NCBI GenBank assembly: GCA_905339155.1
Contig: CAJPFJ010000001.1
Coordinates: forward strand, 1 to 64,000
From: Methanosarcinales archaeon
GTDB lineage: Archaea > Halobacteriota > Methanosarcinia > Methanosarcinales > Methanoperedenaceae
DNA length: 64,000 nt
Direction: 5' to 3'
A program made the position numbers and the translations under genes. How positions within the stretch are numbered: position 1 is the stretch's first letter; the number at the start of each line of letters is the position of its first letter. Positions 1 through 64,000 of this stretch are shown in pieces. Under the pieces are notes generated by a model. The model was given only the letters and a program-made list of their open reading frames with translations, was not told the DNA's origin and made no database searches.

Positions 1-193
1 AGCTTGTTTTTCTATAAGACGATGACGAATCCTCACTAATTCTCTCAACTGAAACAGTTGCATATCCTGAATTTCACTGGCCTGTGGCGGCTCTGAATGA
101 CGGAGCATATCTGCGATTATTGCCGAATCTATAGGATCTGTTTTTGTCTTTTGAAACATCTATTCCGACATAAAACATTGTTGTGTTATTCAT
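1..193 (-). pseudogene. IS110-family transposase remnant, 5' part, cut by window edge
   Basis: Reading the minus strand from the ATG at 193, the first residues include MFYVGIDVSKD, the start of the IS110 DEDD domain. Within a few codons the homology jumps to another frame reading KTDPIDSAIIADMLRHSE and then RELVRIRHRLIEK. In IS110 transposases these motifs normally lie about 70-100 residues further on. An internal deletion with a frameshift therefore separates the two blocks, and the copy cannot make a transposase. The rest of the gene lies left of the window. Confidence 0.75.
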
Positions 194-274
194 TTGACTC
201 ACCTCTTTGATCTTGTCTTATATGTTAGATCGAGAGAGTCAATAGAGGTTCGATGCAGCGGGACACCCAAGTCC

Positions 275-571
275 TTAGAGGTTGGGTAGTTCACAATAAC
301 GATAATACAGGCTGATGGCTACCGCAAGAATTAAAAAACTGATAATATTAGCCATAATTATAATAGCGTCCCCAAGATGTATCCCGTACAATGTCCACAA
401 GAAAACACCTGCGCTGAACTGGTATAAAGTAACAAGGCTCAAATCCTTTGTGGATCTGGTTTTGTGCATTTTGATTATCTGGGGCACAAAACCAAACGTA
501 GTAAGCAATGCGGCAGCAATTCCTATTAAATGCCAGTAGATTTCCGGATCCAAAATCGCCTCATTTTTCAC
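275..571 (-). CDS. SemiSWEET-type sugar transporter (MtN3/PQ-loop)
   Basis: 98 aa with three predicted membrane helices, the length of bacterial/archaeal SemiSWEET half-transporters, which dimerise to form a sugar channel. The PQ motif is in helix 1 ([19 protein letters not shown], about residues 27-45) and is followed by the basic loop typical of the family. The start overlaps the end of apgM by 11 bp on the same strand, so it is probably cotranscribed as the last gene of the translation/apgM block. The substrate cannot be read from the sequence. Confidence 0.85.
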
Positions 572-1748
572 TTCCCTTGATCAATAAATTCATCAAATTG
601 TATCCCTCCACAAGCCCGAAAATCCCTTCTTTTGTCGCGAATTCATCATACCTGTCCACATAATCAGACCTTTCTGTGGAAGAATAAATTGCAAAGGGGA
701 CTGGTTCTCTTGTATGCGTCTTTATGGAAATTGGGGTTGGATGGTCAGGTAAAACAAGTATCCTATAATCCCCGAACCCGCCAAGTTCATTAAGCATGCC
801 GCCTACTACTTTTTCATCGAAATCAGAAATTGCTTTTATTTTCGCTTCAATATTTCCCATATGTCCTGCCTCATCAGGCGCTTCGACATGAACAAGTACA
901 AAATCCCGTTCTTTTAGTGAATCAAGCGCATATTGTGCTTTTCCGGAGAAATTAGTATCAAGATATCCTGTGGCTCCGGGAACATCGATGATATTAAGGC
1001 CTGCATACTTCCCGATCCCTTTTAATAGATCAACCGCTGAAATAATCGAACCCGAAACCCCGAAAATATCCTCAAAAAGAGGCATTTCAGGCGCCTTTCC
1101 CTGCCCCCATGGCCAGATAAGGTTAGCTATATTCTTCCCTGCTTTTTTTCTCTTATTATTGACTTCGTGTTTTTCAAGAATAGGTTGGGATGCTTTTATG
1201 AGTGAAATCAGAAACTGCGAATCATCACCTTGCGGCAATACATCATCGATAGGTTGGCCTACTACATCATGAGGAGGAGTACACTGCGCAAACTCTGCGC
1301 GTTTCATTACAAGCAGATGCCTGTAACTTATACCTGGATGGAAATGGCACGATTTGCCAAGTTCCTGATCTATATTTTTGATCAGGATACAGGCTTCTTC
1401 ACTTGAAATATGGCCTGAACTGTAATCCGCAAGTAAACCATTTTTCTCCGTAATAAGATTGCACCGAAAAGCGATATCATCTTTTTCAAGACTTATTCCC
1501 ATGCTCGCAGCTTCAAGCGGACCGCGGCCTGAATAATATTTATCAGGGTCATATCCCATTATAGAAAGATTTGCAACATCGCTGCCGGGGGGCTTATCAT
1601 CGGGTACGGTTTTTGCCACCCCGCACTTGCCGTGTTTTGCAATAAAATCCATATTAGGAGTATCTGCTGCCTGAAGTGGAGTCAAACCACCAAGTTCAGG
1701 AATAGGATAATCGGCCATCCCATCGCCAACAAGGACAATATATTTCAT
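561..1748 (-). CDS. apgM: 2,3-bisphosphoglycerate-independent phosphoglycerate mutase, archaeal type
   Basis: 395 aa, the usual length of archaeal ApgM, which interconverts 3- and 2-phosphoglycerate in glycolysis/gluconeogenesis. It belongs to the alkaline-phosphatase-like metalloenzymes. Visible hallmarks are GDGMADYP at residues 8-15, [10 protein letters not shown] with the catalytic Ser at about 53-62, [12 protein letters not shown] and the metal-binding [14 protein letters not shown] near the C-terminus. It starts 43 bp downstream of the tail-anchored protein gene and overlaps the SemiSWEET gene. Confidence 0.95.
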
Positions 1749-1791
1749 GTCCCCAAAGAAGGATTGCTAATACAATAAAATATCGGTTGGT

Positions 1792-2160
1792 TTAAGGATT
1801 AGCTGTCACCACAATAGCAATGATCAGAATCACAACGACTACAAATTGGGGTACTATATACCATTTTACCATTTTTTGTAACCCGGTAACGCGGTTATTG
1901 AGCTGATTCAAATCCTCTGTAAGCTTCTTAACCGAATCATCGTTTTGCAGTGAAGGAACGGTTATTTCGGTTTTAACGACCTGTTCCACGGGTTGTGCGA
2001 CTTTACAAATAGGTGCTGCTTTTACATTCTGGTTGATAGAATATGTTTTTTTAGGTTTTACTATTACGGGCCTGGTCTTTTCTATAGGCTTGAAATTGGG
2101 GTCTCTCCCTTTGCCTAAAGTCTGGAATATCTGGTCTTCCGTTACATCAAGTATCGACAT
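1792..2160 (-). CDS. Hypothetical tail-anchored membrane protein
   Basis: 122 aa, not recognised. The N-terminal 70 residues are hydrophilic and proline/lysine-rich. A short coiled-coil-like segment (about 75-97, KKLTEDLNQLNNRVTGLQ) follows, and then one C-terminal membrane helix (about 99-119, VPQFVVVVILIIAIVV). This order suggests a cytosolic protein anchored by its tail. It lies between infB and apgM on the same strand. It could serve as a membrane tether, but nothing in the sequence gives a function. Confidence 0.6.
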   Translation of the reverse strand: MSILDVTEDQIFQTLGKGRDPNFKPIEKTRPVIVKPKKTYSINQNVKAAPICKVAQPVEQVVKTEITVPSLQNDDSVKKLTEDLNQLNNRVTGLQKMVKWYIVPQFVVVVILIIAIVVTANP

Positions 2161-2276
2161 CTTTGTACCCTCTTACACAATTATTACGTTATACAGTTAT
2201 ATAATTGTTATTGTGTGATGTGTGTGTAGAATCTCATTGCCATGCGAATTTTTTCGTGACCACCCCGAAAGGGTGT

Positions 2277-4040
2277 TCACTTTCCCCAGAAAGGATTACC
2301 TCTGCGTTTGATCTCCATGAATGCCATGAGAGTCTCTTTGTCTTCTATTTTCATAGCTTCGAACAATTCCTGTTCTGCGATCTTTGCATGCTTTTCGGGA
2401 ATATCAATATAAAGAGTATCCCCTTCTTTTATCTGGCGGCCAACGACCGGTCCATCGATAGCCATAGCCACTTCTTTTCCAGCTTTAGCCTCGCTTATAT
2501 TCTCGTTGTTCTCTTGAATTCCTTTTATTATTCCAACAATAGTACCGTCTTCTTTCATTACTTCAAGATTTGTTTTAACGATACCCCCCCTGACACGCAC
2601 ACCAACAACCGCTGGCTTGCTCTGCCTGAATGTGCAATCTGGCATGATAATGAATCTTCCCGGTTTTATTATTGTCTCGTAACGCTTTTTCTCAAGGAGT
2701 TGCTTTTGTTCCACTACCCATTTCTTATAATCTTCTATGATGCGATAGATGACATTATTGGTAAATAATTTTATATCTGAGTCTGATAGTTCTTCCTTTG
2801 CATCAGGCAAAACATCTACTTCAAATCCAAGAATTACAGCAAAAAGCGGGTCTTTGATAGTTTTTACTTCAGCCACATCACGTTTTGAAATGTCTCCTAT
2901 ATCTGCCTTTCGAATAGGAATATTTTCCTTTTTCAACTCATTCACAAGGGCTTCAAGAGAGCCTATAGTATCTGATTTGATTAATACCCCATTTGATTCG
3001 GTTTCAATCCGTACTGAATCTATTTCGGATTTAATGGCGGCTGCCACCTCCTCAATATTACCGGAAGCTACGCGGATCTGGGATCCTGCAAGCGCCCCTT
3101 CAAGAGACGGAGCTGCGATCTTGATACCTGAAGCTGCCACGACTTTCTTTACCTGTTTGAATTTTTCTTCCGAGCGCATTTCAGAAAGAGGTCTTGGCTT
3201 TAACAGGGCCCGTATTTTTGTTGATATCGGAGCGCCTCTGCTTCCCACAACGATCGTGTCGCCTACGTTTAATTCCCCATCATATAATATCACATCAAGC
3301 GTTGTTCCAAGACCTGTCTCTTCTTTTACTTCAAGAACTGTCCCGATGCCTGGCCCAACGGCCCTGTACTCAAGGTCTTTTTCAAGGAACTTCTGGGCAA
3401 GTCCCATTAATATCATAAGAAGATCGGGTATGCCCTCTCCTGTTCTGGCGCTTACGGGCATAATCCCGATATTTCGCTGGAAATCCCGTACCCTGTCATA
3501 CCTGTCAGAGCTGAAACCCATTTCATAGAGTTTGCCTATTATCACGTATATTTTTTCATCAAGCCCTACTTGTGCAAACTCGGTCTGCCCGGGAAAAGAT
3601 AATATGAACGGCTTTCCTGGTTGCGGATTCCATCCCGGCACTTTATCGATCTTATTTCCCGCGACAATAAATGGCGTTTTAAATCTCTTCAGGATTTCTA
3701 CAGCTTCAAGCGTCTGGGGCTGGAATCCTTCATTTACATCCACAACAAGAACTGCAAGATCAGCAAGCGCCCCGCCGCGCGCCCTTAACGTAGTAAAAGC
3801 CCTGTGGCCGGGAGTATCGATAAAAAGAAGCCCGGGGACTTTTGTATCTCCCTTGAATATCGGGCCGCATACACGTTTTATAATTTCAAGCGGCACTTCT
3901 GTCGCTCCGATATGCTGGGTTATAAGCCCTGCTTCACGCTCTGCTATTGTGGTTCCTCTTATCTTATCAAGAAGAGACGTCTTGCCGTGGTCCACATGTC
4001 CCATAACACATACGATGGGGGTGCGCAGATTTTCTCCCAT
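2277..4040 (-). CDS. infB: Translation initiation factor aIF5B (IF-2)
   Basis: 587 aa GTPase that helps subunit joining and initiator-tRNA positioning. The G1 motif GHVDHGKTSLLD is at about residues 14-25, G3 DTPGHRAF at about 75-82 and G4 NKID at about 129-132, followed by domains II-IV and the archaeal C-terminal helix region ending near KRRGNPFWGK. The length matches archaeal aIF5B and there is no intein. It follows ndk in the conserved archaeal order L7Ae-S28e-L24e-ndk-infB. Confidence 0.97.
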   Translation of the reverse strand: MGENLRTPIVCVMGHVDHGKTSLLDKIRGTTIAEREAGLITQHIGATEVPLEIIKRVCGPIFKGDTKVPGLLFIDTPGHRAFTTLRARGGALADLAVLVVDVNEGFQPQTLEAVEILKRFKTPFIVAGNKIDKVPGWNPQPGKPFILSFPGQTEFAQVGLDEKIYVIIGKLYEMGFSSDRYDRVRDFQRNIGIMPVSARTGEGIPDLLMILMGLAQKFLEKDLEYRAVGPGIGTVLEVKEETGLGTTLDVILYDGELNVGDTIVVGSRGAPISTKIRALLKPRPLSEMRSEEKFKQVKKVVAASGIKIAAPSLEGALAGSQIRVASGNIEEVAAAIKSEIDSVRIETESNGVLIKSDTIGSLEALVNELKKENIPIRKADIGDISKRDVAEVKTIKDPLFAVILGFEVDVLPDAKEELSDSDIKLFTNNVIYRIIEDYKKWVVEQKQLLEKKRYETIIKPGRFIIMPDCTFRQSKPAVVGVRVRGGIVKTNLEVMKEDGTIVGIIKGIQENNENISEAKAGKEVAMAIDGPVVGRQIKEGDTLYIDIPEKHAKIAEQELFEAMKIEDKETLMAFMEIKRRGNPFWGK

Positions 4041-4094
4041 ATTCTATAGATTATGTTAAAAGTATATAATAAGGAGCGTTTTAAAAAGAAAAAC

Positions 4095-4547
4095 TTAATT
4101 TTCGTATATACAGGCTTCGTCAGCCCTTGTATATCCTGCTATTTCGGATTCCTTAAAATGGATGGTTATTTCCCTGGTGGCAGATTCAGGAGAGTCACTT
4201 GCATGGACTATATTGCGTCCTGTATCAAGCGCCAGATCTGCGCGTATGCTTCCTGTAGCAGCATTCACGGGATTGGTGGCACCGTTAACTGCACGCATCA
4301 CTGATATAGCATTTTTTCCTTCAACTACCATCGAAACCGATGGCCCTGATGTTATAAAACTTATCAGTGAGTTAAAAAATGGTTTTTGTGCATGCTCAGC
4401 ATAGTGTTTCTTTGCAGAATCAAGTGACATCGTATTCATACGAATGGCCACTATTTTGAGTCCACGCCGCTCGATCCTGCTTAAAACTTCACCGATAAGG
4501 CCACGCTGTACTCCATCGGGTTTGACCATCACATATGTACGCTCCAA
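4095..4547 (-). CDS. ndk: Nucleoside diphosphate kinase
   Basis: 150 aa, the full family length. It transfers the gamma phosphate between NTPs and NDPs through a phosphohistidine. The N-terminus [20 protein letters not shown] and the active-site region [18 protein letters not shown], with the catalytic His, are intact. It sits 9 bp after rpl24e and 54 bp before infB in the translation operon. Confidence 0.97.
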
Positions 4548-4556
4548 TATCTCACC

Positions 4557-4751
4557 TTAGGTTGTTGTTTTTCCCCTGGCTTTTCTTCCAGCTTCGGTCC
4601 ATGTGACCTTTCTGGGGATCCTGCCGAGGTTTAAATTACCCTGGCATTTAGAGGAGCAGAAATAGAACACAGTTCCATCTTTCCTGGCATAAAGCTTGCC
4701 TGTACCGGGTTCTATTGCACCTCCGCAGAATGAGCATTTCCTTTTTTCCAT
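4557..4751 (-). CDS. rpl24e: 50S ribosomal protein L24e
   Basis: 64 aa zinc-ribbon ribosomal protein. The first CxxC (CSFCGG, residues 6-11) and the second (FCSSKC, about 31-36) form the zinc site. Basic C-terminal residues contact rRNA. It is tightly spaced (4 bp) after rps28e. Confidence 0.96.
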
Positions 4752-4755
4752 GATC

Positions 4756-4971
4756 TCACCTTGACATTAATTTCTTTGCTTCTCGTGAGGTTTCAAGCAG
4801 TATCAGGATATCACCAAGTTTTACAGGTCCTACGACATTTCGGGTAATGATCCTGCCTTTATCCCTGCCATCAAGTACCCGGCACTGTATCTGCATGGCT
4901 TCGCCATGCATGCCGGTCTTGCCTACGATTTCAACTATTTCGGCAGGATATCCTGCATCTTCATCAGCCAT
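4756..4971 (-). CDS. rps28e: 30S ribosomal protein S28e
   Basis: 71 aa OB-fold small-subunit protein. Diagnostic segments are [19 protein letters not shown] and [18 protein letters not shown], ending [11 protein letters not shown]. It is 4 bp after rpl7ae and 4 bp before rpl24e, as expected for the archaeal operon. Confidence 0.96.
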
Positions 4972-4975
4972 GATT

Positions 4976-5347
4976 TCACTTCTTTAATGCCTGGACTTTC
5001 TGCGCCACTTCTTCTAAGAGTTCTTTACCTTTTCCAGGTTCAATAATCGCCGCTGCGCCGCTGCCCACACTTAGGCCGCTTGCTGCTCCAAGTTCCACCT
5101 GTTTCTTTACATATATGTAGGGTGTATTCTTTTCCTCGCAAAGGGCCGGAAGGTGCATGACAATTTCAGGCGGGTTTACATCTTCGCCTATTATTACAAG
5201 TTTTGCGATCCCGCGTTCGATCGCTTTTGTGGCTTCATTCGTTCCCTTTTTGATCTTTCCAGTATCCCGTGCCATCTCAAGAGCTTCTAATGCTTTATTG
5301 GACAGTTCAGCGGGGACTTCAAATTTTATATATGTTGCTTGTGCCAT
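4976..5347 (-). CDS. rpl7ae: 50S ribosomal protein L7Ae
   Basis: 123 aa K-turn-binding protein, part of the ribosome and in archaea also of box C/D RNPs and RNase P. The internal ATG at 5347 ([15 protein letters not shown]) is preferred over an upstream start at 5383 because AAGGAAGT lies just upstream and homologues begin near this point. Core motifs visible are [23 protein letters not shown] and the C-terminal region [12 protein letters not shown]. It is the first gene of the operon. Confidence 0.96.
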
Positions 5348-5424
5348 TTTAATTACTTCCTTCAGGATTTTATCCTTCATCATTCATTTGAATAAAAGTA
5401 TCGGCGCTTTCTACAGCATGATAC

Positions 5425-5436
5425 GCTATATATTTT
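5425..5436 (-). promoter_or_regulatory. Candidate TATA box of the rpl7ae operon
   Basis: On the minus strand AAAATATATAGC lies about 80 bp upstream of the rpl7ae ATG, giving a predicted start near 5400. The first bases downstream of the 5441 stop fit the boundary between two transcription units. Confidence 0.4.
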
Positions 5437-5440
5437 GCGC

Positions 5441-6343
5441 CTAGGATGTCTCCTCACCCAAAACGTTGAACAGTTCTGGTGATACTATTTTAACAATCGT
5501 ATAATTTCCACTCTGATTGACCTGATATTGTTCGAAACCTTTTTGTGTGCTATTAACTTTCAACTGGTTGAGTTTTTTTATAGCAGTTGAATTTACATCA
5601 AGGTATGCTGTGGTTCTTTCATAACTTCCATTTATTAACCCGACTCCAAAATAAAATTGTTTGGCAAAACTCACATTTGAACTCACCATCTGGTATGGCA
5701 CAGGTTCTATGTTCTTGAGCAAAGTCTCATATTGGTCGTAAGATGTCACCGATTTATTTAATCCATATAAGATGTTAAGAACTTCACTTGCCGTTTTTTC
5801 CGGAGCGTAAATTACTGGAGTTCCCATTATATTTATTGCGCCAGTATCCTGCCTCTGGAGGATATTACCCGTATTCGGCAACACGATATAATCAAAATCA
5901 TTCTTAAGAGGGAACATGGTGCTCAACAGAAGGAATGGTGGTGGTGTTTCATTGATTCCTTCATGGAGTTTTGCATAATACATTTTTTTAGTATCTGATT
6001 TGTAAAGTTTATCCACTTCCTGGATGAGCTGGAGGTCTTGCCTCACCCATTGTATCATCTGCGGTGTCATGCTTTCAAGATCAATATAATACGCGACTTC
6101 CGTCCCCGGGGGCGTCATGTTAAGAGCGTCTGAAATGGAATTGAACGGCTGTTCGACCGTCCAAAATTCTTCGTTGTATTTATCAGTATTTGTTTCAGGA
6201 TTGATAGGTTCCTGCGTGGTATCGTCTTTTACCCCTATGAAAAAATAAGCGAAAACCGAGCCTAACATGGTAAATACAAGAAATGCTGCCATTAATTTAT
6301 ATGCTAACTGCTGATTCATGCTCCACATAATTACTTTTCTCAT
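5441..6343 (-). CDS. Hypothetical membrane-anchored extracytoplasmic protein
   Basis: 300 aa, not recognised. An N-terminal helix (about residues 14-36, LAYKLMAAFLVFTMLGSVFAYFFIG) is followed by a soluble domain with several N-x-S/T sequons (for example NSS, NGS, NQS), consistent with a surface-exposed domain on a signal anchor. It is divergent from the trp operon, so the promoters of both lie in the short gap at 6344-6404. Confidence 0.6.
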   Translation of the reverse strand: MRKVIMWSMNQQLAYKLMAAFLVFTMLGSVFAYFFIGVKDDTTQEPINPETNTDKYNEEFWTVEQPFNSISDALNMTPPGTEVAYYIDLESMTPQMIQWVRQDLQLIQEVDKLYKSDTKKMYYAKLHEGINETPPPFLLLSTMFPLKNDFDYIVLPNTGNILQRQDTGAINIMGTPVIYAPEKTASEVLNILYGLNKSVTSYDQYETLLKNIEPVPYQMVSSNVSFAKQFYFGVGLINGSYERTTAYLDVNSTAIKKLNQLKVNSTQKGFEQYQVNQSGNYTIVKIVSPELFNVLGEETS

Positions 6344-6356
6344 ATTAAAGGATAAC

Positions 6357-6404
6357 TTTTATATACAATGTACGTAATTATACATTGATGTACATGAATG
6401 TACA
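6357..6404 (+). promoter_or_regulatory. trp promoter with phased TGTACA (TRP-box-like) operators
   Basis: A TATA box (TTTTATATAC, 6357-6366) precedes four boxes starting every 10 bp: TGTACG 6369, TATACA 6379, TGTACA 6389 and TGTACA 6399. TGTACA is the TRP box bound by the repressor TrpY in Methanothermobacter. The boxes cover the expected transcription start and abut the trpD start codon, which suits repression by tryptophan-loaded TrpY. No trpY gene is in this window. Confidence 0.7.
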
Positions 6405-7442
6405 ATGATCTTTATGAAAGACTATATCAATAAACTCATCCGGAAACAACACCTCACGACAGAAGAGGCACAGCTTGCGATATCTAAAATATTTACCGAT
6501 GCAACTGACGTCCAGATAGCGGCATTTTTAACGGCCATGAAAATGAAAGGCGAAACACCTGCCGAGATCGCGGGGCTTGCCCTGGGTATGAAAAAAGCGG
6601 CCAATATCATAAATCCTAAAATCAACGGGACACTTATCGATACTTGCGGCACAGGCGGCGATTCGATGGGCACTATTAATGTGAGCACAGGCGCAGCGCT
6701 TGTGGTTGCAGGAGCTGGCGTTCCAGTTGCGAAGCACGGGAATTACTCCATCACCTCAAGATCGGGAAGCGCTGATGTGCTGAAAGAACTTGGCGTAAAG
6801 ATAGATGCGCCTCCCGGACAGGTGGAAAAGACAATTGAAACGGTTGGGATCGGATTCATGCTTGCGCCGGTATTTCATCCATCTATGAAGCGCGTGGCGC
6901 AGATAAGGCGCGACCTGGGTTTCCGGACTGTTTTCAATATCCTGGGGCCGCTGACAAACCCCGCAAACGCAAAAGCGCAGGTCATTGGTGTATTTGACAG
7001 CTCCTTATGCGAGCCAATGGTAAATGTGCTCAATATACTGGGTACCGGGAGGGCAATGGTCGTCCACGGCAGCGGTATGGATGAGATATCAACAACTGGT
7101 GAAACACAAATAGTGGAATTAAACGACGGAAAGCTTACAAAATATATTACAACACCTGAAAAACTTGGTGTAAAACGCGCCTTGATCGGTGATATCGCCG
7201 GAGGCACACCTGAAGAAAATGCAAGGGATATTGTGGAAGTGTTCAAAGGCAAAAAAGGAGCAAAGCGGGATATTATTGCTGTGAATGCGGGCGCAGCGCT
7301 TTTTGTGAGTGGGAAAGCAGAAAACCTTGCCGCCGGAATAAATCTGGCAAACAAGGTAATAGATAGCGGCGCAGCGCTAAGCAAGCTGAAAGAGCTCGTG
7401 AATGCGGCAGGCGAACCTGATAAACTTGCACGGTTCTTATAA
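6405..7442 (+). CDS. trpD: Anthranilate phosphoribosyltransferase
   Basis: 345 aa. It joins anthranilate to PRPP in tryptophan synthesis. The PRPP motif DTCGTGGDSMGTINVST (about residues 63-79) and NILGPLTNPA are intact. The ATG at 6405 directly follows the last TGTACA box and has no Shine-Dalgarno, and the alternative ATG at 6414 is equally bare, so the message may be leaderless. It is the first gene of trpDFEG. Confidence 0.95.
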   Translation: MIFMKDYINKLIRKQHLTTEEAQLAISKIFTDATDVQIAAFLTAMKMKGETPAEIAGLALGMKKAANIINPKINGTLIDTCGTGGDSMGTINVSTGAALVVAGAGVPVAKHGNYSITSRSGSADVLKELGVKIDAPPGQVEKTIETVGIGFMLAPVFHPSMKRVAQIRRDLGFRTVFNILGPLTNPANAKAQVIGVFDSSLCEPMVNVLNILGTGRAMVVHGSGMDEISTTGETQIVELNDGKLTKYITTPEKLGVKRALIGDIAGGTPEENARDIVEVFKGKKGAKRDIIAVNAGAALFVSGKAENLAAGINLANKVIDSGAALSKLKELVNAAGEPDKLARFL

Positions 7443-7454
7443 AAGGGGGAAACG

Positions 7455-8099
7455 ATGAAAGTAAAGATTTGCGGTATAAAGAGTGAACGCGACCTTTCCA
7501 TAGCAATTAATGCAGGAGCAGATGCTGTAGGATTTATTACTGAAGTGCCAGTTGATTCTCCAAGGAAGATCACTCTTACCGAGGCATCGCGGTTGATAGC
7601 GCAAGTCCCGATCTTTGTGAGCTCTGTTCTTGTCATCATGCCAAAAAATGCCAGGCAAGCCATTGAAATGATACATACGGCAAAACCCACCGCTGTCCAG
7701 ATCCACAATTCACTGCCTCTTGATGAACTGTGTGAAATAAAAAGAACAGGAGTAAAACTTATCAAAACAATTCCAATATCAATAAATGCAGACGCACAGA
7801 TGCTTCTTGACCTTGTAAAAGACCTTTCAGGAATAGCTGATGCAGCGCTTCTTGATACCGCGCTTGATAGGAAGACAGGCGGGACCGGAGTTGCTCACAA
7901 CTGGGAATTAAGTTCGAATATTGTTCTAAATGCAGGCCTTCCTGTGATATTGGCCGGGGGCTTAAATCCGGAGAATGTAAAAGCAGCGGTTCAATGCGTC
8001 CGACCATATGCGGTCGATACAGCCTCCGGCGTTGAGACCGATGGACGAAAAGACGAAAAGAAAGTAATAGATTTTATTAATAAAGCGAGAGTGACATGA
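7455..8099 (+). CDS. trpF: Phosphoribosylanthranilate isomerase
   Basis: 214 aa TIM barrel doing the Amadori rearrangement of PRA to CdRP. It begins with the family signature KVKICGIKSERD with the catalytic Cys. The C-terminal phosphate-binding region VILAGGLNPENV and DTASGVETDGRKD is complete. It has a good SD (AAAGGGGG) 12 bp after trpD and overlaps trpE by 4 bp (ATGA). Confidence 0.95.
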   Translation: MKVKICGIKSERDLSIAINAGADAVGFITEVPVDSPRKITLTEASRLIAQVPIFVSSVLVIMPKNARQAIEMIHTAKPTAVQIHNSLPLDELCEIKRTGVKLIKTIPISINADAQMLLDLVKDLSGIADAALLDTALDRKTGGTGVAHNWELSSNIVLNAGLPVILAGGLNPENVKAAVQCVRPYAVDTASGVETDGRKDEKKVIDFINKARVT

Positions 8100-9619
8100 A
8101 ATTTGATATTGGCAAAGCGGAATTCATCCGCCTCGCAGAAGATAGACCTGCAATAATACAGCTTAAAGCGAGTGTGAAAGCTGATTGTTCGCCGCTGGAA
8201 CTTTATGCGTCTCTTGATAAAAAATGTGCATACCTGCTCGAATCAGTTGAGAAAGAGAAAAAACATGCCAGGTTTTCATTCGTAGGATCAGAACCGGATG
8301 CTATTGTTACGATCAAGGACCGTATGTTGTCACTTGACTACCCGCACATGACTAACCTGACGGGATTGATAGGAGACTCGCTTTCGAAAATATGTGATAT
8401 TAATGATGGAAAAACATACAGGATAAGATCCGGTTTTGATACCATGGATGCCCTCCGATCTGCTTTTTCTGCGTCGGGATTAAAATTCAAAGGCACAGGC
8501 TTTGACAGGCAAACATTTCTCGGAGGGGCTATTGGATATTGTTCTTATGATATGGTGTATGACTGCTGGCTGGATATTCCTCAGAAAAAAAGCCAGACAC
8601 CTGACGCACAATTCGCACTAACTACGAAAACAGTGGTTTTTGACCATCTCACCAACGAGATATTTATTGTTATTACCCCATTTATCCTTGACGGGGATAA
8701 CGCAGAAGATATTTACAGTAAGGCACTGGAAGATGCGAATAAACTTGCTTCCGGAATTGAGTCTACCCGGCCTTTTATTCTTAAAAAAAATAAACCTTTA
8801 AAGATCATCTGCAATATGCAAAAGAACGAATACGAAGAAATTGTCAGGAAAGCAAAACAACACATAATTGACGGTGACATTTTCCAGGTGGTGCTTTCGC
8901 GACGTTATGAAGTTACAACTGATCAGACACCTCTTGAACTATATACAGCGATCAGAAGTGTTAACCCAAGCCCTTACATGTACCTGTTTGAGTTCAATGG
9001 AACCTCAATTATCGGGGCAAGTCCTGAGACATTAATGTCAATCCATGATCGTAAAGTCATAATCAACCCGATCGCAGGCACCTGTCCACGCGGAAATAAT
9101 CTGCAAGAAGATGAAAAATTCGCAAAAGAAATGCTTGGCAGTGAGAAAGAAAGAGCTGAGCATGTGATGCTTGTTGATCTCGGGCGAAACGATGTGCGGA
9201 TGGTCTCAAAAGGCGGGACAGTGAAAGTCGATGATTTCATGTCCGTGATCAAATATTCCCATGTCCAGCATATCGAAAGCACGGTTTCTGGGGACCTTCG
9301 TGATGAATGCGACCAGTTCGATGCCACACGCGCCATATTCCCGGCAGGGACGCTGTCAGGCGCGCCCAAGATCAGGGCAATGGAGATTATCCATGACCTT
9401 GAGAAAGACGCCCGGGGTATATACGGCGGAGGCGTGGGTTATTATTCATGGAACGGGGATGCTGATTTTGCTATCGTGATAAGGACGATAATAAAGAACG
9501 GAACGAAGGCAATAGTGCAGGCAGGCGCGGGCATAGTGGCAGATTCCGATCCTGAATACGAGTATGACGAGACCGAACGCAAGATGGCTGCGATGATAAA
9601 GGCGATTGGAGGAGCATGA
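8096..9619 (+). CDS. trpE: Anthranilate synthase component I
   Basis: 507 aa. It makes anthranilate from chorismate with ammonia from TrpG. The N-terminal domain keeps the LLES segment (about residues 43-46) used for tryptophan feedback inhibition. The chorismate-binding core shows FQVVLSRRYE, NPSPYMYLFEF, PIAGTCPRG, HVMLVDLGRNDV and the C-terminal GGGVGYYSWNG. It overlaps trpF and trpG by 4 bp each, indicating translational coupling. Confidence 0.96.
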   Translation: MKFDIGKAEFIRLAEDRPAIIQLKASVKADCSPLELYASLDKKCAYLLESVEKEKKHARFSFVGSEPDAIVTIKDRMLSLDYPHMTNLTGLIGDSLSKICDINDGKTYRIRSGFDTMDALRSAFSASGLKFKGTGFDRQTFLGGAIGYCSYDMVYDCWLDIPQKKSQTPDAQFALTTKTVVFDHLTNEIFIVITPFILDGDNAEDIYSKALEDANKLASGIESTRPFILKKNKPLKIICNMQKNEYEEIVRKAKQHIIDGDIFQVVLSRRYEVTTDQTPLELYTAIRSVNPSPYMYLFEFNGTSIIGASPETLMSIHDRKVIINPIAGTCPRGNNLQEDEKFAKEMLGSEKERAEHVMLVDLGRNDVRMVSKGGTVKVDDFMSVIKYSHVQHIESTVSGDLRDECDQFDATRAIFPAGTLSGAPKIRAMEIIHDLEKDARGIYGGGVGYYSWNGDADFAIVIRTIIKNGTKAIVQAGAGIVADSDPEYEYDETERKMAAMIKAIGGA

Positions 9620-10182
9620 AGATCTTATTCGTGAATAACAAAGATTCATTTGTGTGGAATCTCGTGGATTATGTGTCCATTTTCGAGCCCGATACCATTG
9701 TTGTTCCCAACACGATTTCACTAAAGGAAGTCAAGGATATAAACCCGGATGCGATAGTGATCTCACCCGGCCCCGGTCATCCTGCAAATCCAGGGGATAT
9801 CGGAACCTGTCTTGATATTATCAGGGAATCAACCGTACCTCTCCTGGGTGTGTGCCTTGGCCACCAGGCAATAGCATTTGCTTTCGGCGGCGAGGTGAGC
9901 CATTCACCTTCAGGGCCGCTGCATGGGAAAACAAGTCCCATTAAGCATAACGGAAAAGGAATATTCCTGGGATTGCCAGAACCGCTTATCGGAGGAAGAT
10001 ATCATTCACTTGCCATAACAAGATTGCCGCGGGTGCTTGAGGTGATAGCACGCACGAAAGACGGGATCATCATGGGAATTAAACATAAAGAAAGGCCGAT
10101 ATATGGTTTGCAGTTCCATCCTGAGTCTGTGCTTACTCCGCAGGGTTTGAAGATAGTGGAGAATTTTCTGGATGCTTTATAA
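9616..10182 (+). CDS. trpG: Anthranilate synthase component II (glutamine amidotransferase)
   Basis: 188 aa class I glutaminase that delivers ammonia to TrpE. It shows ISPGPGHP (oxyanion region), GVCLGHQAIA with the nucleophile Cys at about 79, and the His-Glu pair in LQFHPESV. It is the last gene of the trpDFEG set. trpA, trpB and trpC are not in this window. Confidence 0.95.
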   Translation: MKILFVNNKDSFVWNLVDYVSIFEPDTIVVPNTISLKEVKDINPDAIVISPGPGHPANPGDIGTCLDIIRESTVPLLGVCLGHQAIAFAFGGEVSHSPSGPLHGKTSPIKHNGKGIFLGLPEPLIGGRYHSLAITRLPRVLEVIARTKDGIIMGIKHKERPIYGLQFHPESVLTPQGLKIVENFLDAL

Positions 10183-10219
10183 GTTCAAAAGCCATATTAT
10201 ATTGCGGGAAGCCAAAATC

Positions 10220-10804
10220 ATGACATCAGAAAAAAATCTTAAAGGAAGCCAGACTGAAAAGAACCTTCTTGCAGCTTTTGCAGGGGAATCCCAGGCAAGG
10301 AACCGTTACACCTACTTTGCCAGCGCTGCAAAAAATGAAGGGTTTGAACAAATATCAGCTATTTTTCTTGAAACGGCTGATAACGAAAAAGAACATGCAA
10401 AGATATTCTTCAAGCACCTACAGGGTGGAAATGTGGAGATAACGGCAATGTATCCGGCAGGGGTTATCGGGAAAACAGTAGATAACCTTTTTGCGGGAGC
10501 ACAAGGAGAAAAACTTGAATGGGGAACCCTGTATCCTGGATTTGCACATATCGCAAAACAAGAGGGATTCCCCATGGTAGCAGAGTCTTTTACGGAAATC
10601 TCCGAGGTGGAACAGTTCCATGAGATGCGTTACAGGCAGCTGATAAATAATATAAAAGATAATTCAGTCTTTAAGAAAAAGGGAACTGTAAAATGGCACT
10701 GCAGGAATTGCGGTTATATCCATGAAGGTCAGGAAGCCCCGAAGGACTGTCCTGCATGCAAGCATCCGCAATCATATTTTGAGGTGCTTGCACAAAACTG
10801 GTGA
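10220..10804 (+). CDS. Rubrerythrin
   Basis: 194 aa. It is a non-haem di-iron peroxidase that removes hydrogen peroxide in anaerobes. The ferritin-like four-helix domain has the carboxylate ligands in FAGESQARNRY, ADNEKEHAK and EISEVEQFHEMRY. The C-terminal rubredoxin domain has CRNCGYIHEG and CPACKHP. The start at 10220 (MTSEKNLKG) is chosen over 10172, which would overlap trpG and add an unlike leader. Confidence 0.95.
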   Translation: MTSEKNLKGSQTEKNLLAAFAGESQARNRYTYFASAAKNEGFEQISAIFLETADNEKEHAKIFFKHLQGGNVEITAMYPAGVIGKTVDNLFAGAQGEKLEWGTLYPGFAHIAKQEGFPMVAESFTEISEVEQFHEMRYRQLINNIKDNSVFKKKGTVKWHCRNCGYIHEGQEAPKDCPACKHPQSYFEVLAQNW

Positions 10805-10846
10805 ACATTAAACTATATATTGGATTTTAGCATTGGAGTAGCTATA

Positions 10847-12073
10847 ATGGACATCCAGAAAATCCGCCGTGACTTCCCGGCGCTGGGGAAAAAATGGAAT
10901 GATAAATACCCCATCTATCTAGATAACGCATGCATGACCCTGAAGCCCAGGTTTGTAATTGATGCAATGAATGAATATTATAATGAATATCCAGTATGCG
11001 GCGGGCGTTCCATTCACAAAATGGCAAAAAAAGTGGATGAAAAGGTCACAGAAGCAAGAGAGAAATTCCAGAAGTTCCTTGGAGCATCCTGCCCTGAAGA
11101 GATTATTTTTACGAGAAACACAACTGAAGGATTGAATCTTGTTGCCAATTCGATGGATTTCAAAAATGGCGAGATTGTCCTCACAACAGACAGGGAACAT
11201 AATTCAAATCTCGTGCCATGGCAGGTGCAGGCGCATAAAAGAGGGATAAAACATATTATTGTCCATTCAAATCCTGACAATACCTTCAATCTTGATGCAT
11301 TTTCCGGACTATTTGATAAAAACGTGCGGCTTGTGAGTATGGTACACACCGCGAACCTTGACGGCTATACCATCCCTGTAAAAGAAATAATAAAGATCGC
11401 CCATGATCACGGCGCGCTCGTTTTGCTTGACGGCGCCCAGAGCGCACCTCATAAGCATGTGGATATGAAGGCGCTTGATGTGGATTTTTTTGCTCTTTCC
11501 GTGCATAAGATGGCAGGCCCGACAGGCATGGGTGTGCTCTATGGTAAACACCATCTCCTTGAGGAAATCGCACCCTTTATCGTTGGAGGAGATACTGTAA
11601 GTGATACTACATACGAAGGTGCGAAATTCCTGCCCCCGCCAGAGAAATTCGAGGCGGGTCTCCAGAATTATGCAGGGATGATAGGTTCGGGTGCAGCGGT
11701 AGATTATATCAGGGGTGTGGGATTGTCGAATATCGAGGAGCATGAAAAGCGGCTCAATGCTATTATCACTAAAGGAATTAAAGACATGCCGGGATTAAAG
11801 ATAATAGGTCCTGAGGATCCGAATATGAGGGGAGGCATCATTTCATTCACGGTCGAGCTTCCAAAAGGCGGGGATGCACATGATATCGCTCTCATTCTTG
11901 ATGAAACCGAGAACATAGAAGTGCGCTCGGGGGCATTCTGTGTGCATTCCTGGTTCAATTTCAGGAAATGCGAAGCTGCGGTCAGGGCTTCACTTTATTT
12001 ATATAATACTGAGGAAGAGGCGAAGAAATTTGTGGATATGCTGGGGAAGACGATCGGGTTGTTCAATCCATAG
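10847..12073 (+). CDS. Cysteine desulfurase (class V aminotransferase, SufS-like)
   Basis: 408 aa PLP enzyme that mobilises sulfur from cysteine for Fe-S clusters and thiolation. The PLP lysine is in FFALSVHKMAGPTGMGVLYG. TEGLNLVANS and DREHNSN line the cofactor site, and the C-terminal RSGAFCVHSWFNF holds the catalytic Cys in the SufS-type position. The start at 10847 follows GGAG and removes a non-homologous leader from the longer frame. No scaffold gene is adjacent, so the sulfur acceptor is unknown. Confidence 0.88.
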   Translation: MDIQKIRRDFPALGKKWNDKYPIYLDNACMTLKPRFVIDAMNEYYNEYPVCGGRSIHKMAKKVDEKVTEAREKFQKFLGASCPEEIIFTRNTTEGLNLVANSMDFKNGEIVLTTDREHNSNLVPWQVQAHKRGIKHIIVHSNPDNTFNLDAFSGLFDKNVRLVSMVHTANLDGYTIPVKEIIKIAHDHGALVLLDGAQSAPHKHVDMKALDVDFFALSVHKMAGPTGMGVLYGKHHLLEEIAPFIVGGDTVSDTTYEGAKFLPPPEKFEAGLQNYAGMIGSGAAVDYIRGVGLSNIEEHEKRLNAIITKGIKDMPGLKIIGPEDPNMRGGIISFTVELPKGGDAHDIALILDETENIEVRSGAFCVHSWFNFRKCEAAVRASLYLYNTEEEAKKFVDMLGKTIGLFNP

Positions 12074-12262
12074 TGTTGAGTCCATAGAGTAAAGTTTATT
12101 AATGAGTTTTTTCATAATAGAATCCAGTGAAGTGTTTGGTTCTAGAAATAATTTTCTTCAAAAATACGCCAATTGAATTTTGTATAATTTATTTTTAATA
12201 ATATTTACCGAAAGATACCAAAATATTTATGATAATTTTTAATAAAAAGAGGAGGATGAATC

Positions 12263-12409
12263 TTGAAGTATTGTGTTGATTGCAGATACTTCTCAACAAA
12301 AGTAAAAGGAAGCAACAGGGAACAATACGATGGTTCCTGCACCAGGATGAAGAAAAATGTGTATGAGACAAATCTTGGATGCAAAGAATTCAATGAAGAA
12401 CGCATTTAG
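12263..12409 (+). CDS. Small Cys-rich protein, TTG start
   Basis: 48 aa with four cysteines: YCVDCRYF at residues 3-10, then Cys at about 26 and 41, ending NLGCKEFNEERI. This suggests a small zinc-binding knuckle. A perfect SD, AGGAGG (12250-12255), sits 7 nt before the TTG at 12263. The only nearby ATG (12256) is in another frame that ends quickly. A TATA-like AAAATATTTATGA lies at about 12219-12231. The gene ends 6 bp before the permease gene and may be cotranscribed with it. Confidence 0.65.
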   Translation: MKYCVDCRYFSTKVKGSNREQYDGSCTRMKKNVYETNLGCKEFNEERI

Positions 12410-12415
12410 GCACAA

Positions 12416-13705
12416 TTGAATCAGCTTCTGGCTATTGGTGTTTTTTTATTTACGTATGCACTGATAGTCCTGAAGCCAAAAAAGATCAATGAAGCCCATG
12501 CAGCGTTAATTGGCGCGATACTTGCAGTAATATTCCTGCTCAAACCACATCAGGTACTTGAAGCTCTCGGTATTTCGACACAGGAAATGCCAGTACCTCT
12601 TATTACTACATGGAATGTGGTCATAATTCTTATAACTTTAATGATTATCTCAAGTCTTCTTGACGATTACGGATTCTTCGGGTATTGCGCGACAAAAGCG
12701 ATACATGCTTCAGGGAACAGCGGGCACAGGTTATTCTTATATACCTATCTTGTGGTCTCATCAATAGCGCTTTTTGCCGGAAATGATGTTGTCATCCTGA
12801 CCACAACTCCCATTATCCTGATTTTCTGTAAAAATGCCGGGATAAATCCCAAACCATATATGTATGCATCTTTTTTTGCTGCAAATACATTTTCAATACC
12901 GCTTTATATCGGAAATCTTACAAATATCCTTATAGGGGATAGTTTCGGGCTTGATTACTTCGGATTTACCAAATATATGTTCCTTCCTGCGATTGCAGCA
13001 GCTGGCGTAAATTATCATTTATTAAAATATATCTTCAGGAAACAGATTCCGCTTAGTTTTAACTCGAAAGATGATTTCGAAGTTGTCATAAAAAATAAAC
13101 CTCTTGTAACCATTGGACTCGCAGTATTGCTTGGAGTCATCATTTTTGGAGGTATAGCGAATTATTATAAAGTGCCAATTTCATTCGTGACATTAAGTGG
13201 GGCTGTGATCCTATTGATTTGCGAAAGAAGAATTGCACACCGGCTAAACAGGATTTCATGGAATGTTGTGATCTTTGTTATCGGGCTTTTCATCGTAGTA
13301 AAGAGCCTGGATGCCAGCGGAGTAAATAGCAAAATAGGCGAATTGGTTTTTACAGGATTGAGCGATAATATTTTTATTGCGACTTATTCCATGTCGCTTT
13401 TATCCGCTTTAATGTGCAATCTTCTAAATAATATTCCCATGACCGCCATGATGCTTTCAATAATCCAGCAGGCAAATCTATCCCCCTCAATGAATACGGC
13501 AATGGGTTACTCGCTTGTTATTGGTTCAAATCTTGGCGCCAATTTTACCACATTCGGAGCGCTTGCCGGGATACTCTGGCTTGAAAGCGCGCGCCGGTAT
13601 GGATGGAATACCACAATGACTGACCTTCTGAAGATTGGATTATTCGTTACTCCTATTGCTTTACTGGGAGCAAGTATAGTGCTTGCGGTAGAACTGTCTT
13701 TTTAA
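12416..13705 (+). CDS. ArsB/NhaD-superfamily ion transporter
   Basis: 429 aa with 11-12 hydrophobic segments and the two-repeat layout of the ion transporter superfamily (arsenite ArsB, Na+/H+ NhaD, SLC13). Conserved patches include FAGNDVVILTTTPI in repeat 1 and NNIPMTAMM with GSNLGANFTTFGALAG in repeat 2. The start is a TTG without a strong SD. The closest resemblance is to ArsB-like permeases, but no arsR or arsA neighbour supports arsenite export. Confidence 0.8.
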   Translation: MNQLLAIGVFLFTYALIVLKPKKINEAHAALIGAILAVIFLLKPHQVLEALGISTQEMPVPLITTWNVVIILITLMIISSLLDDYGFFGYCATKAIHASGNSGHRLFLYTYLVVSSIALFAGNDVVILTTTPIILIFCKNAGINPKPYMYASFFAANTFSIPLYIGNLTNILIGDSFGLDYFGFTKYMFLPAIAAAGVNYHLLKYIFRKQIPLSFNSKDDFEVVIKNKPLVTIGLAVLLGVIIFGGIANYYKVPISFVTLSGAVILLICERRIAHRLNRISWNVVIFVIGLFIVVKSLDASGVNSKIGELVFTGLSDNIFIATYSMSLLSALMCNLLNNIPMTAMMLSIIQQANLSPSMNTAMGYSLVIGSNLGANFTTFGALAGILWLESARRYGWNTTMTDLLKIGLFVTPIALLGASIVLAVELSF

Positions 13706-13722
13706 TATTTCAGGATAACAGT

Positions 13723-13752
13723 AGATATATATCTCTTTGAGTAGTACTCAAA
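13723..13752 (+). promoter_or_regulatory. Promoter with two perfect palindromes before rpl18a
   Basis: AGATATATATCT (13723-13734) overlaps the TATA region. TTTGAGTAGTACTCAAA (13736-13752) is a perfect 8-bp dyad with one central base and covers the expected transcription start. Together they could form an operator controlling the rpl18a-pfdA-ftsY operon. Confidence 0.45.
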
Positions 13753-13771
13753 CCCCAGTTCAGGTGATATT

Positions 13772-13951
13772 ATGAATTTTATAGTCAAAGGAAATTTCAA
13801 AGCAGGACAAAAATGGGAACAATTTACAAAAAAGATAACAACATTGAACAAGAACCTCGCATTAGAAAAGACATTTTCCCTTCTTGGAAGCGAGCACAGG
13901 TTAAGACGCAGTTTAATTAAGATAAATTCAGTAGACGAGGCTAAAGAATGA
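13772..13951 (+). CDS. rpl18a: 50S ribosomal protein L18Ae (LX)
   Basis: 59 aa beginning MNFIVKGNFKAGQKWEQF, with FSLLGSEHRLRRSLIKI, the archaeal LX pattern. GGTGAT is placed 5 nt before the ATG. The stop overlaps the pfdA start (ATGA), giving the standard archaeal order rpl18a-pfdA-ftsY. Confidence 0.9.
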   Translation: MNFIVKGNFKAGQKWEQFTKKITTLNKNLALEKTFSLLGSEHRLRRSLIKINSVDEAKE

Positions 13952-14391
13952 GTGGTGTATTGAACCAGCAGCAACTAACGGAATTATCAGAAAAGCACCA
14001 GGTCTACCAGTACCAGGCAGAATCCATTGCACAGCAGATAAATATGGTTAAATTGACCATTAAGGATGTGGAGACCGCATTGACCACAATTACAGCTTTA
14101 AAAGACGAACCATCGGGTATAGAAACTCTTGTGCCCATCGGTTTTGGCTCTTTCGTCAAGGCGAACCTGATAAATACGGATACCATTGTTGTTGGAATTG
14201 GGGCGGGAGTGAGCATTGAGAAAAAAATAGACGATGCCAGGTCATTTCTTGAAAAAAGGAAAGATGAACTTACAAAGTATTATGAGCAACTGAACACTAC
14301 AATAACAAAGCTTGGCCAGGAACTTCAAAATATCGAGAAAATAGTTCAAAAGCACCAGCAATCCCAGCAGCAGGCCATGCACGCTGAATAA
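13948..14391 (+). CDS. pfdA: Prefoldin alpha subunit
   Basis: 147 aa with two long coiled-coil helices (about residues 5-45 and 95-140) around a central beta-hairpin segment (VPIGFGSFVKANLINTDTIVVGIGAG), the alpha-prefoldin fold. In archaea two alpha and four beta subunits form a jellyfish-shaped chaperone passing unfolded proteins to the thermosome. It overlaps rpl18a by 4 bp and is 6 bp from ftsY. Confidence 0.93.
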   Translation: MSGVLNQQQLTELSEKHQVYQYQAESIAQQINMVKLTIKDVETALTTITALKDEPSGIETLVPIGFGSFVKANLINTDTIVVGIGAGVSIEKKIDDARSFLEKRKDELTKYYEQLNTTITKLGQELQNIEKIVQKHQQSQQQAMHAE

Positions 14392-14397
14392 TTTCAC

Positions 14398-15516
14398 ATG
14401 TTTGAAAAACTCAAAGAAAAACTTGGCGGTTTCAAGAAAGCGATTGGCACAGTTTTAGAAACAAAAGAAAATGAAGCCACAGAAGCTGCAAAGGTTGAAA
14501 CAGCAAAGGTTGAAACCGTTAAGGCCGGGATCAAAGTTGATATTGAAACTGACCTTAAGACCCAGGTTACAAGTTCAAAGATCGAGGAGATCAAAAAAAC
14601 TCCTGAACCTGTGCCAAAAGCCCCTGCAAAATTTGGCATTCTGGATAAGATCAAAGCAGCGGTCTTTGAACAGGAATTCATAATAGAAGAAAGCAGCGTA
14701 AAAGACATTCTCTGGGAGCTTGAAATGGCGCTTCTTGAGAGCGATGTAGCGCTTCCTGTTGCTGAAAAAATAGTTGAATCAATAAAACTTGAGCTTGTTG
14801 GAACAAGAAGAAAAATTGGCTCTGACGCAGGCAAGATCGTCGAAGACGCACTTAAAAAGGCGATACTTAAAGTAATTTCGGTAGATTATTTTGATTTTGA
14901 TGAGTTCATTAAAAAAGCCAATAAACCAGTAAGCATTGTTTTTGTTGGAGTAAATGGAACAGGCAAGACCACTACCGTAGCAAAAATGGCAGAACGCTTT
15001 AAATCGCAGAATTATTCTGTTGTTATCGCTGCAGGCGATACATTCCGCGCAGGCGCAATTGAGCAGATAGACCGGCATGCCCAGGCCCTTGGAATAAAAA
15101 TTATCAAACACCAGGAAGGCGCTGACCCCGCAGCAATAATATACGATGCTATTCAGTTCGCAAAAGCAAAGCATAAGGACATTGTGCTTGCAGATACAGC
15201 CGGAAGAATGCATATAAATATTAATCTTATGGACCAGTTAAAAAAGATATGCAGGGTGAATAATCCTGACCTTATTATTTTCGTGGATGAGGCAATCGCC
15301 GGTAATGATGCAGTTGAGCGGGCAAAGCTATTCAACAGTGCTGTGCCTTTTAGCGGCAGCATACTGACAAAAGCAGACGCTGATTCAAAAGGCGGCGCAG
15401 CTATATCAATATCGTACACTACTGGAAAGCCAATACTTTTCCTTGGAGTGGGGCAGACCTATAAGGATCTTATCAAATTCGAGCCGCAATGGTTGATCGC
15501 ACGGTTATTTGAATAA
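14398..15516 (+). CDS. ftsY: Signal recognition particle receptor FtsY
   Basis: 372 aa SRP GTPase that docks ribosome-SRP complexes at the membrane. An acidic, Ala/Glu/Lys-rich A domain (about 1-80) is followed by the N domain and the G domain, with G1 GVNGTGKTTTVAKMA, DTFRAGAIEQ, G3 DTAGRMH and G4 TKADADSKGGA. The C-terminal segment GVGQTYKDLIKFEPQW is complete. Confidence 0.96.
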   Translation: MFEKLKEKLGGFKKAIGTVLETKENEATEAAKVETAKVETVKAGIKVDIETDLKTQVTSSKIEEIKKTPEPVPKAPAKFGILDKIKAAVFEQEFIIEESSVKDILWELEMALLESDVALPVAEKIVESIKLELVGTRRKIGSDAGKIVEDALKKAILKVISVDYFDFDEFIKKANKPVSIVFVGVNGTGKTTTVAKMAERFKSQNYSVVIAAGDTFRAGAIEQIDRHAQALGIKIIKHQEGADPAAIIYDAIQFAKAKHKDIVLADTAGRMHININLMDQLKKICRVNNPDLIIFVDEAIAGNDAVERAKLFNSAVPFSGSILTKADADSKGGAAISISYTTGKPILFLGVGQTYKDLIKFEPQWLIARLFE

Positions 15517-15588
15517 AAACCAGAAGATATTTCCGAAAAGGTTATTGCTTAAAGATCATATAGGAGTCCAGAAGGCATGGGATAATAT

Positions 15589-16767
15589 ATGAATAGAATA
15601 TTAAAACTAATAGCGATAGTGCTTGTACTGACAATGCTTACTTTACCCGTTCTGGGCGAGATGGGTAATGGTATGATGGGGAAAGACAAAATAAGCGATG
15701 ACATGATGCGGGGGAAAGCAAAAGAAATGCGTGAAAGCGGCAGCGATTTGCGTGAAAAAGAAGGCATGATGGGAATGGGATTTATGCACCGGGAAGGGAA
15801 TAACTTCGGCCGCTATGTAACATTTTCCGTAAATAATACAACAGGGGATGTGATAAATTACGGCATCCTGGGCCTTACTGTCTTTGATTCGATAAAAGTT
15901 TCCAGATTTGATCTTAAGGACATAAAATCAATGGGAGCTGTGACAAGAATCACTAATAAAGACGGTTCGATCGTTATTCAGTTGCATGATAATCCGGCCG
16001 CTGTCATCAATATTATGTCAAAGGCGAAAGCTGAAGTTGTCTTTGATCTTTCAGAGGGGATCAATGCCACAAAAGAAGAAAATATTGTAAAGATCGAGTC
16101 GGGTAACTTCACAGCATATATCGCATCAGGAAATGCAACATCAGTAAATATTGCAGGGGGCAAGATTACCATAGATACCGATAAGGGATTAACGATATTT
16201 CGGGCTACGCCTGTTAATATGCCCCTGGAAGAAATGGATCGGGGATTTATGGGGGAAATCATGAAGAACAGGGCAGGAGCCGAGGTTTCCGTGGGAGATT
16301 TTGACAAATCCTCGATCGTCAACTATTCAGAGGATACGGATGTCCTGATCAGATCCATGGAAAAGAACCGCATGAGAATGATGATAAATTCTTCTGGCCA
16401 TTCCGGTAAATTCTTCATGATGAATATTGATAACAGCTCGCTGGTGTGGAATGAAAGGCAAAAGCTGCGCTTATATCTTGATAATAAACCGATGAGGCAG
16501 GTCATGAGCGAGCAGGAGTTGTATGGTACGAATGAATCGTCTTTCTGGCTTACGATGATGGGAAAAAACCGCATGCAAGCAATGATGTATATTTCAAATT
16601 TCTCAGAGCGGCAGGTAGATTTGGTTATCGAGGATGAGGTTACACCGACTGCGACTCCCGAAGTGACAATAATAACAGCGACAACAACGCCAAAAACACC
16701 AGGTTTTGACGTAGCACTGGGAATTCTGTGTACTATCGCAGTATACAGGTTAAGAAAAAGAATATAA
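15589..16767 (+). CDS. Exported Met-rich protein with C-terminal membrane anchor
   Basis: 392 aa, not recognised. A signal peptide (about residues 4-24, ending PVLGEMG) is followed by a Met/Gly-rich stretch (NGMMGKDKISDDMM, GMMGMGFMHRE) and a beta-rich region. A Thr/Pro linker (TPTATPEVTIITATTTP) and a C-terminal hydrophobic segment before RLRKRI close the protein. Met-rich patches can bind copper(I) or be oxidised sacrificially, but no function is shown here. Confidence 0.65.
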   Translation: MNRILKLIAIVLVLTMLTLPVLGEMGNGMMGKDKISDDMMRGKAKEMRESGSDLREKEGMMGMGFMHREGNNFGRYVTFSVNNTTGDVINYGILGLTVFDSIKVSRFDLKDIKSMGAVTRITNKDGSIVIQLHDNPAAVINIMSKAKAEVVFDLSEGINATKEENIVKIESGNFTAYIASGNATSVNIAGGKITIDTDKGLTIFRATPVNMPLEEMDRGFMGEIMKNRAGAEVSVGDFDKSSIVNYSEDTDVLIRSMEKNRMRMMINSSGHSGKFFMMNIDNSSLVWNERQKLRLYLDNKPMRQVMSEQELYGTNESSFWLTMMGKNRMQAMMYISNFSERQVDLVIEDEVTPTATPEVTIITATTTPKTPGFDVALGILCTIAVYRLRKRI

Positions 16768-16775
16768 GAGTTTTG

Positions 16776-16818
16776 TGGCAGCCATTTTAGAGAAATTGCT
16801 CTCATAAATGGCTTGCCA
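16776..16818 (+). terminator. Long imperfect hairpin between two genes
   Basis: TGGCA pairs with TGCCA, GCCATTT with AAATGGC and AGAG with CTCT around a 6-nt loop, 9 bp after the preceding stop. It ends 20 bp before the flavodoxin ATG. No U-run follows, so it may instead be a 5' leader structure or mRNA-end stabiliser. Confidence 0.4.
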
Positions 16819-16838
16819 GACTGGAATGGAATGATAAA

Positions 16839-17420
16839 ATGAAAGTTGTAGCGATCAATGGAAGTGCTCGAAAACAAGGAAACACTGCAATTCTCATAAC
16901 GCATGTGTTCAATGAATTGGAAAAAGCTGGAATAGAAACAGAATTAATAGAGCTTGCCGGAGAAAAAATACAGGGATGCACAGCCTGTTATAAATGTTTT
17001 GATAAAAAAGACAGGCATTGCACTATTAAGAACGATATCGTAAATGAATGTATCGATAAGATGGTAGAAGCTAACGGGATAATATTAGGTTCACCAATTT
17101 ATTTTGCGGATATAACTGCAAAAATGAAAGCCCTGATAGAACGGTCGGGAATGACGGCATTAGCAAATGGTTCGATGTTCAAGCGCAAGGTCGGTGCCGC
17201 CGTGATAGCTGTACGAAGAGGTGGTGCGATCCATGGATTTGACTCGATCAATCATTTCTTCCATATCAACCAGATGATCGTTCCGGGTTCAAGTTATTGG
17301 AACATGGGTCTTGGAAGACAGGTCGGCGATGTTGAAACTGATGAAGAAGGGGTCCGGACCATGAAGAATCTGGGGGAAAATATGGCGTGGTTGATGAAGA
17401 AGATAATTGTAGATGAATAA
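16839..17420 (+). CDS. Flavodoxin-fold NAD(P)H/FMN oxidoreductase
   Basis: 193 aa of the NADPH-dependent FMN reductase/iron-sulfur flavoprotein group. VAINGSARKQGNTAILI (residues 3-19) binds FMN phosphate. GCTACYKCFDKKDRHC (about 47-62) holds the closely spaced cysteines that bind an Fe-S cluster or disulfide in related archaeal flavoproteins. GSPIYFADITAKMKALIERS completes the FMN site. Such proteins shuttle electrons in anaerobes, and the partner here is unknown. Confidence 0.85.
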   Translation: MKVVAINGSARKQGNTAILITHVFNELEKAGIETELIELAGEKIQGCTACYKCFDKKDRHCTIKNDIVNECIDKMVEANGIILGSPIYFADITAKMKALIERSGMTALANGSMFKRKVGAAVIAVRRGGAIHGFDSINHFFHINQMIVPGSSYWNMGLGRQVGDVETDEEGVRTMKNLGENMAWLMKKIIVDE

Positions 17421-17441
17421 AATCATGGAGGTATCATTAAT

Positions 17442-17906
17442 ATGCATGGGGAACGCATTACAAAAAGTAAAACCGACAAGGTTATTGATGGTGTATGCGG
17501 CGGCCTTGCCGAGTATTTCGGGATCGACCCGGTCCTTGTCAGGCTGGTCTTTGTCGTGCTTGTATTTTTAGATGGATTAGGTTTACTGCTATACATAATT
17601 CTTGTCATAATAATGCCAGGAGCGCAACAGACAGGACAATCGCCAAAAGAAACGATCCAGGAGAATGTTAAGGAAATTAGTGACCGGGTAAAAGAAGCAG
17701 GCGAAGGATTGGGGCATGCTTTTTCAAATAAAACTGTCCAAAGACATTCAAAGCGTGCAGGATGGTTCGGTTTTCTCCTGATATTGCTGGGCATATTTTT
17801 TCTTCTTAATAACCTTCATTTGATACCGTGGGTCGATAGAGACCTTCTCTGGCCAATTATTATTATTCTTGTTGGAGCGTGGTTGCTGATAAGGCGCTGG
17901 AGTTGA
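17442..17906 (+). CDS. PspC-domain membrane protein
   Basis: 154 aa. The N-terminal PspC domain (about 5-60) has DGVCGGLAEYFGIDPVLVRLVF and a membrane helix ending IIMP. A linker follows, and then a LiaF/DUF5668-like pair of helices (about 105-150, WFGFLLILLGIFFLLNN). PspC-type proteins respond to membrane stress in bacteria, and the role in archaea is less clear. It is 4 bp upstream of a second DUF5668-like gene. Confidence 0.85.
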   Translation: MHGERITKSKTDKVIDGVCGGLAEYFGIDPVLVRLVFVVLVFLDGLGLLLYIILVIIMPGAQQTGQSPKETIQENVKEISDRVKEAGEGLGHAFSNKTVQRHSKRAGWFGFLLILLGIFFLLNNLHLIPWVDRDLLWPIIIILVGAWLLIRRWS

Positions 17907-17910
17907 TAAT

Positions 17911-18204
17911 ATGAAACCTGGATATGTGGGGCCGCTTCTTCTTCTGGCTGTCGGCTTTATCCTGCTATTCAATAATTTGGGATCACTTTCCTGGGAGATA
18001 TGGGGCTGCTTATGGCGCTACTGGCCTGTAATACTCATATTATCCGGCATACAAATACTTGCCAGGCATTCCGAATCAGGAATTATTTATGTATTGGCGG
18101 TAATTCTTAGTATTTTGTTGATCATAGGAACCATTTTTTTAGCCTGGAATGGATATCCAGCACCAGATATAATTGAAAAGAATCCGGGGGTGGTCTATAT
18201 TTAA
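17911..18204 (+). CDS. DUF5668/LiaI-LiaF-like small membrane protein
   Basis: 97 aa with three hydrophobic segments, including GPLLLLAVGFILLFNNLG and the motif WRYWPVILILSGIQIL, closely like the C-terminal domain of the preceding PspC protein. The two probably arose from a common module and act in the same membrane complex. The end overlaps the start of the pentapeptide-repeat frame. Confidence 0.75.
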   Translation: MKPGYVGPLLLLAVGFILLFNNLGSLSWEIWGCLWRYWPVILILSGIQILARHSESGIIYVLAVILSILLIIGTIFLAWNGYPAPDIIEKNPGVVYI

Positions 18205-18538
18205 TAATAATAGCCATCCTGATAGCAATAATTTTGATTTTGCTGATCTTGATAATGCAAACTTCAGTAATTCCAATTTAAATGGTGTCAATATGAATTT
18301 TGCAAGCATGGAAAATGCTAATTTTAGTAATTCAAGTCTAAATGGGGCAAATCTTAATTTTGCAGATCTGAAATATGCACATCTTGCCAATGCAGTTCTT
18401 GATGGCGCTAATATAAATTTTGCAAATCTTGATGGGGCAAACATGACAGGCGCCCGGATGGAGGGTGCCAATATTGTATTTGCCAGAACATCAAAATCCA
18501 CGATATGTCCTGATTCGAGAAATGGACCGTGCTGGTGA
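18173..18538 (+). CDS. Pentapeptide-repeat protein
   Basis: 121 aa with about 15 A(D/N)LXX-type pentapeptides from residue 20 onward (NFDFADLDNANFSNSNLNG), which stack into a right-handed quadrilateral beta helix. The C-terminus STICPDSRNGPCW is a common tail of this family, with two Cys. The TTG start at 18173 overlaps the preceding gene by 32 bp and has no clear SD, so the true start is uncertain. Function unknown. Confidence 0.7.
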   Translation: MKRIRGWSIFNNNSHPDSNNFDFADLDNANFSNSNLNGVNMNFASMENANFSNSSLNGANLNFADLKYAHLANAVLDGANINFANLDGANMTGARMEGANIVFARTSKSTICPDSRNGPCW

Positions 18539-18551
18539 GCTACCTCATGCT

Positions 18552-18567
18552 AAAGCCGTGGGGCTTT
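18552..18567 (+). repeat. Short perfect hairpin, possible IS200/IS605-end relic
   Basis: AAAGCC-GTGG-GGCTTT just after the pentapeptide gene. A sequence of this form, with CTACC before and TTGACCCC after, is typical of subterminal hairpins of IS200/IS605 elements, but no tnpA or tnpB is present. It could equally be a terminator between convergent genes. Confidence 0.35.
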
Positions 18568-18640
18568 CTCTACCCCTTGACCCCACACCGTAAATTGGTT
18601 TTTTTTTAATTAATCTAAGGGAATAATTTAAAGATTTTGC

Positions 18641-19738
18641 TTACAACACGTTCTCCATAACCTTCAGCGCCCGCCGCAAATTCTCCTCCGAGGTCGCATA
18701 TGAAATCCTGATATGCCCCTTCCCATTCTCTCCGAAAGCCGAACCTGGGACAACAATAACGCCTTTTTTCAGCAATTTTGGCGGCGCTTCTTCATCCTCA
18801 ACTTCAGGGAATGCATAGAACGCACCTTGCGGCTGTACACATTTAATACCCATCGCGCCCAGGCCTTCCATAGTAATATCTCTCCTCTTCCTGAAGCTTT
18901 CCCGCATTACCGTTACGCAATCCTGCGGCCCTTCAATAGCTGCCTGCGCCGCTTTTTGGGCGATCGAATTTGCGCATGCCTGAATATACTGGTGGATTTT
19001 AAGCATCTGCTCAACATATTCCTTACGGGCTGCTGCATAGCCGATGCGCCAGCCGGTCATGGCATATGTTTTTGAAACAGCGTTGATTGTTATTACATTA
19101 TCCGTGAACTGTGCGGGGCTTACGTGCTCGCCTTCATAAATGAAATGCTCATACACTTCATCTGAAATTATTGTAATATCATTATCATCCGCAATCTCTG
19201 CCAGGGCCTTGATCTGCGTTCTTGTCTGTACCGTGCCTGTTGGATTTGAGGGTGAATTTACAATAAGCGCGCAGGTCCTTGATGTAATTAATTCATTTAC
19301 TCCTTCCGGTGTCATGGTCAATTTTTCATCAAGTGGAACACCAACGACTTTTCCTCCTGCGATTTTTGCAAGGGCAAAATATGATAAAAATCCCGGATCC
19401 GGAATCAAAACTTCATCTCCTTTATCCACCAATGCCTGTAAAGCAAGATGCAGCGCCTCAGATGCCCCTGAAGTAACTATGATTTCATCAGAGGATACTG
19501 TAAAATGATTCTCGGATTCGAACTTACGGGAGAGGGCTGACCGCAATTCGGGAAAGCCAAGATTCATTGTGTATCCGGTCAGTCCTTTGTTAATGGCTTC
19601 GATAGCGGCGTCTTTGATGTGCTGCGGTGTATCAAAATCCGGCTGGCCAAGCCCCAGGTTGATAGAATTCAGGCCGGCGCCTTCAAACATCTTACGGATG
19701 CCAGAGATGTCAATGCTCTTTATGCGTTCTGTGAACAT
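18641..19738 (-). CDS. Class I aminotransferase (aspartate aminotransferase type)
   Basis: About 365 aa fold-type I PLP enzyme. It shows GLGQPDFDTPQHIKDAA at the N-terminus, VNSPSNPTGTV, SDEVYEHFIYEG, the PLP lysine in INAVSKTYAMTGWRIGYA and the substrate carboxylate arginine in GKGHIRISYA. The ATG at 19738 after GTGAAATC is preferred to an upstream TTG at 19750 that overlaps hxlB. The group is usually an aspartate or broad-specificity aminotransferase, and the substrate cannot be fixed from sequence. Confidence 0.9.
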   Translation of the reverse strand: MFTERIKSIDISGIRKMFEGAGLNSINLGLGQPDFDTPQHIKDAAIEAINKGLTGYTMNLGFPELRSALSRKFESENHFTVSSDEIIVTSGASEALHLALQALVDKGDEVLIPDPGFLSYFALAKIAGGKVVGVPLDEKLTMTPEGVNELITSRTCALIVNSPSNPTGTVQTRTQIKALAEIADDNDITIISDEVYEHFIYEGEHVSPAQFTDNVITINAVSKTYAMTGWRIGYAAARKEYVEQMLKIHQYIQACANSIAQKAAQAAIEGPQDCVTVMRESFRKRRDITMEGLGAMGIKCVQPQGAFYAFPEVEDEEAPPKLLKKGVIVVPGSAFGENGKGHIRISYATSEENLRRALKVMENVL

Positions 19739-19742
19739 GATT

Positions 19743-20351
19743 TCACTCAAAAACCGTATGTCTTTTTTTCAACTCTGCTTCACTTGCACCCGTCCTGACC
19801 ATAAGCTCTGAGATCACAGCATCAAGGAAAACAAGCGCAGATATCTCAAAGATCGTGCCCAGAGGCGCAAGCTGGGGATAACCTATCATCCTTCGTTCAT
19901 GATAATCCTCATAGACAACATCATCCTTTGGTCTTCCCGGAACAATGATAACAATATCTGAAATGCCACCCATGGTAGAATCCTTGTTTGATGTGATAAC
20001 TGCAAGTTTTGAGCCTATTTTTTTAGCAATTCCTCCCAGGTTTGCGATAGAAGGGGTCTCGCCTGAACCTGATACGGCAATTACCAGATCGTCCGGCTGC
20101 ACTGCCGGAGTTGTTGTTTCACCCACGAAGTAAACATTAAATCCAAGATGCATAAGCCTCATCGCAAAAGCTCTTGCTGCAAGCCCGGATCTTCCCGCTC
20201 CCATCAGGAATATTCTTTTAGAATCCATTATGCCGTTTACAAGTGATGTCACAGAGCCCGTATCAAGTTTTGATGCAACCTTTTTTATATGCTCGGCAAT
20301 AAGGTTCATCGATATAATTGTTGCTTCACATTCTTTCTTTTCCGAATTCAT
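19743..20351 (-). CDS. hxlB: 6-phospho-3-hexuloisomerase
   Basis: 202 aa SIS-domain isomerase. MGAGRSGLAARAFAMRLMHLG (about 50-70) and ISGSGET-type VSGSGETPSI are the sugar-phosphate site, and YPQLAPLGTIFE near the C-terminus is typical of PHI. In archaea it acts with hexulose-phosphate synthase in reverse RuMP to make ribulose-5-phosphate. No hxlA is in the window. It overlaps the upstream unknown gene by 4 bp. Confidence 0.9.
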   Translation of the reverse strand: MNSEKKECEATIISMNLIAEHIKKVASKLDTGSVTSLVNGIMDSKRIFLMGAGRSGLAARAFAMRLMHLGFNVYFVGETTTPAVQPDDLVIAVSGSGETPSIANLGGIAKKIGSKLAVITSNKDSTMGGISDIVIIVPGRPKDDVVYEDYHERRMIGYPQLAPLGTIFEISALVFLDAVISELMVRTGASEAELKKRHTVFE

Positions 20352-20872
20352 ATTAACACTGTTTCCTCTTTATTTTGGTCTTTGTTTTTATATTCGATCC
20401 TTTTTATCTTCCATCCATCAAGGTTTTTCAATTTATTGTAGATAAAGATGATCTTCTCAGGACTTCCATCCCAGTGAAGGGTTTTCCTTATGTCCTTTTC
20501 ACGGAGTTGCTCAACAACCGACCTGACGAAATGGGCTAAAGCTATCTTTTTGGAAAAAGGTATGTTATAAAAAATCCTATAACCTCCTTTAGTTTTTGCG
20601 TATGATGTCAAAATATATCCCATATTCTCATATTTACTAATGTTCTTAAAATCGCATATTATTTCCTGTTCAATAGTTACTGATGAATCAATACTGGATA
20701 TTCCAAATATAACATCGCGTATTAAGGATTCACCAGCTTGCCTGCCAAACCATAATATGATCTTGCCTGTTGTAAGGGAAATAGTAATATCATCACGTCC
20801 GAGTTCAACTATATTCAGTTCCTGCCCGTCTTTAAGAATTGATCTATTCAGAATCTCCTTTTTCGACCTCAT
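20348..20872 (-). CDS. Hypothetical protein coupled to hxlB
   Basis: 174 aa soluble mixed alpha/beta protein, not recognised. No catalytic motif or membrane segment is evident. The C-terminal 30 residues are basic (KIKRIEYKNKDQNKEE). Its stop overlaps the hxlB start by 4 bp, which argues for translational coupling. The start at 20872 is followed upstream by an AT-rich stretch likely to hold the promoter. Confidence 0.6.
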   Translation of the reverse strand: MRSKKEILNRSILKDGQELNIVELGRDDITISLTTGKIILWFGRQAGESLIRDVIFGISSIDSSVTIEQEIICDFKNISKYENMGYILTSYAKTKGGYRIFYNIPFSKKIALAHFVRSVVEQLREKDIRKTLHWDGSPEKIIFIYNKLKNLDGWKIKRIEYKNKDQNKEETVLI

Positions 20873-20928
20873 TTATTTACCTTACAAAAATATTATTTAT
20901 AATATAAATATTTAGTAATATTTACCAA

Positions 20929-21780
20929 TTATAAATATTTACCGATTAAATCATTCAATTTGCGTTTCGTTTCAACTGGTATCTTATCAGAGGCAGTGAC
21001 GATCGCCCCTGCTAATGCATTTGAGCATACGCAACTTCTCTCAAGAGAGATCTTTGGAATAGCTTCTTTAATAATTCTTCTGACTGCTTCCTCATTCTTA
21101 ATTGCGTTGGAAATTACCGTTTCAATATTGACATCAGTTTCATGCCATACATCATAATCAGTAACTGTTGCTATCATGCAGTAACAGATCTCTGCTTCCC
21201 GTGCAAGTTTTGCTTCAGGAAGTGCAGTCATCCCGATAATGTCAAATCCCAGGCTTTGATAAACTCTTGATTCAGCGCGTGTTGAAAATTGCGGACCTTC
21301 CATGCAGACATATGTTCCTTTTTCATGTATTGAGTACCCAAGATCTCTTGTGACGCCGGCAATCATAGAAGACATCTGTGGACAGAAAGGATCAGCAAAA
21401 CCGATATGCGCAACTATCCCGTCTTCAAAAAAAGTACTGTCTCTCAAACGTGTCCTGTCAAATATCTGGTCGGGTATAACGATATCAAGCGGCTTATGTT
21501 CAAGCTTCAGGCTTCCCACTGCTGATGCTGAGATTATCCTCTTTACACGAAGTTTCTTAAGGGCGAGGATATTTGCCCTGTAATTCAATTTACCGGGTGA
21601 GATCCTGTGCCCTTTTCCGTGTCTCGGTAGAAATGCCACATTAATTTCACCAAAAGACCCAATTGTAATAGCATCAGATGGTTTCCCGAAAGGTGTATCG
21701 ATTTCAACTTCCCGTACATTATCCAGCATTGCCGTATCATATACGCCGGTTCCTCCGATTACTGCAATATCTGCTTGCAT
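20929..21780 (-). CDS. mtnP: S-methyl-5'-thioadenosine (or thioinosine) phosphorylase
   Basis: 283 aa trimeric purine-nucleoside-phosphorylase-fold enzyme. It shows IGGTGVYD at the phosphate site, LPRHGKGHRISPGKLNYRAN, SASAVGSL, MEGPQFSTRAESR and the purine-site segment TDYDVWHE. It salvages methylthioadenosine from polyamine/SAM metabolism. Archaeal homologues may prefer methylthioinosine, and this cannot be decided here. It lies 5 bp after the phosphoribosyltransferase gene, forming a purine-salvage pair. Confidence 0.92.
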   Translation of the reverse strand: MQADIAVIGGTGVYDTAMLDNVREVEIDTPFGKPSDAITIGSFGEINVAFLPRHGKGHRISPGKLNYRANILALKKLRVKRIISASAVGSLKLEHKPLDIVIPDQIFDRTRLRDSTFFEDGIVAHIGFADPFCPQMSSMIAGVTRDLGYSIHEKGTYVCMEGPQFSTRAESRVYQSLGFDIIGMTALPEAKLAREAEICYCMIATVTDYDVWHETDVNIETVISNAIKNEEAVRRIIKEAIPKISLERSCVCSNALAGAIVTASDKIPVETKRKLNDLIGKYL

Positions 21781-21785
21781 TTATT

Positions 21786-22490
21786 TTACGCTCCTTCATA
21801 AGTCCATGATTTTTTTCCTGGAATGTTTTTCGTCTTTATTACTCCCCTTCTTACCATTTCATCAAGTATCTCTTCCATTCTGTTGGGCTGTGCAATCTCA
21901 AAGCTTATGGGATCCATATTGTGATATTTCAAGAATCCTGCCCTGATTTTTTCAACATCCCATTCGCTTTGCTTTTCCTTGGCCATAAGCCGGGAGATGA
22001 TATCTATCATGTCTTCGATAAAATTCCATGGATATACGATCCAGCCCCATTCCTGTACAACTTCACCGCAATAATCTGGTTTTATCTCCGATGTGTACAG
22101 GTACTGGAGTACCGCAGTCCTGACCTCTTTTGGATTCTGTTTGCTAACATATTCTTTTGAGTGCGCAATACTTTTACCGGTGTCGGTAATATCATCGACT
22201 ATAAGAACTCTTTTTCCGGCTACTGCATTATCTGCAAGCGGATACTTAATACTGGGACCGCCTCCTGCATTTGCAGTACCTACATAATGCTCGATTTTAA
22301 GACTTGTAAGGTCATTGAGCCCCAGAAAATCGCAAAGAACTCTTCCCGCGAACCATCCGCCGCGCGCCAGCGCTATTATTGTATCGGGTTTATACCCTGA
22401 TCTTTTCACATCATTTGCAACACGCCTGCACAGGTCGTAAATATAGTCCCAGTTCGTTATTACACATTTGAATTTATCCGGAAGTACCAT
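21786..22490 (-). CDS. Purine-type phosphoribosyltransferase with C-terminal extension
   Basis: 234 aa. The type I PRTase core has the PRPP motif VLIVDDITDTGKSI (about residues 93-106) and an N-terminal IALARGGWFAGR. After about residue 160 an extra domain follows (EKIRAGFLKYHNMDP, EEILDEMVRRGVIK) that looks like a short helical/winged-helix tail. It is likely a xanthine-guanine or hypoxanthine PRTase in salvage together with mtnP. The base specificity is not readable. Confidence 0.85.
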   Translation of the reverse strand: MVLPDKFKCVITNWDYIYDLCRRVANDVKRSGYKPDTIIALARGGWFAGRVLCDFLGLNDLTSLKIEHYVGTANAGGGPSIKYPLADNAVAGKRVLIVDDITDTGKSIAHSKEYVSKQNPKEVRTAVLQYLYTSEIKPDYCGEVVQEWGWIVYPWNFIEDMIDIISRLMAKEKQSEWDVEKIRAGFLKYHNMDPISFEIAQPNRMEEILDEMVRRGVIKTKNIPGKKSWTYEGA

Positions 22491-22637
22491 TGGATCACCA
22501 TTTTTACGGAAAGGTTATACAGAGCTATATATTTTTTGGAAGATCAATGGCAAGTTATTTGCTTTCCACCAGCGAATTGTTAGAAGAAATGCTAGATGTA
22601 TCCCGAAGTAAAATAACAAAGAATATTGATGCAGGAT

Positions 22638-23564
22638 TTAGTGAGGCATTTGGTTTTGGGGCATTAGCTCCTGTCCAGTGTGTGATAGTATTTTTGAAGG
22701 TGTCCCTGATAATTCTATTTTTTCTACTTTGAATTTCGTCATTAATTTTTCTAAAAATTCAGAGACTATTTCATCTTTTTTATCAATTTCTCTTATCCAG
22801 ATTCTTAGACTGAGCGTTATTTTAGAATCAGAAATATCAGAAATTAAGACCCCCGGCTCGAACATCCTCATATCCATTTTATCTTTAAATAATATTTTAA
22901 AATTAGATAATTCAAATAATTTAGAAATAATATCTTTTTCCCTTCTTGATACATTAGGAAGTATTTTTGGATGGCCCTGTGCAACTTCTTTAACGATATT
23001 TTTGACTTTTTCAAAATCGCAAGAATAAGATATTGATAATGGCACCGGAATTTCTACAAAACCTGATTTTGTATAATTAATGATAATAGTAGAGACCAGG
23101 ACCGAGTTTGGCACAAAAAACAATTTTCCATTTCTATTTCTTAAAACCGTACGTGTTAGCTTAATTTCCTTTATATTGCTTATTCCTGTATCGCTAATTT
23201 CAACCCAGTCATCAAGCTCGATAGGTCTTAGTATTGAAATCAATACTCCTGCTATGAAATTTTGGATTATTTGCTGGGCGCCAAAAGCAAGTGCAATAGT
23301 AAATATGCCCAATGAAGCAATTAATGCGCTTAAATCCATTTTAAGTACATAAAGCACGCCATAATAGAATCCAAGTGTATAAAAGGCATATTCTATGATT
23401 CTGGCTATTAATTTTGAATTACCCAATGAAAGTTTGTCATCTAATAATCTCCTCATTAAAGCGTATGATATGTTAGCTATAATCACGGTTAGAAGGAAAA
23501 TAAATAAGAATATCAAAAAATTCTCTAAGGTTACATTGCCTATAAAAATATTGGCTCCAACCAT
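22638..23564 (-). CDS. MscS-family mechanosensitive channel
   Basis: 308 aa. Three N-terminal helices end in the pore-lining TM3 (SALIASLGIFTIALAFGAQQ, followed by QNFIAGVLISILRP), then the beta domain DDWVEI and an alpha/beta C-terminal domain. This is the minimal MscS plan that releases solutes during hypo-osmotic shock. It is monocistronic. Confidence 0.9.
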   Translation of the reverse strand: MVGANIFIGNVTLENFLIFLFIFLLTVIIANISYALMRRLLDDKLSLGNSKLIARIIEYAFYTLGFYYGVLYVLKMDLSALIASLGIFTIALAFGAQQIIQNFIAGVLISILRPIELDDWVEISDTGISNIKEIKLTRTVLRNRNGKLFFVPNSVLVSTIIINYTKSGFVEIPVPLSISYSCDFEKVKNIVKEVAQGHPKILPNVSRREKDIISKLFELSNFKILFKDKMDMRMFEPGVLISDISDSKITLSLRIWIREIDKKDEIVSEFLEKLMTKFKVEKIELSGTPSKILSHTGQELMPQNQMPH

Positions 23565-23588
23565 CGGGTTATAATCTATTTTCTTTCT

Positions 23589-23735
23589 TTAAAAATGCTT
23601 CTGAACCACTCTGTGCAGTTCGTAGTGTCGCCGCACAGCCTCCCAATTCACTAAGGCCCGCTGTCCATCAGGGGATGCGGCTGGAAGCTGGATCAGAGGC
23701 GGCGCCGGGTGAATAGGCACCCTCTCTTTTTGTAT
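23589..23735 (+). ncRNA. GC-rich structured island, candidate small RNA
   Basis: This stretch is far richer in G+C than its AT-rich surroundings. On the plus strand CTGTGC pairs with GCACAG, and a final hairpin GGGTG-AATAGG-CACCC is followed by TCTCTTTTT, an intrinsic-terminator layout. On the minus strand an open frame of 43 codons (GTG 23720 to TAA 23589, containing RALVNWEAVRRHYELHRVVQ) also crosses it without a usable SD. I favour an RNA or a relic of a GC-rich insert over a gene. Confidence 0.35.
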
Positions 23736-23812
23736 TATAAATTATATTATTTATGATTTTTGTCGAAAATAACATAAAAACTTAAGAACTTATAAATATA
23801 GATTATTCTATT

Positions 23813-24109
23813 ATGAATGGAAATCGTGAATCTAATTTCTTTATGGCCCCGGCCATCGGTTTGATCGTAGGCAATTTGGCAGGAGGAAAAGATAAAGAAA
23901 AGGGGGGTAGTGGGCTTATTTCCCCGTTCGGTATTGATTTGGCATTAATGCTGGGGTGGACGTTTGGCATCTTTAAAACGTTCGGATTTACTTTAACTCC
24001 AGGAATAGCAATCGGTAGAATGGGTTTTATCGTAATATCTCTCGGAATTCACTTTAAACAACGTATTGGGTTCGGAATTATTATACCGATATTCCCTATT
24101 TGGGGTTAG
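23813..24109 (+). CDS. Hypothetical Gly-rich hydrophobic protein
   Basis: 98 aa, not recognised. A short hydrophilic N-terminus with a Lys/Gly-rich loop (GGKDKEKGGSG) is followed by two or three hydrophobic Gly/Ile/Phe-rich segments, so it is probably a membrane protein. It is convergent with the response-regulator gene. Upstream ACTTATAAATATAG (about 23785) is a plausible TATA box. Confidence 0.5.
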   Translation: MNGNRESNFFMAPAIGLIVGNLAGGKDKEKGGSGLISPFGIDLALMLGWTFGIFKTFGFTLTPGIAIGRMGFIVISLGIHFKQRIGFGIIIPIFPIWG

Positions 24110-24156
24110 TGAAAAATTGCATGAATAGAGAGAGCGGCATGCGGTAAAAGTCGCAC

Positions 24157-24573
24157 CTAAAGATGAAGATGAAAACTAGTGTTACCCAACAGAGTATCAT
24201 AATATAGTTTTGTCCTGAGATTCGATTTCACTCTCAGAGTCAATTCAATAATATCAAATGGTTTAGTTATAAAATCATCTGCTCCTGCTTCAATTGCTTT
24301 ATTCCTATCCTCGGTTTCATGCAAAGCTGTAACCATAACGATAGGTATATGATTGGTTTTATGATCATCTTTAAGTTTCTTGCATACTTCATATCCATTC
24401 ATTCCTGGCATCATGATGTCAAGCAATATGATATCAGGAGGATTTGCCTCCACAATGTTTATTGCTTCATTCCCATCGTGAGCTTTCAAAATATCATACC
24501 CTTTCGATAGATAACCCTCTAAAAGTTCAATATTAATAGGGTCATCATCAACAATAAGGACTTTAGGTCTCAT
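24157..24573 (-). CDS. Single-domain response regulator
   Basis: 138 aa CheY-like receiver. The acidic pocket is D9-D11 (VLIVDDDP), the phospho-acceptor is Asp52 (IILLDIMMPGMNG), the switch Thr is in VMVTALHE and Lys is in ITKPFD. No output domain is present. The last 15 residues do not resemble family tails. No sensor kinase gene lies nearby, so its partner is elsewhere. Confidence 0.9.
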   Translation of the reverse strand: MRPKVLIVDDDPINIELLEGYLSKGYDILKAHDGNEAINIVEANPPDIILLDIMMPGMNGYEVCKKLKDDHKTNHIPIVMVTALHETEDRNKAIEAGADDFITKPFDIIELTLRVKSNLRTKLYYDTLLGNTSFHLHL

Positions 24574-24996
24574 AATATCTTTATTCCGTCTGTTTTTTTA
24601 AAGTCAATTTTAATATTTGGAGGTTCAATCATAAACTTTTAGAGTTTAGTAAAATATTACCAAATATATTATATTTCACATCAATATAAACAAGGGTGTG
24701 AAGAATGGAAGAATCAGAGAGTTATGTATTATCATGGATATGTCGAACAGGATTGGGAGCGTGATGGAAATCCAGGGGAAATTCCTGTTGAAGCGATAGT
24801 GCATTCCACTCTTGATTTTGAAGGAAAGGAGAGCGAAATGGTTGATCATCCCAGACGCTGGAATATAGGTTTCATCCTCCATGCTGATCGTTGTAAGTGT
24901 ACTTCTTTTCCCTTTCACACCAACCGGGAAAGTATTTGGATTCAGTGAGCTGCCGATTTCGTTTATTCAATAAAAAAAGAGAACCCGGCAGGTAAT
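24574..24996. other. Intergenic stretch with a doubtful 74-codon frame
   Basis: About 420 bp without a convincing gene. A plus-strand frame at 24724-24948 (starting MYYHGYVEQDWERDG) lacks an SD and resembles nothing I know, and an ATG frame at 24705 stops after 19 codons. An AT-rich TATA-like region with ATATTACCAAATATATT lies at about 24650-24670. It may be a decayed gene. Confidence 0.3.
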
Positions 24997-25371
24997 TCAC
25001 TTTGTCAGTTCTTTTAACCGCTTTATACTTGCCATCATTGCCTGTGATTCTTTTTTCTTCTGGGATTCAAGATGTTCAATGATGGATTCAATATCTATTT
25101 TTAGTTGATATATCTTATATGGTCTGCCTTTTCCAGGTTTTTTCTCCTCCCTTTCTGCTATCCAATCCAGTTCCTCAAGTTCTCGCATAGCTATGCTGAC
25201 CTCGGGCTGCCTTAGATCAGAGCCCATTTCAAGATCCCTGGAAGTTACATCCTTAACGTTTTTCAAATAAGTGAGTACCTTTGCAACATTTCTTTTTAAT
25301 CCCAGCTCAATAAGTGTATCGGCAAATTCTTCATCTGCTTTGTCAAGAACATTAACTGAAAGACTTTTCAT
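24997..25371 (-). CDS. Winged-helix transcriptional regulator
   Basis: 124 aa. A winged-helix domain (about residues 18-95) has helix-turn-helix DVTSRDLEMGSDLRQPEVSIAM and wing REEKKPGKGRPYKIYQL. A C-terminal helix (SIIEHLESQKKKESQAMMA) is likely used for dimerisation. It resembles the archaeal ArsR/TrmB-like predicted regulators common in Methanosarcinales. No ligand domain is visible. It is separated by about 250 bp of AT-rich sequence from cofH. Confidence 0.8.
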   Translation of the reverse strand: MKSLSVNVLDKADEEFADTLIELGLKRNVAKVLTYLKNVKDVTSRDLEMGSDLRQPEVSIAMRELEELDWIAEREEKKPGKGRPYKIYQLKIDIESIIEHLESQKKKESQAMMASIKRLKELTK

Positions 25372-25618
25372 AACATTTCACCGTATCTTTAAATGTAGTC
25401 ATTAAATATAAATCTTCCGTTTTAATATATTGTATATAAGAAAAGTATTTATAATTAAAAGCTTCAAAAAAAAAACAGACTCACTATGCGTAGACTCATC
25501 ATGATAAGTATAAAATCATCATAATTATATGTATGATATATAAGTGTAAGCGAAAAAAGTCAGTTTAATATTATACTAGAATTTTTTATAAAAATATATT
25601 ATATGTATACAAAAGTCC

Positions 25619-26719
25619 TTACGCAACCTTGACATGCTCGTAAAGAGTATTCCTCTGTTGTGGCAACCTGTTCATTTGTCTTATCAATCCCTCAAACTCA
25701 AAAGGTGCCATATACTCACCATTTGTAGACCCGGCGCTCTTTGATATCTGTTCTTCCATCAATGTTCCGCCAAGGTCGTTAGCTCCGCATGTCAGGGCTG
25801 ACTGTGCAAGTTCCCTGCCAAGTTTCACCCAGCTTGCCTGGATATTCCTGACATATGGATAAAGAATTACTCTGGCAAGAGCATGTAATTTTAAATCTTC
25901 AATTCCGCGAGAAACGCTTTTTCCCATCCCAAGAATGTTATTTGAAGGCATGAAAGGAAGCGGCACGAATTCAGTGAAACCGCCTGTTTTTTTCTGGATT
26001 TCCCTTATTAACACTATGTGTTCGACCCGTTCCTGCAATGTTTCAATATGCCCGTACATTATTGTTGCAGTGGTGGGGATCCCTGAATTATGGGCGGTTT
26101 TTATGACCTCTATCCATTCATTCGCTGTAAGTTTATCCGGGCAGATCTCTTCTCTTACCCGGTCAACGAGTATTTCAGCGGCTGTGCCTGGCATCGAGCC
26201 AAGACCTGATCTTTTCAAATGTGAGAGTGTTTCCTTATAACCCATATTGCTGTTTTGCGAAGCATGATAAACTTCCATTGGAGAAAAAGCATGGATATGC
26301 ATATCCGGGAATTCATTCTTAATATTCTCAAGTATATTGCAGTAATCAAAGACATCCCAATCAGGAAGAAGCCCTCCCTGGATACATACCTCGGTAGCAT
26401 TTATTTTTGCAGCTGCTCTTGTCTTTTCAAGAATTTCAGGTATCGACATGATATATCCCTCCTCTTTCTTGAATGCACAGAATTTGCATGTACCGATGCA
26501 CATATTTGTAAAATTTATGTTCCTGTTAATGACATAGGTAACTCTATCTCCTGCGGCTTTTTTTCGAAGCCTGTCAGCAAAGGAAAATAGAATAAGAGGG
26601 TTATTTAAAAGCATAAATGCATCATCAATTGTACAGTTTCCTGCCTCGATGCGTTCTGCGCTATCGTCACGAATATTTCGTAATTCCTGTTTGGTTTGCA
26701 TTTTTTGAATATTAACCAC
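25619..26719 (-). CDS. cofH: FO synthase subunit 2, 5-amino-6-ribitylaminouracil-tyrosine lyase side
   Basis: 366 aa radical-SAM enzyme. It shows the cluster motif CIGTCKFCAF (CxxxCxxC) at about residues 72-81, EVCIQGGLLPDWD and the C-terminal SAGSTNGEYMAPFE. CofH transfers the hydroxybenzyl group of tyrosine during synthesis of FO, the chromophore of coenzyme F420. The gene is 15 bp downstream of cofG on the same strand, as expected for two-subunit archaeal FO synthase. Confidence 0.93.
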   Translation of the reverse strand: MVNIQKMQTKQELRNIRDDSAERIEAGNCTIDDAFMLLNNPLILFSFADRLRKKAAGDRVTYVINRNINFTNMCIGTCKFCAFKKEEGYIMSIPEILEKTRAAAKINATEVCIQGGLLPDWDVFDYCNILENIKNEFPDMHIHAFSPMEVYHASQNSNMGYKETLSHLKRSGLGSMPGTAAEILVDRVREEICPDKLTANEWIEVIKTAHNSGIPTTATIMYGHIETLQERVEHIVLIREIQKKTGGFTEFVPLPFMPSNNILGMGKSVSRGIEDLKLHALARVILYPYVRNIQASWVKLGRELAQSALTCGANDLGGTLMEEQISKSAGSTNGEYMAPFEFEGLIRQMNRLPQQRNTLYEHVKVA

Positions 26720-26734
26720 CAGAATTTTGCAGTT

Positions 26735-27760
26735 TTAATGAGATACCTGTTTATAAGTTTTCCGAAATCCTTCTGCATCTGAAAGACGATTCAATATATC
26801 CCTGGTATGGGCGCTATACCATCCTTTCTTTATATATTTGGGATATATGGGCAGTCGCTCGTGCAGGGGAAAGTCCACCATTTTCCGTAATTCAAGATAA
26901 TTTGGCCATGGGGATTCGGGATTAATATGATCGATTGTTTCCGGAGATATACCCCCAAGATCGCTTGCGCCGCATTTCACCAGTTCCCGCGGGGGAATAA
27001 GATTGGGTGGCACCTGTATGGTTATATCCGAAGGCAAGAGCTCCCTTGCCATCTTTACAGTTCGTATCATTTCATCTAATCCCGGAACATCACATGATGC
27101 CATTTTGGTTCCTGGTTTAGGGATGAAATTCTGGATAATAACTTCCTGGATATGTCCGAATTCTTCATGTAATTCTCTTATTTTGTGGATTGAACGCACT
27201 CTTTCTTCCCATGTTTCACCTATTCCCACGAGAATCCCGGTCGTGAACGGTATTTTGAGTTCTCCTGCATATTCAATGGTCTTTATACGAGATCCGGGAT
27301 TCTTTCCGGCGCAATCCTCATGTGCTTTGATATCGGCAAGAGTCTCAAGCATCAGTCCCATGCTGGCATTATATGGTCTTAATTTTTCAAGTTCTGGCTT
27401 TTCAAGTATGCCGGCGTTGGTATGAGGTAAAAGACCAAATCTGATCGAAAGCTTGCACAGGTCAAGTACATAATCGATAATATTCTCATAACCATATCCG
27501 CAAAGCCATTCCCTGAAACCTGGAACTTCCTCCGGACGTTCCCCAAAAGTGAAAAGAGCCTCGGAGCACCCGGCGCGCGCGCCTTTTGAAAGTATATCCA
27601 TAGCTTCACCGGGTGAGAGAAGTTTTGCTTCGGGGTGCCCCATATCGCGCCTGAATCCGCAATATCCGCATTTGTTCCTGCAGACATTAGTGAGAGGGAT
27701 GAATACATTTCGCGAGAATGTGACAAAGGACATGGACAATAATTGAAAGGGATTATACAT
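26735..27760 (-). CDS. cofG: FO synthase subunit 1
   Basis: 341 aa radical-SAM enzyme with CRNKCGYCGF (CxxxCxxC) at about residues 27-36, FTFGERPEE, HTNAGILEKPELEKL and VQVPPNL-type IQVPPNLIPPRE. It completes the deazaflavin ring with CofH. The start could be 27760 or the Met ten codons in (MSFVTFSRN). Neither has a clear SD. Confidence 0.93.
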   Translation of the reverse strand: MYNPFQLLSMSFVTFSRNVFIPLTNVCRNKCGYCGFRRDMGHPEAKLLSPGEAMDILSKGARAGCSEALFTFGERPEEVPGFREWLCGYGYENIIDYVLDLCKLSIRFGLLPHTNAGILEKPELEKLRPYNASMGLMLETLADIKAHEDCAGKNPGSRIKTIEYAGELKIPFTTGILVGIGETWEERVRSIHKIRELHEEFGHIQEVIIQNFIPKPGTKMASCDVPGLDEMIRTVKMARELLPSDITIQVPPNLIPPRELVKCGASDLGGISPETIDHINPESPWPNYLELRKMVDFPLHERLPIYPKYIKKGWYSAHTRDILNRLSDAEGFRKTYKQVSH

Positions 27761-27814
27761 AATTATGCCGAATAAGGCAAAGATGCAAAATATTCCTGGA
27801 TAATACCGGATGGG

Positions 27815-28795
27815 TTACAGATTCCTGAAGGAATATTTGCGACTGCCGCAACCTATTATTTCAGCGGCTTCCAGATGTATCGATGGATCTACTCCCCATA
27901 CGTGGTATATCGACTTGCCGTTTATTTTCATTCGTTCATTTATCAGGTCAATTGTAGCAGCATCAATAGCTACCGGATCTGTTCCTGCAAGTATTCCAAT
28001 ATCTTCCACAAAACGCTCACCTGAAAAATTGAAGCAATCACATCCCGGTGTAAGATCATAAACCCAGTTGATATAACCGATACGCCCTTTGAGCGCCTTG
28101 ATGGGGCCAAGCGCTGCTTGCCCTAATCTTTTTTGCATTTTAAGAGATGCATCCTGGGGAGGGATGATCGCCTCGTTCTGGCAAGCATCTGCGCAGGATA
28201 ACTCTCCGCAGCATTTTGAATGGTCTATCCGGGGCGGATCTATTGCTCCCCATGGGCAAACCTCTACGCAATCACCGCACTGGATGCATTTTTCAGGATC
28301 AATGGAAGGTTTCCCCACCTCATGGACTTTGATTTTTCCAGCCCTGTCAAGACAGCCCATGCCAAGATGTTTGACGGCGCCGCCAAACCCGGAGGCAGGA
28401 TGTCCTTTTCCATGAGAGATGACTATCATAGAATCAGCTTGTGCGATACCGGAGGCGACCGTAATACTGTCAAGAACATCCCCATTGATCTTTATCTCTC
28501 TTCCATCTCCACCCCTTAATCCATCCGCCACGATAAAGGGAGCATTCATACTTGCATGGGTAAAGCCGTTCATAGCAGCCCCCTGAATGAGTTCTGCCGC
28601 ATTAAGCTTCATTCCTCTGTATAATGTCGTTGTATCAGTTACAAAGGGTATGCCGCCTTCTTTTATTACAAAGTCCACCACCGTTCTTACAACAACAGGC
28701 CTCACATGAGTTGTATTGCCATATTCACCCGGATGTATTTTTATCGCTACAAAATGCCAAAAAGTAGACAATATTTTAAATATTAGTATGTACAT
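27815..28795 (-). CDS. DUF362 ferredoxin-domain protein, 5' end replaced at the element junction
   Basis: 326 codons. The DUF362 domain begins abruptly at VAIKIHPGEYGNTTHVRP (residue 16). ISHGKGHPASGFGGA follows, and two 4Fe-4S motifs, CIQCGDCVEVCP and a second variant SCADACQ, lie at about 190-230. DUF362 proteins normally carry about 45-55 residues before the VAIK strand. Here only MYILIFKILSTFWHF precedes it, encoded in AT-rich DNA that also holds the integrase start. I read this as a host gene split by integration, and the protein may not be functional. Confidence 0.8.
   Translation of the reverse strand: MYILIFKILSTFWHFVAIKIHPGEYGNTTHVRPVVVRTVVDFVIKEGGIPFVTDTTTLYRGMKLNAAELIQGAAMNGFTHASMNAPFIVADGLRGGDGREIKINGDVLDSITVASGIAQADSMIVISHGKGHPASGFGGAVKHLGMGCLDRAGKIKVHEVGKPSIDPEKCIQCGDCVEVCPWGAIDPPRIDHSKCCGELSCADACQNEAIIPPQDASLKMQKRLGQAALGPIKALKGRIGYINWVYDLTPGCDCFNFSGERFVEDIGILAGTDPVAIDAATIDLINERMKINGKSIYHVWGVDPSIHLEAAEIIGCGSRKYSFRNL
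28740..28762. other. Predicted attachment-site junction (host/element boundary)
   Basis: Host-like coding for the DUF362 domain stops at about 28745-28750. Beyond it the sequence turns AT-rich and leads within about 60 bp to the integrase ATG. The att core should be a short direct repeat located here and again at the far end of the element, outside the window. The exact core cannot be set from one end. Confidence 0.5.
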
Positions 28796-28805
28796 ATGTA
28801 ATACT

Positions 28806-30149
28806 ATGACTGAATCAAAATTAAACCTATTTCTTAATGCATTATCTGATAAGCAACGAAGTGAGAATACAATTATTAGTGCAAAAGGTGCCTTAATAAA
28901 GACACAGGAATTTATAAAGAAGCCTTTAGAAGATGCTACTTATGAAGAATTGATGGGTTACATCAAATATGTAAGAGAGAATGGTTCACCAACAACCGAT
29001 GAACGTACCAACAAAAGAAAAGATAGAGGATTGGGTAAAAACAGCATTCATACTATAGAGTCAAAATATATCCAATTTTATTTTTGGCTCTTTAATCAAA
29101 CAGATGAGTCAAAATATAATAAATTAGTTAGACAGCTTAAGGATATAAGAGTCAATAAACCAAAAAATAGCGTCACGTCTCAGGATGTCATATCAATAGA
29201 AGAGATAAAGAGATTGTTGAATATTGCCACATTGGAAAGAGATAGGTGCATTTTAGCTTCATTTTGGGAATCTGGTATGAGATTAGGTGAATTTCTCTCA
29301 TTAGATAATAAAATGGTTAACATGGATGAAGCAAAACAGGAAGTTACTTTTTTCATACCAAATACAGATGATAAAGATGATAAAGATGATGATGCAAGGT
29401 CAAAAACAGGTGCAAGAACTGTTGTATGTGTAGATATTTACAGTTTTGTACAGGATTGGTTCAGGTGTCATCCAGATCCATCACCAAATAAAAAATTCAT
29501 GCCATTTTCAAAAAATTGTATTAGAAAAGTAATAAAAAAATGGTATATCAAAGCTGGAATCAAAAAACCATATAATGTGCATATGTTGAGACACTCAGCA
29601 ATAACATATTGGGTTGAACTTGGACTGAATCCAATCGAAATAAGTTATCGCGCGTGGGGCATACCAAATAGTAATATGTTGGCTACATATATTCATGAAT
29701 CAGAGAAAAGAAAGGCCAATGCTTATAAAAAATCAAAAGGAAAAGAAACAGATGAAAATAAATCAAATAATCTTAGAATTGATATATCCATTGCTTGTAT
29801 CAGATGCGGTCATTTAATGATTTCTGGTTCTGGTAGTGTCTGTAAGAGTTGTCAGGATGTTGAAAATATTAATAGAGAAAATGACGAACTTAAAAATACA
29901 ATGGATAAATATGCTATCCAGAACGAAATGCTACAAAACGAGATGAAATCTATGCAGAAATTCATGGCAGAATTGATTGTAGCGATGCCATCTGATGTTG
30001 TGAAAAAATTACAAAAGATAGAGATACAAACAGATATACATCCCCAGAAGCCCTATGTAATAGCTGATAAAAACGAGCAGGGACGTTTGAATCGTGAATA
30101 TATTCAAATAAGGAAAGAAGAATACAAAAAGAAGCAAGGTGTAAAATGA
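28806..30149 (+). CDS. Tyrosine recombinase (integrase) with zinc ribbon and coiled coil
   Basis: 447 aa from the ATG at 28806, with an alternative at 28788. An N-terminal SAM-like core-binding domain (1-110) is followed by the catalytic domain: Arg159 (ESGMRLGEFLSL), Lys200 (RSKTGART), His259-x-x-Arg262 (HMLRHSAITY), Trp284 in the usual His position and Tyr295 (ATYIHES). An added tail has a zinc ribbon (CIRCGHLM and CKSC, about 335-355) and a coiled coil (REN/ELKNTMDKYAIQNEMLQNEM). The gene starts next to the host junction, as in many integrative elements. Confidence 0.93.
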   Translation: MTESKLNLFLNALSDKQRSENTIISAKGALIKTQEFIKKPLEDATYEELMGYIKYVRENGSPTTDERTNKRKDRGLGKNSIHTIESKYIQFYFWLFNQTDESKYNKLVRQLKDIRVNKPKNSVTSQDVISIEEIKRLLNIATLERDRCILASFWESGMRLGEFLSLDNKMVNMDEAKQEVTFFIPNTDDKDDKDDDARSKTGARTVVCVDIYSFVQDWFRCHPDPSPNKKFMPFSKNCIRKVIKKWYIKAGIKKPYNVHMLRHSAITYWVELGLNPIEISYRAWGIPNSNMLATYIHESEKRKANAYKKSKGKETDENKSNNLRIDISIACIRCGHLMISGSGSVCKSCQDVENINRENDELKNTMDKYAIQNEMLQNEMKSMQKFMAELIVAMPSDVVKKLQKIEIQTDIHPQKPYVIADKNEQGRLNREYIQIRKEEYKKKQGVK

Positions 30150-30301
30150 CCACAATATGTGAATACTGTGGAAAACCATTTACCAGCTACAATCTTGCTA
30201 TTGTCCATCTTCGTTTTTGCTCTGTTAAAAGAATAAAAGATGATGAAATAGCAGATTTGATGAAATATCCAAGAAGTGAACGATCTGTCGAAATAGATTA
30301 A
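30146..30301 (+). CDS. C2HC zinc-finger microprotein
   Basis: 51 aa beginning MTTICEYCGKPFTSYN. Cys5 and Cys8, then His21 and Cys25 (HLRFC) give a C2HC finger. The start overlaps the integrase stop by 4 bp (ATGA), so the two are translated together. It may be a recombination directionality factor or regulator of the integrase. This is inference from position only. Confidence 0.65.
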   Translation: MTTICEYCGKPFTSYNLAIVHLRFCSVKRIKDDEIADLMKYPRSERSVEID

Positions 30302-30410
30302 TTATTCCGACACTTTCAATCAATTTTAACCAATTCCGAAGCCATAAGGATTGCGTAGGAACCACGATCTTATTCAACCTATAGATTAATGCCTACAAAA
30401 AATCCTGTCC

Positions 30411-30515
30411 TTATTTTCTACAATAATAAGAACAATTGACGGTGACTCTTTGACATCCAGCTTTACAATTTTTTGGCAAAGTCACTACAAATTTCTGCTT
30501 TTGATTTTGTTTCAT
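30411..30515 (-). CDS. 34-aa Cys-rich microprotein
   Basis: It reads MKQNQKQKFVVTLPKNCKAG and then CQRV and CSYYC, with four Cys as CxxxC...CxxxC (residues 17, 21, 28, 32). The ATG overlaps the stop of the upstream membrane-protein gene (ATGA at 30512-30515) and CAGGAAC lies upstream, both as in the rest of this operon. A paired CxxxC layout suggests a metal-binding or disulfide-stapled peptide. It is the last frame of the CPBP operon. Confidence 0.45.
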   Translation of the reverse strand: MKQNQKQKFVVTLPKNCKAGCQRVTVNCSYYCRK

Positions 30516-31069
30516 GAATAAATGTTCCTGATCCTATTTTTCGTATCCTTACTATTATTTTCTATTGAAATATAAATGTAAAGTACCCATAGAATCCAGA
30601 ATAAACCCCAAATTCCATAATGCAGTCCATAAGCTGATGATTCTGTCCAACCTCTTGTCATCAACATCTGAACGCTATTAAAGGCATCAGAACCCTGTAT
30701 AGATGGATTAAGGGATGATAAGTTAAGGAATGTCATAACAATTCCAGCAACTAATATTAATCTGTTAGGATTGATTAAAGTGAGTATAATTACACCAAAG
30801 AATATAAATATTGACGGGAACATGTAAAATAGCCAATATGATAATGTCGTTGCTTTAGATGCTTCCGAGAAACTGATAATGGCATCTGTCGAACCAGTCA
30901 TCAACCCCGTCTCGTAATCGCCTATCTGCCAACCATTTAATTTGGCGATAAAACCATGTAGAAGAGGATCATGTACAAAAGTACCAAGTGTAAGCGCAAT
31001 GAAAGTGATTAATATAACCATGTAAATAAAATTATTGGACTCTGTTCTATTTTGTCTTTTTATTTTCAT
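30512..31069 (-). CDS. Multi-pass membrane protein of the CPBP operon
   Basis: 185 aa with about four membrane helices (residues 15-33, 73-98, 103-118, 148-167). An extracytoplasmic stretch after helix 1 contains FVHDPLLHGFIAKLNGW. The two close His residues and the Asp (HDPLLH) vaguely recall zinc-protease motifs but do not match HExxH. Not recognised. It overlaps the preceding gene by 4 bp. Confidence 0.6.
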   Translation of the reverse strand: MKIKRQNRTESNNFIYMVILITFIALTLGTFVHDPLLHGFIAKLNGWQIGDYETGLMTGSTDAIISFSEASKATTLSYWLFYMFPSIFIFFGVIILTLINPNRLILVAGIVMTFLNLSSLNPSIQGSDAFNSVQMLMTRGWTESSAYGLHYGIWGLFWILWVLYIYISIENNSKDTKNRIRNIYS

Positions 31070-31674
31070 ATTGTCCTCACCAGAACTCTATTATAATTAC
31101 TGAATCCCACAAGATAAATACTTATCACATTACCATTTTTGTTTAAGCGAAGCATTGCATTGCCAGATTTTATATAGGTATTAGATTGTGTAAATTCGAC
31201 TATGTAATTTGAGGTAGCCGTTCTGACATTAACTGTATTTTGTGATGCTGGAATTACATTTATAACATTGCCATCTATAGAAATCTGTCCTACCTTATCG
31301 ATACCAAACGACCCTATTTTCTGTTCGAAAATTACACTCTGATATAATCCAGCCGTAATTGTTCTGATTCCTGGCATAAAAAATGATTCGCCAAGCTGTA
31401 CCTGCCGACCTGTAATTTTAATATAATCTCGTCCTTCACCAACTGGAATTATATCATTCTGACCATACTGTACCTGATGACCTTTGATATTCACACTATT
31501 ATTATTTACAAATTTTAAATCAGAATTTATAATAGTTCCATTATTGATATAAAGATGCTGTGGGTAAGCCGTAAGAACAACACTCGTACTTAACATAGTC
31601 AAAGCTAGCAATGTAGTAAGAACAAGTGCTTTCATGAATCCAGACTCTTCTGTTCTTCCTCTTCGTTGTCTCAT
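31066..31674 (-). CDS. Exported or signal-anchored beta-rich protein
   Basis: 202 aa. A basic N-terminus (MRQRRGRTEES) and one hydrophobic helix (about 16-36) precede a domain of short strands with many Asn, Gln and Ile residues. Two related segments are visible (NIKGHQVQYGQNDIIPVGEG and KITGRQVQLGESFFMPG), an internal repeat. Not recognised. It overlaps its neighbours by 4 bp on each side, so it works with the CPBP protein and the 185-aa protein. Confidence 0.6.
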   Translation of the reverse strand: MRQRRGRTEESGFMKALVLTTLLALTMLSTSVVLTAYPQHLYINNGTIINSDLKFVNNNSVNIKGHQVQYGQNDIIPVGEGRDYIKITGRQVQLGESFFMPGIRTITAGLYQSVIFEQKIGSFGIDKVGQISIDGNVINVIPASQNTVNVRTATSNYIVEFTQSNTYIKSGNAMLRLNKNGNVISIYLVGFSNYNRVLVRTI

Positions 31675-32459
31675 GTTCTGGCTCCAGTTCTTGATCCTTT
31701 CTTACTACTACTGTAATAAGCTATGAATAGTATCATTATGATTATTGCTACAATGTAAAATGTTAAGCTGTCTACCTTATTTGATAAAAGTAAAACGCCA
31801 GTGTTGTATACACCATGTACTATTATTGTTGACATTATATTTCCAGTGTACCATAAAAGTCCAATTGTAATGGTTGCTATCATAATAAGCACCAAATACA
31901 TCGAATTTGGTACACCCTGTGCGATAAATGTAGGTATATGTGTCGCTACCCACAGTAAAGTTGCAAAAATCCACGCAAATCCTAAATTCTTAAAAATACT
32001 ATTTGCCGCATAAGGTGCCAAGATTCGATATCCAGCTTCTTCAGAAGGTGCAACTACAAGCCATTGTGAAATTATATTAACAGACATCGCTATCGATGGA
32101 GTTATTACACTTGCAGATAATATTGTGGCACTTGATGAAAAATCAGGAACAATAGCTGCACTTTGTTGAGTAAATGAAGTAATTAGTCCAGCCAAGAAAA
32201 CGGCTACAATACCACCTAAAATTCCTATAGGAATAACTGTGTCCATATGTTTGTTTGACCATCCTATAGCTGCAAGGTCTTCGTCTGAACTACCTTTTCC
32301 ACCTACTGATGCGGCAAGTGCAAAAACCATAATAATCGGAATGCCAAAAACGATATACAGAGGATCTTTAAACATTAATGTCAAAATTACGATAAACAAG
32401 CTACTGAGTATCAAGTATCCAGTTGTTGACGTTGATGATTGTTGCATTAGTGGTTTCAT
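31671..32459 (-). CDS. CPBP-family intramembrane metalloprotease (Abi/Rce1-like)
   Basis: 262 aa with seven or eight membrane helices. The three family motifs are in order: Glu140-Glu141-x-x-x-Arg145 (SEEAGYR), His174 (WVATHIPTF) and His215 with Asn219 (VHGVYN). In bacteria such proteins process bacteriocins and immunity proteins, and eukaryotic Rce1 trims CAAX proteins. On this element it may process a co-encoded membrane protein or peptide. It is the first gene of a four-gene chain with ATGA overlaps. Promoter-like TATATATAC lies upstream (about 32495). Confidence 0.85.
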   Translation of the reverse strand: MKPLMQQSSTSTTGYLILSSLFIVILTLMFKDPLYIVFGIPIIMVFALAASVGGKGSSDEDLAAIGWSNKHMDTVIPIGILGGIVAVFLAGLITSFTQQSAAIVPDFSSSATILSASVITPSIAMSVNIISQWLVVAPSEEAGYRILAPYAANSIFKNLGFAWIFATLLWVATHIPTFIAQGVPNSMYLVLIMIATITIGLLWYTGNIMSTIIVHGVYNTGVLLLSNKVDSLTFYIVAIIIMILFIAYYSSSKKGSRTGART

Positions 32460-32570
32460 ATTAGGTCAGCTCATACTGGATTATACAATCCATGAGTATA
32501 TATACGTTGTCAATTGCGATAGGTGTAGGCTTAATTTTTGATTAAAAAAAGTTAATTTTATCCTGTTATT

Positions 32571-32897
32571 TTATTGATCTTCATTTCTTTCAGTTATATT
32601 TGACTTTGATTTAAGTTTAAATGTAATATCTGCTAAATACATAGCGGCTAATGGAACTGAGACACCTACAATAAACAAAAGTGTCAGAAAAACAACAAAT
32701 ATAGCCACTGCAACAAAATTATTGATAAGCGTAACAAGGTCTACGCTACTCATTATTGCTGCTGACACTACCGATCCTACAAGACCTACAAATACTGCGC
32801 TTACTGTTAAGCTTGATCTGTTCATTTTTCCACATTTAAGATATCCATAAATAAGACCCGTACAGATTATTAAATATATTAAGTATTCTTCATACAA
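32571..32897 (-). CDS. Small multi-pass membrane protein
   Basis: About 108 aa with three hydrophobic helices and a charged tail (LKSKSNITERNEDQ). The TTG at 32897 is preferred because GGTGATTAAA stands directly before it, the SD pattern used across this element. The longer frame starts with the GTG inside that SD (32906). It follows the ribbon-helix-helix gene by 13 bp. Not recognised. Confidence 0.55.
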   Translation of the reverse strand: MYEEYLIYLIICTGLIYGYLKCGKMNRSSLTVSAVFVGLVGSVVSAAIMSSVDLVTLINNFVAVAIFVVFLTLLFIVGVSVPLAAMYLADITFKLKSKSNITERNEDQ

Positions 32898-32910
32898 TTT
32901 AATCACCTTT

Positions 32911-33057
32911 TTATTTATTTTGAAGCCAGGTTTTTAACAACTCAGTTATTTCTTTTCCCATCGATAATTTCAATTCAGCACATTTTCCTTTAAATTTAAG
33001 AAAAATATTTTCATCGAGATTTCGAAACGTTTTAATGACTGAGCTTCCTGATTTCAT
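32911..33057 (-). CDS. Ribbon-helix-helix DNA-binding protein
   Basis: 48 aa beginning MKSGSSVIKTFRNLDENIF. A short beta strand (SVIKTFRNL) is followed by two helices (ENIFLKFKGKCAELK and MGKEITELLKTWL), the Arc/MetJ-CopG plan. It is likely a dimeric repressor acting locally. It is the first gene of a small pair with the downstream membrane protein. Confidence 0.6.
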   Translation of the reverse strand: MKSGSSVIKTFRNLDENIFLKFKGKCAELKLSMGKEITELLKTWLQNK

Positions 33058-33113
33058 GTTTACAACTATGACACATTACTATAAAAAGATTTTCATTTAA
33101 AGCCTAATAAATT

Positions 33114-36100
33114 TTAAGAATTTCTTAGCTTTCTTTGGACATGTTCAACATATCCTTTTTTTGGCCATCTTCTATTCTTTAATATTATTATTAGAATAGA
33201 TACTACAATAAAAATAATTACATATGTTGAAAATGACATGAATTTTTCTGTCATAGAACGAGGAGGTGCTATCGTAAAGTAAGCGGTTGATTCACTTTTC
33301 TGCATGCCATATTCTACAATCGCTTTTAGAACATAATTACCATCTTTAAGATCGAGTTTTCTTGTTATTACATATGTTTTGTTAGGTTCAATCATTTTGG
33401 ATTCTGTTTCAACAAATGCTACAGCACCATTCGGATCTTCTCTGACATTATAATATATTACATATTCTTGCTTAACAGTTCCTTCATTAAGAATATAAAT
33501 CTGCATTGTAGTATTATTAACATATGCCCTAACTGCTGGCATATTAGTCTTACCCATGATGTTTTTTATCAGTTCTTCAGGACTCCAAGAACCTCCGCCT
33601 CCACCACCTCCGCCTGAAGTTGAAGTTGAAGGTGTCAATGTCAATGTAAAGTTCTGTGAAACATCAGATCCATTCACAGTTACATTGCTGACGTTGTTAT
33701 CGTATCCAGATTTCGAGATTGTAAATGAATAGGTACCATTAGATACAGATGAAAAGTTGTAGTGACCTGTTGAATTAGTGGTATTGGTTCCACCTGAATA
33801 AGAAACGAGTGCTGAAGTTACTGGTAAACCACCTGTCAAAACTTGACCTGAAATGTTGTAGGTTAGTATAGTGATGTTAGATGTTATTGATTTTGTATTC
33901 ATGCTTATTGGAGTTAAATTAAGGCTTCCAGTACCAGTATTATTATAGGAATAGATACTTATGTTCGACCAGTTATTTTCTCCAACAGTATTATTCATGA
34001 ATGTTGCTGTAGTTCCATTTGTCCAAGTGCCATTATGACTAACATTATATGAATCTGTAATATTACCAGATCCATTACTCCAAGAATAATTTACCCAGAA
34101 ATTGCCTGTTGTATTTGTAAGATTTATTGGTGATGGTGGAATGAAATTCTGAGGAACATTTGTGATTGTCACATTAAATGCTTGTGTTGAAGTTGATCCA
34201 TATCCATCTGTTACATTGATGTACCAATCATAGATTCCAGCATCAGAATATCCAGTGATCCATGATACTATACCAGTACTGTTATTAACAGACCACTGAG
34301 TAGCATTATCATCAAAAATTCCAGTGTCAGAATCAGCATCTGTGTAATTCGCATCTATTGAAAGTGTTTGACCTTCATTTATTACATAAGATAAATTTAC
34401 ATCCGATATTATAATAGGATTATTTGATATTTGTGAGTTGTTTATCAAAGCTGAACTTAGAGTATTATCAGTTGAATTATAAGCGTAAATAGTCAAATTC
34501 TGCCATGCATGTGCTGATAAAGTAGTGTTCCTGTATGGTAATGTATTGTTTATCCAGATAGTGCCATTGGTTGAATTGTAAGAGTCAGTAACGTTGCCTA
34601 TACCGGTTGTCCATGTGGTGTTTATATAGAAATTACCCATGGTAACTGTATCGATTATTGGAGTTCCTGGATATTGAAGAATATTATTTACTGTAACTAT
34701 GAATGTGGATGTAGAGATACTACCATAACCATCTGTTACGTTGATATACCAATTATATACACCAGCATCACTAAAACCAGTAGACCATGATACTATACCG
34801 TTAGAATTAACATTCCATTGTGTGGAGTTGTCATCAAAAGTTCCAGTGTCAGAGTCAGCATCTATGTAATTCGCATCTATAGTTAGTGTTTCTCCTTCAT
34901 TTATTACATAAGATGTATTTATATCAGATATTATAATAGGATTATTGGGAACCTGAGTGTTGTTAGTTAATGCTGATACACTCAGGTTGTCATATGAGTT
35001 ATTCCACGCATAAACTGTTATATTTGACCAGCCATGTGCGCCTACAGTTGTGTTTTTGTAAGTGATAGATGAACCATTACTCCACGTTCCATTTTGGCTT
35101 ACATTATAGGAATCAGTGACATTACCAATACCTACAACCCACGATTGATTTACATAAAAGTTCCCTGTTACACTTGAATTCATAGTAGGAACTGGTGGAA
35201 TGAAATCTATGTTGTAAACTGTTACTGTAATGGTTTCAGTAGTAACTGCACTATAATTATCAGTTGTATTGAATATCCAATGATATACACCTGAGTCAGT
35301 GTAATCAGGTGTCCACGAAAAAGAGTTACTTGTTAAGGTACCTTTTGTGTTATTTGATGCATAAGTCAATAGATCGTTATCAAGGTCTGATGAAGTTATA
35401 GTGAAGGTAAGTAACTCACCTTCATTAACTGATTTGTCACCTATCGCATTCTGAATTGGTACATTGTTGGGTATTTGAGTATTGTTAGTGAGTGATGTTA
35501 AGCTTAGAGTTCCAATATCAGATGAGTTATAAGCATAGACTGTAAGATTCTGCCACGCATGTGCTGATAAAGTAGTGTTCCTATATGGCAATGTGTTATT
35601 TATCCACACTGTACCATTAGTTGAATTATAACTATCAGTAACATTGCCTACGCCAGCATTCCATGTGGTATTGATATAGAAATTACCCATTATAGTACTA
35701 TTGATGACTGGGACAGGTGGAATAAAAGTTGAACTACTTGTTTCATTAAAATAAGTCATATTAAACCCAGTCCAAAGACCAGTTGAATTTCCACTTATAA
35801 AATATATTTTTGAATCATTAATAAAAGTATCTGCTACACTATTTAGTCCTATATCTGGTAGTCCTGAAACAATAGCATTGTCCGATTGCCATTCTTCACC
35901 AGTCCAATTAAAACCAGTGAACATTCCACTACCATTGCCCGTGATCAAATAACGGACTGAGTTATTTTCAAAAATTGTAGCTTTTGCATAACTACCTATA
36001 TCTGGTAGTCCCGAAACAATAGCATTGTCCGATTGCCATGTTGAGCCAGTATAATTATAACCCATAAAAAATCCTGAGCTGTTACCAATGATCATATACA

Positions 36101-37040
36101 ATGTTGAATTATCAATAAAACCATATGGTGCTGAGTTAAATCCAGGATCTACTAATCCTGATATAATACCTGCGTCAGATTGCCACGCACTGCCAGTCCA
36201 ATTATAACCGCGCAAGTCTCCTGTATCATTACCTAGAACAAGATACAAATTTGAGTTGTAATTAAATACTGAAGGAATTGAACTTTTGATTCCTGCGCTA
36301 GGTAGTCCTGAGATAATAGCTGTGTCCGATTGCCAAGTTGATCCAGTATAATTAAAACCTAATGGCTGCCCAGTTGTTCTTCCAGAAATCAGATATGTTT
36401 TTGAATCGTTTGTAAAAATTGTAGGTGAAGAATATCCACCTACATCTGTTAATCCACTTATAATAGCATCATCCACCACCCACGAATTGAATATAAAAGT
36501 AATACTGTCAGTTGATGCAAGAGAAGCATAAGGTGTCGTCTCAAAATTAAATCGAATTTGTCCTCCGATATTGGAATACCAATATGTTGATGGATCGGCA
36601 TACCACTGATTTGTGCCATTATCGATAAGCACAGTTGGTTTTAAGTTGTCAAAAATAAAGCGAAGTTTTAATACACTATTTGGAATGTTGATATATCTTT
36701 GTCCAGTTCCATTTGCTACTGATTTTGCAACTACATCAGCTTTTGTCGTTGAAATATTAAATGAAATTCGATCTGGATAAGTATTAACAGTGTCTATTAT
36801 AGATCGTGGAAGAACTAATGTATCATCATTTTTTTGAAAAATCAAATGTGACGCATTTGCTGAAACTGAATAAGTGTAATAATCAGGATTTGAAACATCC
36901 AATTCCAAGTCTGTTATGATTTTTGAATTGTTCCAATTATTATAATAAACCGTTGGTGTTTGTGTCCATGCAAAAGCTGGTTGCACCATAAAAACTAAGA
37001 ATACAAACAAAATATTTATTTTACTTATATTATTATTCAT
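33114..37040 (-). CDS. Giant membrane-anchored surface protein with repeated domains
   Basis: 1308 aa. A signal peptide (residues 8-24, ending PAFAW) is followed by a beta domain. Next come five tandem repeats of about 53-55 residues (WQSD-x-x-I-SGL ... GN-x-x-G-x-x-x-GFNWTGS; about 190-430) like a partial beta propeller. Four or five copies of an Ig-like unit (NFYVNxxWxxGxGNVTDSYN) alternate with cadherin/dystroglycan-like domains (VNEGE-x-L...). A carboxypeptidase-regulatory-like domain (ISGQVLTGGLPV), a Gly linker and a C-terminal domain with one membrane helix (ending KNRRWPKKG) complete it. It is rich in N-glycosylation sequons. Probable role: adhesion or particle/cell-surface structure. 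Confidence 0.8.
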   Translation of the reverse strand: MNNNISKINILFVFLVFMVQPAFAWTQTPTVYYNNWNNSKIITDLELDVSNPDYYTYSVSANASHLIFQKNDDTLVLPRSIIDTVNTYPDRISFNISTTKADVVAKSVANGTGQRYINIPNSVLKLRFIFDNLKPTVLIDNGTNQWYADPSTYWYSNIGGQIRFNFETTPYASLASTDSITFIFNSWVVDDAIISGLTDVGGYSSPTIFTNDSKTYLISGRTTGQPLGFNYTGSTWQSDTAIISGLPSAGIKSSIPSVFNYNSNLYLVLGNDTGDLRGYNWTGSAWQSDAGIISGLVDPGFNSAPYGFIDNSTLYMIIGNSSGFFMGYNYTGSTWQSDNAIVSGLPDIGSYAKATIFENNSVRYLITGNGSGMFTGFNWTGEEWQSDNAIVSGLPDIGLNSVADTFINDSKIYFISGNSTGLWTGFNMTYFNETSSSTFIPPVPVINSTIMGNFYINTTWNAGVGNVTDSYNSTNGTVWINNTLPYRNTTLSAHAWQNLTVYAYNSSDIGTLSLTSLTNNTQIPNNVPIQNAIGDKSVNEGELLTFTITSSDLDNDLLTYASNNTKGTLTSNSFSWTPDYTDSGVYHWIFNTTDNYSAVTTETITVTVYNIDFIPPVPTMNSSVTGNFYVNQSWVVGIGNVTDSYNVSQNGTWSNGSSITYKNTTVGAHGWSNITVYAWNNSYDNLSVSALTNNTQVPNNPIIISDINTSYVINEGETLTIDANYIDADSDTGTFDDNSTQWNVNSNGIVSWSTGFSDAGVYNWYINVTDGYGSISTSTFIVTVNNILQYPGTPIIDTVTMGNFYINTTWTTGIGNVTDSYNSTNGTIWINNTLPYRNTTLSAHAWQNLTIYAYNSTDNTLSSALINNSQISNNPIIISDVNLSYVINEGQTLSIDANYTDADSDTGIFDDNATQWSVNNSTGIVSWITGYSDAGIYDWYINVTDGYGSTSTQAFNVTITNVPQNFIPPSPINLTNTTGNFWVNYSWSNGSGNITDSYNVSHNGTWTNGTTATFMNNTVGENNWSNISIYSYNNTGTGSLNLTPISMNTKSITSNITILTYNISGQVLTGGLPVTSALVSYSGGTNTTNSTGHYNFSSVSNGTYSFTISKSGYDNNVSNVTVNGSDVSQNFTLTLTPSTSTSGGGGGGGGSWSPEELIKNIMGKTNMPAVRAYVNNTTMQIYILNEGTVKQEYVIYYNVREDPNGAVAFVETESKMIEPNKTYVITRKLDLKDGNYVLKAIVEYGMQKSESTAYFTIAPPRSMTEKFMSFSTYVIIFIVVSILIIILKNRRWPKKGYVEHVQRKLRNS

Positions 37041-37044
37041 GATT

Positions 37045-37233
37045 TTATTTTCTCTTATTTATTTTTAATTTATGGAGAATAAAAACTGTTACGAACATTA
37101 TAATAAGCATTATTGCACCAATGATTAGTACAGATTTTTCTACTTTAATCACAAAATCCAGAAAGACATATGTCAATAAAATTGTCAATATCGTAAACAC
37201 TATTAATTTTGTTTTATTTACTTTATTTTCCAT
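37045..37233 (-). CDS. Small two-helix membrane protein
   Basis: 62 aa made of two membrane helices (about 8-28 and 33-54) and short basic ends. It lies 4-5 bp from both giant surface-protein genes, on the same strand, so it belongs to their operon. Not recognised. It may be an assembly or anchoring partner. Confidence 0.55.
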   Translation of the reverse strand: MENKVNKTKLIVFTILTILLTYVFLDFVIKVEKSVLIIGAIMLIIMFVTVFILHKLKINKRK

Positions 37234-37238
37234 GATTT

Positions 37239-39968
37239 TTACCTCAAAGGTTTGATTTTCTTAACAGTTTGATTAAAACTTTTAGAAACAATCTCTCGAT
37301 ACTGGAAATTGTCGCCTATAACAGTGACAAAAGATGCCCAAACAGCCATACTCGCAAACATCAGGCCAGGCAAATTACTAGAAAACACATACGAGAGCAC
37401 CCACACGTTAAAACCGCTCAGCATAAGCAATAATACCGAAATAATCGCAATCACACTATATAATACAGTATCCATCAAAAAATTTCGAGATTTTCCTGAA
37501 ACTATTGAAAGTATAAAAATAACTAATAAACTCGCGATCGGAGCACCCAGTAATATCCACCAATTGATGGCTTCCGTTAGCGTTATTGCAGATTTCGAAC
37601 ATTCATTGTTGAGGAGAAGACTTTGACTCAAACAATTTCCAATAGCTTCAAGGCTTGCTTCATTTTTGATGTCTGTAGCATTCTGATACAAAAGTGTGAG
37701 TGGCGCAAATACTGATGTTGTAGGCACTGGTGTAGGAGTAATTATATATCCACCGCCTCCACTTCCTCCTCCACCACCAACAACAATTGTGGCGGCAGAT
37801 GCTGTAAATGATAGAGAACTAACATTATTTCTAACATTGCCACTATCATCTGTGATATAAAAATTGATGATTTCGTATAGGCCAGTATCACTTGTGGTAG
37901 TGTAGATCTTTGACCAGTTGGTGTTATCTGTAGTGGTCATAGTCCAATTTTGAACAGATGCATCTGGCCGGGTTACTCTTACAGATGCGCTTGCTGTGGT
38001 TCCATTACTGACATTTGTAACTACTGAGATTGTGACTGATCCGCCAGCCGTAATTGAAGTTGCACTCACACTATAACTACTCACGTTAGGTGGAGTTACA
38101 TCGGATGTAAAGATGATTTGAGATTCTGAACTCATAAGATTTGATTGATTAGTGATATTTCCACTATCCATAGCCTGTGCATAGATGTTATGTGATAGTC
38201 CATCACTCCAAGGATTAGAGAAGTTGAGGCTGAAGTTGCTGGAAGGTGCTACCCATGATGAATTAACAAGAAAAACCTTATCTGAAGCATTGTAATAATA
38301 CACTTGAAGTTGAACAAAATAAGATTCCAAATCTGTTACTGGATTAGTAGTGTTGACAAATACTGTTTTGCCATATTTTGCCATTGATTTGTTAATTTCA
38401 ATTCCAGGTAAATTTGGTGCTGAGTTACTAGAGTTGATTGATACAGTGCTTGAAGTCAGTTCTGAGCTGTTATTGTAGCCATCTGAAACCCATCCTGTAA
38501 CATATATATAGTCATCTGTAGTGAAATTATTAGTGTAATTGAGATATGTTGAATCATTCCAAGATGTGTTCAATACACCATTTTTGTACCATCTGAAATG
38601 GTCTGTTAAAGTATCCCCATCTGTATCTGAACTGTTTATTAATACTGTGAGATTACTTACATAAGTTGGTAGAGTAGGAAGAAGTGTTATGTTTATGACA
38701 ACTGGAACTGCATTTGTAAATCCAAAAGTATTAACAGTTTCCCAATCAGAGCATCCAAAGACATCACATGCGCGGGCTGTATAGTTGTAATTAGTCCAGT
38801 TTAATGTTGTGAAATTGGTTGAGTTGGTGAATGTAATATTGGTTTGATTTACGATTATAAGACCAGTTGATGTGTTATAGACCTTGACATCATATCCTAT
38901 TCCATCAGATTCATTATCTGTAGAAGCTGTCCAGTTGACCTGTTCTGATGAAGATAATAAGTGGAAGTTTGTATGTGTATAAAGGACAGGAACAGTAGGA
39001 ACATAGTTATATTGAAGTACTGAGATTGTTGTTTGTGCATTTGTTGTTAATACAACAGAAAATAATGGCAATTTTCCGCTTGCGTCAGTGGTACTTATCT
39101 CTTGAAGTGTAGAATTTATATTTATACTGTAATTTGTTGAAGGTAATAAACCAGTAATATTGTAATATGGTATTTCTGTTACAAGTGGAAACACCACTCC
39201 ATTAGTACTTATTTCTGACCATGTTAAATTTGTCTGATTCCAATTATTAATTGTCCTATTAATTACTGCATAAGTATATGGTAGTATTGATACATTATTT
39301 GATATGTAAGTTATGTTATTATCTGAATAATTAAACCATGAACTATTATCATAAAATTTTACAGCTCTTATTGTGAAATTTGTGTTTACAAAAGTATTGT
39401 TGTTTACCCCAATAAGGAGATAATCAGTTAATGACGCACCATTACCAATATTATCTATATAAATAGAACCACCAACAATTCTATTGTTGTTAGATGCATA
39501 AGTTAGATAAAAACCACCACCAGAAAGAAGAACATCACCTGTTAGATTATTATTAGTAATATTGTTATTTGATGATGCGTATAACCTCATCCTAGACATT
39601 GTTAAAGTATTATTTGTTACTGTATTATTATTTGATGTGTATAAACGAATTGCTTCACCATCAGGGCCGCTTAAAATACTCTTAAAATTTTTAATTGTTA
39701 TATTATTAAAAGAAACAACATCAATTCCATAATTATTAAGAGATGTTGAAGTAACATTCCACCCTGCACCATCCAATGTTATATTACTTGCTCCAATGGT
39801 AAAACATGTTCCTGTAGATGAAACACTTTTATTTAATATATAATTACCACCATCTATTGATAATGTCCCACACACATCTATTTCTGTTGGTACAGCACCT
39901 GATAATGGAACAAAAAAAAGTAGAACTACGACTATCAATAATGTCAGTAGTTCTTGTTTTTTTATCAT
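37239..39968 (-). CDS. Parallel beta-helix surface protein with C-terminal membrane domain
   Basis: 909 aa. A signal peptide (8-26) is followed by a NosD-type right-handed beta helix (about 30-200; NNNTVTNNTLTMS, SSNNNITNNNLTGD). Several fibronectin/Ig-like domains (about 330-720) and a Gly-rich linker (GGGGSGGGG) come next, and then three or four membrane helices at the C-terminus (from about 800). Beta helices often bind or process polysaccharides. It is rich in N-x-S/T. The partner genes are the 62-aa and 1308-aa genes downstream and the 167-aa gene upstream, 6-7 bp away. Confidence 0.8.
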   Translation of the reverse strand: MIKKQELLTLLIVVVLLFFVPLSGAVPTEIDVCGTLSIDGGNYILNKSVSSTGTCFTIGASNITLDGAGWNVTSTSLNNYGIDVVSFNNITIKNFKSILSGPDGEAIRLYTSNNNTVTNNTLTMSRMRLYASSNNNITNNNLTGDVLLSGGGFYLTYASNNNRIVGGSIYIDNIGNGASLTDYLLIGVNNNTFVNTNFTIRAVKFYDNSSWFNYSDNNITYISNNVSILPYTYAVINRTINNWNQTNLTWSEISTNGVVFPLVTEIPYYNITGLLPSTNYSININSTLQEISTTDASGKLPLFSVVLTTNAQTTISVLQYNYVPTVPVLYTHTNFHLLSSSEQVNWTASTDNESDGIGYDVKVYNTSTGLIIVNQTNITFTNSTNFTTLNWTNYNYTARACDVFGCSDWETVNTFGFTNAVPVVINITLLPTLPTYVSNLTVLINSSDTDGDTLTDHFRWYKNGVLNTSWNDSTYLNYTNNFTTDDYIYVTGWVSDGYNNSSELTSSTVSINSSNSAPNLPGIEINKSMAKYGKTVFVNTTNPVTDLESYFVQLQVYYYNASDKVFLVNSSWVAPSSNFSLNFSNPWSDGLSHNIYAQAMDSGNITNQSNLMSSESQIIFTSDVTPPNVSSYSVSATSITAGGSVTISVVTNVSNGTTASASVRVTRPDASVQNWTMTTTDNTNWSKIYTTTSDTGLYEIINFYITDDSGNVRNNVSSLSFTASAATIVVGGGGGSGGGGYIITPTPVPTTSVFAPLTLLYQNATDIKNEASLEAIGNCLSQSLLLNNECSKSAITLTEAINWWILLGAPIASLLVIFILSIVSGKSRNFLMDTVLYSVIAIISVLLLMLSGFNVWVLSYVFSSNLPGLMFASMAVWASFVTVIGDNFQYREIVSKSFNQTVKKIKPLR

Positions 39969-39974
39969 TTTTAC

Positions 39975-40478
39975 CTACTTATAGAATATTGAAATTATCA
40001 TATTCCACAAGTCATTAAGGAATTTTTCACCCATAGATATGGTTTTTGTCTGAACTACAGGAGTGTTTACAGTAGGCACTGGAGTTATACCAGTATTTAT
40101 AGCAGGAGTTGATACTGGAGTTGGCACTACAGCACTAGATGCCACGAAAACAGCAGTTACAGTATCATCAGCACAGACAGCATCTGTCCATGGATTTTGC
40201 GTCACTGATTCACTTTTGGATCCCCATACATTATCAAAACGATTAAATGCGAATCCACTGTTAGCAGTTGCTTTATACGTGACTTGTGCGCACTGTGATA
40301 CTGTGATAGCATTACTTGATGTTACAGTCGTAGTTCCAATTGGCGAAGTTACAATAACTGTTCCTGAACCCACTGGACTTATTACGACAGTGGTGGATGC
40401 TGCGCTAGATAATGGTATTATTAAAAACATTGTAAATACCAGTATCAATATTTTATTTTTTAGATTTTTTCGATTCAT
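39975..40478 (-). CDS. Secreted protein with InlB B-repeat-like domain
   Basis: 167 aa. A signal peptide (about 8-27, ending SSAAST) is followed by a domain matching the divergent InlB B-repeat pattern (QVTYKATANSGFAFNRFDN, ending TVTAVFVASS). A Pro/Thr/Val linker (PTPVSTPAINTGITPVPTV) and a C-terminal hydrophobic helix (LNDLWNMIISIFYK) follow. Probably surface-exposed and membrane-associated. Confidence 0.65.
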   Translation of the reverse strand: MNRKNLKNKILILVFTMFLIIPLSSAASTTVVISPVGSGTVIVTSPIGTTTVTSSNAITVSQCAQVTYKATANSGFAFNRFDNVWGSKSESVTQNPWTDAVCADDTVTAVFVASSAVVPTPVSTPAINTGITPVPTVNTPVVQTKTISMGEKFLNDLWNMIISIFYK

Positions 40479-40503
40479 ATCTTATCAATTCTTTTTTAAT
40501 ATA

Positions 40504-40740
40504 TTAAGTCTTTTGTTTTGTCCGTTGTAGGTACGCATTGCGAAATGCTGATGGTAATTTCATCAAAACTAAGATTTTTTTATCGATTTTGTTGATGTCA
40601 ATTAATGTAATTTTTGAGTTCCCTCTCCTTATTTCTTTTTTTTCATCAATAAGACCTCTTGATACTGATTTTCTCAACATTTCAGGATTTATATTTAAGA
40701 TTTTACCTGCTTTTGATAATGTTACAAAATTTTGTTCCAT
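40504..40740 (-). CDS. Small helix-turn-helix (MerR/excisionase-like) protein
   Basis: 78 aa from the ATG at 40740 (MEQNFVTLSKAGKILNINPE), which overlaps the upstream stop as TAATG. The longer frame to 40782 is inside the preceding gene. FVTLSKAGKILNINPEMLRKSVSRG is a winged-helix DNA-binding segment of the MerR/Xis type (AA-x-x-L-x-V-x-x-x-T/S-x-R). Possible roles are regulator or excision factor. Confidence 0.6.
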   Translation of the reverse strand: MEQNFVTLSKAGKILNINPEMLRKSVSRGLIDEKKEIRRGNSKITLIDINKIDKKILVLMKLPSAFRNAYLQRTKQKT

Positions 40741-41138
40741 TATTTTACTCCTGGTATGATCCACTGATTGAGTTTTTGGCATGTTGTAGCTTCACAATCC
40801 ATTCCAGCAGAACAACCTGTGCAAACTGAAAATATTTGATTTTGATTTAATAGGTGAATGAAATCTTCTTTTATGACAATTTCACTTATGGGTTTAGTAT
40901 TTTCATGGATTTTATTAGTTCTTTTTATTTTAGATGAAGTTCTTTTAATTGGTGAAGCTCTTTTATATTTTTTTATAAATATTTCATGTGGAACATCATC
41001 AACTTCTATGTAATTGTAATTACGGTTGACATGATTCTCTGTCTTTACAATTTTTATTCTACCGTTTTTGATGGCTGTATTAATTCTACAAACACTGATG
41101 TTTAATATTTTCGATGCCTTTAAAATTGACATTAACAT
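40740..41138 (-). CDS. HTH protein with C-terminal Cys cluster
   Basis: 132 aa. The N-terminal segment ILKASKILNISVCRINTAIKNG has the same MerR/Xis-like helix-turn-helix as the next gene, suggesting an ancient duplication. A basic middle (KRASPIKRTSSKIKRTNK) leads to a Cys cluster (CTGCSAGMDCEATTC, about 107-121) likely to bind zinc or Fe-S. It is translationally coupled to the 78-aa gene. Confidence 0.6.
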   Translation of the reverse strand: MLMSILKASKILNISVCRINTAIKNGRIKIVKTENHVNRNYNYIEVDDVPHEIFIKKYKRASPIKRTSSKIKRTNKIHENTKPISEIVIKEDFIHLLNQNQIFSVCTGCSAGMDCEATTCQKLNQWIIPGVK

Positions 41139-41139
41139 T

Positions 41140-42054
41140 TTAATTCATCTCCATTGACCTTTCCATTCTATCTGTTCTTTCTCGTTCTCTACGTCTTCCA
41201 TTGCTGTAATCTTGCATGGAATTTGATATTAAGTTCCATAGAACTATGAGTGGAATCATGACCCAAAAGCTGAATTCAGGATGTAACAGAACTCCAACAC
41301 TATATATTACTGTGAATTTGAATGCAACACCTGATAGGTTTATTTTCCACATTGTACCTTCTAAATCAGGTCTGATTGTGTTTTTAGCTGTTCCTATTAC
41401 TATGTTTATCAAAATAGATAATATAATCCACACTGCGATAAATGAAATCAAAAAACTTACCGAAACGATTAACAATTGTTCTGTAGTTGCATTTTCTATG
41501 AAATATATCGAATGCGACATAGTTTTTGTTGCAGTGTCCCACTCTTTAAGAGGTTGTAAATAGAAGGTTACAACACTGACAAGTATAATTGTTATCGCTG
41601 ATGCATATTGTGAATCATTTATTAGATAATAAAAGAAATAATACAATAAAAATAATAGAAAGATAGTATCTGCAAACGTAAGTAAAAATACTAAAATATT
41701 TTGAATATCTGTTAAAACAACTGTACCTGACACCGAGTTAAAAATTTCCATTCCATAAATTTTAAAAATCCCAAAAGAAAAGGCGAAATCAAATAAAGAA
41801 AGAGTTAAAAAAAGTTTGTCTGATGCATATTGGATGAGTGGCAACTTGAATGTATAAGATCCAAAAGAATAAAAAAAATCTAATATTAAGATTGGTGAAA
41901 ATGCTAAAAATGCTGCTATAGACTTATTGTTTTCAAAAAAGAACCATATCAAAGTTGTATATAAAATTAGAAATAATAATCCAAAGACTAAGATTCTATT
42001 GAGGTCAGTTGTTGTAATTAAGAAGTCGATGATGGTTTTGAGAATGTCAGACAT
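41140..42054 (-). CDS. Polytopic membrane protein
   Basis: 304 aa with about eight membrane helices and a highly charged cytoplasmic C-terminus (NGRRRERERTDRMERSMEMN). Size and layout recall channel components of secretion or DNA-transfer systems (VirB6/TrbL type), but no other transfer gene is present, so this is only a possibility. It follows the 146-aa gene directly. Confidence 0.6.
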   Translation of the reverse strand: MSDILKTIIDFLITTTDLNRILVFGLLFLILYTTLIWFFFENNKSIAAFLAFSPILILDFFYSFGSYTFKLPLIQYASDKLFLTLSLFDFAFSFGIFKIYGMEIFNSVSGTVVLTDIQNILVFLLTFADTIFLLFLLYYFFYYLINDSQYASAITIILVSVVTFYLQPLKEWDTATKTMSHSIYFIENATTEQLLIVSVSFLISFIAVWIILSILINIVIGTAKNTIRPDLEGTMWKINLSGVAFKFTVIYSVGVLLHPEFSFWVMIPLIVLWNLISNSMQDYSNGRRRERERTDRMERSMEMN

Positions 42055-42495
42055 CTATTCAGCTCCATCACTCGCTTCCATGCTTTCTAAAATATCCATG
42101 ACCTTATTCCAGCTTGATATTTTTATTAGTCTTAATAATTCGTTTTCGATATACTCATCAAGGTTCTGATCATTTTTTTCTTTATCTACTTTTTCATCTG
42201 ATGGTTTGCTTTCGCCTACCTTCGAAGGTTCGCTTTCACTGACCTTCACATTACCTTTATTTGTTTTTTTAGGCTTCGGTAGATTCTCACGTTCTCGTAT
42301 TTTATTTGCCATATGCCAAATCGAATAATCTGTAATGCATTCTGTATCATCCATTATACTCATTTTTGAGGCTGCATATTCCTTAATTGCATTCTTAGTT
42401 TCCTGTGTAATGTCTTCACCATCCTTCCAACCAGGTTGAAATTTGTCAAGCTGTTTTTTTATGAAGGATTCTTTTAGGGTGCAGGTTTTTGTCAT
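42055..42495 (-). CDS. Hypothetical charged protein
   Basis: 146 aa soluble protein. The N-terminal half is helical (SFIKKQLDKFQPGWKDGED, HMANKIRERENLP). A low-complexity linker repeats SEPSKVGESKPS, and an acidic helical C-terminus follows. Its start overlaps the previous stop (TAATG). Not recognised. Confidence 0.55.
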   Translation of the reverse strand: MTKTCTLKESFIKKQLDKFQPGWKDGEDITQETKNAIKEYAASKMSIMDDTECITDYSIWHMANKIRERENLPKPKKTNKGNVKVSESEPSKVGESKPSDEKVDKEKNDQNLDEYIENELLRLIKISSWNKVMDILESMEASDGAE

Positions 42496-42752
42496 TATAC
42501 ACTCACTCCTATTCGAATTTCTACAGGTTCGATGATGATAACTTTGAGTGGTTTAATTTCTACAGGAATTGATTTAATGATAGGTTGAACTGGTTCTGTA
42601 GGGGTTAGTGGTATCAATTCAAGATGAATAGGATCTGGTAATGTTGGTTCTGGTAATGTTGGTTCTGGTGATTTAAGTTCATTGCAACATGTGATTATGT
42701 CTTTAAGTTTGTCTGTAAGTTCGAATTTTTGATATTCTGATTTTTCAGGCAT
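42495..42752 (-). CDS. Proline-rich hypothetical protein
   Basis: 85 aa. After a short helical start (EYQKFELTDKLKDIITCCNE) the protein becomes Pro/Leu/Glu-rich with tandem PEPTLPEPTLPDP, followed by repeated hydrophobic/Pro units (IPVEIKPLKVIIIEPVEIR). It could be an extended linker or scaffold. Coupled to the 146-aa gene. Confidence 0.5.
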   Translation of the reverse strand: MPEKSEYQKFELTDKLKDIITCCNELKSPEPTLPEPTLPDPIHLELIPLTPTEPVQPIIKSIPVEIKPLKVIIIEPVEIRIGVSV

Positions 42753-42844
42753 TTCAAGTCATCTCTTATGTAATAATCGATATGCACACACCACTTATAT
42801 ACTCGCTTATTCGAGTCGTGTTGGCACGAAAAAGAAGTAAAACT

Positions 42845-42940
42845 TTATGATAATTTACAGTAAAAATACTCTGAACATTCGTCATCTTCATCATCTTCTG
42901 GATCGAATTCTTCAGAATCATCAAAATAAGGGCCGCGCAT
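42845..42940 (-). CDS. Acidic microprotein
   Basis: 31 aa with start MRGPYFDDSEEFDPEDDEDD and two Cys near the end (ECSEYFYCKLS). GGAG lies 11 nt before the ATG, and only 2 bp separate it from the previous stop. Strongly acidic peptides of this kind sometimes mimic DNA or regulate neighbours. No function is shown. Confidence 0.4.
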   Translation of the reverse strand: MRGPYFDDSEEFDPEDDEDDECSEYFYCKLS

Positions 42941-42942
42941 AT

Positions 42943-43074
42943 CTAATTCTCCATTGCCATTTTAGCATGTCTTGAATAGGCTTTAGATTTTCTCATCGCT
43001 ACCCATTCGTTAAATGTAATTCTCTCAGCCTTATCAAGTCGCGATTTCCTGAAATTTTCTTCTTCTACATTCAT
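42943..43074 (-). CDS. Basic helical microprotein
   Basis: 43 aa starting MNVEEENFRKSRLDKAERIT, followed by FNEWVAMRKSKAYSRHA. The ATG overlaps the stop of the 361-aa gene (ATGA), which supports real translation. Not recognised. Confidence 0.45.
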   Translation of the reverse strand: MNVEEENFRKSRLDKAERITFNEWVAMRKSKAYSRHAKMAMEN

Positions 43075-44156
43075 CTTTTATCATCAACACCTTTAAGGTC
43101 TACATTGTCTTTTCCACCATTTAGATAGTCTTCTTGCCATCTTTTCACATTCTTTTTATCATATGGATCTAAGACTTCTTTTGCCTTTGTTTTCCTATCA
43201 TTCACCAAAACAGCGTCACCAGTGCCATGTAGTATCTTTTCAACTCGATTAACTGCATCATGGGCTTCATTATTATTTGATGGTCGTTCTTTTTCTAATT
43301 TTTTGATTGCAGACTTAACTTTTCTATCTGCGATGATATCTCCAGCATATTTAGGAACTTTCCATACATCACTGAATCCAAGCATGTTATCAGCTATCTT
43401 AGTCGGCCCTGATTCATGCAATGGACGAAGACCTCTTTTTTTTGTTTCTGCAACTGCTCTTTCCCATGAAGTTGTTAGTCTTTTTTCCAATTCCTCTTTT
43501 TCTTTACTTTCTTTCATCCTTGTTTCTTTATCAATTTTATATTTTTCTTCTTTTAATAATTCATAATTATCCTGGACTTTCTTACGTATTATTTTTTGTT
43601 TTTCTTGATATTCTTTTTCTTCCTCTATTGAACCATCTGATGGTTCATAATTAGGATCTATTTTTTCTTTGAGTTTAAGTACTTCGATCCTTAAATTTTG
43701 TAATTTTTCTCTGTTTTTAAAGACCAACTCCCTTGAAGCATCATCTCCGAAAATATTCACATGATTTTCAGAATATCCCAAATCAAGTTCTTGTTTATCA
43801 ATTTCATTATCCAATTCAGATATTCTTTTTTTCTCGACAGAGTATTTATGTGGATTACTCACATTCTTAGTATCCACACCTCTCAAATCGTATTTAGAAG
43901 GATTTTTTGCCCATTGTAAAACATCTTCCTGCTTGCCTTGTTCCAGAACAATGTCAGCAGTTTTTTGTGCATCCTGTCGTATAGCCGCATCTGTTCTCTT
44001 AGCCTGAGTTTTGGCAATCACATCTGCTGGTACTATTCCAGTTCTTAGAGTTCCTTTATACTGTTCGCGTAAGGCTACCATTCTATGTTTTGGTGCCTTA
44101 CCTGTTCGCGGGTCTGGATTTTCATACCAGCCTGGTTTATTGTGTTTGTTCTGCAT
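43071..44156 (-). CDS. Coiled-coil hydrophilic protein
   Basis: 361 aa without membrane segments, very rich in Lys, Glu and Asp. Long helical stretches with coiled-coil character lie at about 110-245 (SELDNEIDKQELDLGYSE, IIRKKVQDNYELLKEEKYK). The N-terminus (HNKPGWYENPDPRTGKAPKH) and C-terminus (NGGKDNVDLKGVDDKR) look disordered. It may be a scaffold or internal structural protein. Not recognised. Confidence 0.55.
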   Translation of the reverse strand: MQNKHNKPGWYENPDPRTGKAPKHRMVALREQYKGTLRTGIVPADVIAKTQAKRTDAAIRQDAQKTADIVLEQGKQEDVLQWAKNPSKYDLRGVDTKNVSNPHKYSVEKKRISELDNEIDKQELDLGYSENHVNIFGDDASRELVFKNREKLQNLRIEVLKLKEKIDPNYEPSDGSIEEEKEYQEKQKIIRKKVQDNYELLKEEKYKIDKETRMKESKEKEELEKRLTTSWERAVAETKKRGLRPLHESGPTKIADNMLGFSDVWKVPKYAGDIIADRKVKSAIKKLEKERPSNNNEAHDAVNRVEKILHGTGDAVLVNDRKTKAKEVLDPYDKKNVKRWQEDYLNGGKDNVDLKGVDDKR

Positions 44157-44229
44157 TGTTTTAACCTTCTGATTAGTTAGTTATTTTGCCTTTTACATGG
44201 TAAAGTGTAAAGTCAATATTAGACATATT

Positions 44230-44472
44230 TTAAGTTCCTATGAATGATGCTAAGCCCATTGCTGGTACTGGTATTGTAAGATCAACAGCTTTGAAGATGC
44301 CGTAAAACAATGGTATTGTTACAATTGAAACTATCAATAAACCTTGCGCTATGTCTTTATTCATTTTTCTCAATATCATATAACCAAGAATTCCACCGAC
44401 TAATCCGAAGAAAATCGGTAGCAGATACCATAAATATCTTATTTTACTATTATTTTTTTTATGTCTTGACAT
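44230..44472 (-). CDS. Small two-helix membrane protein
   Basis: 80 aa from the ATG at 44472, placed by GGTGATTAGA directly upstream. The longer frame begins with a GTG inside the SD. A basic start (MSRHKKNNSKIR) is followed by helix 1 (YLWYLLPIFFGLVGGILGYMI) and helix 2 (LLIVSIVTIPLFYGIF). The first helix resembles widespread small archaeal membrane proteins of unknown function. Last gene of the envelope operon. Confidence 0.6.
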   Translation of the reverse strand: MSRHKKNNSKIRYLWYLLPIFFGLVGGILGYMILRKMNKDIAQGLLIVSIVTIPLFYGIFKAVDLTIPVPAMGLASFIGT

Positions 44473-44473
44473 T

Positions 44474-44755
44474 CTAATCACCTTTTAGTATTGTAAGTAT
44501 TCCGATTATGGTCATGGTTGGAATTTCAGCATCAAGCTGATCTGTGGGGTCTAGTACTTCCCAAGATGTAATAAGACCAAGCGGCCCCCATAAGGCTATT
44601 GCTAATGGTATTGAGATTAAATCAGTAACAGTACCTATGACAGGTATTCGGAAGATAGTGAAATCTAGTAAATCCCAGACAATACTTATGACAAATTTTA
44701 AGAATAAAGGAAGTCCTTTACCTTTTGATTTAGTTTTTGTCTTATTTCTTACCAT
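44474..44755 (-). CDS. Small membrane protein of the envelope operon
   Basis: 93 aa. A basic N-terminus (RNKTKTKSKGKG) is followed by one or two hydrophobic stretches (LFLKFVISIVWDLLDF, IPLAIALWGPLGLITSW) and an acidic link (DPTDQLDAE). The start overlaps the stop of the first PEGA gene by 14 bp. Not recognised. Confidence 0.55.
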   Translation of the reverse strand: MVRNKTKTKSKGKGLPLFLKFVISIVWDLLDFTIFRIPVIGTVTDLISIPLAIALWGPLGLITSWEVLDPTDQLDAEIPTMTIIGILTILKGD

Positions 44756-45650
44756 GTCTTCCCTTCTTTCCAGTAGGTACTAAGACAACTAGAACTATTA
44801 CTAATAGAACCAGAATCGCTATGTAAACCATATTATCTTCTACAAATGATGTTACAGTACCAGTAGGTGTTGTAGTTGTAGGTATTGGAGTAGTAGGAGG
44901 CTGAGTTGGTTGAGTTGTATAATATGCTGGTGTTGTAGATGTTGGTTGAGTTGTATAAGCTGGTGTAGGCTGAACAGTGTATCCAGGTTGAGTATAGGTA
45001 GGCTGAACATATGTATGATAAGGAGTAGGTGTAGGCTGGATATAGGTATAAGTTGGAACTGTAGGCTGAACAGTGTACCCAGGTTGAGTTTGAACAGGTG
45101 TTGGATTATATATTACTGTACAGATAATAGATGCTGTAATTCCATTATAATATATCGTTCCACCGTTACCATTATTACATATATAACCAGGCTTATCGAA
45201 GTATACATTTACAGATGATCCTACTGGCATTCCCAATGAAAATGGAGTTACGCCTAACAGATTATTATCAGAACTTCTATAAACATTTACACCTGATGGA
45301 TATGACTGAATCAAAACAGAATATGTTGTTGTAGCTGCTGGAACTAATATTACGCCTACAGAAGATCCAGTAAACATTACATAATTTTGAGTCACATAAC
45401 CAACTTTTGTAAATGTAAGTCTTTTACCATACATATCAGTTGATGCGAAATAAACCATAGGTGTAGTTCCTATGTAAGAACCATCAAGTGTAACACTGGC
45501 ACCACTAGGATTAGAATTAATTGCTATGTTGCCATAGATCGAACCCAAGAATAAACCTGAGAGATATGGATATGCAATTACTCCCAGTACAATTACACCG
45601 ATTACAATTAATCCTTTTTCACTATCTGACAGTCCTTGTTTCGATTTCAT
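44742..45650 (-). CDS. PEGA-domain surface protein with pilin-like N-terminus
   Basis: 302 aa. The N-terminus KSKQGLSDSEKGLIVIGVIV fits an archaeal class III (type IV pilin) signal, with Gly before the cleavage point, Glu at +5 and then a hydrophobic helix. Two PEGA domains follow (GNIAINSNPSGASVTLDGSY, about 35-95; VLIQSYPSGVNVY, about 110-175). A long Pro/Thr/Tyr/Gln linker (about 185-275) and a C-terminal membrane helix with KKGRHGKK end the protein. It is a paralogue of the 255-aa gene just upstream. Confidence 0.75.
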   Translation of the reverse strand: MKSKQGLSDSEKGLIVIGVIVLGVIAYPYLSGLFLGSIYGNIAINSNPSGASVTLDGSYIGTTPMVYFASTDMYGKRLTFTKVGYVTQNYVMFTGSSVGVILVPAATTTYSVLIQSYPSGVNVYRSSDNNLLGVTPFSLGMPVGSSVNVYFDKPGYICNNGNGGTIYYNGITASIICTVIYNPTPVQTQPGYTVQPTVPTYTYIQPTPTPYHTYVQPTYTQPGYTVQPTPAYTTQPTSTTPAYYTTQPTQPPTTPIPTTTTPTGTVTSFVEDNMVYIAILVLLVIVLVVLVPTGKKGRHGKK

Positions 45651-45655
45651 GTTAC

Positions 45656-46423
45656 TTACTTCCTTCCTTTTTTAGTAGGCCACAGTCCAATTATGATTAT
45701 TCCAATTATAATTATAATTGTTATGTATAGCATATTTGCTTCAATAAATGATGGAGTTTCTGTATAATATGATGGTGTTGTGGTGATAGGTGTTGGCTGA
45801 ACATATGTAGGCTGAACTGTATATGTAGGAGTATAGGTAGGATAAGTCGGCTGAACAGTATAAACAGGCTGAGTAGGCACTGGAGTTGATATAGGTATAA
45901 AGTTACATATTATCGAAACTGTACCACTATTATATGCAATTGTTCTAGGACTTCCACAATCGTAACCATTTTTGGAAAAATACACATCCATAGATTGACC
46001 AGCTACGATTCCCTGTGAAAAAGGTGTAACGCCTAATCTACTATCATACATGTCAAAAACACTGACTCCTGACGGATATGACTGGATCAATACATTATAA
46101 TTCATTCCACTTTCTGGAACCAATGTAACGCCTACGGCTGAACCTGAAAACATCACATAATCCTGAGAAACGAATCCTGATTTACTAAATGTCAATCGTT
46201 TCCCATACATATCAGTAGCTGAAAAATATGAACATGGAGTAGTGCAAAGATAATTTCCTTCCATTGTCACAGATGCACCTATAGGATTCGAGTTAATCGG
46301 AATAGTGCCATAAATTGCACCTGTCGTTAGACCCGATAGATAAGGCAAGGCAATTACACCCAATACAATTATTCCGACAATCATTAATCCTTTTTCTATA
46401 TCTGACAATCCATTTTTTCTCAT
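45656..46423 (-). CDS. Second PEGA-domain surface protein with pilin-like N-terminus
   Basis: 255 aa with the same architecture as the 302-aa protein: RKNGLSDIEKGLMIVGIIV (Glu at +5), two PEGA domains (TIPINSNPIGASVTMEGNY; VLIQSYPSGVSVF), a shorter Pro/Thr/Tyr linker and a C-terminal helix followed by KKGRK. It has extra Cys in the PEGA domains (YLCTTPCSYF, YDCGSP). A tandem duplication followed by divergence explains the pair. It overlaps the upstream 449-aa gene by 4 bp. Confidence 0.75.
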   Translation of the reverse strand: MRKNGLSDIEKGLMIVGIIVLGVIALPYLSGLTTGAIYGTIPINSNPIGASVTMEGNYLCTTPCSYFSATDMYGKRLTFSKSGFVSQDYVMFSGSAVGVTLVPESGMNYNVLIQSYPSGVSVFDMYDSRLGVTPFSQGIVAGQSMDVYFSKNGYDCGSPRTIAYNSGTVSIICNFIPISTPVPTQPVYTVQPTYPTYTPTYTVQPTYVQPTPITTTPSYYTETPSFIEANMLYITIIIIIGIIIIGLWPTKKGRK

Positions 46424-47769
46424 AATACCTTTCTCCTGTATATGGTTAGTATTAATACTGTTAAAATAATTACTAAGATATAAAAGGATGTGGTTTCATA
46501 CCAATTAACTTTTTTGGTGATTACAGTACCTGTTCCTGTACCTGTTGGAGTACCTGTTGGAACTGCATTTCCAGTATCGTGAGTAGTTCCATATACAGTA
46601 ACAATACTATCACCATTATATGGATCTGTACCATCGGCTGTTACTGATACAGGAAGACCTGATTTATCACCTGTTATATCATACCCGTAAACTCTAAGTG
46701 TAAATACCTTAGTAGATCCTGCTGTCATGAACTCTGTTACAGGACTCACCATATAATATTGAGATGTTCCTTTGACAGTCACATAGTCGTCTCCTCCATC
46801 ATTCCTTACTGTTACTGTGAATGAACCAGTGGTACCTTCAGTTAATTCAAAATCAGTTTTGCTTACTATAAATGCCTTACTTGCACCAATTTTAATTAAA
46901 ATCGTGTTTGCAAGTGAGCTGGGAATATAAATAGTAATAAATGATGAACGTGCTACAAGATCGTAATTCATCTGAATTGTTCCATAGTTTGAAGTATCAG
47001 ATGGATTGAATGTGTATGATTTAGCTGTCATTACTGGTTTTGGTGGTAGTTTGTTATTTGCCTTTAACCAATTCCATACATCAGTCCATGATGATCCGCC
47101 AATACCTACGAAAAAGTGATTATTCCATGCACTTATTGCAGTCATAACATCATTATACCTGTAGAATTCGTATTTGTTGATATTTGGATCTGGGTTTAGA
47201 ACAAGGATAAATTCACCGCTGGGAGCATTTGCACCATTGCCAATTTGACCTATATTCTTAATAAATGCACCGCGACCAAGACTTATATCCGCTGGATAAT
47301 CCATACCAACTTTTACAGATTGAGTTTGACCATTAAGTGAGACATCATACATAGTGGTTGTCTTCCAGTTTGCGCCTTCAACCTGATAGTAGTTACTTGC
47401 TCCATTACAGGGTGAATCTGGACAGGAATCCAGTATATTTGATTTGAATTTAAGAGTATTTTTTGTTAGTGATGCTGTATCATAAGAACCTTTTGGTGTT
47501 AAAGTTAAATCCACACTAGCTTGTGTTTTGTAGGAATTATCAGTACTACCAGAAGGTAATTTGATTAGTGTTGCAACATCTTTTGACCAACCTACAGTTG
47601 CTGTCAGTACCCAGAAGTTAGATGGTGTATCGTAACCAATTTGGACTGGAACACTGGATGAATAGCTTATGAATGATGCACCAGTTAGGTTTTTGAATTG
47701 TTCTGGTGCCATAAATGCAAAGGCCATTATCAATAGTATAATTCCAGCAATTAGAGTTGTGTTTTTCAT
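46420..47769 (-). CDS. Type I membrane-type ectodomain protein
   Basis: 449 aa. An N-terminal hydrophobic signal (about 6-22) is followed by a beta-rich ectodomain with one close Cys pair (DSCPDSPCNG, about 113-122). A membrane-proximal Ig-like domain comes next (about 295-400; FELTEGTTGSFTVTVRNDGG), then a Gly/Thr/Pro linker and one C-terminal helix ending YRRKVL. It could be a viral spike, a fusion protein (fusexin-like) or an S-layer component. The sequence does not decide. Confidence 0.65.
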   Translation of the reverse strand: MKNTTLIAGIILLIMAFAFMAPEQFKNLTGASFISYSSSVPVQIGYDTPSNFWVLTATVGWSKDVATLIKLPSGSTDNSYKTQASVDLTLTPKGSYDTASLTKNTLKFKSNILDSCPDSPCNGASNYYQVEGANWKTTTMYDVSLNGQTQSVKVGMDYPADISLGRGAFIKNIGQIGNGANAPSGEFILVLNPDPNINKYEFYRYNDVMTAISAWNNHFFVGIGGSSWTDVWNWLKANNKLPPKPVMTAKSYTFNPSDTSNYGTIQMNYDLVARSSFITIYIPSSLANTILIKIGASKAFIVSKTDFELTEGTTGSFTVTVRNDGGDDYVTVKGTSQYYMVSPVTEFMTAGSTKVFTLRVYGYDITGDKSGLPVSVTADGTDPYNGDSIVTVYGTTHDTGNAVPTGTPTGTGTGTVITKKVNWYETTSFYILVIILTVLILTIYRRKVL

Positions 47770-48191
47770 ACTAATGTTACCTCCTTAGTGGTGACTAAAT
47801 TATTGTTATCATAAAGTTTGATGGTTACTGTATTTTCGTCTACTGGAACATTTTTCAGAACAAGATTCATGTCTGTACTTGTGTAAATTAAGATAGGATT
47901 TGATGTTACAATAGCTGAGACACTTGGAGTCGATGCAACTACTTTTAAGCTTCCACTTTGTATAAGATCAGCAAGATATGTAGGTGTAGCTATTATAGTA
48001 GCTGGTTTTTCCATTACTTCTATGTTAGTGATTTCAACTTTTGTAGTAAGTGACTGATAAACTTTTACCGTCACGTATACATCCTTCTTAGTCGAGTCGG
48101 CTGGCACTGAAATTAAGATAAAATACACTGATAATATAGCCAGAATTATTATGTACATTGTGTATTTTGACTTTTCATCTGATTTGTTCAT
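47766..48191 (-). CDS. Signal-anchored small extracytoplasmic protein
   Basis: 141 aa. One N-terminal helix (about 10-30, YTMYIIILAILSVYFILISV) leads to a beta-rich domain of about 105 residues with regular Val/Ile/Thr alternation (VYVTVKVYQSLTTKVEITN), probably an Ig-like sandwich. It overlaps both neighbours by 4 bp, so it is made in step with the 449- and 420-aa proteins. Confidence 0.6.
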   Translation of the reverse strand: MNKSDEKSKYTMYIIILAILSVYFILISVPADSTKKDVYVTVKVYQSLTTKVEITNIEVMEKPATIIATPTYLADLIQSGSLKVVASTPSVSAIVTSNPILIYTSTDMNLVLKNVPVDENTVTIKLYDNNNLVTTKEVTLV

Positions 48192-49450
48192 GTGTATTTC
48201 CTCTTTATTATATATATGATACCTATAATAATTAATCCTGCGAAAAAGAACATTAATGGATTCAATTTCAGATCAGGAATACATTTGTCAGTACTCTGAT
48301 CATAAAAGGTTCCAGTGTTACATGTGGGAGTTGTGATTATGACCACTGATGTAGTAGTAGGAGTTGGAGTAGTAGTTGGAGTATGAGTCACTACTGGAGT
48401 TGGAGTAGCTATTGGAGTAGTTGTTGGTGTTGGAGTAACTGTTATTAATTTCCAGGTTATTTTATGGACAACCGGACAACCACTAAATCCGTATGCATTG
48501 CCACATAAAGGCAATAATTCAGAACTTATAGTTATCCAGCCAACAGGAGGACTTTTTTGATAAGGACTGCATGTTCCGATGTTAGAACCAGTGGGTGTAC
48601 ATGCAAAATATCCAATATATTCTGTTTTTTCAGTATTAAATCCACTCATGGAGCTTCCACCGAAATCAGGATATGGATTTAATGTTGGTGAAGGAGTTGG
48701 ACTTGGTGAAGGAGTAGGAGTAACTGTCAAATCTCTTCCAACAACATAATTAGTACAAGTAGTTTCTACACAAAGAGAATGTGACTTACCATCTTTGTAT
48801 AAAGCAACGTTAATGTCTACTGACGATCCAGAAACTCTAGGTATAAGCATTATTTGAAGACTATCTAAAATCACAGGAACCTCACCTGTCGCCACTCCAG
48901 AATTGAAGGTTAGTCGCATCCTGACAGTTTCCTGAGTCTGTGTTTCTGAAACCTTTGTAGTGGTTATAGCTGTTACTTTTGCGAGCTGTGGTTCTTGATA
49001 TAGCGCATTGTTCAAGTATACTGTGTCTCTCCCTTCAACATATCCATACTGGTTTTTTGCCATTTCGACATACGCAATTTGAAACATCGTATAATTAGCA
49101 TATGAGTATCCTTTTGTTGTACTTCCACACCCAGACGAACTACTAGTACTACCATCAGAACCAGTAACTATGATACTACTGCATATCCAAGAAGTAGATG
49201 ATTCGTAAGTATACACTTTGATTGTCCTTGCAACACTAGGTGTAATGGATGCTGGTAACAGGTGAATTCCTTCAACATATTTGAGTAATTGAGTTCCATC
49301 AGAATAAGTGAATTGATACAATGCATTACCTATGCCACGTTCGGCTAAGAAAGTGCCATACTGAGAATCTATGATTTGAGATGAAACTAAGGTGTTGGCT
49401 GAGGCTATTGATGTCAATAACAAGATAATTAAGATAATGTTAAGTTTCAT
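48188..49450 (-). CDS. Secreted Thr/Pro-rich ectodomain protein with C-terminal anchor
   Basis: 420 aa. A cleavable signal (1-18, ending IASA) is followed by a domain with Cys pairs (WICSSI ... SSSGCGS; SLCVETTCTNY). Two low-complexity Thr/Pro linkers (VTPTPSPSPTPSP; TPTTTPIATPTPV) flank a second Cys-bearing domain (FACTPTGSNIGTCSP). A final Cys pair and one helix (LMFFFAGLIIIGIIYII) precede KRKYT. The layout resembles stalked, O-glycosylated surface proteins. Coupled at both ends by 4-bp overlaps. Confidence 0.65.
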   Translation of the reverse strand: MKLNIILIILLLTSIASANTLVSSQIIDSQYGTFLAERGIGNALYQFTYSDGTQLLKYVEGIHLLPASITPSVARTIKVYTYESSTSWICSSIIVTGSDGSTSSSSGCGSTTKGYSYANYTMFQIAYVEMAKNQYGYVEGRDTVYLNNALYQEPQLAKVTAITTTKVSETQTQETVRMRLTFNSGVATGEVPVILDSLQIMLIPRVSGSSVDINVALYKDGKSHSLCVETTCTNYVVGRDLTVTPTPSPSPTPSPTLNPYPDFGGSSMSGFNTEKTEYIGYFACTPTGSNIGTCSPYQKSPPVGWITISSELLPLCGNAYGFSGCPVVHKITWKLITVTPTPTTTPIATPTPVVTHTPTTTPTPTTTSVVIITTPTCNTGTFYDQSTDKCIPDLKLNPLMFFFAGLIIIGIIYIIKRKYT

Positions 49451-49755
49451 TTCTTCACCTTCTTGATAAATAATCCAAGACCAAGCAATCCAACAAAAGC
49501 TATGGCAAACGCTATTGGATTTGGTTCTAAAACAGGTGTATCAATATTGGTTGTAGTAACAGGAGTAGGAATAGGTAGTGGTGGACAGGTTCCGTCATAA
49601 AAACATGGAGGTTGATTAACAGAGATTGGATGCTGGATAACCGCTGGACTTAAATTAAAATTTGGATAGGTGTAAACTAGCAAAATCACTGTTAGAATTG
49701 CTACTACAATAAATGCTATTATTATAGTCTTTCTCTGTTTCTTTGTTTGTTTCAT
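49447..49755 (-). CDS. Small double-anchored membrane protein
   Basis: 102 aa with an N-terminal helix (about 10-28), a Pro-rich loop with two Cys (PPCFYDGTCPPLPIPTP) and a C-terminal helix (NPIAFAIAFVGLLGLGLFI) before KKVKK. It overlaps the regulator gene upstream by 4 bp and the 420-aa gene downstream by 4 bp. Confidence 0.6.
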   Translation of the reverse strand: MKQTKKQRKTIIIAFIVVAILTVILLVYTYPNFNLSPAVIQHPISVNQPPCFYDGTCPPLPIPTPVTTTNIDTPVLEPNPIAFAIAFVGLLGLGLFIKKVKK

Positions 49756-49919
49756 GATGTCGCATCCTGTTTTTTGAAACTTTTAATCAAGTTACAAATT
49801 ATTTGACTGTAAGTTGTTTTACTCACAATTCCTCTTTTTTTCTTATCCCGCTTAACTTCCTCATACATTTTTGTAATTTCTTCATAACAAGGATCTATAA
49901 CTCGAATATTTTTTGCCAT
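49752..49919 (-). CDS. Small basic regulator-like protein
   Basis: 55 aa starting MAKNIRVIDPCYEEITKMYE, rich in Lys. A short strand and two helices (EEITKMYEEVKRDKKKRG and TTYSQIICNLIKSF) fit a ribbon-helix-helix regulator. Its start forms TAATG with the preceding stop, and its stop forms ATGA with the envelope operon, tying regulator and operon together. Confidence 0.5.
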   Translation of the reverse strand: MAKNIRVIDPCYEEITKMYEEVKRDKKKRGIVSKTTYSQIICNLIKSFKKQDATS

Positions 49920-50065
49920 TAAATACTCCAACCTATCATAACTCGTAATAAGTCATCGTAAGAAACTACTCTACCGATACGCTTTCCTAATGATTTTTTT
50001 CTATTTTCAAGCTCTGCCTTAACTTCTTTTGATAAATTAATGTTTGTTGTATCTGATAGTTTCAT
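49919..50065 (-). CDS. Ribbon-helix-helix regulator at the head of the envelope operon
   Basis: 48 aa starting MKLSDTTNINLSKEVKAELE. The strand NINLS and helices KEVKAELENRKKSL and SYDDLLRVMIGW match the RHH/VapB pattern used by autoregulating repressors and antitoxins. No toxin gene is beside it. It is first in the operon, so it may repress its own promoter at about 50118. Confidence 0.6.
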   Translation of the reverse strand: MKLSDTTNINLSKEVKAELENRKKSLGKRIGRVVSYDDLLRVMIGWSI

Positions 50066-50109
50066 TTAGAATCCTCATTAATTTTATACATAACATTATT
50101 ATGTAATCT

Positions 50110-50127
50110 GAGTACTTAAACCTTTTG
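50110..50127 (-). promoter_or_regulatory. BRE/TATA promoter of the envelope operon
   Basis: On the minus strand CAAAAGGTTTAAGTACTC, the element's shared BRE-TATA type, lies about 50 bp before the RHH start at 50065. Upstream of it on the minus strand (50138-50163) TGACA and TGTCA form a weak dyad. Confidence 0.55.
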
Positions 50128-50270
50128 AAACAACCTTTGACAGTACCGTAAGCGATGATGTCAGTAGATAGGTGTTTTTACAATTATATTAAATATAATG
50201 ATATATAACAATTATATCGGATTATAACAAACAAATTATTAACTAACACAATGTTAATTACCATAATGTT

Positions 50271-50304
50271 AAAAAAATAGTAATCTTGTGATTTCTCACA
50301 AGAT
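50271..50304 (-). terminator. Strong intrinsic-type terminator of the 393-aa gene
   Basis: Minus-strand reading gives a perfect 9-bp stem ATCTTGTGA-GAAA-TCACAAGAT (50304-50283), followed after a few bases by CTATTTTTTT. It begins 28 bp beyond the stop at 50332 and isolates this gene from the envelope operon. Confidence 0.8.
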
Positions 50305-50331
50305 CATTTAATTTATTTTTGAATTTACTGT

Positions 50332-51513
50332 TTACTGAGATGTTGGTGCTACACTGAAACCCGACGTACTCGACCCTCCATCAAGGAAAACCGTGAACAT
50401 ATAGGCTTGACCAGCCAATGCTGCACCTGTTCTAAACACACCGTTATTCTTAATAAGACCGCCTGAGTTCTCAACAACAGAGAATCTAATAGGTATGGTT
50501 CCGGTGCCATATGTGTCAGATTTTAGTTGCCAGGTTAATCTGTTAGCATCTGAACTGGTTCTCAGAGTGTTCAACGACTTGATACTACCAACATAGTAGA
50601 TATAGTGGTCAGATACTCCATCAGAAGCTATTACTGTTGATGCTGTATTAACAGGGCCCACAAAATTCTCAGCTTTACCTTGTACAGAATCAAACTTAAC
50701 ACTCTGTCCAAAGTTGTCGGTTACAGTCAAAGACTTGAAGTTACTGGTATAATTTGATGGTGCTGTAATATATACAGAACAGTCCACACATTCCTCACCC
50801 TGAACAGGGCTTTGTGTATACCATGTGATTACTTTATCAGTATCTGCTGATCCACCATCGAAATAGGTGTAGTTGGTTGCATTTGTATCAGTTGCATCAG
50901 TGAAGTTGTAGCGAGCATAGTTATAAAGCTGCCACCCATCTTTTCCTTCTTCATTAGCTGCTACCCAGGTTCCAGTTTCACGATAGAAATCCATGAGTGT
51001 AACAAGGTTAACAGTTGAGACGTTTTCTGCACCTGCTGGGGTTGTATCAGCATAGGTGTAAACAAGTACTTTATCTCCAATCTTACCAGATAAGGTTGTT
51101 GACCATGCACCACTTGAAGCTGTGAGTGCCTGTGGTGCGCCTTCAGAACTGAACGAAGTCATTCCGCCAAGACCCTTTTCCTGATGAAGTTTCATTAATG
51201 CATATCTTGTTGCTTCCTCATCGAGTTTGTCGCCAGCCATAACTGCATGTTTAGCTGGATTCAGTAAAACCATGGAGCTTGATGTACCAGTGTCACCGAG
51301 AGAGTTCGTTAGTAAGAAGCTTAATGTGCCTCTATTAGTAGTAGGTGCAACATTTGACGGTACGCCATCTGGTGATACATAAGTCGGCTGTTGTGCAGGT
51401 TGATAATTAATGCTTGCAGGTTGTGATGGTGTGGAAAACATATATATTCCACCCAAGATTACTGCTGCCAGTAAAACATATACTAGCAAATTTTGTTCGC
51501 CTTTTCTTGCCAT
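50332..51513 (-). CDS. Abundant-type membrane-anchored protein, candidate major coat/surface protein
   Basis: 393 aa. A short basic start (MARKGEQN) is followed by one hydrophobic helix (about 9-25, LLVYVLLAAVILGGIYMF), a Pro/Gln linker and a large beta-rich domain with one Cys pair (ECVDCSVY, about 245-250) and several N-glycosylation sites. GAPQALTASSGAWSTTL and FVGPVNTASTVIASDGVSD show no link to a known family. It is monocistronic, with an AAAGGAAAG SD, its own promoter and a strong terminator, and has more balanced base use than its neighbours. These features suggest high expression. Confidence 0.6.
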   Translation of the reverse strand: MARKGEQNLLVYVLLAAVILGGIYMFSTPSQPASINYQPAQQPTYVSPDGVPSNVAPTTNRGTLSFLLTNSLGDTGTSSSMVLLNPAKHAVMAGDKLDEEATRYALMKLHQEKGLGGMTSFSSEGAPQALTASSGAWSTTLSGKIGDKVLVYTYADTTPAGAENVSTVNLVTLMDFYRETGTWVAANEEGKDGWQLYNYARYNFTDATDTNATNYTYFDGGSADTDKVITWYTQSPVQGEECVDCSVYITAPSNYTSNFKSLTVTDNFGQSVKFDSVQGKAENFVGPVNTASTVIASDGVSDHYIYYVGSIKSLNTLRTSSDANRLTWQLKSDTYGTGTIPIRFSVVENSGGLIKNNGVFRTGAALAGQAYMFTVFLDGGSSTSGFSVAPTSQ

Positions 51514-51610
51514 AATAAATTTTTGATCTTTCCTTTAATTTTGATTTTTCTTTAGTTTTAGTTTCGAGTCTAAAATTATATTTTTTGACTCGCATTTAAT
51601 CAGTTAGAAA

Positions 51611-51624
51611 CAATGAGTATTTAA
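51611..51624 (-). promoter_or_regulatory. Promoter of the 393-aa gene
   Basis: On the minus strand CTTTAAATACTC lies about 100 bp before the ATG at 51513. The adjoining upstream bases (51630-51665) resemble the conserved stretch before the promoters at 53990 and 55250, including TTTTTTACTTTAATTTT. Confidence 0.5.
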
Positions 51625-51639
51625 AGACTACGATAGTTT

Positions 51640-51901
51640 CGAGATTTGAAAATTAAAGTAAAAAAGTTTCTATGGTTTGGGAAATTCAAGAATACTTTAC
51701 GCCTTATCGGACAATCAAAAATGAAAATGTCATCAAAATTAATTTGTATAGATGAATTTGTTTTTTCAGTAGCAATAGGTCAGTCCCGTGAAATTCAATC
51801 AAATCCCGTAAAATTCAAGAAAGTATCGGATTAATATTGTCGAAAAATAGTCATGTTTGTGAATTTATTGATAAAATTAAAAAAAAGAAAAAATTAAAAA
51901 A
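51640..51901. other. Non-coding stretch with short direct repeats
   Basis: There is no convincing gene here. CCCGTGAAATTCAA (51785-51798) and CCCGTAAAATTCAA (51805-51818) form a direct repeat spaced 20 bp, and a related GGGAAATTCAAGAA lies at about 51680-51693. The plus-strand 62-codon frame across this region has no SD and no protein character. Confidence 0.4.
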
Positions 51902-52030
51902 TTATGCCTTATTCCAGGCATAACTTTTACATTTTCCACAAATTTTAGGTGGTGTTTTTCCATCTTTTGGAATCCACTTGTAACCACATTTTTCACACTC
52001 ACACTCGATTACTGTTATTTTTCTTATCAT
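51902..52030 (-). CDS. Zinc-ribbon microprotein
   Basis: 42 aa starting MIRKITVIECECEKCGYKWI. The Cys pairs CEKCGYKW (about 12-19) and CGKCKSY (about 31-37) form a zinc ribbon of the type common in small proteins of archaeal mobile elements. GGTAGAAATC precedes the ATG, 6 bp after the LamG gene's stop, so it is cotranscribed. Confidence 0.7.
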   Translation of the reverse strand: MIRKITVIECECEKCGYKWIPKDGKTPPKICGKCKSYAWNKA

Positions 52031-52035
52031 GATTT

Positions 52036-53952
52036 CTACCTATTGTATTCTGTTGTGACTTCTGATTGTGTCAAAGCTTTATTGAAGATTTGCAACTCAT
52101 CCACAACACCATTGAAATAACTCGTTGTTGGTGTTCCACCTACATAGATGTTATTGGTACCTACATTTGGGACATATCCACCACTTGATACAGTACTGGT
52201 TAATACACCATTCTTATAAAACTTCACACTACCAGAATTGAAGACCATAACAACATGCGTCCATGCATTTAGTGTTGGTTTAACAGTTGACGTTACATCC
52301 TTCTTACCAGTAATCTCGAAACTCACATATCCAGCAGAATTTGTCTGTAACGCATAAGATCCACTTTTTCTGATAATATCAGACCATTTTGTCATAGATA
52401 CTGGTTTTATCCATACTGCTATAGACATAGGAGAGTTTGTTGGAATCTTTACAGCAGACAATTTTGATGCATAATCATTTACACCATCAAATTTTATCGC
52501 ATTACCTTTTTTACCTACTACATGTAATGGATTATTTATTAAATTTAAGTTATTACCATTTATTACATCTGTTGCTACTATTCCAGTACCTTCATTAAAG
52601 CTCCAATGTGATATAGGAGTGGATGTTGGAGGAGGTGTTGCAGTTACTGTCGATGTAGCTGTAACTGTCGCTGTAGCTATTATAGTAGCTGTTGCTGTTA
52701 TTGTAGGTGTCGCTATGATAGTAGCTGTAGGCTTTACTGTACCATCACCTGTAGGTATAGTACCAGTATAATTAGTGAGAATTTCACTATCTAATAAAAT
52801 CCTATCATACACTTTTAACTCATCGCCATTATTGGATACAAACACATCTGTACCTCTTACAATGACCTTAATTTCTGATAGGCTATTTGTGAATACATCT
52901 ATCCATGGTGTTGTAGTGGAACCAGTTGTTACAGTACCCATCATTGTATACGCATTACCAAACACTATAGAAGGATAACTAGTAGTTCTTGAAGTCTCAT
53001 ATACACCATCTTTATAGAACTTTAAAATAGATCCATCTCTAACAATCGCTATTTGAGTTTTGTTGTAAACAGATGGTGTTTTGACTGACCATGTATGAAG
53101 AGGAATCATTGTCTTATCATAATTACAATTAGTACCATTAAACTGATAACCAGTTGTCAAAAGTTCCCATTTTCCATTATTTAATACCTGAGTACCTATT
53201 GACGACAATTTTGGAACTGTAGGACAGTAACCATAAAAGTATGTCTCAAATACATTCCAGCCATCCAAGAATGTAGATGATGTATTCGATGATAGTTTAA
53301 TCTCCCAAGCATTTGTATTAAAATTAAACAACATAACATTGGTTGTTCCATTCTGTTTTATAATTTCAGTGAAGTAATATTGTCCTTCTGAATAAGTTCT
53401 GACATACTTACTCAAAAATGTGCTATCCATAGGCTCTAAAATTTGCCATCCTGTAGCATATTGTGGGTCATAATTTCTCGTGTGGTTCCAGATACCCCAT
53501 GCCCTTACCGTTGAAGTCATACCAACACTACCATAATTGTAATATGCTGTTACTGATTCCAAACTCATGTAATTAGGAGCCTGTAATGTAGGTGCATAAA
53601 GTGTGGGATCGAATGAACCTGGAAGGTTTAATGCAGGTTGAACTTCTTGTTGAGCATAAACACCTGTTATTCCAGTACCTACAATTCCAGATCCCAACTC
53701 ACCTGTTCCAGGAATTATAGTTGTTTCAGGTACTGGTGATATTCCTTTGATGGATTTATCTTTACTTTTTAGATCACGTTTAGGTAAAGGATTGTTACCT
53801 ATATTGATAGCTTTTTCAGGTACTGGTGATATTCCTTGCTGTTTTACATGTATAATTTCATTTAAGTCTGTAATCGGTTCTGGTTTATCATATCCCATTA
53901 CAGGTATGATAGACATCATTATTATTAGCGTTAAGATTATTTTCTTTAACAT
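52036..53952 (-). CDS. Exported LamG/concanavalin-like carbohydrate-binding protein
   Basis: About 638 aa from the ATG at 53952, with GTGATTAAA just upstream. A signal peptide (ending PVMGYD) leads to two copies of GISPVPE in a disordered region. A beta-rich domain (about 125-415) and a Thr/Ala/Ile linker (IATATVTATSTVTATPPP) follow, then a C-terminal LamG domain (about 455-638; HWSFNEGTG, KFDGVNDYAS, FYKNGVLTSTV, DELQIFNKALTQSEV). LamG domains bind glycans or surface proteins. No membrane anchor is seen at the C-terminus, so it may be secreted or particle-bound. Confidence 0.78.
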   Translation of the reverse strand: MLKKIILTLIIMMSIIPVMGYDKPEPITDLNEIIHVKQQGISPVPEKAINIGNNPLPKRDLKSKDKSIKGISPVPETTIIPGTGELGSGIVGTGITGVYAQQEVQPALNLPGSFDPTLYAPTLQAPNYMSLESVTAYYNYGSVGMTSTVRAWGIWNHTRNYDPQYATGWQILEPMDSTFLSKYVRTYSEGQYYFTEIIKQNGTTNVMLFNFNTNAWEIKLSSNTSSTFLDGWNVFETYFYGYCPTVPKLSSIGTQVLNNGKWELLTTGYQFNGTNCNYDKTMIPLHTWSVKTPSVYNKTQIAIVRDGSILKFYKDGVYETSRTTSYPSIVFGNAYTMMGTVTTGSTTTPWIDVFTNSLSEIKVIVRGTDVFVSNNGDELKVYDRILLDSEILTNYTGTIPTGDGTVKPTATIIATPTITATATIIATATVTATSTVTATPPPTSTPISHWSFNEGTGIVATDVINGNNLNLINNPLHVVGKKGNAIKFDGVNDYASKLSAVKIPTNSPMSIAVWIKPVSMTKWSDIIRKSGSYALQTNSAGYVSFEITGKKDVTSTVKPTLNAWTHVVMVFNSGSVKFYKNGVLTSTVSSGGYVPNVGTNNIYVGGTPTTSYFNGVVDELQIFNKALTQSEVTTEYNR

Positions 53953-53977
53953 TTTAATCACATATTACTACATACGT

Positions 53978-54008
53978 AGTAAGTATATAAACCTTTTCAA
54001 TCACCCTC
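53978..54008 (-). promoter_or_regulatory. Promoter and conserved upstream box of the LamG gene
   Basis: Minus strand: GGGTGATTGAAAAGGTTTAT followed by ATACTT. The TATA part (centre about 53986) lies about 34 bp before the ATG. The whole block, including GGTGATT upstream of the BRE, recurs at 55244-55272. Confidence 0.6.
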
Positions 54009-54067
54009 AGATGGCTCGAAGTTAGAAAAATTAAGGATGGAAAAATCTTTAAAAAATTAAACAAAGA

Positions 54068-54182
54068 AATATGTGAAAAACAGGAGTGTGACAGGGTTGA
54101 AAACAAACGGAAATATCCCTGTCACCTCATTTTTTGCAGGAAACGTGAAATAACCTGCATTTTGTGGGAATGATTTAGTAAC
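54068..54182 (-). ncRNA. Predicted small RNA A upstream of the LamG gene
   Basis: A TATA box (CCTTAAATACTCC, 54212-54200) predicts a start near 54180. The transcript would fold TGCAGG/CCTGCA and then a perfect 9-bp hairpin GTGACAGGG/CCCTGTCAC (54125-54117 with 54096-54088), followed by CTCCTGTTTTT. Promoter, hairpin order and tail match small RNA B near 55.3 kb. No reading frame is present. Confidence 0.5.
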
Positions 54183-54252
54183 AATACAACTATGTTTATG
54201 GAGTATTTAAGGATTTTGTTTCAGTATTAGTTTGAAAAATCATGTAATTTTG

Positions 54253-55212
54253 TTACTTTTTATATTTTAATATTACAATCGCAATTGTTCCTATTACTAC
54301 AAAAATAATTTCATAATTTAAAGACCTTGATTCAATAGTGGTTGGTATGACATAAGTCACAATAGGTAGTATTGATGTTTGTTTTGGAGTAGGTACTTGT
54401 GTAGGTACTTGTAATGTACCAGAACTTCCAGCTTGAACATCAGCACGAGTGGTGCCTATTTTCGGATTAAGATAATAAACAATTTGTGTGGTTGATGCTG
54501 TTGATGATCTATATAATCCAATTCTATGGATAAAATGTTCATATAATGTAGTCTTTGTTGGATAATTATATTTTGACCATATAAGTTGTCCATTTTTAAA
54601 TATTTCTACAAATCCTGTATTACCAGTTGACCATTTAATATGATACATCCAATCTTCCCATATACCTGGCTGAAAGCTATATAAAGGATTAATTTGCCAT
54701 GTACAGTATATTGTTGACTGTCCAGCACAATTATTTCCTATTTCAATTTTACCACTTGATGATGTTCCTAATTTAAATCCAGATCCGCCACAAGTGGGAC
54801 ATGGTATTTGGTATCCTTCAGCCATACCAATAGCATAAGTTCCTACATCTGGTTTCCAAGAAGCATCTAACATTTGTGACCATCCATACCAAACATCACT
54901 TGCTACATTTGGTATTAATGGTTCTATACTTTGGAGTTGAGTATGTTGATTTCCATTACAATTATAAGCTGAAGTTGGTCTAATAGTAAACCTCGCGGCA
55001 TATCCTGTTCTACCACCTGGAAGAGAAGATGCTGGAACAACTACAAGACTATCTGGTTGAGGAACACAACTATAATCTTTCCATTTTCCAAAAGCACCAT
55101 TTACACTAACCCAACGATCTGTTGATGAAAAACTACCATCAAATAATAGTGTTGCGCTTCCAGTCTGCGCCATTAACAGGATGAGTATTCCAACAATAAT
55201 CAGTTTGAGCAT
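54253..55212 (-). CDS. Exported heparin-lyase/polysaccharide-lyase-like protein
   Basis: 319 aa. A signal peptide (about 1-20, ending GSATLLF) is followed by a single jelly-roll domain of the heparin lyase I-like type (about 22-250). It shows FDGSFSSTDRW, GRTGYAARFTI, SDVWYGWSQMLDAS, PGIWEDWMYHIKWS and TGFVEIFKNGQLIW, the usual strand motifs. A short Pro/Thr linker and a C-terminal helix (IIFVVIGTIAIVIL) before KYKK anchor it. It may bind or cleave a surface polysaccharide. Catalytic residues cannot be confirmed. Confidence 0.75.
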   Translation of the reverse strand: MLKLIIVGILILLMAQTGSATLLFDGSFSSTDRWVSVNGAFGKWKDYSCVPQPDSLVVVPASSLPGGRTGYAARFTIRPTSAYNCNGNQHTQLQSIEPLIPNVASDVWYGWSQMLDASWKPDVGTYAIGMAEGYQIPCPTCGGSGFKLGTSSSGKIEIGNNCAGQSTIYCTWQINPLYSFQPGIWEDWMYHIKWSTGNTGFVEIFKNGQLIWSKYNYPTKTTLYEHFIHRIGLYRSSTASTTQIVYYLNPKIGTTRADVQAGSSGTLQVPTQVPTPKQTSILPIVTYVIPTTIESRSLNYEIIFVVIGTIAIVILKYKK

Positions 55213-55440
55213 GTGTATGTTATCACATGATAATTATGTATTTTAAGTATTTAAACCTTAGTAATCACCGTCGGAAGACTTGAAATTGTTAAAAATTAAG
55301 GTAAAAAATGATAAGGAGAGCGACAGGTGAAATTAACAAGAAATCACTGTCGCATATATCATGGTTCATGTTTCGATTGTTTGAACAAACTACCTATGTT
55401 TGAGTAGTATTTAAGTATTTTTATTTAACTTACCTGGATT
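55213..55440 (-). ncRNA. Promoter of the lyase-like gene and predicted small RNA B
   Basis: The mRNA promoter CTAAGGTTTAAATACTT (55260-55244) lies about 36 bp before the ATG, preceded by GACGGTGATTA as at 54 kb. Further upstream a second TATA (ACTTAAATACTACTC, 55418-55404) would start a small RNA near 55388. Its main hairpin is GCGACAGTGA/TCACCTGTCGC (55353-55344 with 55330-55320, one bulged base), then CTCCTTATCATTTTTT. It closely parallels small RNA A. Confidence 0.5.
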
Positions 55441-55510
55441 AACACCTAGCTTTGATTATGTAAGATTTCAAACTTAATTGTCAGGTTATAACTACCATTT
55501 CGAAACAAAT

Positions 55511-55653
55511 ATCTATCAAAATAGCCTTAAAACCTTCCAATTGCATAGTTTTGACAGGTAAATAGACTACTATAGTAAAGAAAGGTAGATTTTTCAGGTT
55601 CTTGGATTGTAAGGATAGGTCAAGATTTGAGTTTAAGGCTGTTTTGGATAGAT
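55511..55653. repeat. 21/22-nt inverted repeat in a non-coding region
   Basis: ATCTATCAAAATAGCCTTAAA (55511-55531) is the inverse of the segment at 55632-55653, with one mismatch and one indel, separated by 100 bp. No gene lies between. It could be a recombination or replication site or the closing stem of a large RNA. Confidence 0.55.
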
Positions 55654-55738
55654 GAGTACCAAAATTAAGAGTTTATGGTCTAAATCGAATCGTCATGAGT
55701 TTTGGAGTGAATTTTTAAGTTCAGGATCCAAAATATAA

Positions 55739-55791
55739 TGCGTTACGCAATTAACTGAGTATATAAACTATATAAACTATATAAAGGAAAT
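55739..55791. other. Palindrome and tandem TATAAACTA repeats
   Basis: TGCGTTACGCA is a perfect dyad with a single central base. A short distance on, TATAAACTA occurs twice in tandem and a third time partly. These AT-rich repeats flank the heptamer array on its left side and may be part of the same functional site. Confidence 0.4.
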
Positions 55792-55860
55792 ATTTTACTT
55801 TCAAATTTGTAGTAAAAATGTGGTTAGTAGATAATGATTTAAAAAAATATCGTTATCTGT

Positions 55861-56136
55861 TCCAAGTCTTCCAAGTTAAAACCAACTTGGATTCAACTTG
55901 GATTCAATAACAGTAAACTCGAAAAATCCAAGTGTCCAAGTATATATAGAGTATACTCTCTTATTATATCTTTAGATATACTAACCTAATCAAGGTTTAA
56001 GTTTTAATATACTATAGAGAGTACAAGTGTGAAATACTTGGACACTTGGATTTTTAAACAAAAAACAAAAAACGGTAATAATAAAAAAAACAAATCCAAG
56101 TTGAATCCAAGTTAAAACCAACTTGGAAGACTTGGA
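55861..56136. other. Candidate replication origin or partition site: twelve mirrored TCCAAGT heptamers
   Basis: Exact TCCAAGT occurs at 55861, 55870, 55927, 55935, 56095 and 56106, and its reverse ACTTGGA at 55885, 55896, 56036, 56044, 56121 and 56130. Pair spacings run 9, 11, 8 and then 8, 11, 9. The outer four pairs are symmetric about 55998.5, and the inner two about 55988.5 because the right spacer is 20 bp longer. The core (55942-56035) is AT-rich with TATAGAGTATACTC. It lies at the 3' end of the replication ATPase gene. Iterons plus an AT-rich core is the usual origin plan. Confidence 0.75.
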
Positions 56137-56144
56137 TTTAAAGA

Positions 56145-57917
56145 TTAAATTTGAAGGTGCGGGTCATTTTCAGGATCTAAATCTTCTTCTTCAACAAATC
56201 CATTTTCTGGTTGTTCAGGTTCATCATCTTCTTCATGTGGCATTTGATCTTCTGTATGTTCTGGTGGTACTTCGTCTTCATAATAAGGAATAACAACATC
56301 TGATGCTGATATACCATCTTCATGTATTTTCTCTATGAGTTCTTTATATTTTTTCAATCTATAATACCGCTGATATTCTGTACCTTCCAGATTAATTTTA
56401 TCAACACCCATTTTTTCAAATTCTTTTTCTAATTCTTCAATTTTTGCTTTGATTCCAGTTGGTTTATATTGTTCGATAGTTTTACTAAATATCTCTAAAT
56501 TATCTGGATCTCTTAAATCATATACATGTTGACCATTTTGTTTTGTTTCTTCTTGTTTTAATCCAATGTATCCCATACCAATTCCGACTTTTATTGATGT
56601 TAATTTAGGAAATCTATCTGCGTAATTGTTTAAAATATATTCAGTAACTGATTTTGGAGAAGTCTTACCATTTCCAAATAGAGGATTATCTACTATCGTT
56701 GCACTGATACCCTCAACAATTATTGCGGGTAATGTATCATCTGATTCTTTTCTCTTTTTATCCATAAATTCCAATGCATGAACATACATTGTTTCTTCAA
56801 TCTCAGGACTAAGATTAAACAGTTTTATGATACTCATAAGTGGATCATACATATCACCAGCTCTGCCATCTAAATTAGTTTCGATTTCTTTACAATCTTT
56901 TTCAAGCTTATCTTTAAGATAATAAAGCATAAACCGTATTCTTTTTGCCCTATCTTCTGAATAAGCTAATTTTTTGATTTTTGGAACACCCTTATTCATA
57001 AATGTAATCCAAGTTCTGCTATTGATAGGATTATCAGTTTTTCCATCGTCCTGTTGATTATAACATTTAAATCCATATGTTGATTTATCATCATAACTTT
57101 GATGATCGGCTGCGCTTAATTTACCTTGTGGAATTCCTTTCTTGTGACCACTGGTAAAGATGTTATATATCTCAGTTTTTTCATTTCTTTGATAAAATGC
57201 GTCTTCGGCCTGATCTAATATAATAACCCCCTGGTCTTCTAGAAGTTTGAGGACAAATGCTGGTGTAGGTCTGGAACAAATAACTGCACGATATGCAAGC
57301 ATACTGTGAGTCTGACAGGCAGTAGTTTTCCCTTTCTCATTACCATTTGCCCGATAGTTTCTATATCCAGTAGCATTAAATTTATCTTGAAAATAACTTT
57401 GTATGTCTAACAATGTATCGAGTAAATAATCTCGTACATCTGAATATACAACATGGTCTTTCCAGAAAGTTAAAACTTCATTGAATGCTTCATGTGTAGT
57501 GCATTCAATCATTTCTTCTTTTGTGGGTTCTGTTTTCCATGGACTATGTGTATAGTTTCCTTCTATGTCGAATTCATTTCGACAGGATTCACATCTAAAG
57601 ATCATACCCTTTGCTACTGCTATATTATTGCAACAAGGACATGTAATTGATGTTTTGCCTTTCCGAGCCTTATCTTCCTGTATAGCTGGAACATATTTCA
57701 TATATGCTTGTTGGATATTGTATATCAACAATTTTTCAAATTCTGGTGTTATTTCCTGTGGATTTTCAGCATTCATTTCAATGAATATTTTCAGATCCTT
57801 AAGCATTTTATCTACATTCGGTGTCTTATAAACCATTACAGGTTTATTATTATAAACCATTGTTGCACCAAGATTTGATGATGATTGCAACTCTAAAGTC
57901 ATTCCTCTTATTGTCAT
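56145..57917 (-). CDS. P-loop ATPase, probable replication initiator/helicase
   Basis: 590 aa. The N-terminal domain (1-90, with KPVMVYKTPNVDKMLKDLKI) is shared with the small 92-aa protein near 58.9 kb. A zinc ribbon follows (Cys93, Cys96, Cys109, Cys112). The ATPase core has Walker A NGNEKGKTT (191-199), Walker B VIILDQAED (231-239) and a later STYGFKCYNQQ...RTWITFM segment like the sensor region of plasmid/virus helicases. An acidic, Pro-rich tail ends it (from about 555). Coupled by TAATG to the nuclease gene. The Walker A is slightly degenerate at its first Gly. Confidence 0.7.
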   Translation of the reverse strand: MTIRGMTLELQSSSNLGATMVYNNKPVMVYKTPNVDKMLKDLKIFIEMNAENPQEITPEFEKLLIYNIQQAYMKYVPAIQEDKARKGKTSITCPCCNNIAVAKGMIFRCESCRNEFDIEGNYTHSPWKTEPTKEEMIECTTHEAFNEVLTFWKDHVVYSDVRDYLLDTLLDIQSYFQDKFNATGYRNYRANGNEKGKTTACQTHSMLAYRAVICSRPTPAFVLKLLEDQGVIILDQAEDAFYQRNEKTEIYNIFTSGHKKGIPQGKLSAADHQSYDDKSTYGFKCYNQQDDGKTDNPINSRTWITFMNKGVPKIKKLAYSEDRAKRIRFMLYYLKDKLEKDCKEIETNLDGRAGDMYDPLMSIIKLFNLSPEIEETMYVHALEFMDKKRKESDDTLPAIIVEGISATIVDNPLFGNGKTSPKSVTEYILNNYADRFPKLTSIKVGIGMGYIGLKQEETKQNGQHVYDLRDPDNLEIFSKTIEQYKPTGIKAKIEELEKEFEKMGVDKINLEGTEYQRYYRLKKYKELIEKIHEDGISASDVVIPYYEDEVPPEHTEDQMPHEEDDEPEQPENGFVEEEDLDPENDPHLQI

Positions 57918-58627
57918 TATTTTCCCTCACATCTTGGACATTTTGGAGTATGATACCAAAGTCCACAAAATTCACATTCTACATATCCTTCTTTTATGAT
58001 TATTTCTTTTGGAACAAATAAATCACTTAAATATTTTTCTTCACCCCACCCATTACCATTACTGTAAAGTTTCTTAACTAATATTATAAGTGAACTATCT
58101 CCAATATCGAAATATAATTGACCACATGCTTCTTCATTATCTCTTGATTTTCCTTCAAATAAAGTAGTTATTACTCTTTTTGCCCATTTTTGTTTAAATT
58201 TTATGATACCATCAGAATGTTTCAATAATAATGAATCATCATCATATTTTTCATGATAATCAAAAATCCATATTGTTTTATATCCACGACTTAAGTATTG
58301 GTTAACCCTACTTAAAATTTCACTTGTAGCAATTGGACTGTGTTGAAATTCATAACAATATTTGTTTATAGTATCAATAGCATCTGTTATATGATACCCA
58401 ATTCTTTTCTCAACTTTTAAATTATATCCTAATGCTATATTTTTCCATTTGATATGCCATTCATTATCATATTCTGTGTTATACAAGCATTCAACTTTAT
58501 GCGACCAATGATCTACATTAATGGCACCACATCTAGCTATTAATTCACTATTACAATGTGGACAGGTTGCAATTATATTCTTTGATGCTCTGATTAATTT
58601 TCCATTTTCATTTTTAGCGTATTGCAT
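57917..58627 (-). CDS. CoiA-like nuclease with zinc ribbons
   Basis: 236 aa. The N-terminal zinc finger (CPHCNSELIARCG) and VDHWSHK match CoiA-family proteins. The PD-(D/E)xK-type core has EWHIKWK, TDAIDT and YEFQHSPI with the catalytic Asp, Glu and Gln. A C-terminal zinc ribbon (CEFCGLWYHTPKCPRC) ends it. CoiA acts in DNA processing during competence. Here, overlapping the replication ATPase by its stop codon, it may nick or resect element DNA. Confidence 0.78.
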   Translation of the reverse strand: MQYAKNENGKLIRASKNIIATCPHCNSELIARCGAINVDHWSHKVECLYNTEYDNEWHIKWKNIALGYNLKVEKRIGYHITDAIDTINKYCYEFQHSPIATSEILSRVNQYLSRGYKTIWIFDYHEKYDDDSLLLKHSDGIIKFKQKWAKRVITTLFEGKSRDNEEACGQLYFDIGDSSLIILVKKLYSNGNGWGEEKYLSDLFVPKEIIIKEGYVECEFCGLWYHTPKCPRCEGK

Positions 58628-58689
58628 TTTAACATCTCTGATACCTTTATTTAAAGCATATCGGAGACAAAAATCAGCGTTCCAAAAAG

Positions 58690-58807
58690 TTTAAGTACCC
58701 ACAAGCCAATTAGAAAGTAGTAGTTGTGTAGTTTGTTTGGCTTGCGGATTATTAGCTTTTTAGGATTCTGCTGATAATCTGTCTTCCAACAGCTTTTTAT
58801 TTTTTTA
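58690..58807 (+). ncRNA. Predicted plus-strand small transcript with inverted repeat
   Basis: AAAAAGTTTAAGTACCC (58684-58700) is the element's promoter type in plus orientation. CAAGCCAA (58702-58709) and TTGGCTTG (58737-58744) form a perfect 8-bp dyad around the expected start near 58718. GCTG/CAGC followed by TTTTTATTTTTTT (58794 onward) could end a transcript of about 85 nt. The flanking genes run the other way. Confidence 0.35.
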
Positions 58808-59083
58808 TATCCATTTAGTTACAGTCTTGTTTCCTTTGTTCGTTACCCATGCCATATAGACACGATTTATATTATATTTCATTAGTTCCTTATCAGGTTC
58901 TGTTTCACCTTTATTGAATTTAGCGAATATCTTAAGATCCTTTAACATTCTATCTGAAGATGGAGTTTTATAAATCATCACAGGGCTATTTTCATAATAA
59001 AATACAACACCGCGATCTGTTTGTTTGAGTTCCAGATTCATAGTTTTAACTTCTTCTTTAACTTCTTCTTTAATTTCTTCCAT
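58805..59083 (-). CDS. Stand-alone copy of the replication-ATPase N-terminal domain
   Basis: 92 aa from the ATG at 59083. An alternative GTG at 59092 overlaps the AbrB stop. After a Glu/Lys-rich helix (EEIKEEVKEEVKTMN) it reads LELKQTDRG, then SPVMIYKTPSSDRMLKDLKI and NINRVYMAWV, which align with residues 8-75 of the 590-aa ATPase (KPVMVYKTPNVDKMLKDLKI, NIQQAYMKYV). It could act as a regulator or competitor of the initiator through the shared domain. Confidence 0.65.
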   Translation of the reverse strand: MEEIKEEVKEEVKTMNLELKQTDRGVVFYYENSPVMIYKTPSSDRMLKDLKIFAKFNKGETEPDKELMKYNINRVYMAWVTNKGNKTVTKWI

Positions 59084-59088
59084 TGAAA

Positions 59089-59268
59089 TCACACCTGTTG
59101 TATTGGCATTTCTGGAACTGTATGTACAGGTGTCAAAATAATCTTACCGTCCTGTACACTGAAATCTAATTGATTTCCAGCTTTTAGATTAAGGTCTTTT
59201 GTCAATTCCATCGGAATGTATATTCCAAGTACTCCATGTTGGTTGATTTTTTGTATGTTCCTTTTCAT
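59089..59268 (-). CDS. SpoVT/AbrB-type DNA-binding protein
   Basis: 59 aa starting MKRNIQKINQHGVLGIYIPM, followed by DLNLKAGNQLDFSVQDGKII, the swapped-hairpin AbrB fold (G-x-x-x-IPxE-x-x...L-x-x-G). AGGTAAT precedes the ATG. It probably regulates replication genes from the promoter upstream and is the first gene before the 92-aa domain protein. Confidence 0.75.
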   Translation of the reverse strand: MKRNIQKINQHGVLGIYIPMELTKDLNLKAGNQLDFSVQDGKIILTPVHTVPEMPIQQV

Positions 59269-59666
59269 TGATTATTACCTTCTTTTTTAGTATATACTCT
59301 ATACACTCTATGACTATATATAATTTACGACAGATATTAATTTTAATATACCGTTGCTTAAAAGAAAATCCACCTGTTGCCGATTGCACATTTCAATTCC
59401 ATAAAATTTTTTATCATTACCCACATTCTTTTCGCAAAATCCTCATCTAATTACAAGAGTAACAGTAGCGTAATCATAATAATGAGCATCGGATTAACAA
59501 TAAATGCCAACCGAACCTACTATAATAGTGATTCAACCAAATTTCCACAAATTGACCACAAATACACCACAATTTAATCACACCTAAATTATCAAAAAAT
59601 TAAACCTTCAAACCAAACCACAAAGCGATTCGCAGGTTCAATGAAGTGTAATTTGGTTTATTTAAT
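59269..59666. other. Regulatory intergenic region with phased CCACAA repeats
   Basis: No gene is evident in about 400 bp. Three CCACAA motifs start at 59545, 59556 and 59567, exactly 11 bp apart (one helical turn), and a fourth starts at 59618 next to the palindrome GCGATTCGC. A TATA-like AGTATATACTC lies at about 59290. The region sits between the AbrB gene and the winged-helix gene, so regulator binding is likely. Confidence 0.45.
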
Positions 59667-60080
59667 TTATGTGGAATTTGTGGTTAATCCAGTTGACTTA
59701 AATAAGTTATATTCTTCTTCTATCTGAGGAAGGAACTTAAGTTGTTCTTGAGTAAGTGGAATTTTGATATGTAGATCTCTTGGTTCTCCTGTAAGCTCGG
59801 ATAATCTATTCCTTATGAACAATTGCTTAGTTACACGTTCACCCATCGGCTTCAAATATCTGTATCTATATGACTTTTTTCCTATATTTTTACGCCATAT
59901 ATATTTTTGTCCAACAAGCCTTTTTAAAGCTCGGCTAACATTGTTTTGAGTTAAACCTGTATAGAATGCGATGTCCTCACTGGTGAAATATGTTGACGGT
60001 GGCCGTATGAATATTTTCAATATTAAAAATTTGGTCTGATTATGTCTATTAGATCGTTTAACATCTTCCATGCTACGCAT
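59667..60080 (-). CDS. Winged-helix regulator
   Basis: About 137 aa from the ATG at 60080, which overlaps the methyltransferase stop as TAATG. The frame extends 12 nt further. A MarR/ArsR-like winged helix spans about 15-75 (FTSEDIAFYTGLTQNNVSRA, LVGQKYIWRKNIGKKSYRY). A C-terminal helical part follows (LTQEQLKFLPQIEEEYNLF). It may control the methyltransferase or replication module. Confidence 0.75.
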   Translation of the reverse strand: MRSMEDVKRSNRHNQTKFLILKIFIRPPSTYFTSEDIAFYTGLTQNNVSRALKRLVGQKYIWRKNIGKKSYRYRYLKPMGERVTKQLFIRNRLSELTGEPRDLHIKIPLTQEQLKFLPQIEEEYNLFKSTGLTTNST

Positions 60081-61624
60081 TAAACAACACATCCTATAGC
60101 TGATAATGGTCTTATTTTTGGAGAATTAATACTAATAATAGGTAATTCAGGTACTTTACAATCACAATTACACCTTAACCTCGCTATTTCACAATATTCA
60201 GGATTTAAATCAATACCAACATAATTATGACAAAGTGTATTGGCCGCTTTTAATGTTGAACCAGAACCACAAAATGGATCGAGAATTAAAGAATGCGGTG
60301 GTGTTATTAGTTTAATTAGATATTCCATTAGTTTTTGTGATTTTACTGTTGGATGATTGTTTTGTTGTGGTTTAATTCCTTTCTCAGTAAATGAACCTTG
60401 TCCAGTTTCAGTTCTTATATCAACTTTTTGTACTGGTAAAGATTCACACACTTCATTCTTTTCTGATGGTGACGCTTTAGCACAATAAAAAAAACGAGCA
60501 ACTGAACCATCTGATTTTGGATTATAACCTACAATATAAGATGAATCTTTAGTTGATTCATAATAACCATTATAATTATTATATTTATGTGATTTTAATT
60601 CTCCACTATTATGATTTCCATATTTCATAAATTCATCCATAACAACATCTGAACCATCATGAATTAAGTTAGCAGGAAAACGACCTATCCTATTAGGATT
60701 ATCTATTTTACCACTAAAATTACCATGAAATAGATTATCATTTCCTTGACCATTAATTTTGATATTATCATTTCCTACCCTACACTCATTAATATTTATT
60801 CCACCAGTTCCCCACCTCAATACATTCTCGGCAACTGTTGTTTCTGATAATGGTTTTCTTACAAGCCACCAACACTCCACAGCGGGTTTTAATGCAGTTC
60901 CCCATCCAGACCACTGCTTGGCTTGTGGTGTGGAAGGTGCTGTTATATCAAGTTCTTTTGTATCTTTTCTATTGTTATAAATTTCACTTCCAAATATTGA
61001 TGATGCACCAAAAATATTTTTTCCAATAATTTCTCGTTCTGCTTCTTCTATATTACTAAATGGTAATTTATAAGTTTTACAAATTAAATTAAATTGTTCT
61101 GGTGATGGTAGATTATAGCCTAATTCCCAATTTGATACACAACCAGTTAATCCACCTGTTATACTCGGAAATAATTTTGATATTTCATTTGATGATATAT
61201 TATTTTTATGTCGAAATTCTCTTAACCAATTACCAAACCATCCTACATTATTACCTCCTCTTTTATCAATCTGTTTACTAATATCCAAACTTTTAGGAAA
61301 ACCTGATCCGAACAGATGATGCACCACATCCCTTATCTCAAATCCCGCATCCTCTAACGCGCATCCTGTCCAATGACTTGTTCGAGGTAATGACCACACC
61401 AAACCATGAGCACCAGGTTTCATTACTCTTAAAGATTCTTGCATAATAGATGATAACCACTGTATCCATGCGATACGACCTCCTTTTGAATTATCCCATT
61501 CTTTACCCATAAATGAAATACCAGCGGGTGGATCTGTTATCATCGAATCGAATGTATTATCTGAAAATTTTTTTAATTCCTGAAGCGAATCGCCACATAT
61601 TATTTGATTTTCATTGCTTCGCAT
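60080..61624 (-). CDS. DNA methyltransferase with embedded XRE-type HTH
   Basis: 514 aa amino-methyltransferase of permuted order. Catalytic motif IV is SMITDPPAG near residue 35 (DPPA in place of DPPY). The SAM motif LDPFCGSGSTLKAANTL lies near 455, followed by YVGIDLNPEYCEIA. Between them, after HHLFGSGFPKSLDISKQIDK, lies an insert with an XRE-like HTH (LREFRHKNNISSNEISKLFP, VSNWELGYNLPSPEQFNLIC). No restriction enzyme is adjacent, so it probably protects or marks element DNA. Confidence 0.85.
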   Translation of the reverse strand: MRSNENQIICGDSLQELKKFSDNTFDSMITDPPAGISFMGKEWDNSKGGRIAWIQWLSSIMQESLRVMKPGAHGLVWSLPRTSHWTGCALEDAGFEIRDVVHHLFGSGFPKSLDISKQIDKRGGNNVGWFGNWLREFRHKNNISSNEISKLFPSITGGLTGCVSNWELGYNLPSPEQFNLICKTYKLPFSNIEEAEREIIGKNIFGASSIFGSEIYNNRKDTKELDITAPSTPQAKQWSGWGTALKPAVECWWLVRKPLSETTVAENVLRWGTGGININECRVGNDNIKINGQGNDNLFHGNFSGKIDNPNRIGRFPANLIHDGSDVVMDEFMKYGNHNSGELKSHKYNNYNGYYESTKDSSYIVGYNPKSDGSVARFFYCAKASPSEKNEVCESLPVQKVDIRTETGQGSFTEKGIKPQQNNHPTVKSQKLMEYLIKLITPPHSLILDPFCGSGSTLKAANTLCHNYVGIDLNPEYCEIARLRCNCDCKVPELPIISINSPKIRPLSAIGCVV

Positions 61625-61748
61625 ATCGTTTTTAATGAGATAAAAGGTTATAAAGATAGTGATTTATGATAGGTATAGGCTTGAAACATAGAAAATTAAA
61701 ATGAAAGTAAATTAAAAAAAGTTACGGTTGTGTATAGTGACAGTAAAA

Positions 61749-61982
61749 TCACCTTAACTTTCGATAAAATCTAATTTTACCATCAAGACACATTGCACCT
61801 TCTCCATGACCAGTAGCATGACTAAATACAGTTCCTTGAATCATTTTATATTTGTATGTTCTTCCAGATATAGCATTAGAAGTTTTTCCATTGGTAAATC
61901 TTCCTACATCTATCCAATGAGGTAATTGCTCTTTATTTATCTCTTCCCAACCACATAATTTATTTATAATATTTTCAAACAT
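61749..61982 (-). CDS. Small orphan protein
   Basis: 77 aa, not recognised. It contains WIDVGRFTNGKTSNAISGRT and GTVFSHATGHGEGAMCLDG and ends basic (RFYRKLR). Gly and aromatic residues alternate in beta-like fashion. GTGATTTAA precedes the ATG. It is followed by about 125 bp holding the methyltransferase promoter. Confidence 0.55.
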   Translation of the reverse strand: MFENIINKLCGWEEINKEQLPHWIDVGRFTNGKTSNAISGRTYKYKMIQGTVFSHATGHGEGAMCLDGKIRFYRKLR

Positions 61983-61998
61983 TTAAATCACATTTTTC

Positions 61999-62286
61999 CT
62001 AATGTAGTGATAGTGACCTTTGCCATGCTCTCCTTAATTTCTGTGGAATCTTTACACCTTTATCATATGTATAAAAAAAATCTGGTAGCGCATCTGGATT
62101 GATTTTATCTTTATTTTTGAAGGCCACTACATCTTCTTCCTTCCACAATCGATAAAATCCAGCGGGTCTATGACTTTTTTTCGTGATGAATGGTATTCCC
62201 AATTTCAATGGATCGCACCCGAAATGTTCTTTAAACCAGGCTTGCAAGTGTTTTCTTTTTGGATAGATACCATTTTTATTTTTCAT
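61999..62286 (-). CDS. Small basic orphan protein
   Basis: 95 aa, rich in Lys, Arg and aromatic residues (KRKHLQAWFKEHFGCDPLKL, FYRLWKEEDVVAFKNKDK, KIPQKLRRAWQRSLS), with no membrane helix. It could bind nucleic acid. The start overlaps the preceding stop (ATGA). Confidence 0.55.
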   Translation of the reverse strand: MKNKNGIYPKRKHLQAWFKEHFGCDPLKLGIPFITKKSHRPAGFYRLWKEEDVVAFKNKDKINPDALPDFFYTYDKGVKIPQKLRRAWQRSLSLH

Positions 62287-62414
62287 CTTAGATCACCTTC
62301 GCTTTCTGGAATTTCAATATAGACAAAATCTTCGTTTTTCGCAGATAAAATTTCTCGAAAATTTCTAATTATTTTTTTTCCTGCATTTTCGGTGATGTTG
62401 TCACTGTTTGTCAT
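62283..62414 (-). CDS. Orphan microprotein
   Basis: 43 aa starting MTNSDNITENAGKKIIRNFR, helical and then a strand (FVYIEIPESEGD). The stop overlaps the next ATG, and the start lies 7 bp after the previous stop. Not recognised. Confidence 0.45.
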   Translation of the reverse strand: MTNSDNITENAGKKIIRNFREILSAKNEDFVYIEIPESEGDLR

Positions 62415-62420
62415 CTTAAA

Positions 62421-62681
62421 TCATCTCCATGATTTTCGTGTGTTAAACCATTTTTCTTTATATGGTTCATTTTCAAGTATTGTCCAAGTATTATCTTTTT
62501 TCACTTCAATTGTAATGTATCCAACACAATTTTTCAATTCAATATCTGAATATACTAAATGTTGTCCAGATGTTGGGTTTCCATCAGTATATATAAATAA
62601 GTTATTTCCTATTTTTGTAACAGTTGGATCTAATGGTGCTGATGAAAGAAAATTTTTCACCAATTTTTTAAATAATTCCAT
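62421..62681 (-). CDS. Small orphan protein
   Basis: 86 aa mixed alpha/beta protein. An N-terminal helix (ELFKKLVKNFLSSA) is followed by strands (NNLFIYTDGNP, HLVYSDIELKNCVGYITIEV) and a basic end. CAGGTGATTTAAATG at its start is the element's standard SD spacing. Not recognised. Confidence 0.55.
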   Translation of the reverse strand: MELFKKLVKNFLSSAPLDPTVTKIGNNLFIYTDGNPTSGQHLVYSDIELKNCVGYITIEVKKDNTWTILENEPYKEKWFNTRKSWR

Positions 62682-62825
62682 TTAAATCACCTGTTCCAAT
62701 TTTACCAACTCTTTTATGCGTTTATCCTGTACTGTAAAAACAGTTTCTTCAGGTTGACCAAATTCATTAAATTTCATGGTCTTAGGTATTATTACATTTC
62801 CATTTTTATCAAATTGTGATGGCAT
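62682..62825 (-). CDS. Orphan microprotein
   Basis: 47 aa starting MPSQFDKNGNVIIPKTMKFN, followed by EFGQPEETVFTVQDKRIKEL. Its 3' end contains the SD of the following gene. Not recognised. Confidence 0.45.
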   Translation of the reverse strand: MPSQFDKNGNVIIPKTMKFNEFGQPEETVFTVQDKRIKELVKLEQVI

Positions 62826-62826
62826 T

Positions 62827-63213
62827 TCAAATCACTTCCTCATGTTCGCACTGTACATATACATCTTTAATATACAATTCTTCATCAGATACGTTTTTTA
62901 AGGCTGGAATGAATGCGTCAATGATATCTCTTGCGACCTGAAAATCAGTTAAATAACCCCGCCAGTTTCCAATACCACATGACCAGTTTTTATTTTTTTC
63001 AAGATATATTTTCGCAATCTCAAGGCCGTCAATCATTTTTTGTCTATTGATGTTGCTTTCCATACAGGATTTGCATTTACTTACAATGCCTTCATTCCAT
63101 TTTACAATACCTTGACTGTCATTTAAAACAGATAATAATAAATTTCTTTCTGGAAGATTTGTACCAAACAATATGTTAAATGACTTTTTTTCTAATACAA
63201 TGAATCCGCCCAT
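62827..63213 (-). CDS. Small zinc-finger-like protein, first of a paralogous pair
   Basis: 128 aa. After a short beta start (GGFIVLEKKSFNILFG) it shows DSQGIVKWNEGIVSKCKSC, then YLEKNKNWSCGIGNWRGYLTD, ARDIIDAFIPAL and a final CEHEEVI. The CKSC pair and later Cys residues suggest a metal site. The same order of motifs is found in the partial gene at the right edge, so the two are tandem paralogues. Confidence 0.6.
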   Translation of the reverse strand: MGGFIVLEKKSFNILFGTNLPERNLLLSVLNDSQGIVKWNEGIVSKCKSCMESNINRQKMIDGLEIAKIYLEKNKNWSCGIGNWRGYLTDFQVARDIIDAFIPALKNVSDEELYIKDVYVQCEHEEVI

Positions 63214-63214
63214 T

Positions 63215-63409
63215 TTAAATCACATCCTTCTCTAATAGTTCAATTGCATCACTCAATGTTTTAGAATCTGTCCTGTTAATGACATTATTAAGAAATTTCA
63301 AATTCTCGATAGTCAAATGTTCGCACTGATCGCTTGGACATTGAACGCCTTCTGATATTTCCTTCATGTATTTTTGATAGTGATCAATGATGATCGACTT
63401 TTCTGACAT
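63215..63409 (-). CDS. Small orphan protein
   Basis: 64 aa, acidic and helical (EKSIIIDHYQKYMKEISEG, LKFLNNVINRTDSKTLSDAI), with one Cys pair (VQCPSDQCEH). Not recognised. It is packed between the two paralogue regions. Confidence 0.5.
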   Translation of the reverse strand: MSEKSIIIDHYQKYMKEISEGVQCPSDQCEHLTIENLKFLNNVINRTDSKTLSDAIELLEKDVI

Positions 63410-63410
63410 T

Positions 63411-63653
63411 TTAACTCACTTTCCAGAAGCATTCAACTTTTTGGTCTTTGTCAAAATATTGACATTTTTTGTCAAAGTGTTTGTGATAATCTTTTGAGTT
63501 TTTGATGATAGATTTGAGTTCCCATTTTTCAAATTCAGTCATCCAATTTTTTTGCAGACTGAGTGCATATTCCATTGAACAGTTTTCCCAGCACAAAAGT
63601 TTCTCGTAACTGGTCATAAGAGACCACCTTGTAATTATAGGTTCTGTTGACAT
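63411..63653 (-). CDS. Small orphan protein
   Basis: 80 aa with many Trp, Lys and Cys residues (LLCWENCSMEYALSLQKNWM, KKCQYFDKDQKVECFWKVS). GAAGTGATC precedes the ATG. Not recognised. Confidence 0.5.
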   Translation of the reverse strand: MSTEPIITRWSLMTSYEKLLCWENCSMEYALSLQKNWMTEFEKWELKSIIKNSKDYHKHFDKKCQYFDKDQKVECFWKVS

Positions 63654-63654
63654 G

Positions 63655-64000
63655 TTAGATCACTTCCGCGCCTGTTACTTTTGGATTATTAATTTTCAAA
63701 GTATTATCTCCTTTTTTTTCACATGTACACGGGTTGCAGTTATTATTTATGTAAATATCATCAACCACAGTTGTTTTTAAGGCTGATATGAAGTCATTAA
63801 TTATGTTATTTACAGCCTGGTAATCTGTAAGTTCATCTTCCCACTTACCAACATTTCCTGACCAGTTAGGATTATTCAACAAATATAGTTTAGTTGTTTT
63901 TAGTCCTTTTATTAAATTTTGGGCTTTGAAATTACCACTCGGGCAGTATTTACATTTACCAACAAAACCTTCGTCAAATTTTTTAATACCTCCACTATCA
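63655..64000 (-). CDS. Small zinc-finger-like protein, second paralogue, cut by window edge
   Basis: The open frame continues upstream past position 64000 with DSGGIKKFDEGFVGKCKYCP, then LYLLNNPNWSGNVGKWEDEL and NNIINDFISAL, ending with a Cys-rich tail (NNNCNPCTCEKK). Each block aligns with the 128-aa protein, so the apparent internal Met at 63882 is not the start. The N-terminus lies beyond the window. Confidence 0.6.
   Translation of the reverse strand, partial: DSGGIKKFDEGFVGKCKYCPSGNFKAQNLIKGLKTTKLYLLNNPNWSGNVGKWEDELTDYQAVNNIINDFISALKTTVVDDIYINNNCNPCTCEKKGDNTLKINNPKVTGAEVI

Follow-up and report, generated by a model that had tools for sequence, protein, structure and literature searches.

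A mirror-image heptamer array beside a putative initiator gene as the probable replication origin of an integrated archaeal element

An integrated element in the archaeal chromosome

The window analyzed here, i.e., positions 1 to 64,000 of contig C1 of a Methanosarcinales archaeon (CAJPFJ010000001.1), comprises archaeal chromosome together with an integrated tyrosine-recombinase element of ~39.7 kb. Its borders are marked by a 15-bp direct repeat, TATTTTTATCGCTAC, with both copies on the same contig (28736-28750 and 68463-68477). The left copy lies within a DUF362/ferredoxin gene, for which most best matches in related genomes start at query residue 14 or 15, as would be expected if the first residues of the gene derive from the element. 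At 33%, the G+C content of the element lies below that of the 2-kb windows to its left (36 to 45%). Genes of the element encode lectin-type proteins, PEGA-domain proteins, DNA methylases, a CoiA-like nuclease, and a 590-aa protein; a 141-aa winged-helix protein is encoded near the repeat array described below (59667-60092). Landmarks outside the array are as follows.

28736..28750, + strand: left att core, TATTTTTATCGCTAC, within the DUF362/ferredoxin gene; right copy at contig C1 68463-68477
28776..30149, + strand: tyrosine recombinase of the element, left end; later start chosen within the 28716 ORF
55739..55787, no strand: other repeats to the left of the array, a TGCGTTACGCA palindrome and tandem ATATAAACT units, found by eye
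56145..57917, - strand: 590-aa putative initiator; ATPase domain at ~aa 142-373, homologous to archaeal primase/ATPase replication proteins
57917..58627, - strand: CoiA-like nuclease, 236 aa, adjoining the 590-aa gene (PF06054, E 1.6e-8)
58805..59092, - strand: partial paralogue (95 aa) of the 590-aa protein, matching its N-terminus (47% over residues 3-77)

The 95-aa ORF is apparently a partial duplication of the N-terminus of the 590-aa protein.

No close relative of the element emerged from the following searches. Relatives of the integrase were found in 8 of 31 genus genomes, the element's own included; in the loci inspected from five of the seven others, the integrase was the only gene in common with the element's ORFs of at least 80 aa. 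The CoiA-like protein was confined to its own genome among the 31, as was the 590-aa protein among 60 relatives and among 237 genomes of the class. No match to the 590-aa protein was present in 50,697 phage records or in the viral contigs, and a 393-aa element protein was likewise without a match in phages or viral contigs.

Beyond the window, ~80 bp short of the right end of the element, there is an extra copy of TCCAAGTCTT. Here, AAGACTTGGATTTTAAAG (contig C1 68367-68384; L005 8367-8384) closely resembles the outer edge of the array, AAGACTTGGATTTAAAG, and may be an additional binding site in the vicinity of attP and the integrase promoter; a protein that binds the array may thus act near attR as well. 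Separately, the two ends of the element share an inverted 26-nt match (88%, with 18 nt exact; 28751-28776 versus contig C1 68443-68468), possibly integrase arm sites.

Anatomy of the heptamer array

Twelve exact copies of TCCAAGT/ACTTGGA occupy positions 55861-56136. A prior sequence-only reading had described them as six head-to-tail pairs around a 94-bp AT-rich core, and a recount placed every copy exactly where that reading had put it, with start-to-start spacings within pairs of 9, 11, and 8 bp on the left and 8, 11, and 9 bp on the right.

55861..56136, no strand: whole array; outer inverted repeat 55861-55904/56093-56136, inner inverted repeat 55922-55961/56016-56055
55861..55876, + strand: heptamer pair 1 (TCCAAGT at 55861 and 55870)
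55885..55902, - strand: heptamer pair 2 (ACTTGGA at 55885 and 55896)
55927..55941, + strand: heptamer pair 3 (TCCAAGT at 55927 and 55935)
55942..56035, no strand: AT-rich core, 94 bp, proposed unwinding region
56036..56050, - strand: heptamer pair 4 (ACTTGGA at 56036 and 56044)
56095..56112, + strand: heptamer pair 5 (TCCAAGT at 56095 and 56106)
56121..56136, - strand: heptamer pair 6 (ACTTGGA at 56121 and 56130)

The array had been placed at the end of the 590-aa gene; the two do adjoin, with the array more precisely on the 3' side of the gene and 8 bp from the stop codon. Reflection symmetry of the spacings is exact for the outer four pairs, as had been claimed, and is limited to them, since 24 bp separate pairs 2 and 3 on the left arm whereas the corresponding gap on the right is 44 bp. 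The core (23% G+C) is indeed AT-rich, albeit only mildly so for this element, in which 5.9% of all 94-bp windows are equally or more AT-rich.

Such an arrangement was judged unlikely to arise by chance, and the statistics bear this out. The 484 bp around the array contain 12 heptamers, whereas 5000 dinucleotide shuffles of this stretch had 0.069 on average and at most 2. Across the whole element (276-bp windows in 46-bp steps), TCCAAGT/ACTTGGA is the commonest 7-mer, with 10 copies in one window; the leading 7-mer of either of two host stretches reaches 4, and those of five shuffled versions of the element reach 4-5. Searched against its own genome, the array is present once, its own inverted halves aside.

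Considered as a whole, the sequence forms two nested inverted repeats, one of 44 nt (86%) and one of 40 nt (80%), and can be folded as a single long stem-loop, with a DNA fold of -64.3 kcal/mol (z -12.3) and an RNA fold of -113.7 kcal/mol (z -12.6). In the outer arms, all 28 of 28 heptamer bases match and all 6 mismatches are confined to the 8-bp spacer TAAAACCA. Exact heptamers separated by divergent spacers would be the pattern expected of protein-binding sites. The spacer itself (55877-55884 and 56113-56120) reads in the same direction on either side of the palindrome, as though the inter-heptamer tip had been flipped.

The 590-aa protein and its ATPase family

By direct searches, the 590-aa protein returned no Pfam match above the cut-off (DUF927 and Primase_Cterm included) and no NCBIfam match, and nothing convincing was obtained from PHROG or PDB; matches to zinc ribbons in the region of aa 85-119 were weak and sub-threshold. 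Against plasmids, tblastn retrieved a sole record at E 0.01, i.e., the 1077-aa Rep-like protein of pXZ1 (E 6e-4, 24% over 244 aligned positions). Profiles of the ATPase domain reached further: a two-row profile added relatives from 6 of the 392 genomes searched, and with seven rows the additional genomes numbered 14 (15 of 392 counting that of the window). When a profile was made from 13 relatives, leaving the window sequence out, the 590-aa protein was recovered at E 6.8e-22 as the sole match among 362 ORFs (120 kb of the contig), and hhalign gave a probability of 98.6% against 0.2% for the reversed protein; the 13 relatives had themselves been found by profiles containing the window sequence. 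The earlier designation of a replication-type ATPase is thus well supported by this profile and by the pXZ1 homology.

Five ATPase relatives examined in Pfam carried, respectively, AEP-TOTE; Prim-Pol with a CHC2 zinc finger; DUF3854 with a weak Toprim; DUF3631; and no match. The relative at locus L128 is without a Pfam match. No primase, polymerase, AEP, or D5 domain was found in the Pfam-scanned ORFs of the element, the 590-aa protein included. A winged helix in the C-terminus of the latter was not supported (hhalign 0.8% and 0.3%, with 0.45% for the reversed control). An AlphaFold single-sequence model of the protein had a mean pLDDT of 35 and was left unused.

Mirrored repeats at the 3' ends of other initiator genes

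Two other ATPase-family loci display a comparable layout. In L128, a single-contig genome, the stop codon of the ATPase gene marks the start of three direct ATGGAACA-type repeats (at most one mismatch, 9-bp register), which are followed, across a 121-bp core, by three inverted copies. In L101, three direct and three inverted CCTAACTT-type repeats are located within the 3' end of the gene. A strict scan for 3+3 copies around a core of 40-250 bp yielded three matches among ATPase-homologue loci, namely L101, L128, and L102 (an att site). In the 357 kb intended as background, it yielded only two, both within the 3' ends of AEP-TOTE genes that belong to other elements of the genus. The window array is missed by the strict scan because its copies come in pairs; it is flagged by 2+2 rules.

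Several earlier scoring schemes were set aside. A first exact rule (2+2, with no minimum core) separated poorly, with 3 of 15 homologue loci matching versus 5 matches across 242 kb of background sequence. Scoring by the best 8-mer proved noisy, and a mirrored score lacking a minimum core picked short hairpins in controls.

A fixed rule with a minimum core was then applied from -600 to +400 relative to the stop codon. Among ATPase-family genes with complete 3' ends, 4 of 12 matched when the window was included and 3 of 11 when it was not (p 8e-4), a count that is not blind, as minimum-core rules were set after L101 and L128 had been seen. The remaining 8 of the 11, all distant relatives, carry no array under this rule. 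The sequence-only reading had named related elements with the same ATPase but no such array as a refutation, and on this point the outcome is mixed. Other initiator-like element genes matched in 4 of 7 cases, a selection-biased set, as L082 and L090 entered through the scan itself and L134 and L135 because they resemble L082. The rule was fixed in advance solely for the D5_N genes of the genus; of these, 2 of 5 matched (p 0.0024) and 3 carried no array. Altogether, 10 of the 24 genes match and 14 fail (L141 and L144, among the 24, may not be replicon genes), compared to 1 of 600 shuffles. Controls were 218 mechanical ORFs of at least 250 aa, not all of them independent, as some come from homologous loci of related genomes; only 2 matched, both through one array around the L102 tRNA-Leu gene between integrases. 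Mirrored iterons at initiator-gene 3' ends are hence enriched over control ORFs.

Dropped before this count were L105 and L133 (fragments, with L123 and L124 occupying the same places), L125 (which runs off its contig), L131 (with offsets equal to those of L129), and L142 (with only 122 bp downstream); L121, a relative from the seven-row profile, was left out. Some genes that fail the rule have looser repeats that were noted by eye and remained uncounted, among them three ATCTGGTTT copies 76 bp past the stop codon in L129, and ATTTACAAA repeats directly past the stop codon in L154.

At L102 (~3967-4244), the mirrored 3+3 repeats flank the tRNA-Leu gene (4069-4151) between two convergent integrase genes. 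This placement is read as an attachment site, and the L102 array is probably an att region rather than an origin.

In L135, an IMG/VR contig, ten exact copies of ATCTTTG in both orientations surround an AT-rich stretch (4086-4361). This array is situated 96-371 bp past a DUF5906/D5-type gene and is very like that of the window in design.

The heptamer outside the element

A search with the pattern TCCAAGTN{1,4}TCCAAGTN{4,16}ACTTGGA returned 16 stretches in genome contigs and 6 in viral contigs, many of which may be chance matches given hand-estimated chance numbers of ~6 and ~1, respectively. None of the other stretches had 12 copies, the maximum being 7 in 300 bp. Within the genus, the pattern was present in 1 of 31 genomes, i.e., that of the window. 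Judged by these searches, the TCCAAGT heptamer is specific to the element.

Discussion

Taken with the adjoining gene, the array is probably the replication origin of the integrated ~39.7-kb archaeal element, of iteron type and located beside its initiator gene. Following excision, the 590-aa protein would bind the heptamers as iterons. Two ATPase rings, perhaps hexamers and facing in opposite directions, would be loaded by the two mirror-image half-arrays of six sites each; the rings would then melt the 94-bp core and bring in primase and polymerase of the host, so that replication proceeds both ways. Extrusion of the long palindrome as a stem-loop may aid loading as well, as proposed for pRN1. 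The heptamer would then serve as a private recognition code of the element, in which case related elements would be expected to have different iterons in a similar geometry. Set against this reading, the cumulative GC skew, suggested earlier as a check, has its extremes near the element ends and only a break in slope near 56 kb. The same holds for the ATPase relatives and D5_N genes that carry no array under the rule, for the lack of a comparable array past the rep gene of pXZ1, and for the unsupported winged helix of the 590-aa protein.

Of the other explanations, control of transcription deserves the most attention, even if we consider it unlikely. An element repressor or global regulator, such as the 141-aa winged-helix protein encoded nearby, would bind the heptamers and thereby control genes beyond the array or, via the attR copy, the integrase. 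In keeping with this, the TCCAAGTCTT copy near the right end would sit upstream of the integrase gene in the circular form, and ORF 54253-55212 has a relative of the motif, with one mismatch, on its upstream side. The next start codon, however, is ~650 bp from the array, and the mirrored arrays of other elements are found inside or just behind initiator genes, a placement that fits replication better than transcription control. For an AbrB protein, previously named as a candidate ligand, the Pfam-scanned ORFs gave no match. Partition loci also carry clustered repeats next to replication genes, and the sequence-only reading had left the choice between origin and centromere undecided. A centromere-like site bound by an element-encoded partition protein would account for such clustering, yet we regard it as improbable: the Pfam scan of the element ORFs contains no ParA, ParB, or other segregation family, and the arrays of other elements track initiator genes. 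It is the origin half of that reading that is favored by the ATPase homology and by the enrichment of mirrored iterons.

The strength of the RNA fold directly past the stop codon raises the prospect of a structural RNA or terminator, with the palindrome acting in the 3' untranslated end of the 590-aa transcript. Against this, no Rfam match was obtained at gathering scores, other elements have arrays of this kind inside coding sequence, and the confinement of the outer-palindrome mismatches to one spacer between exact heptamers fits protein sites over base pairing; we would give this explanation marginally less weight still than a centromere. Least probable of all is a chromosomal-type origin at which the host Orc1/Cdc6 would bind ORB boxes. 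The host genome does have two Cdc6_C matches, but both genes are on other contigs (C23 and C6), and the CTCCAGTGGAAAC-type boxes, presumably ORB boxes, seen by eye upstream of one of them are unlike TCCAAGT.

Reading the array as an iteron-type origin invites comparison with characterized systems. The SaPI origin is an AT-rich region flanked by iteron sets, as is the core of the present array. SaPI Rep is described as recognizing iterons directly downstream of its own gene, apparently as two hexamers, and SCCmec Cch2 as binding such repeats through its C-terminal domain (PMC7581432). The likeness thus extends to the placement of several short iterons directly downstream of an initiator helicase gene, for SaPI as for the putative Cch2 origin, according to that same source. 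Differences are that our array is archaeal and consists of twelve exact heptamers in alternating mirrored pairs, that binding here is putative, and that its ATPase is akin to the pXZ1/DUF3631 type rather than to DUF927 or Primase_Cterm/D5.

With pRN1, the array shares a long stem-loop just 3' of the replication gene. The pRN1 reports describe a stem-loop downstream of orf904 that is required (PMC4234260, PMC3869888), the sequence of which varies between relatives while its structure is conserved (PMC4234260). At ~276 bp versus ~100 bp, the present array is longer and is built from iterons. In addition, the pRN1 type has a protein with an AEP primase and an SF3 helicase, whereas neither AEP nor D5 was found in the 590-aa protein or the other scanned element ORFs, and no homology between the 590-aa protein and pRN1 ORF904 was seen. 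By the tests run, the array would work like a SaPI Rep-ori or a pRN1 stem-loop origin and is a member of neither type, because no DUF927/Primase_Cterm or AEP-SF3 protein accompanies it.

The closest annotated relative is the replication protein of pXZ1 from Sulfolobus islandicus (NC_010365), listed as a PolpTN2-related putative Rep in PMC3973330. Its ATPase domain is homologous to that of the 590-aa protein; unlike the latter, it has a weak N-terminal primase match. Past the pXZ1 rep gene there is no comparable array, no inverted repeat of at least 14 nt was found in 6500-6970, and the fold downstream of the gene is modest (z -3.25). Methanoperedens plasmids are described as having Orc1/Cdc6 origins with repeats beside the replication gene and an AT-rich stretch (PMC9674854). 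The array resembles these in both traits; it differs in that the plasmids use Orc1/Cdc6, whereas Cdc6_C is here encoded on other contigs only.

We tentatively propose a common design, as a real possibility that calls for more caution than the assignment of the array itself. In archaeal integrated elements with AEP, D5, or DUF3631-like initiators, the origin would be part of the initiator gene or adjoin it, always at the 3' end. It would consist of mirror-image sets of iterons that are free to drift in sequence but keep one geometry (~9-11-bp register, inverted halves, short core) for loading two opposed ATPase rings. To our knowledge, mapped origins are few among archaeal mobile elements, and genetics is lacking for those of uncultured archaea. 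Among the matches listed in our literature search, no title or abstract opening pointed to origins of this kind in elements of Methanoperedens or Methanosarcina, and a search for the heptamer itself gave nothing relevant among the matches listed. If the design holds, sequence alone could suffice to annotate the origins of such elements, even where iterons are hidden in coding sequence. The rule of mirrored iterons at the 3' end would thus provide testable origins for many elements and assist in constructing shuttle vectors for archaea of this order; it would also connect archaeal elements with the self-loading initiator logic of bacterial phage satellites.

Additional observations

Upstream of a host orc1/cdc6 gene, the sequence CTCCAGTGGAAACACTGGGGTG (L042, ~407-431), presumably an ORB-like box, is unlike TCCAAGT. 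Arrays based on GTCCAAGT were encountered in two further settings, namely the 3' end of a prim-pol/AAA_25 gene from Peptococcaceae and two viral contigs of IMG/VR (L045:355-421; L060:58-298; L065:3830-4029), and TCCAAGT-like iterons may thus recur in unrelated replicons.
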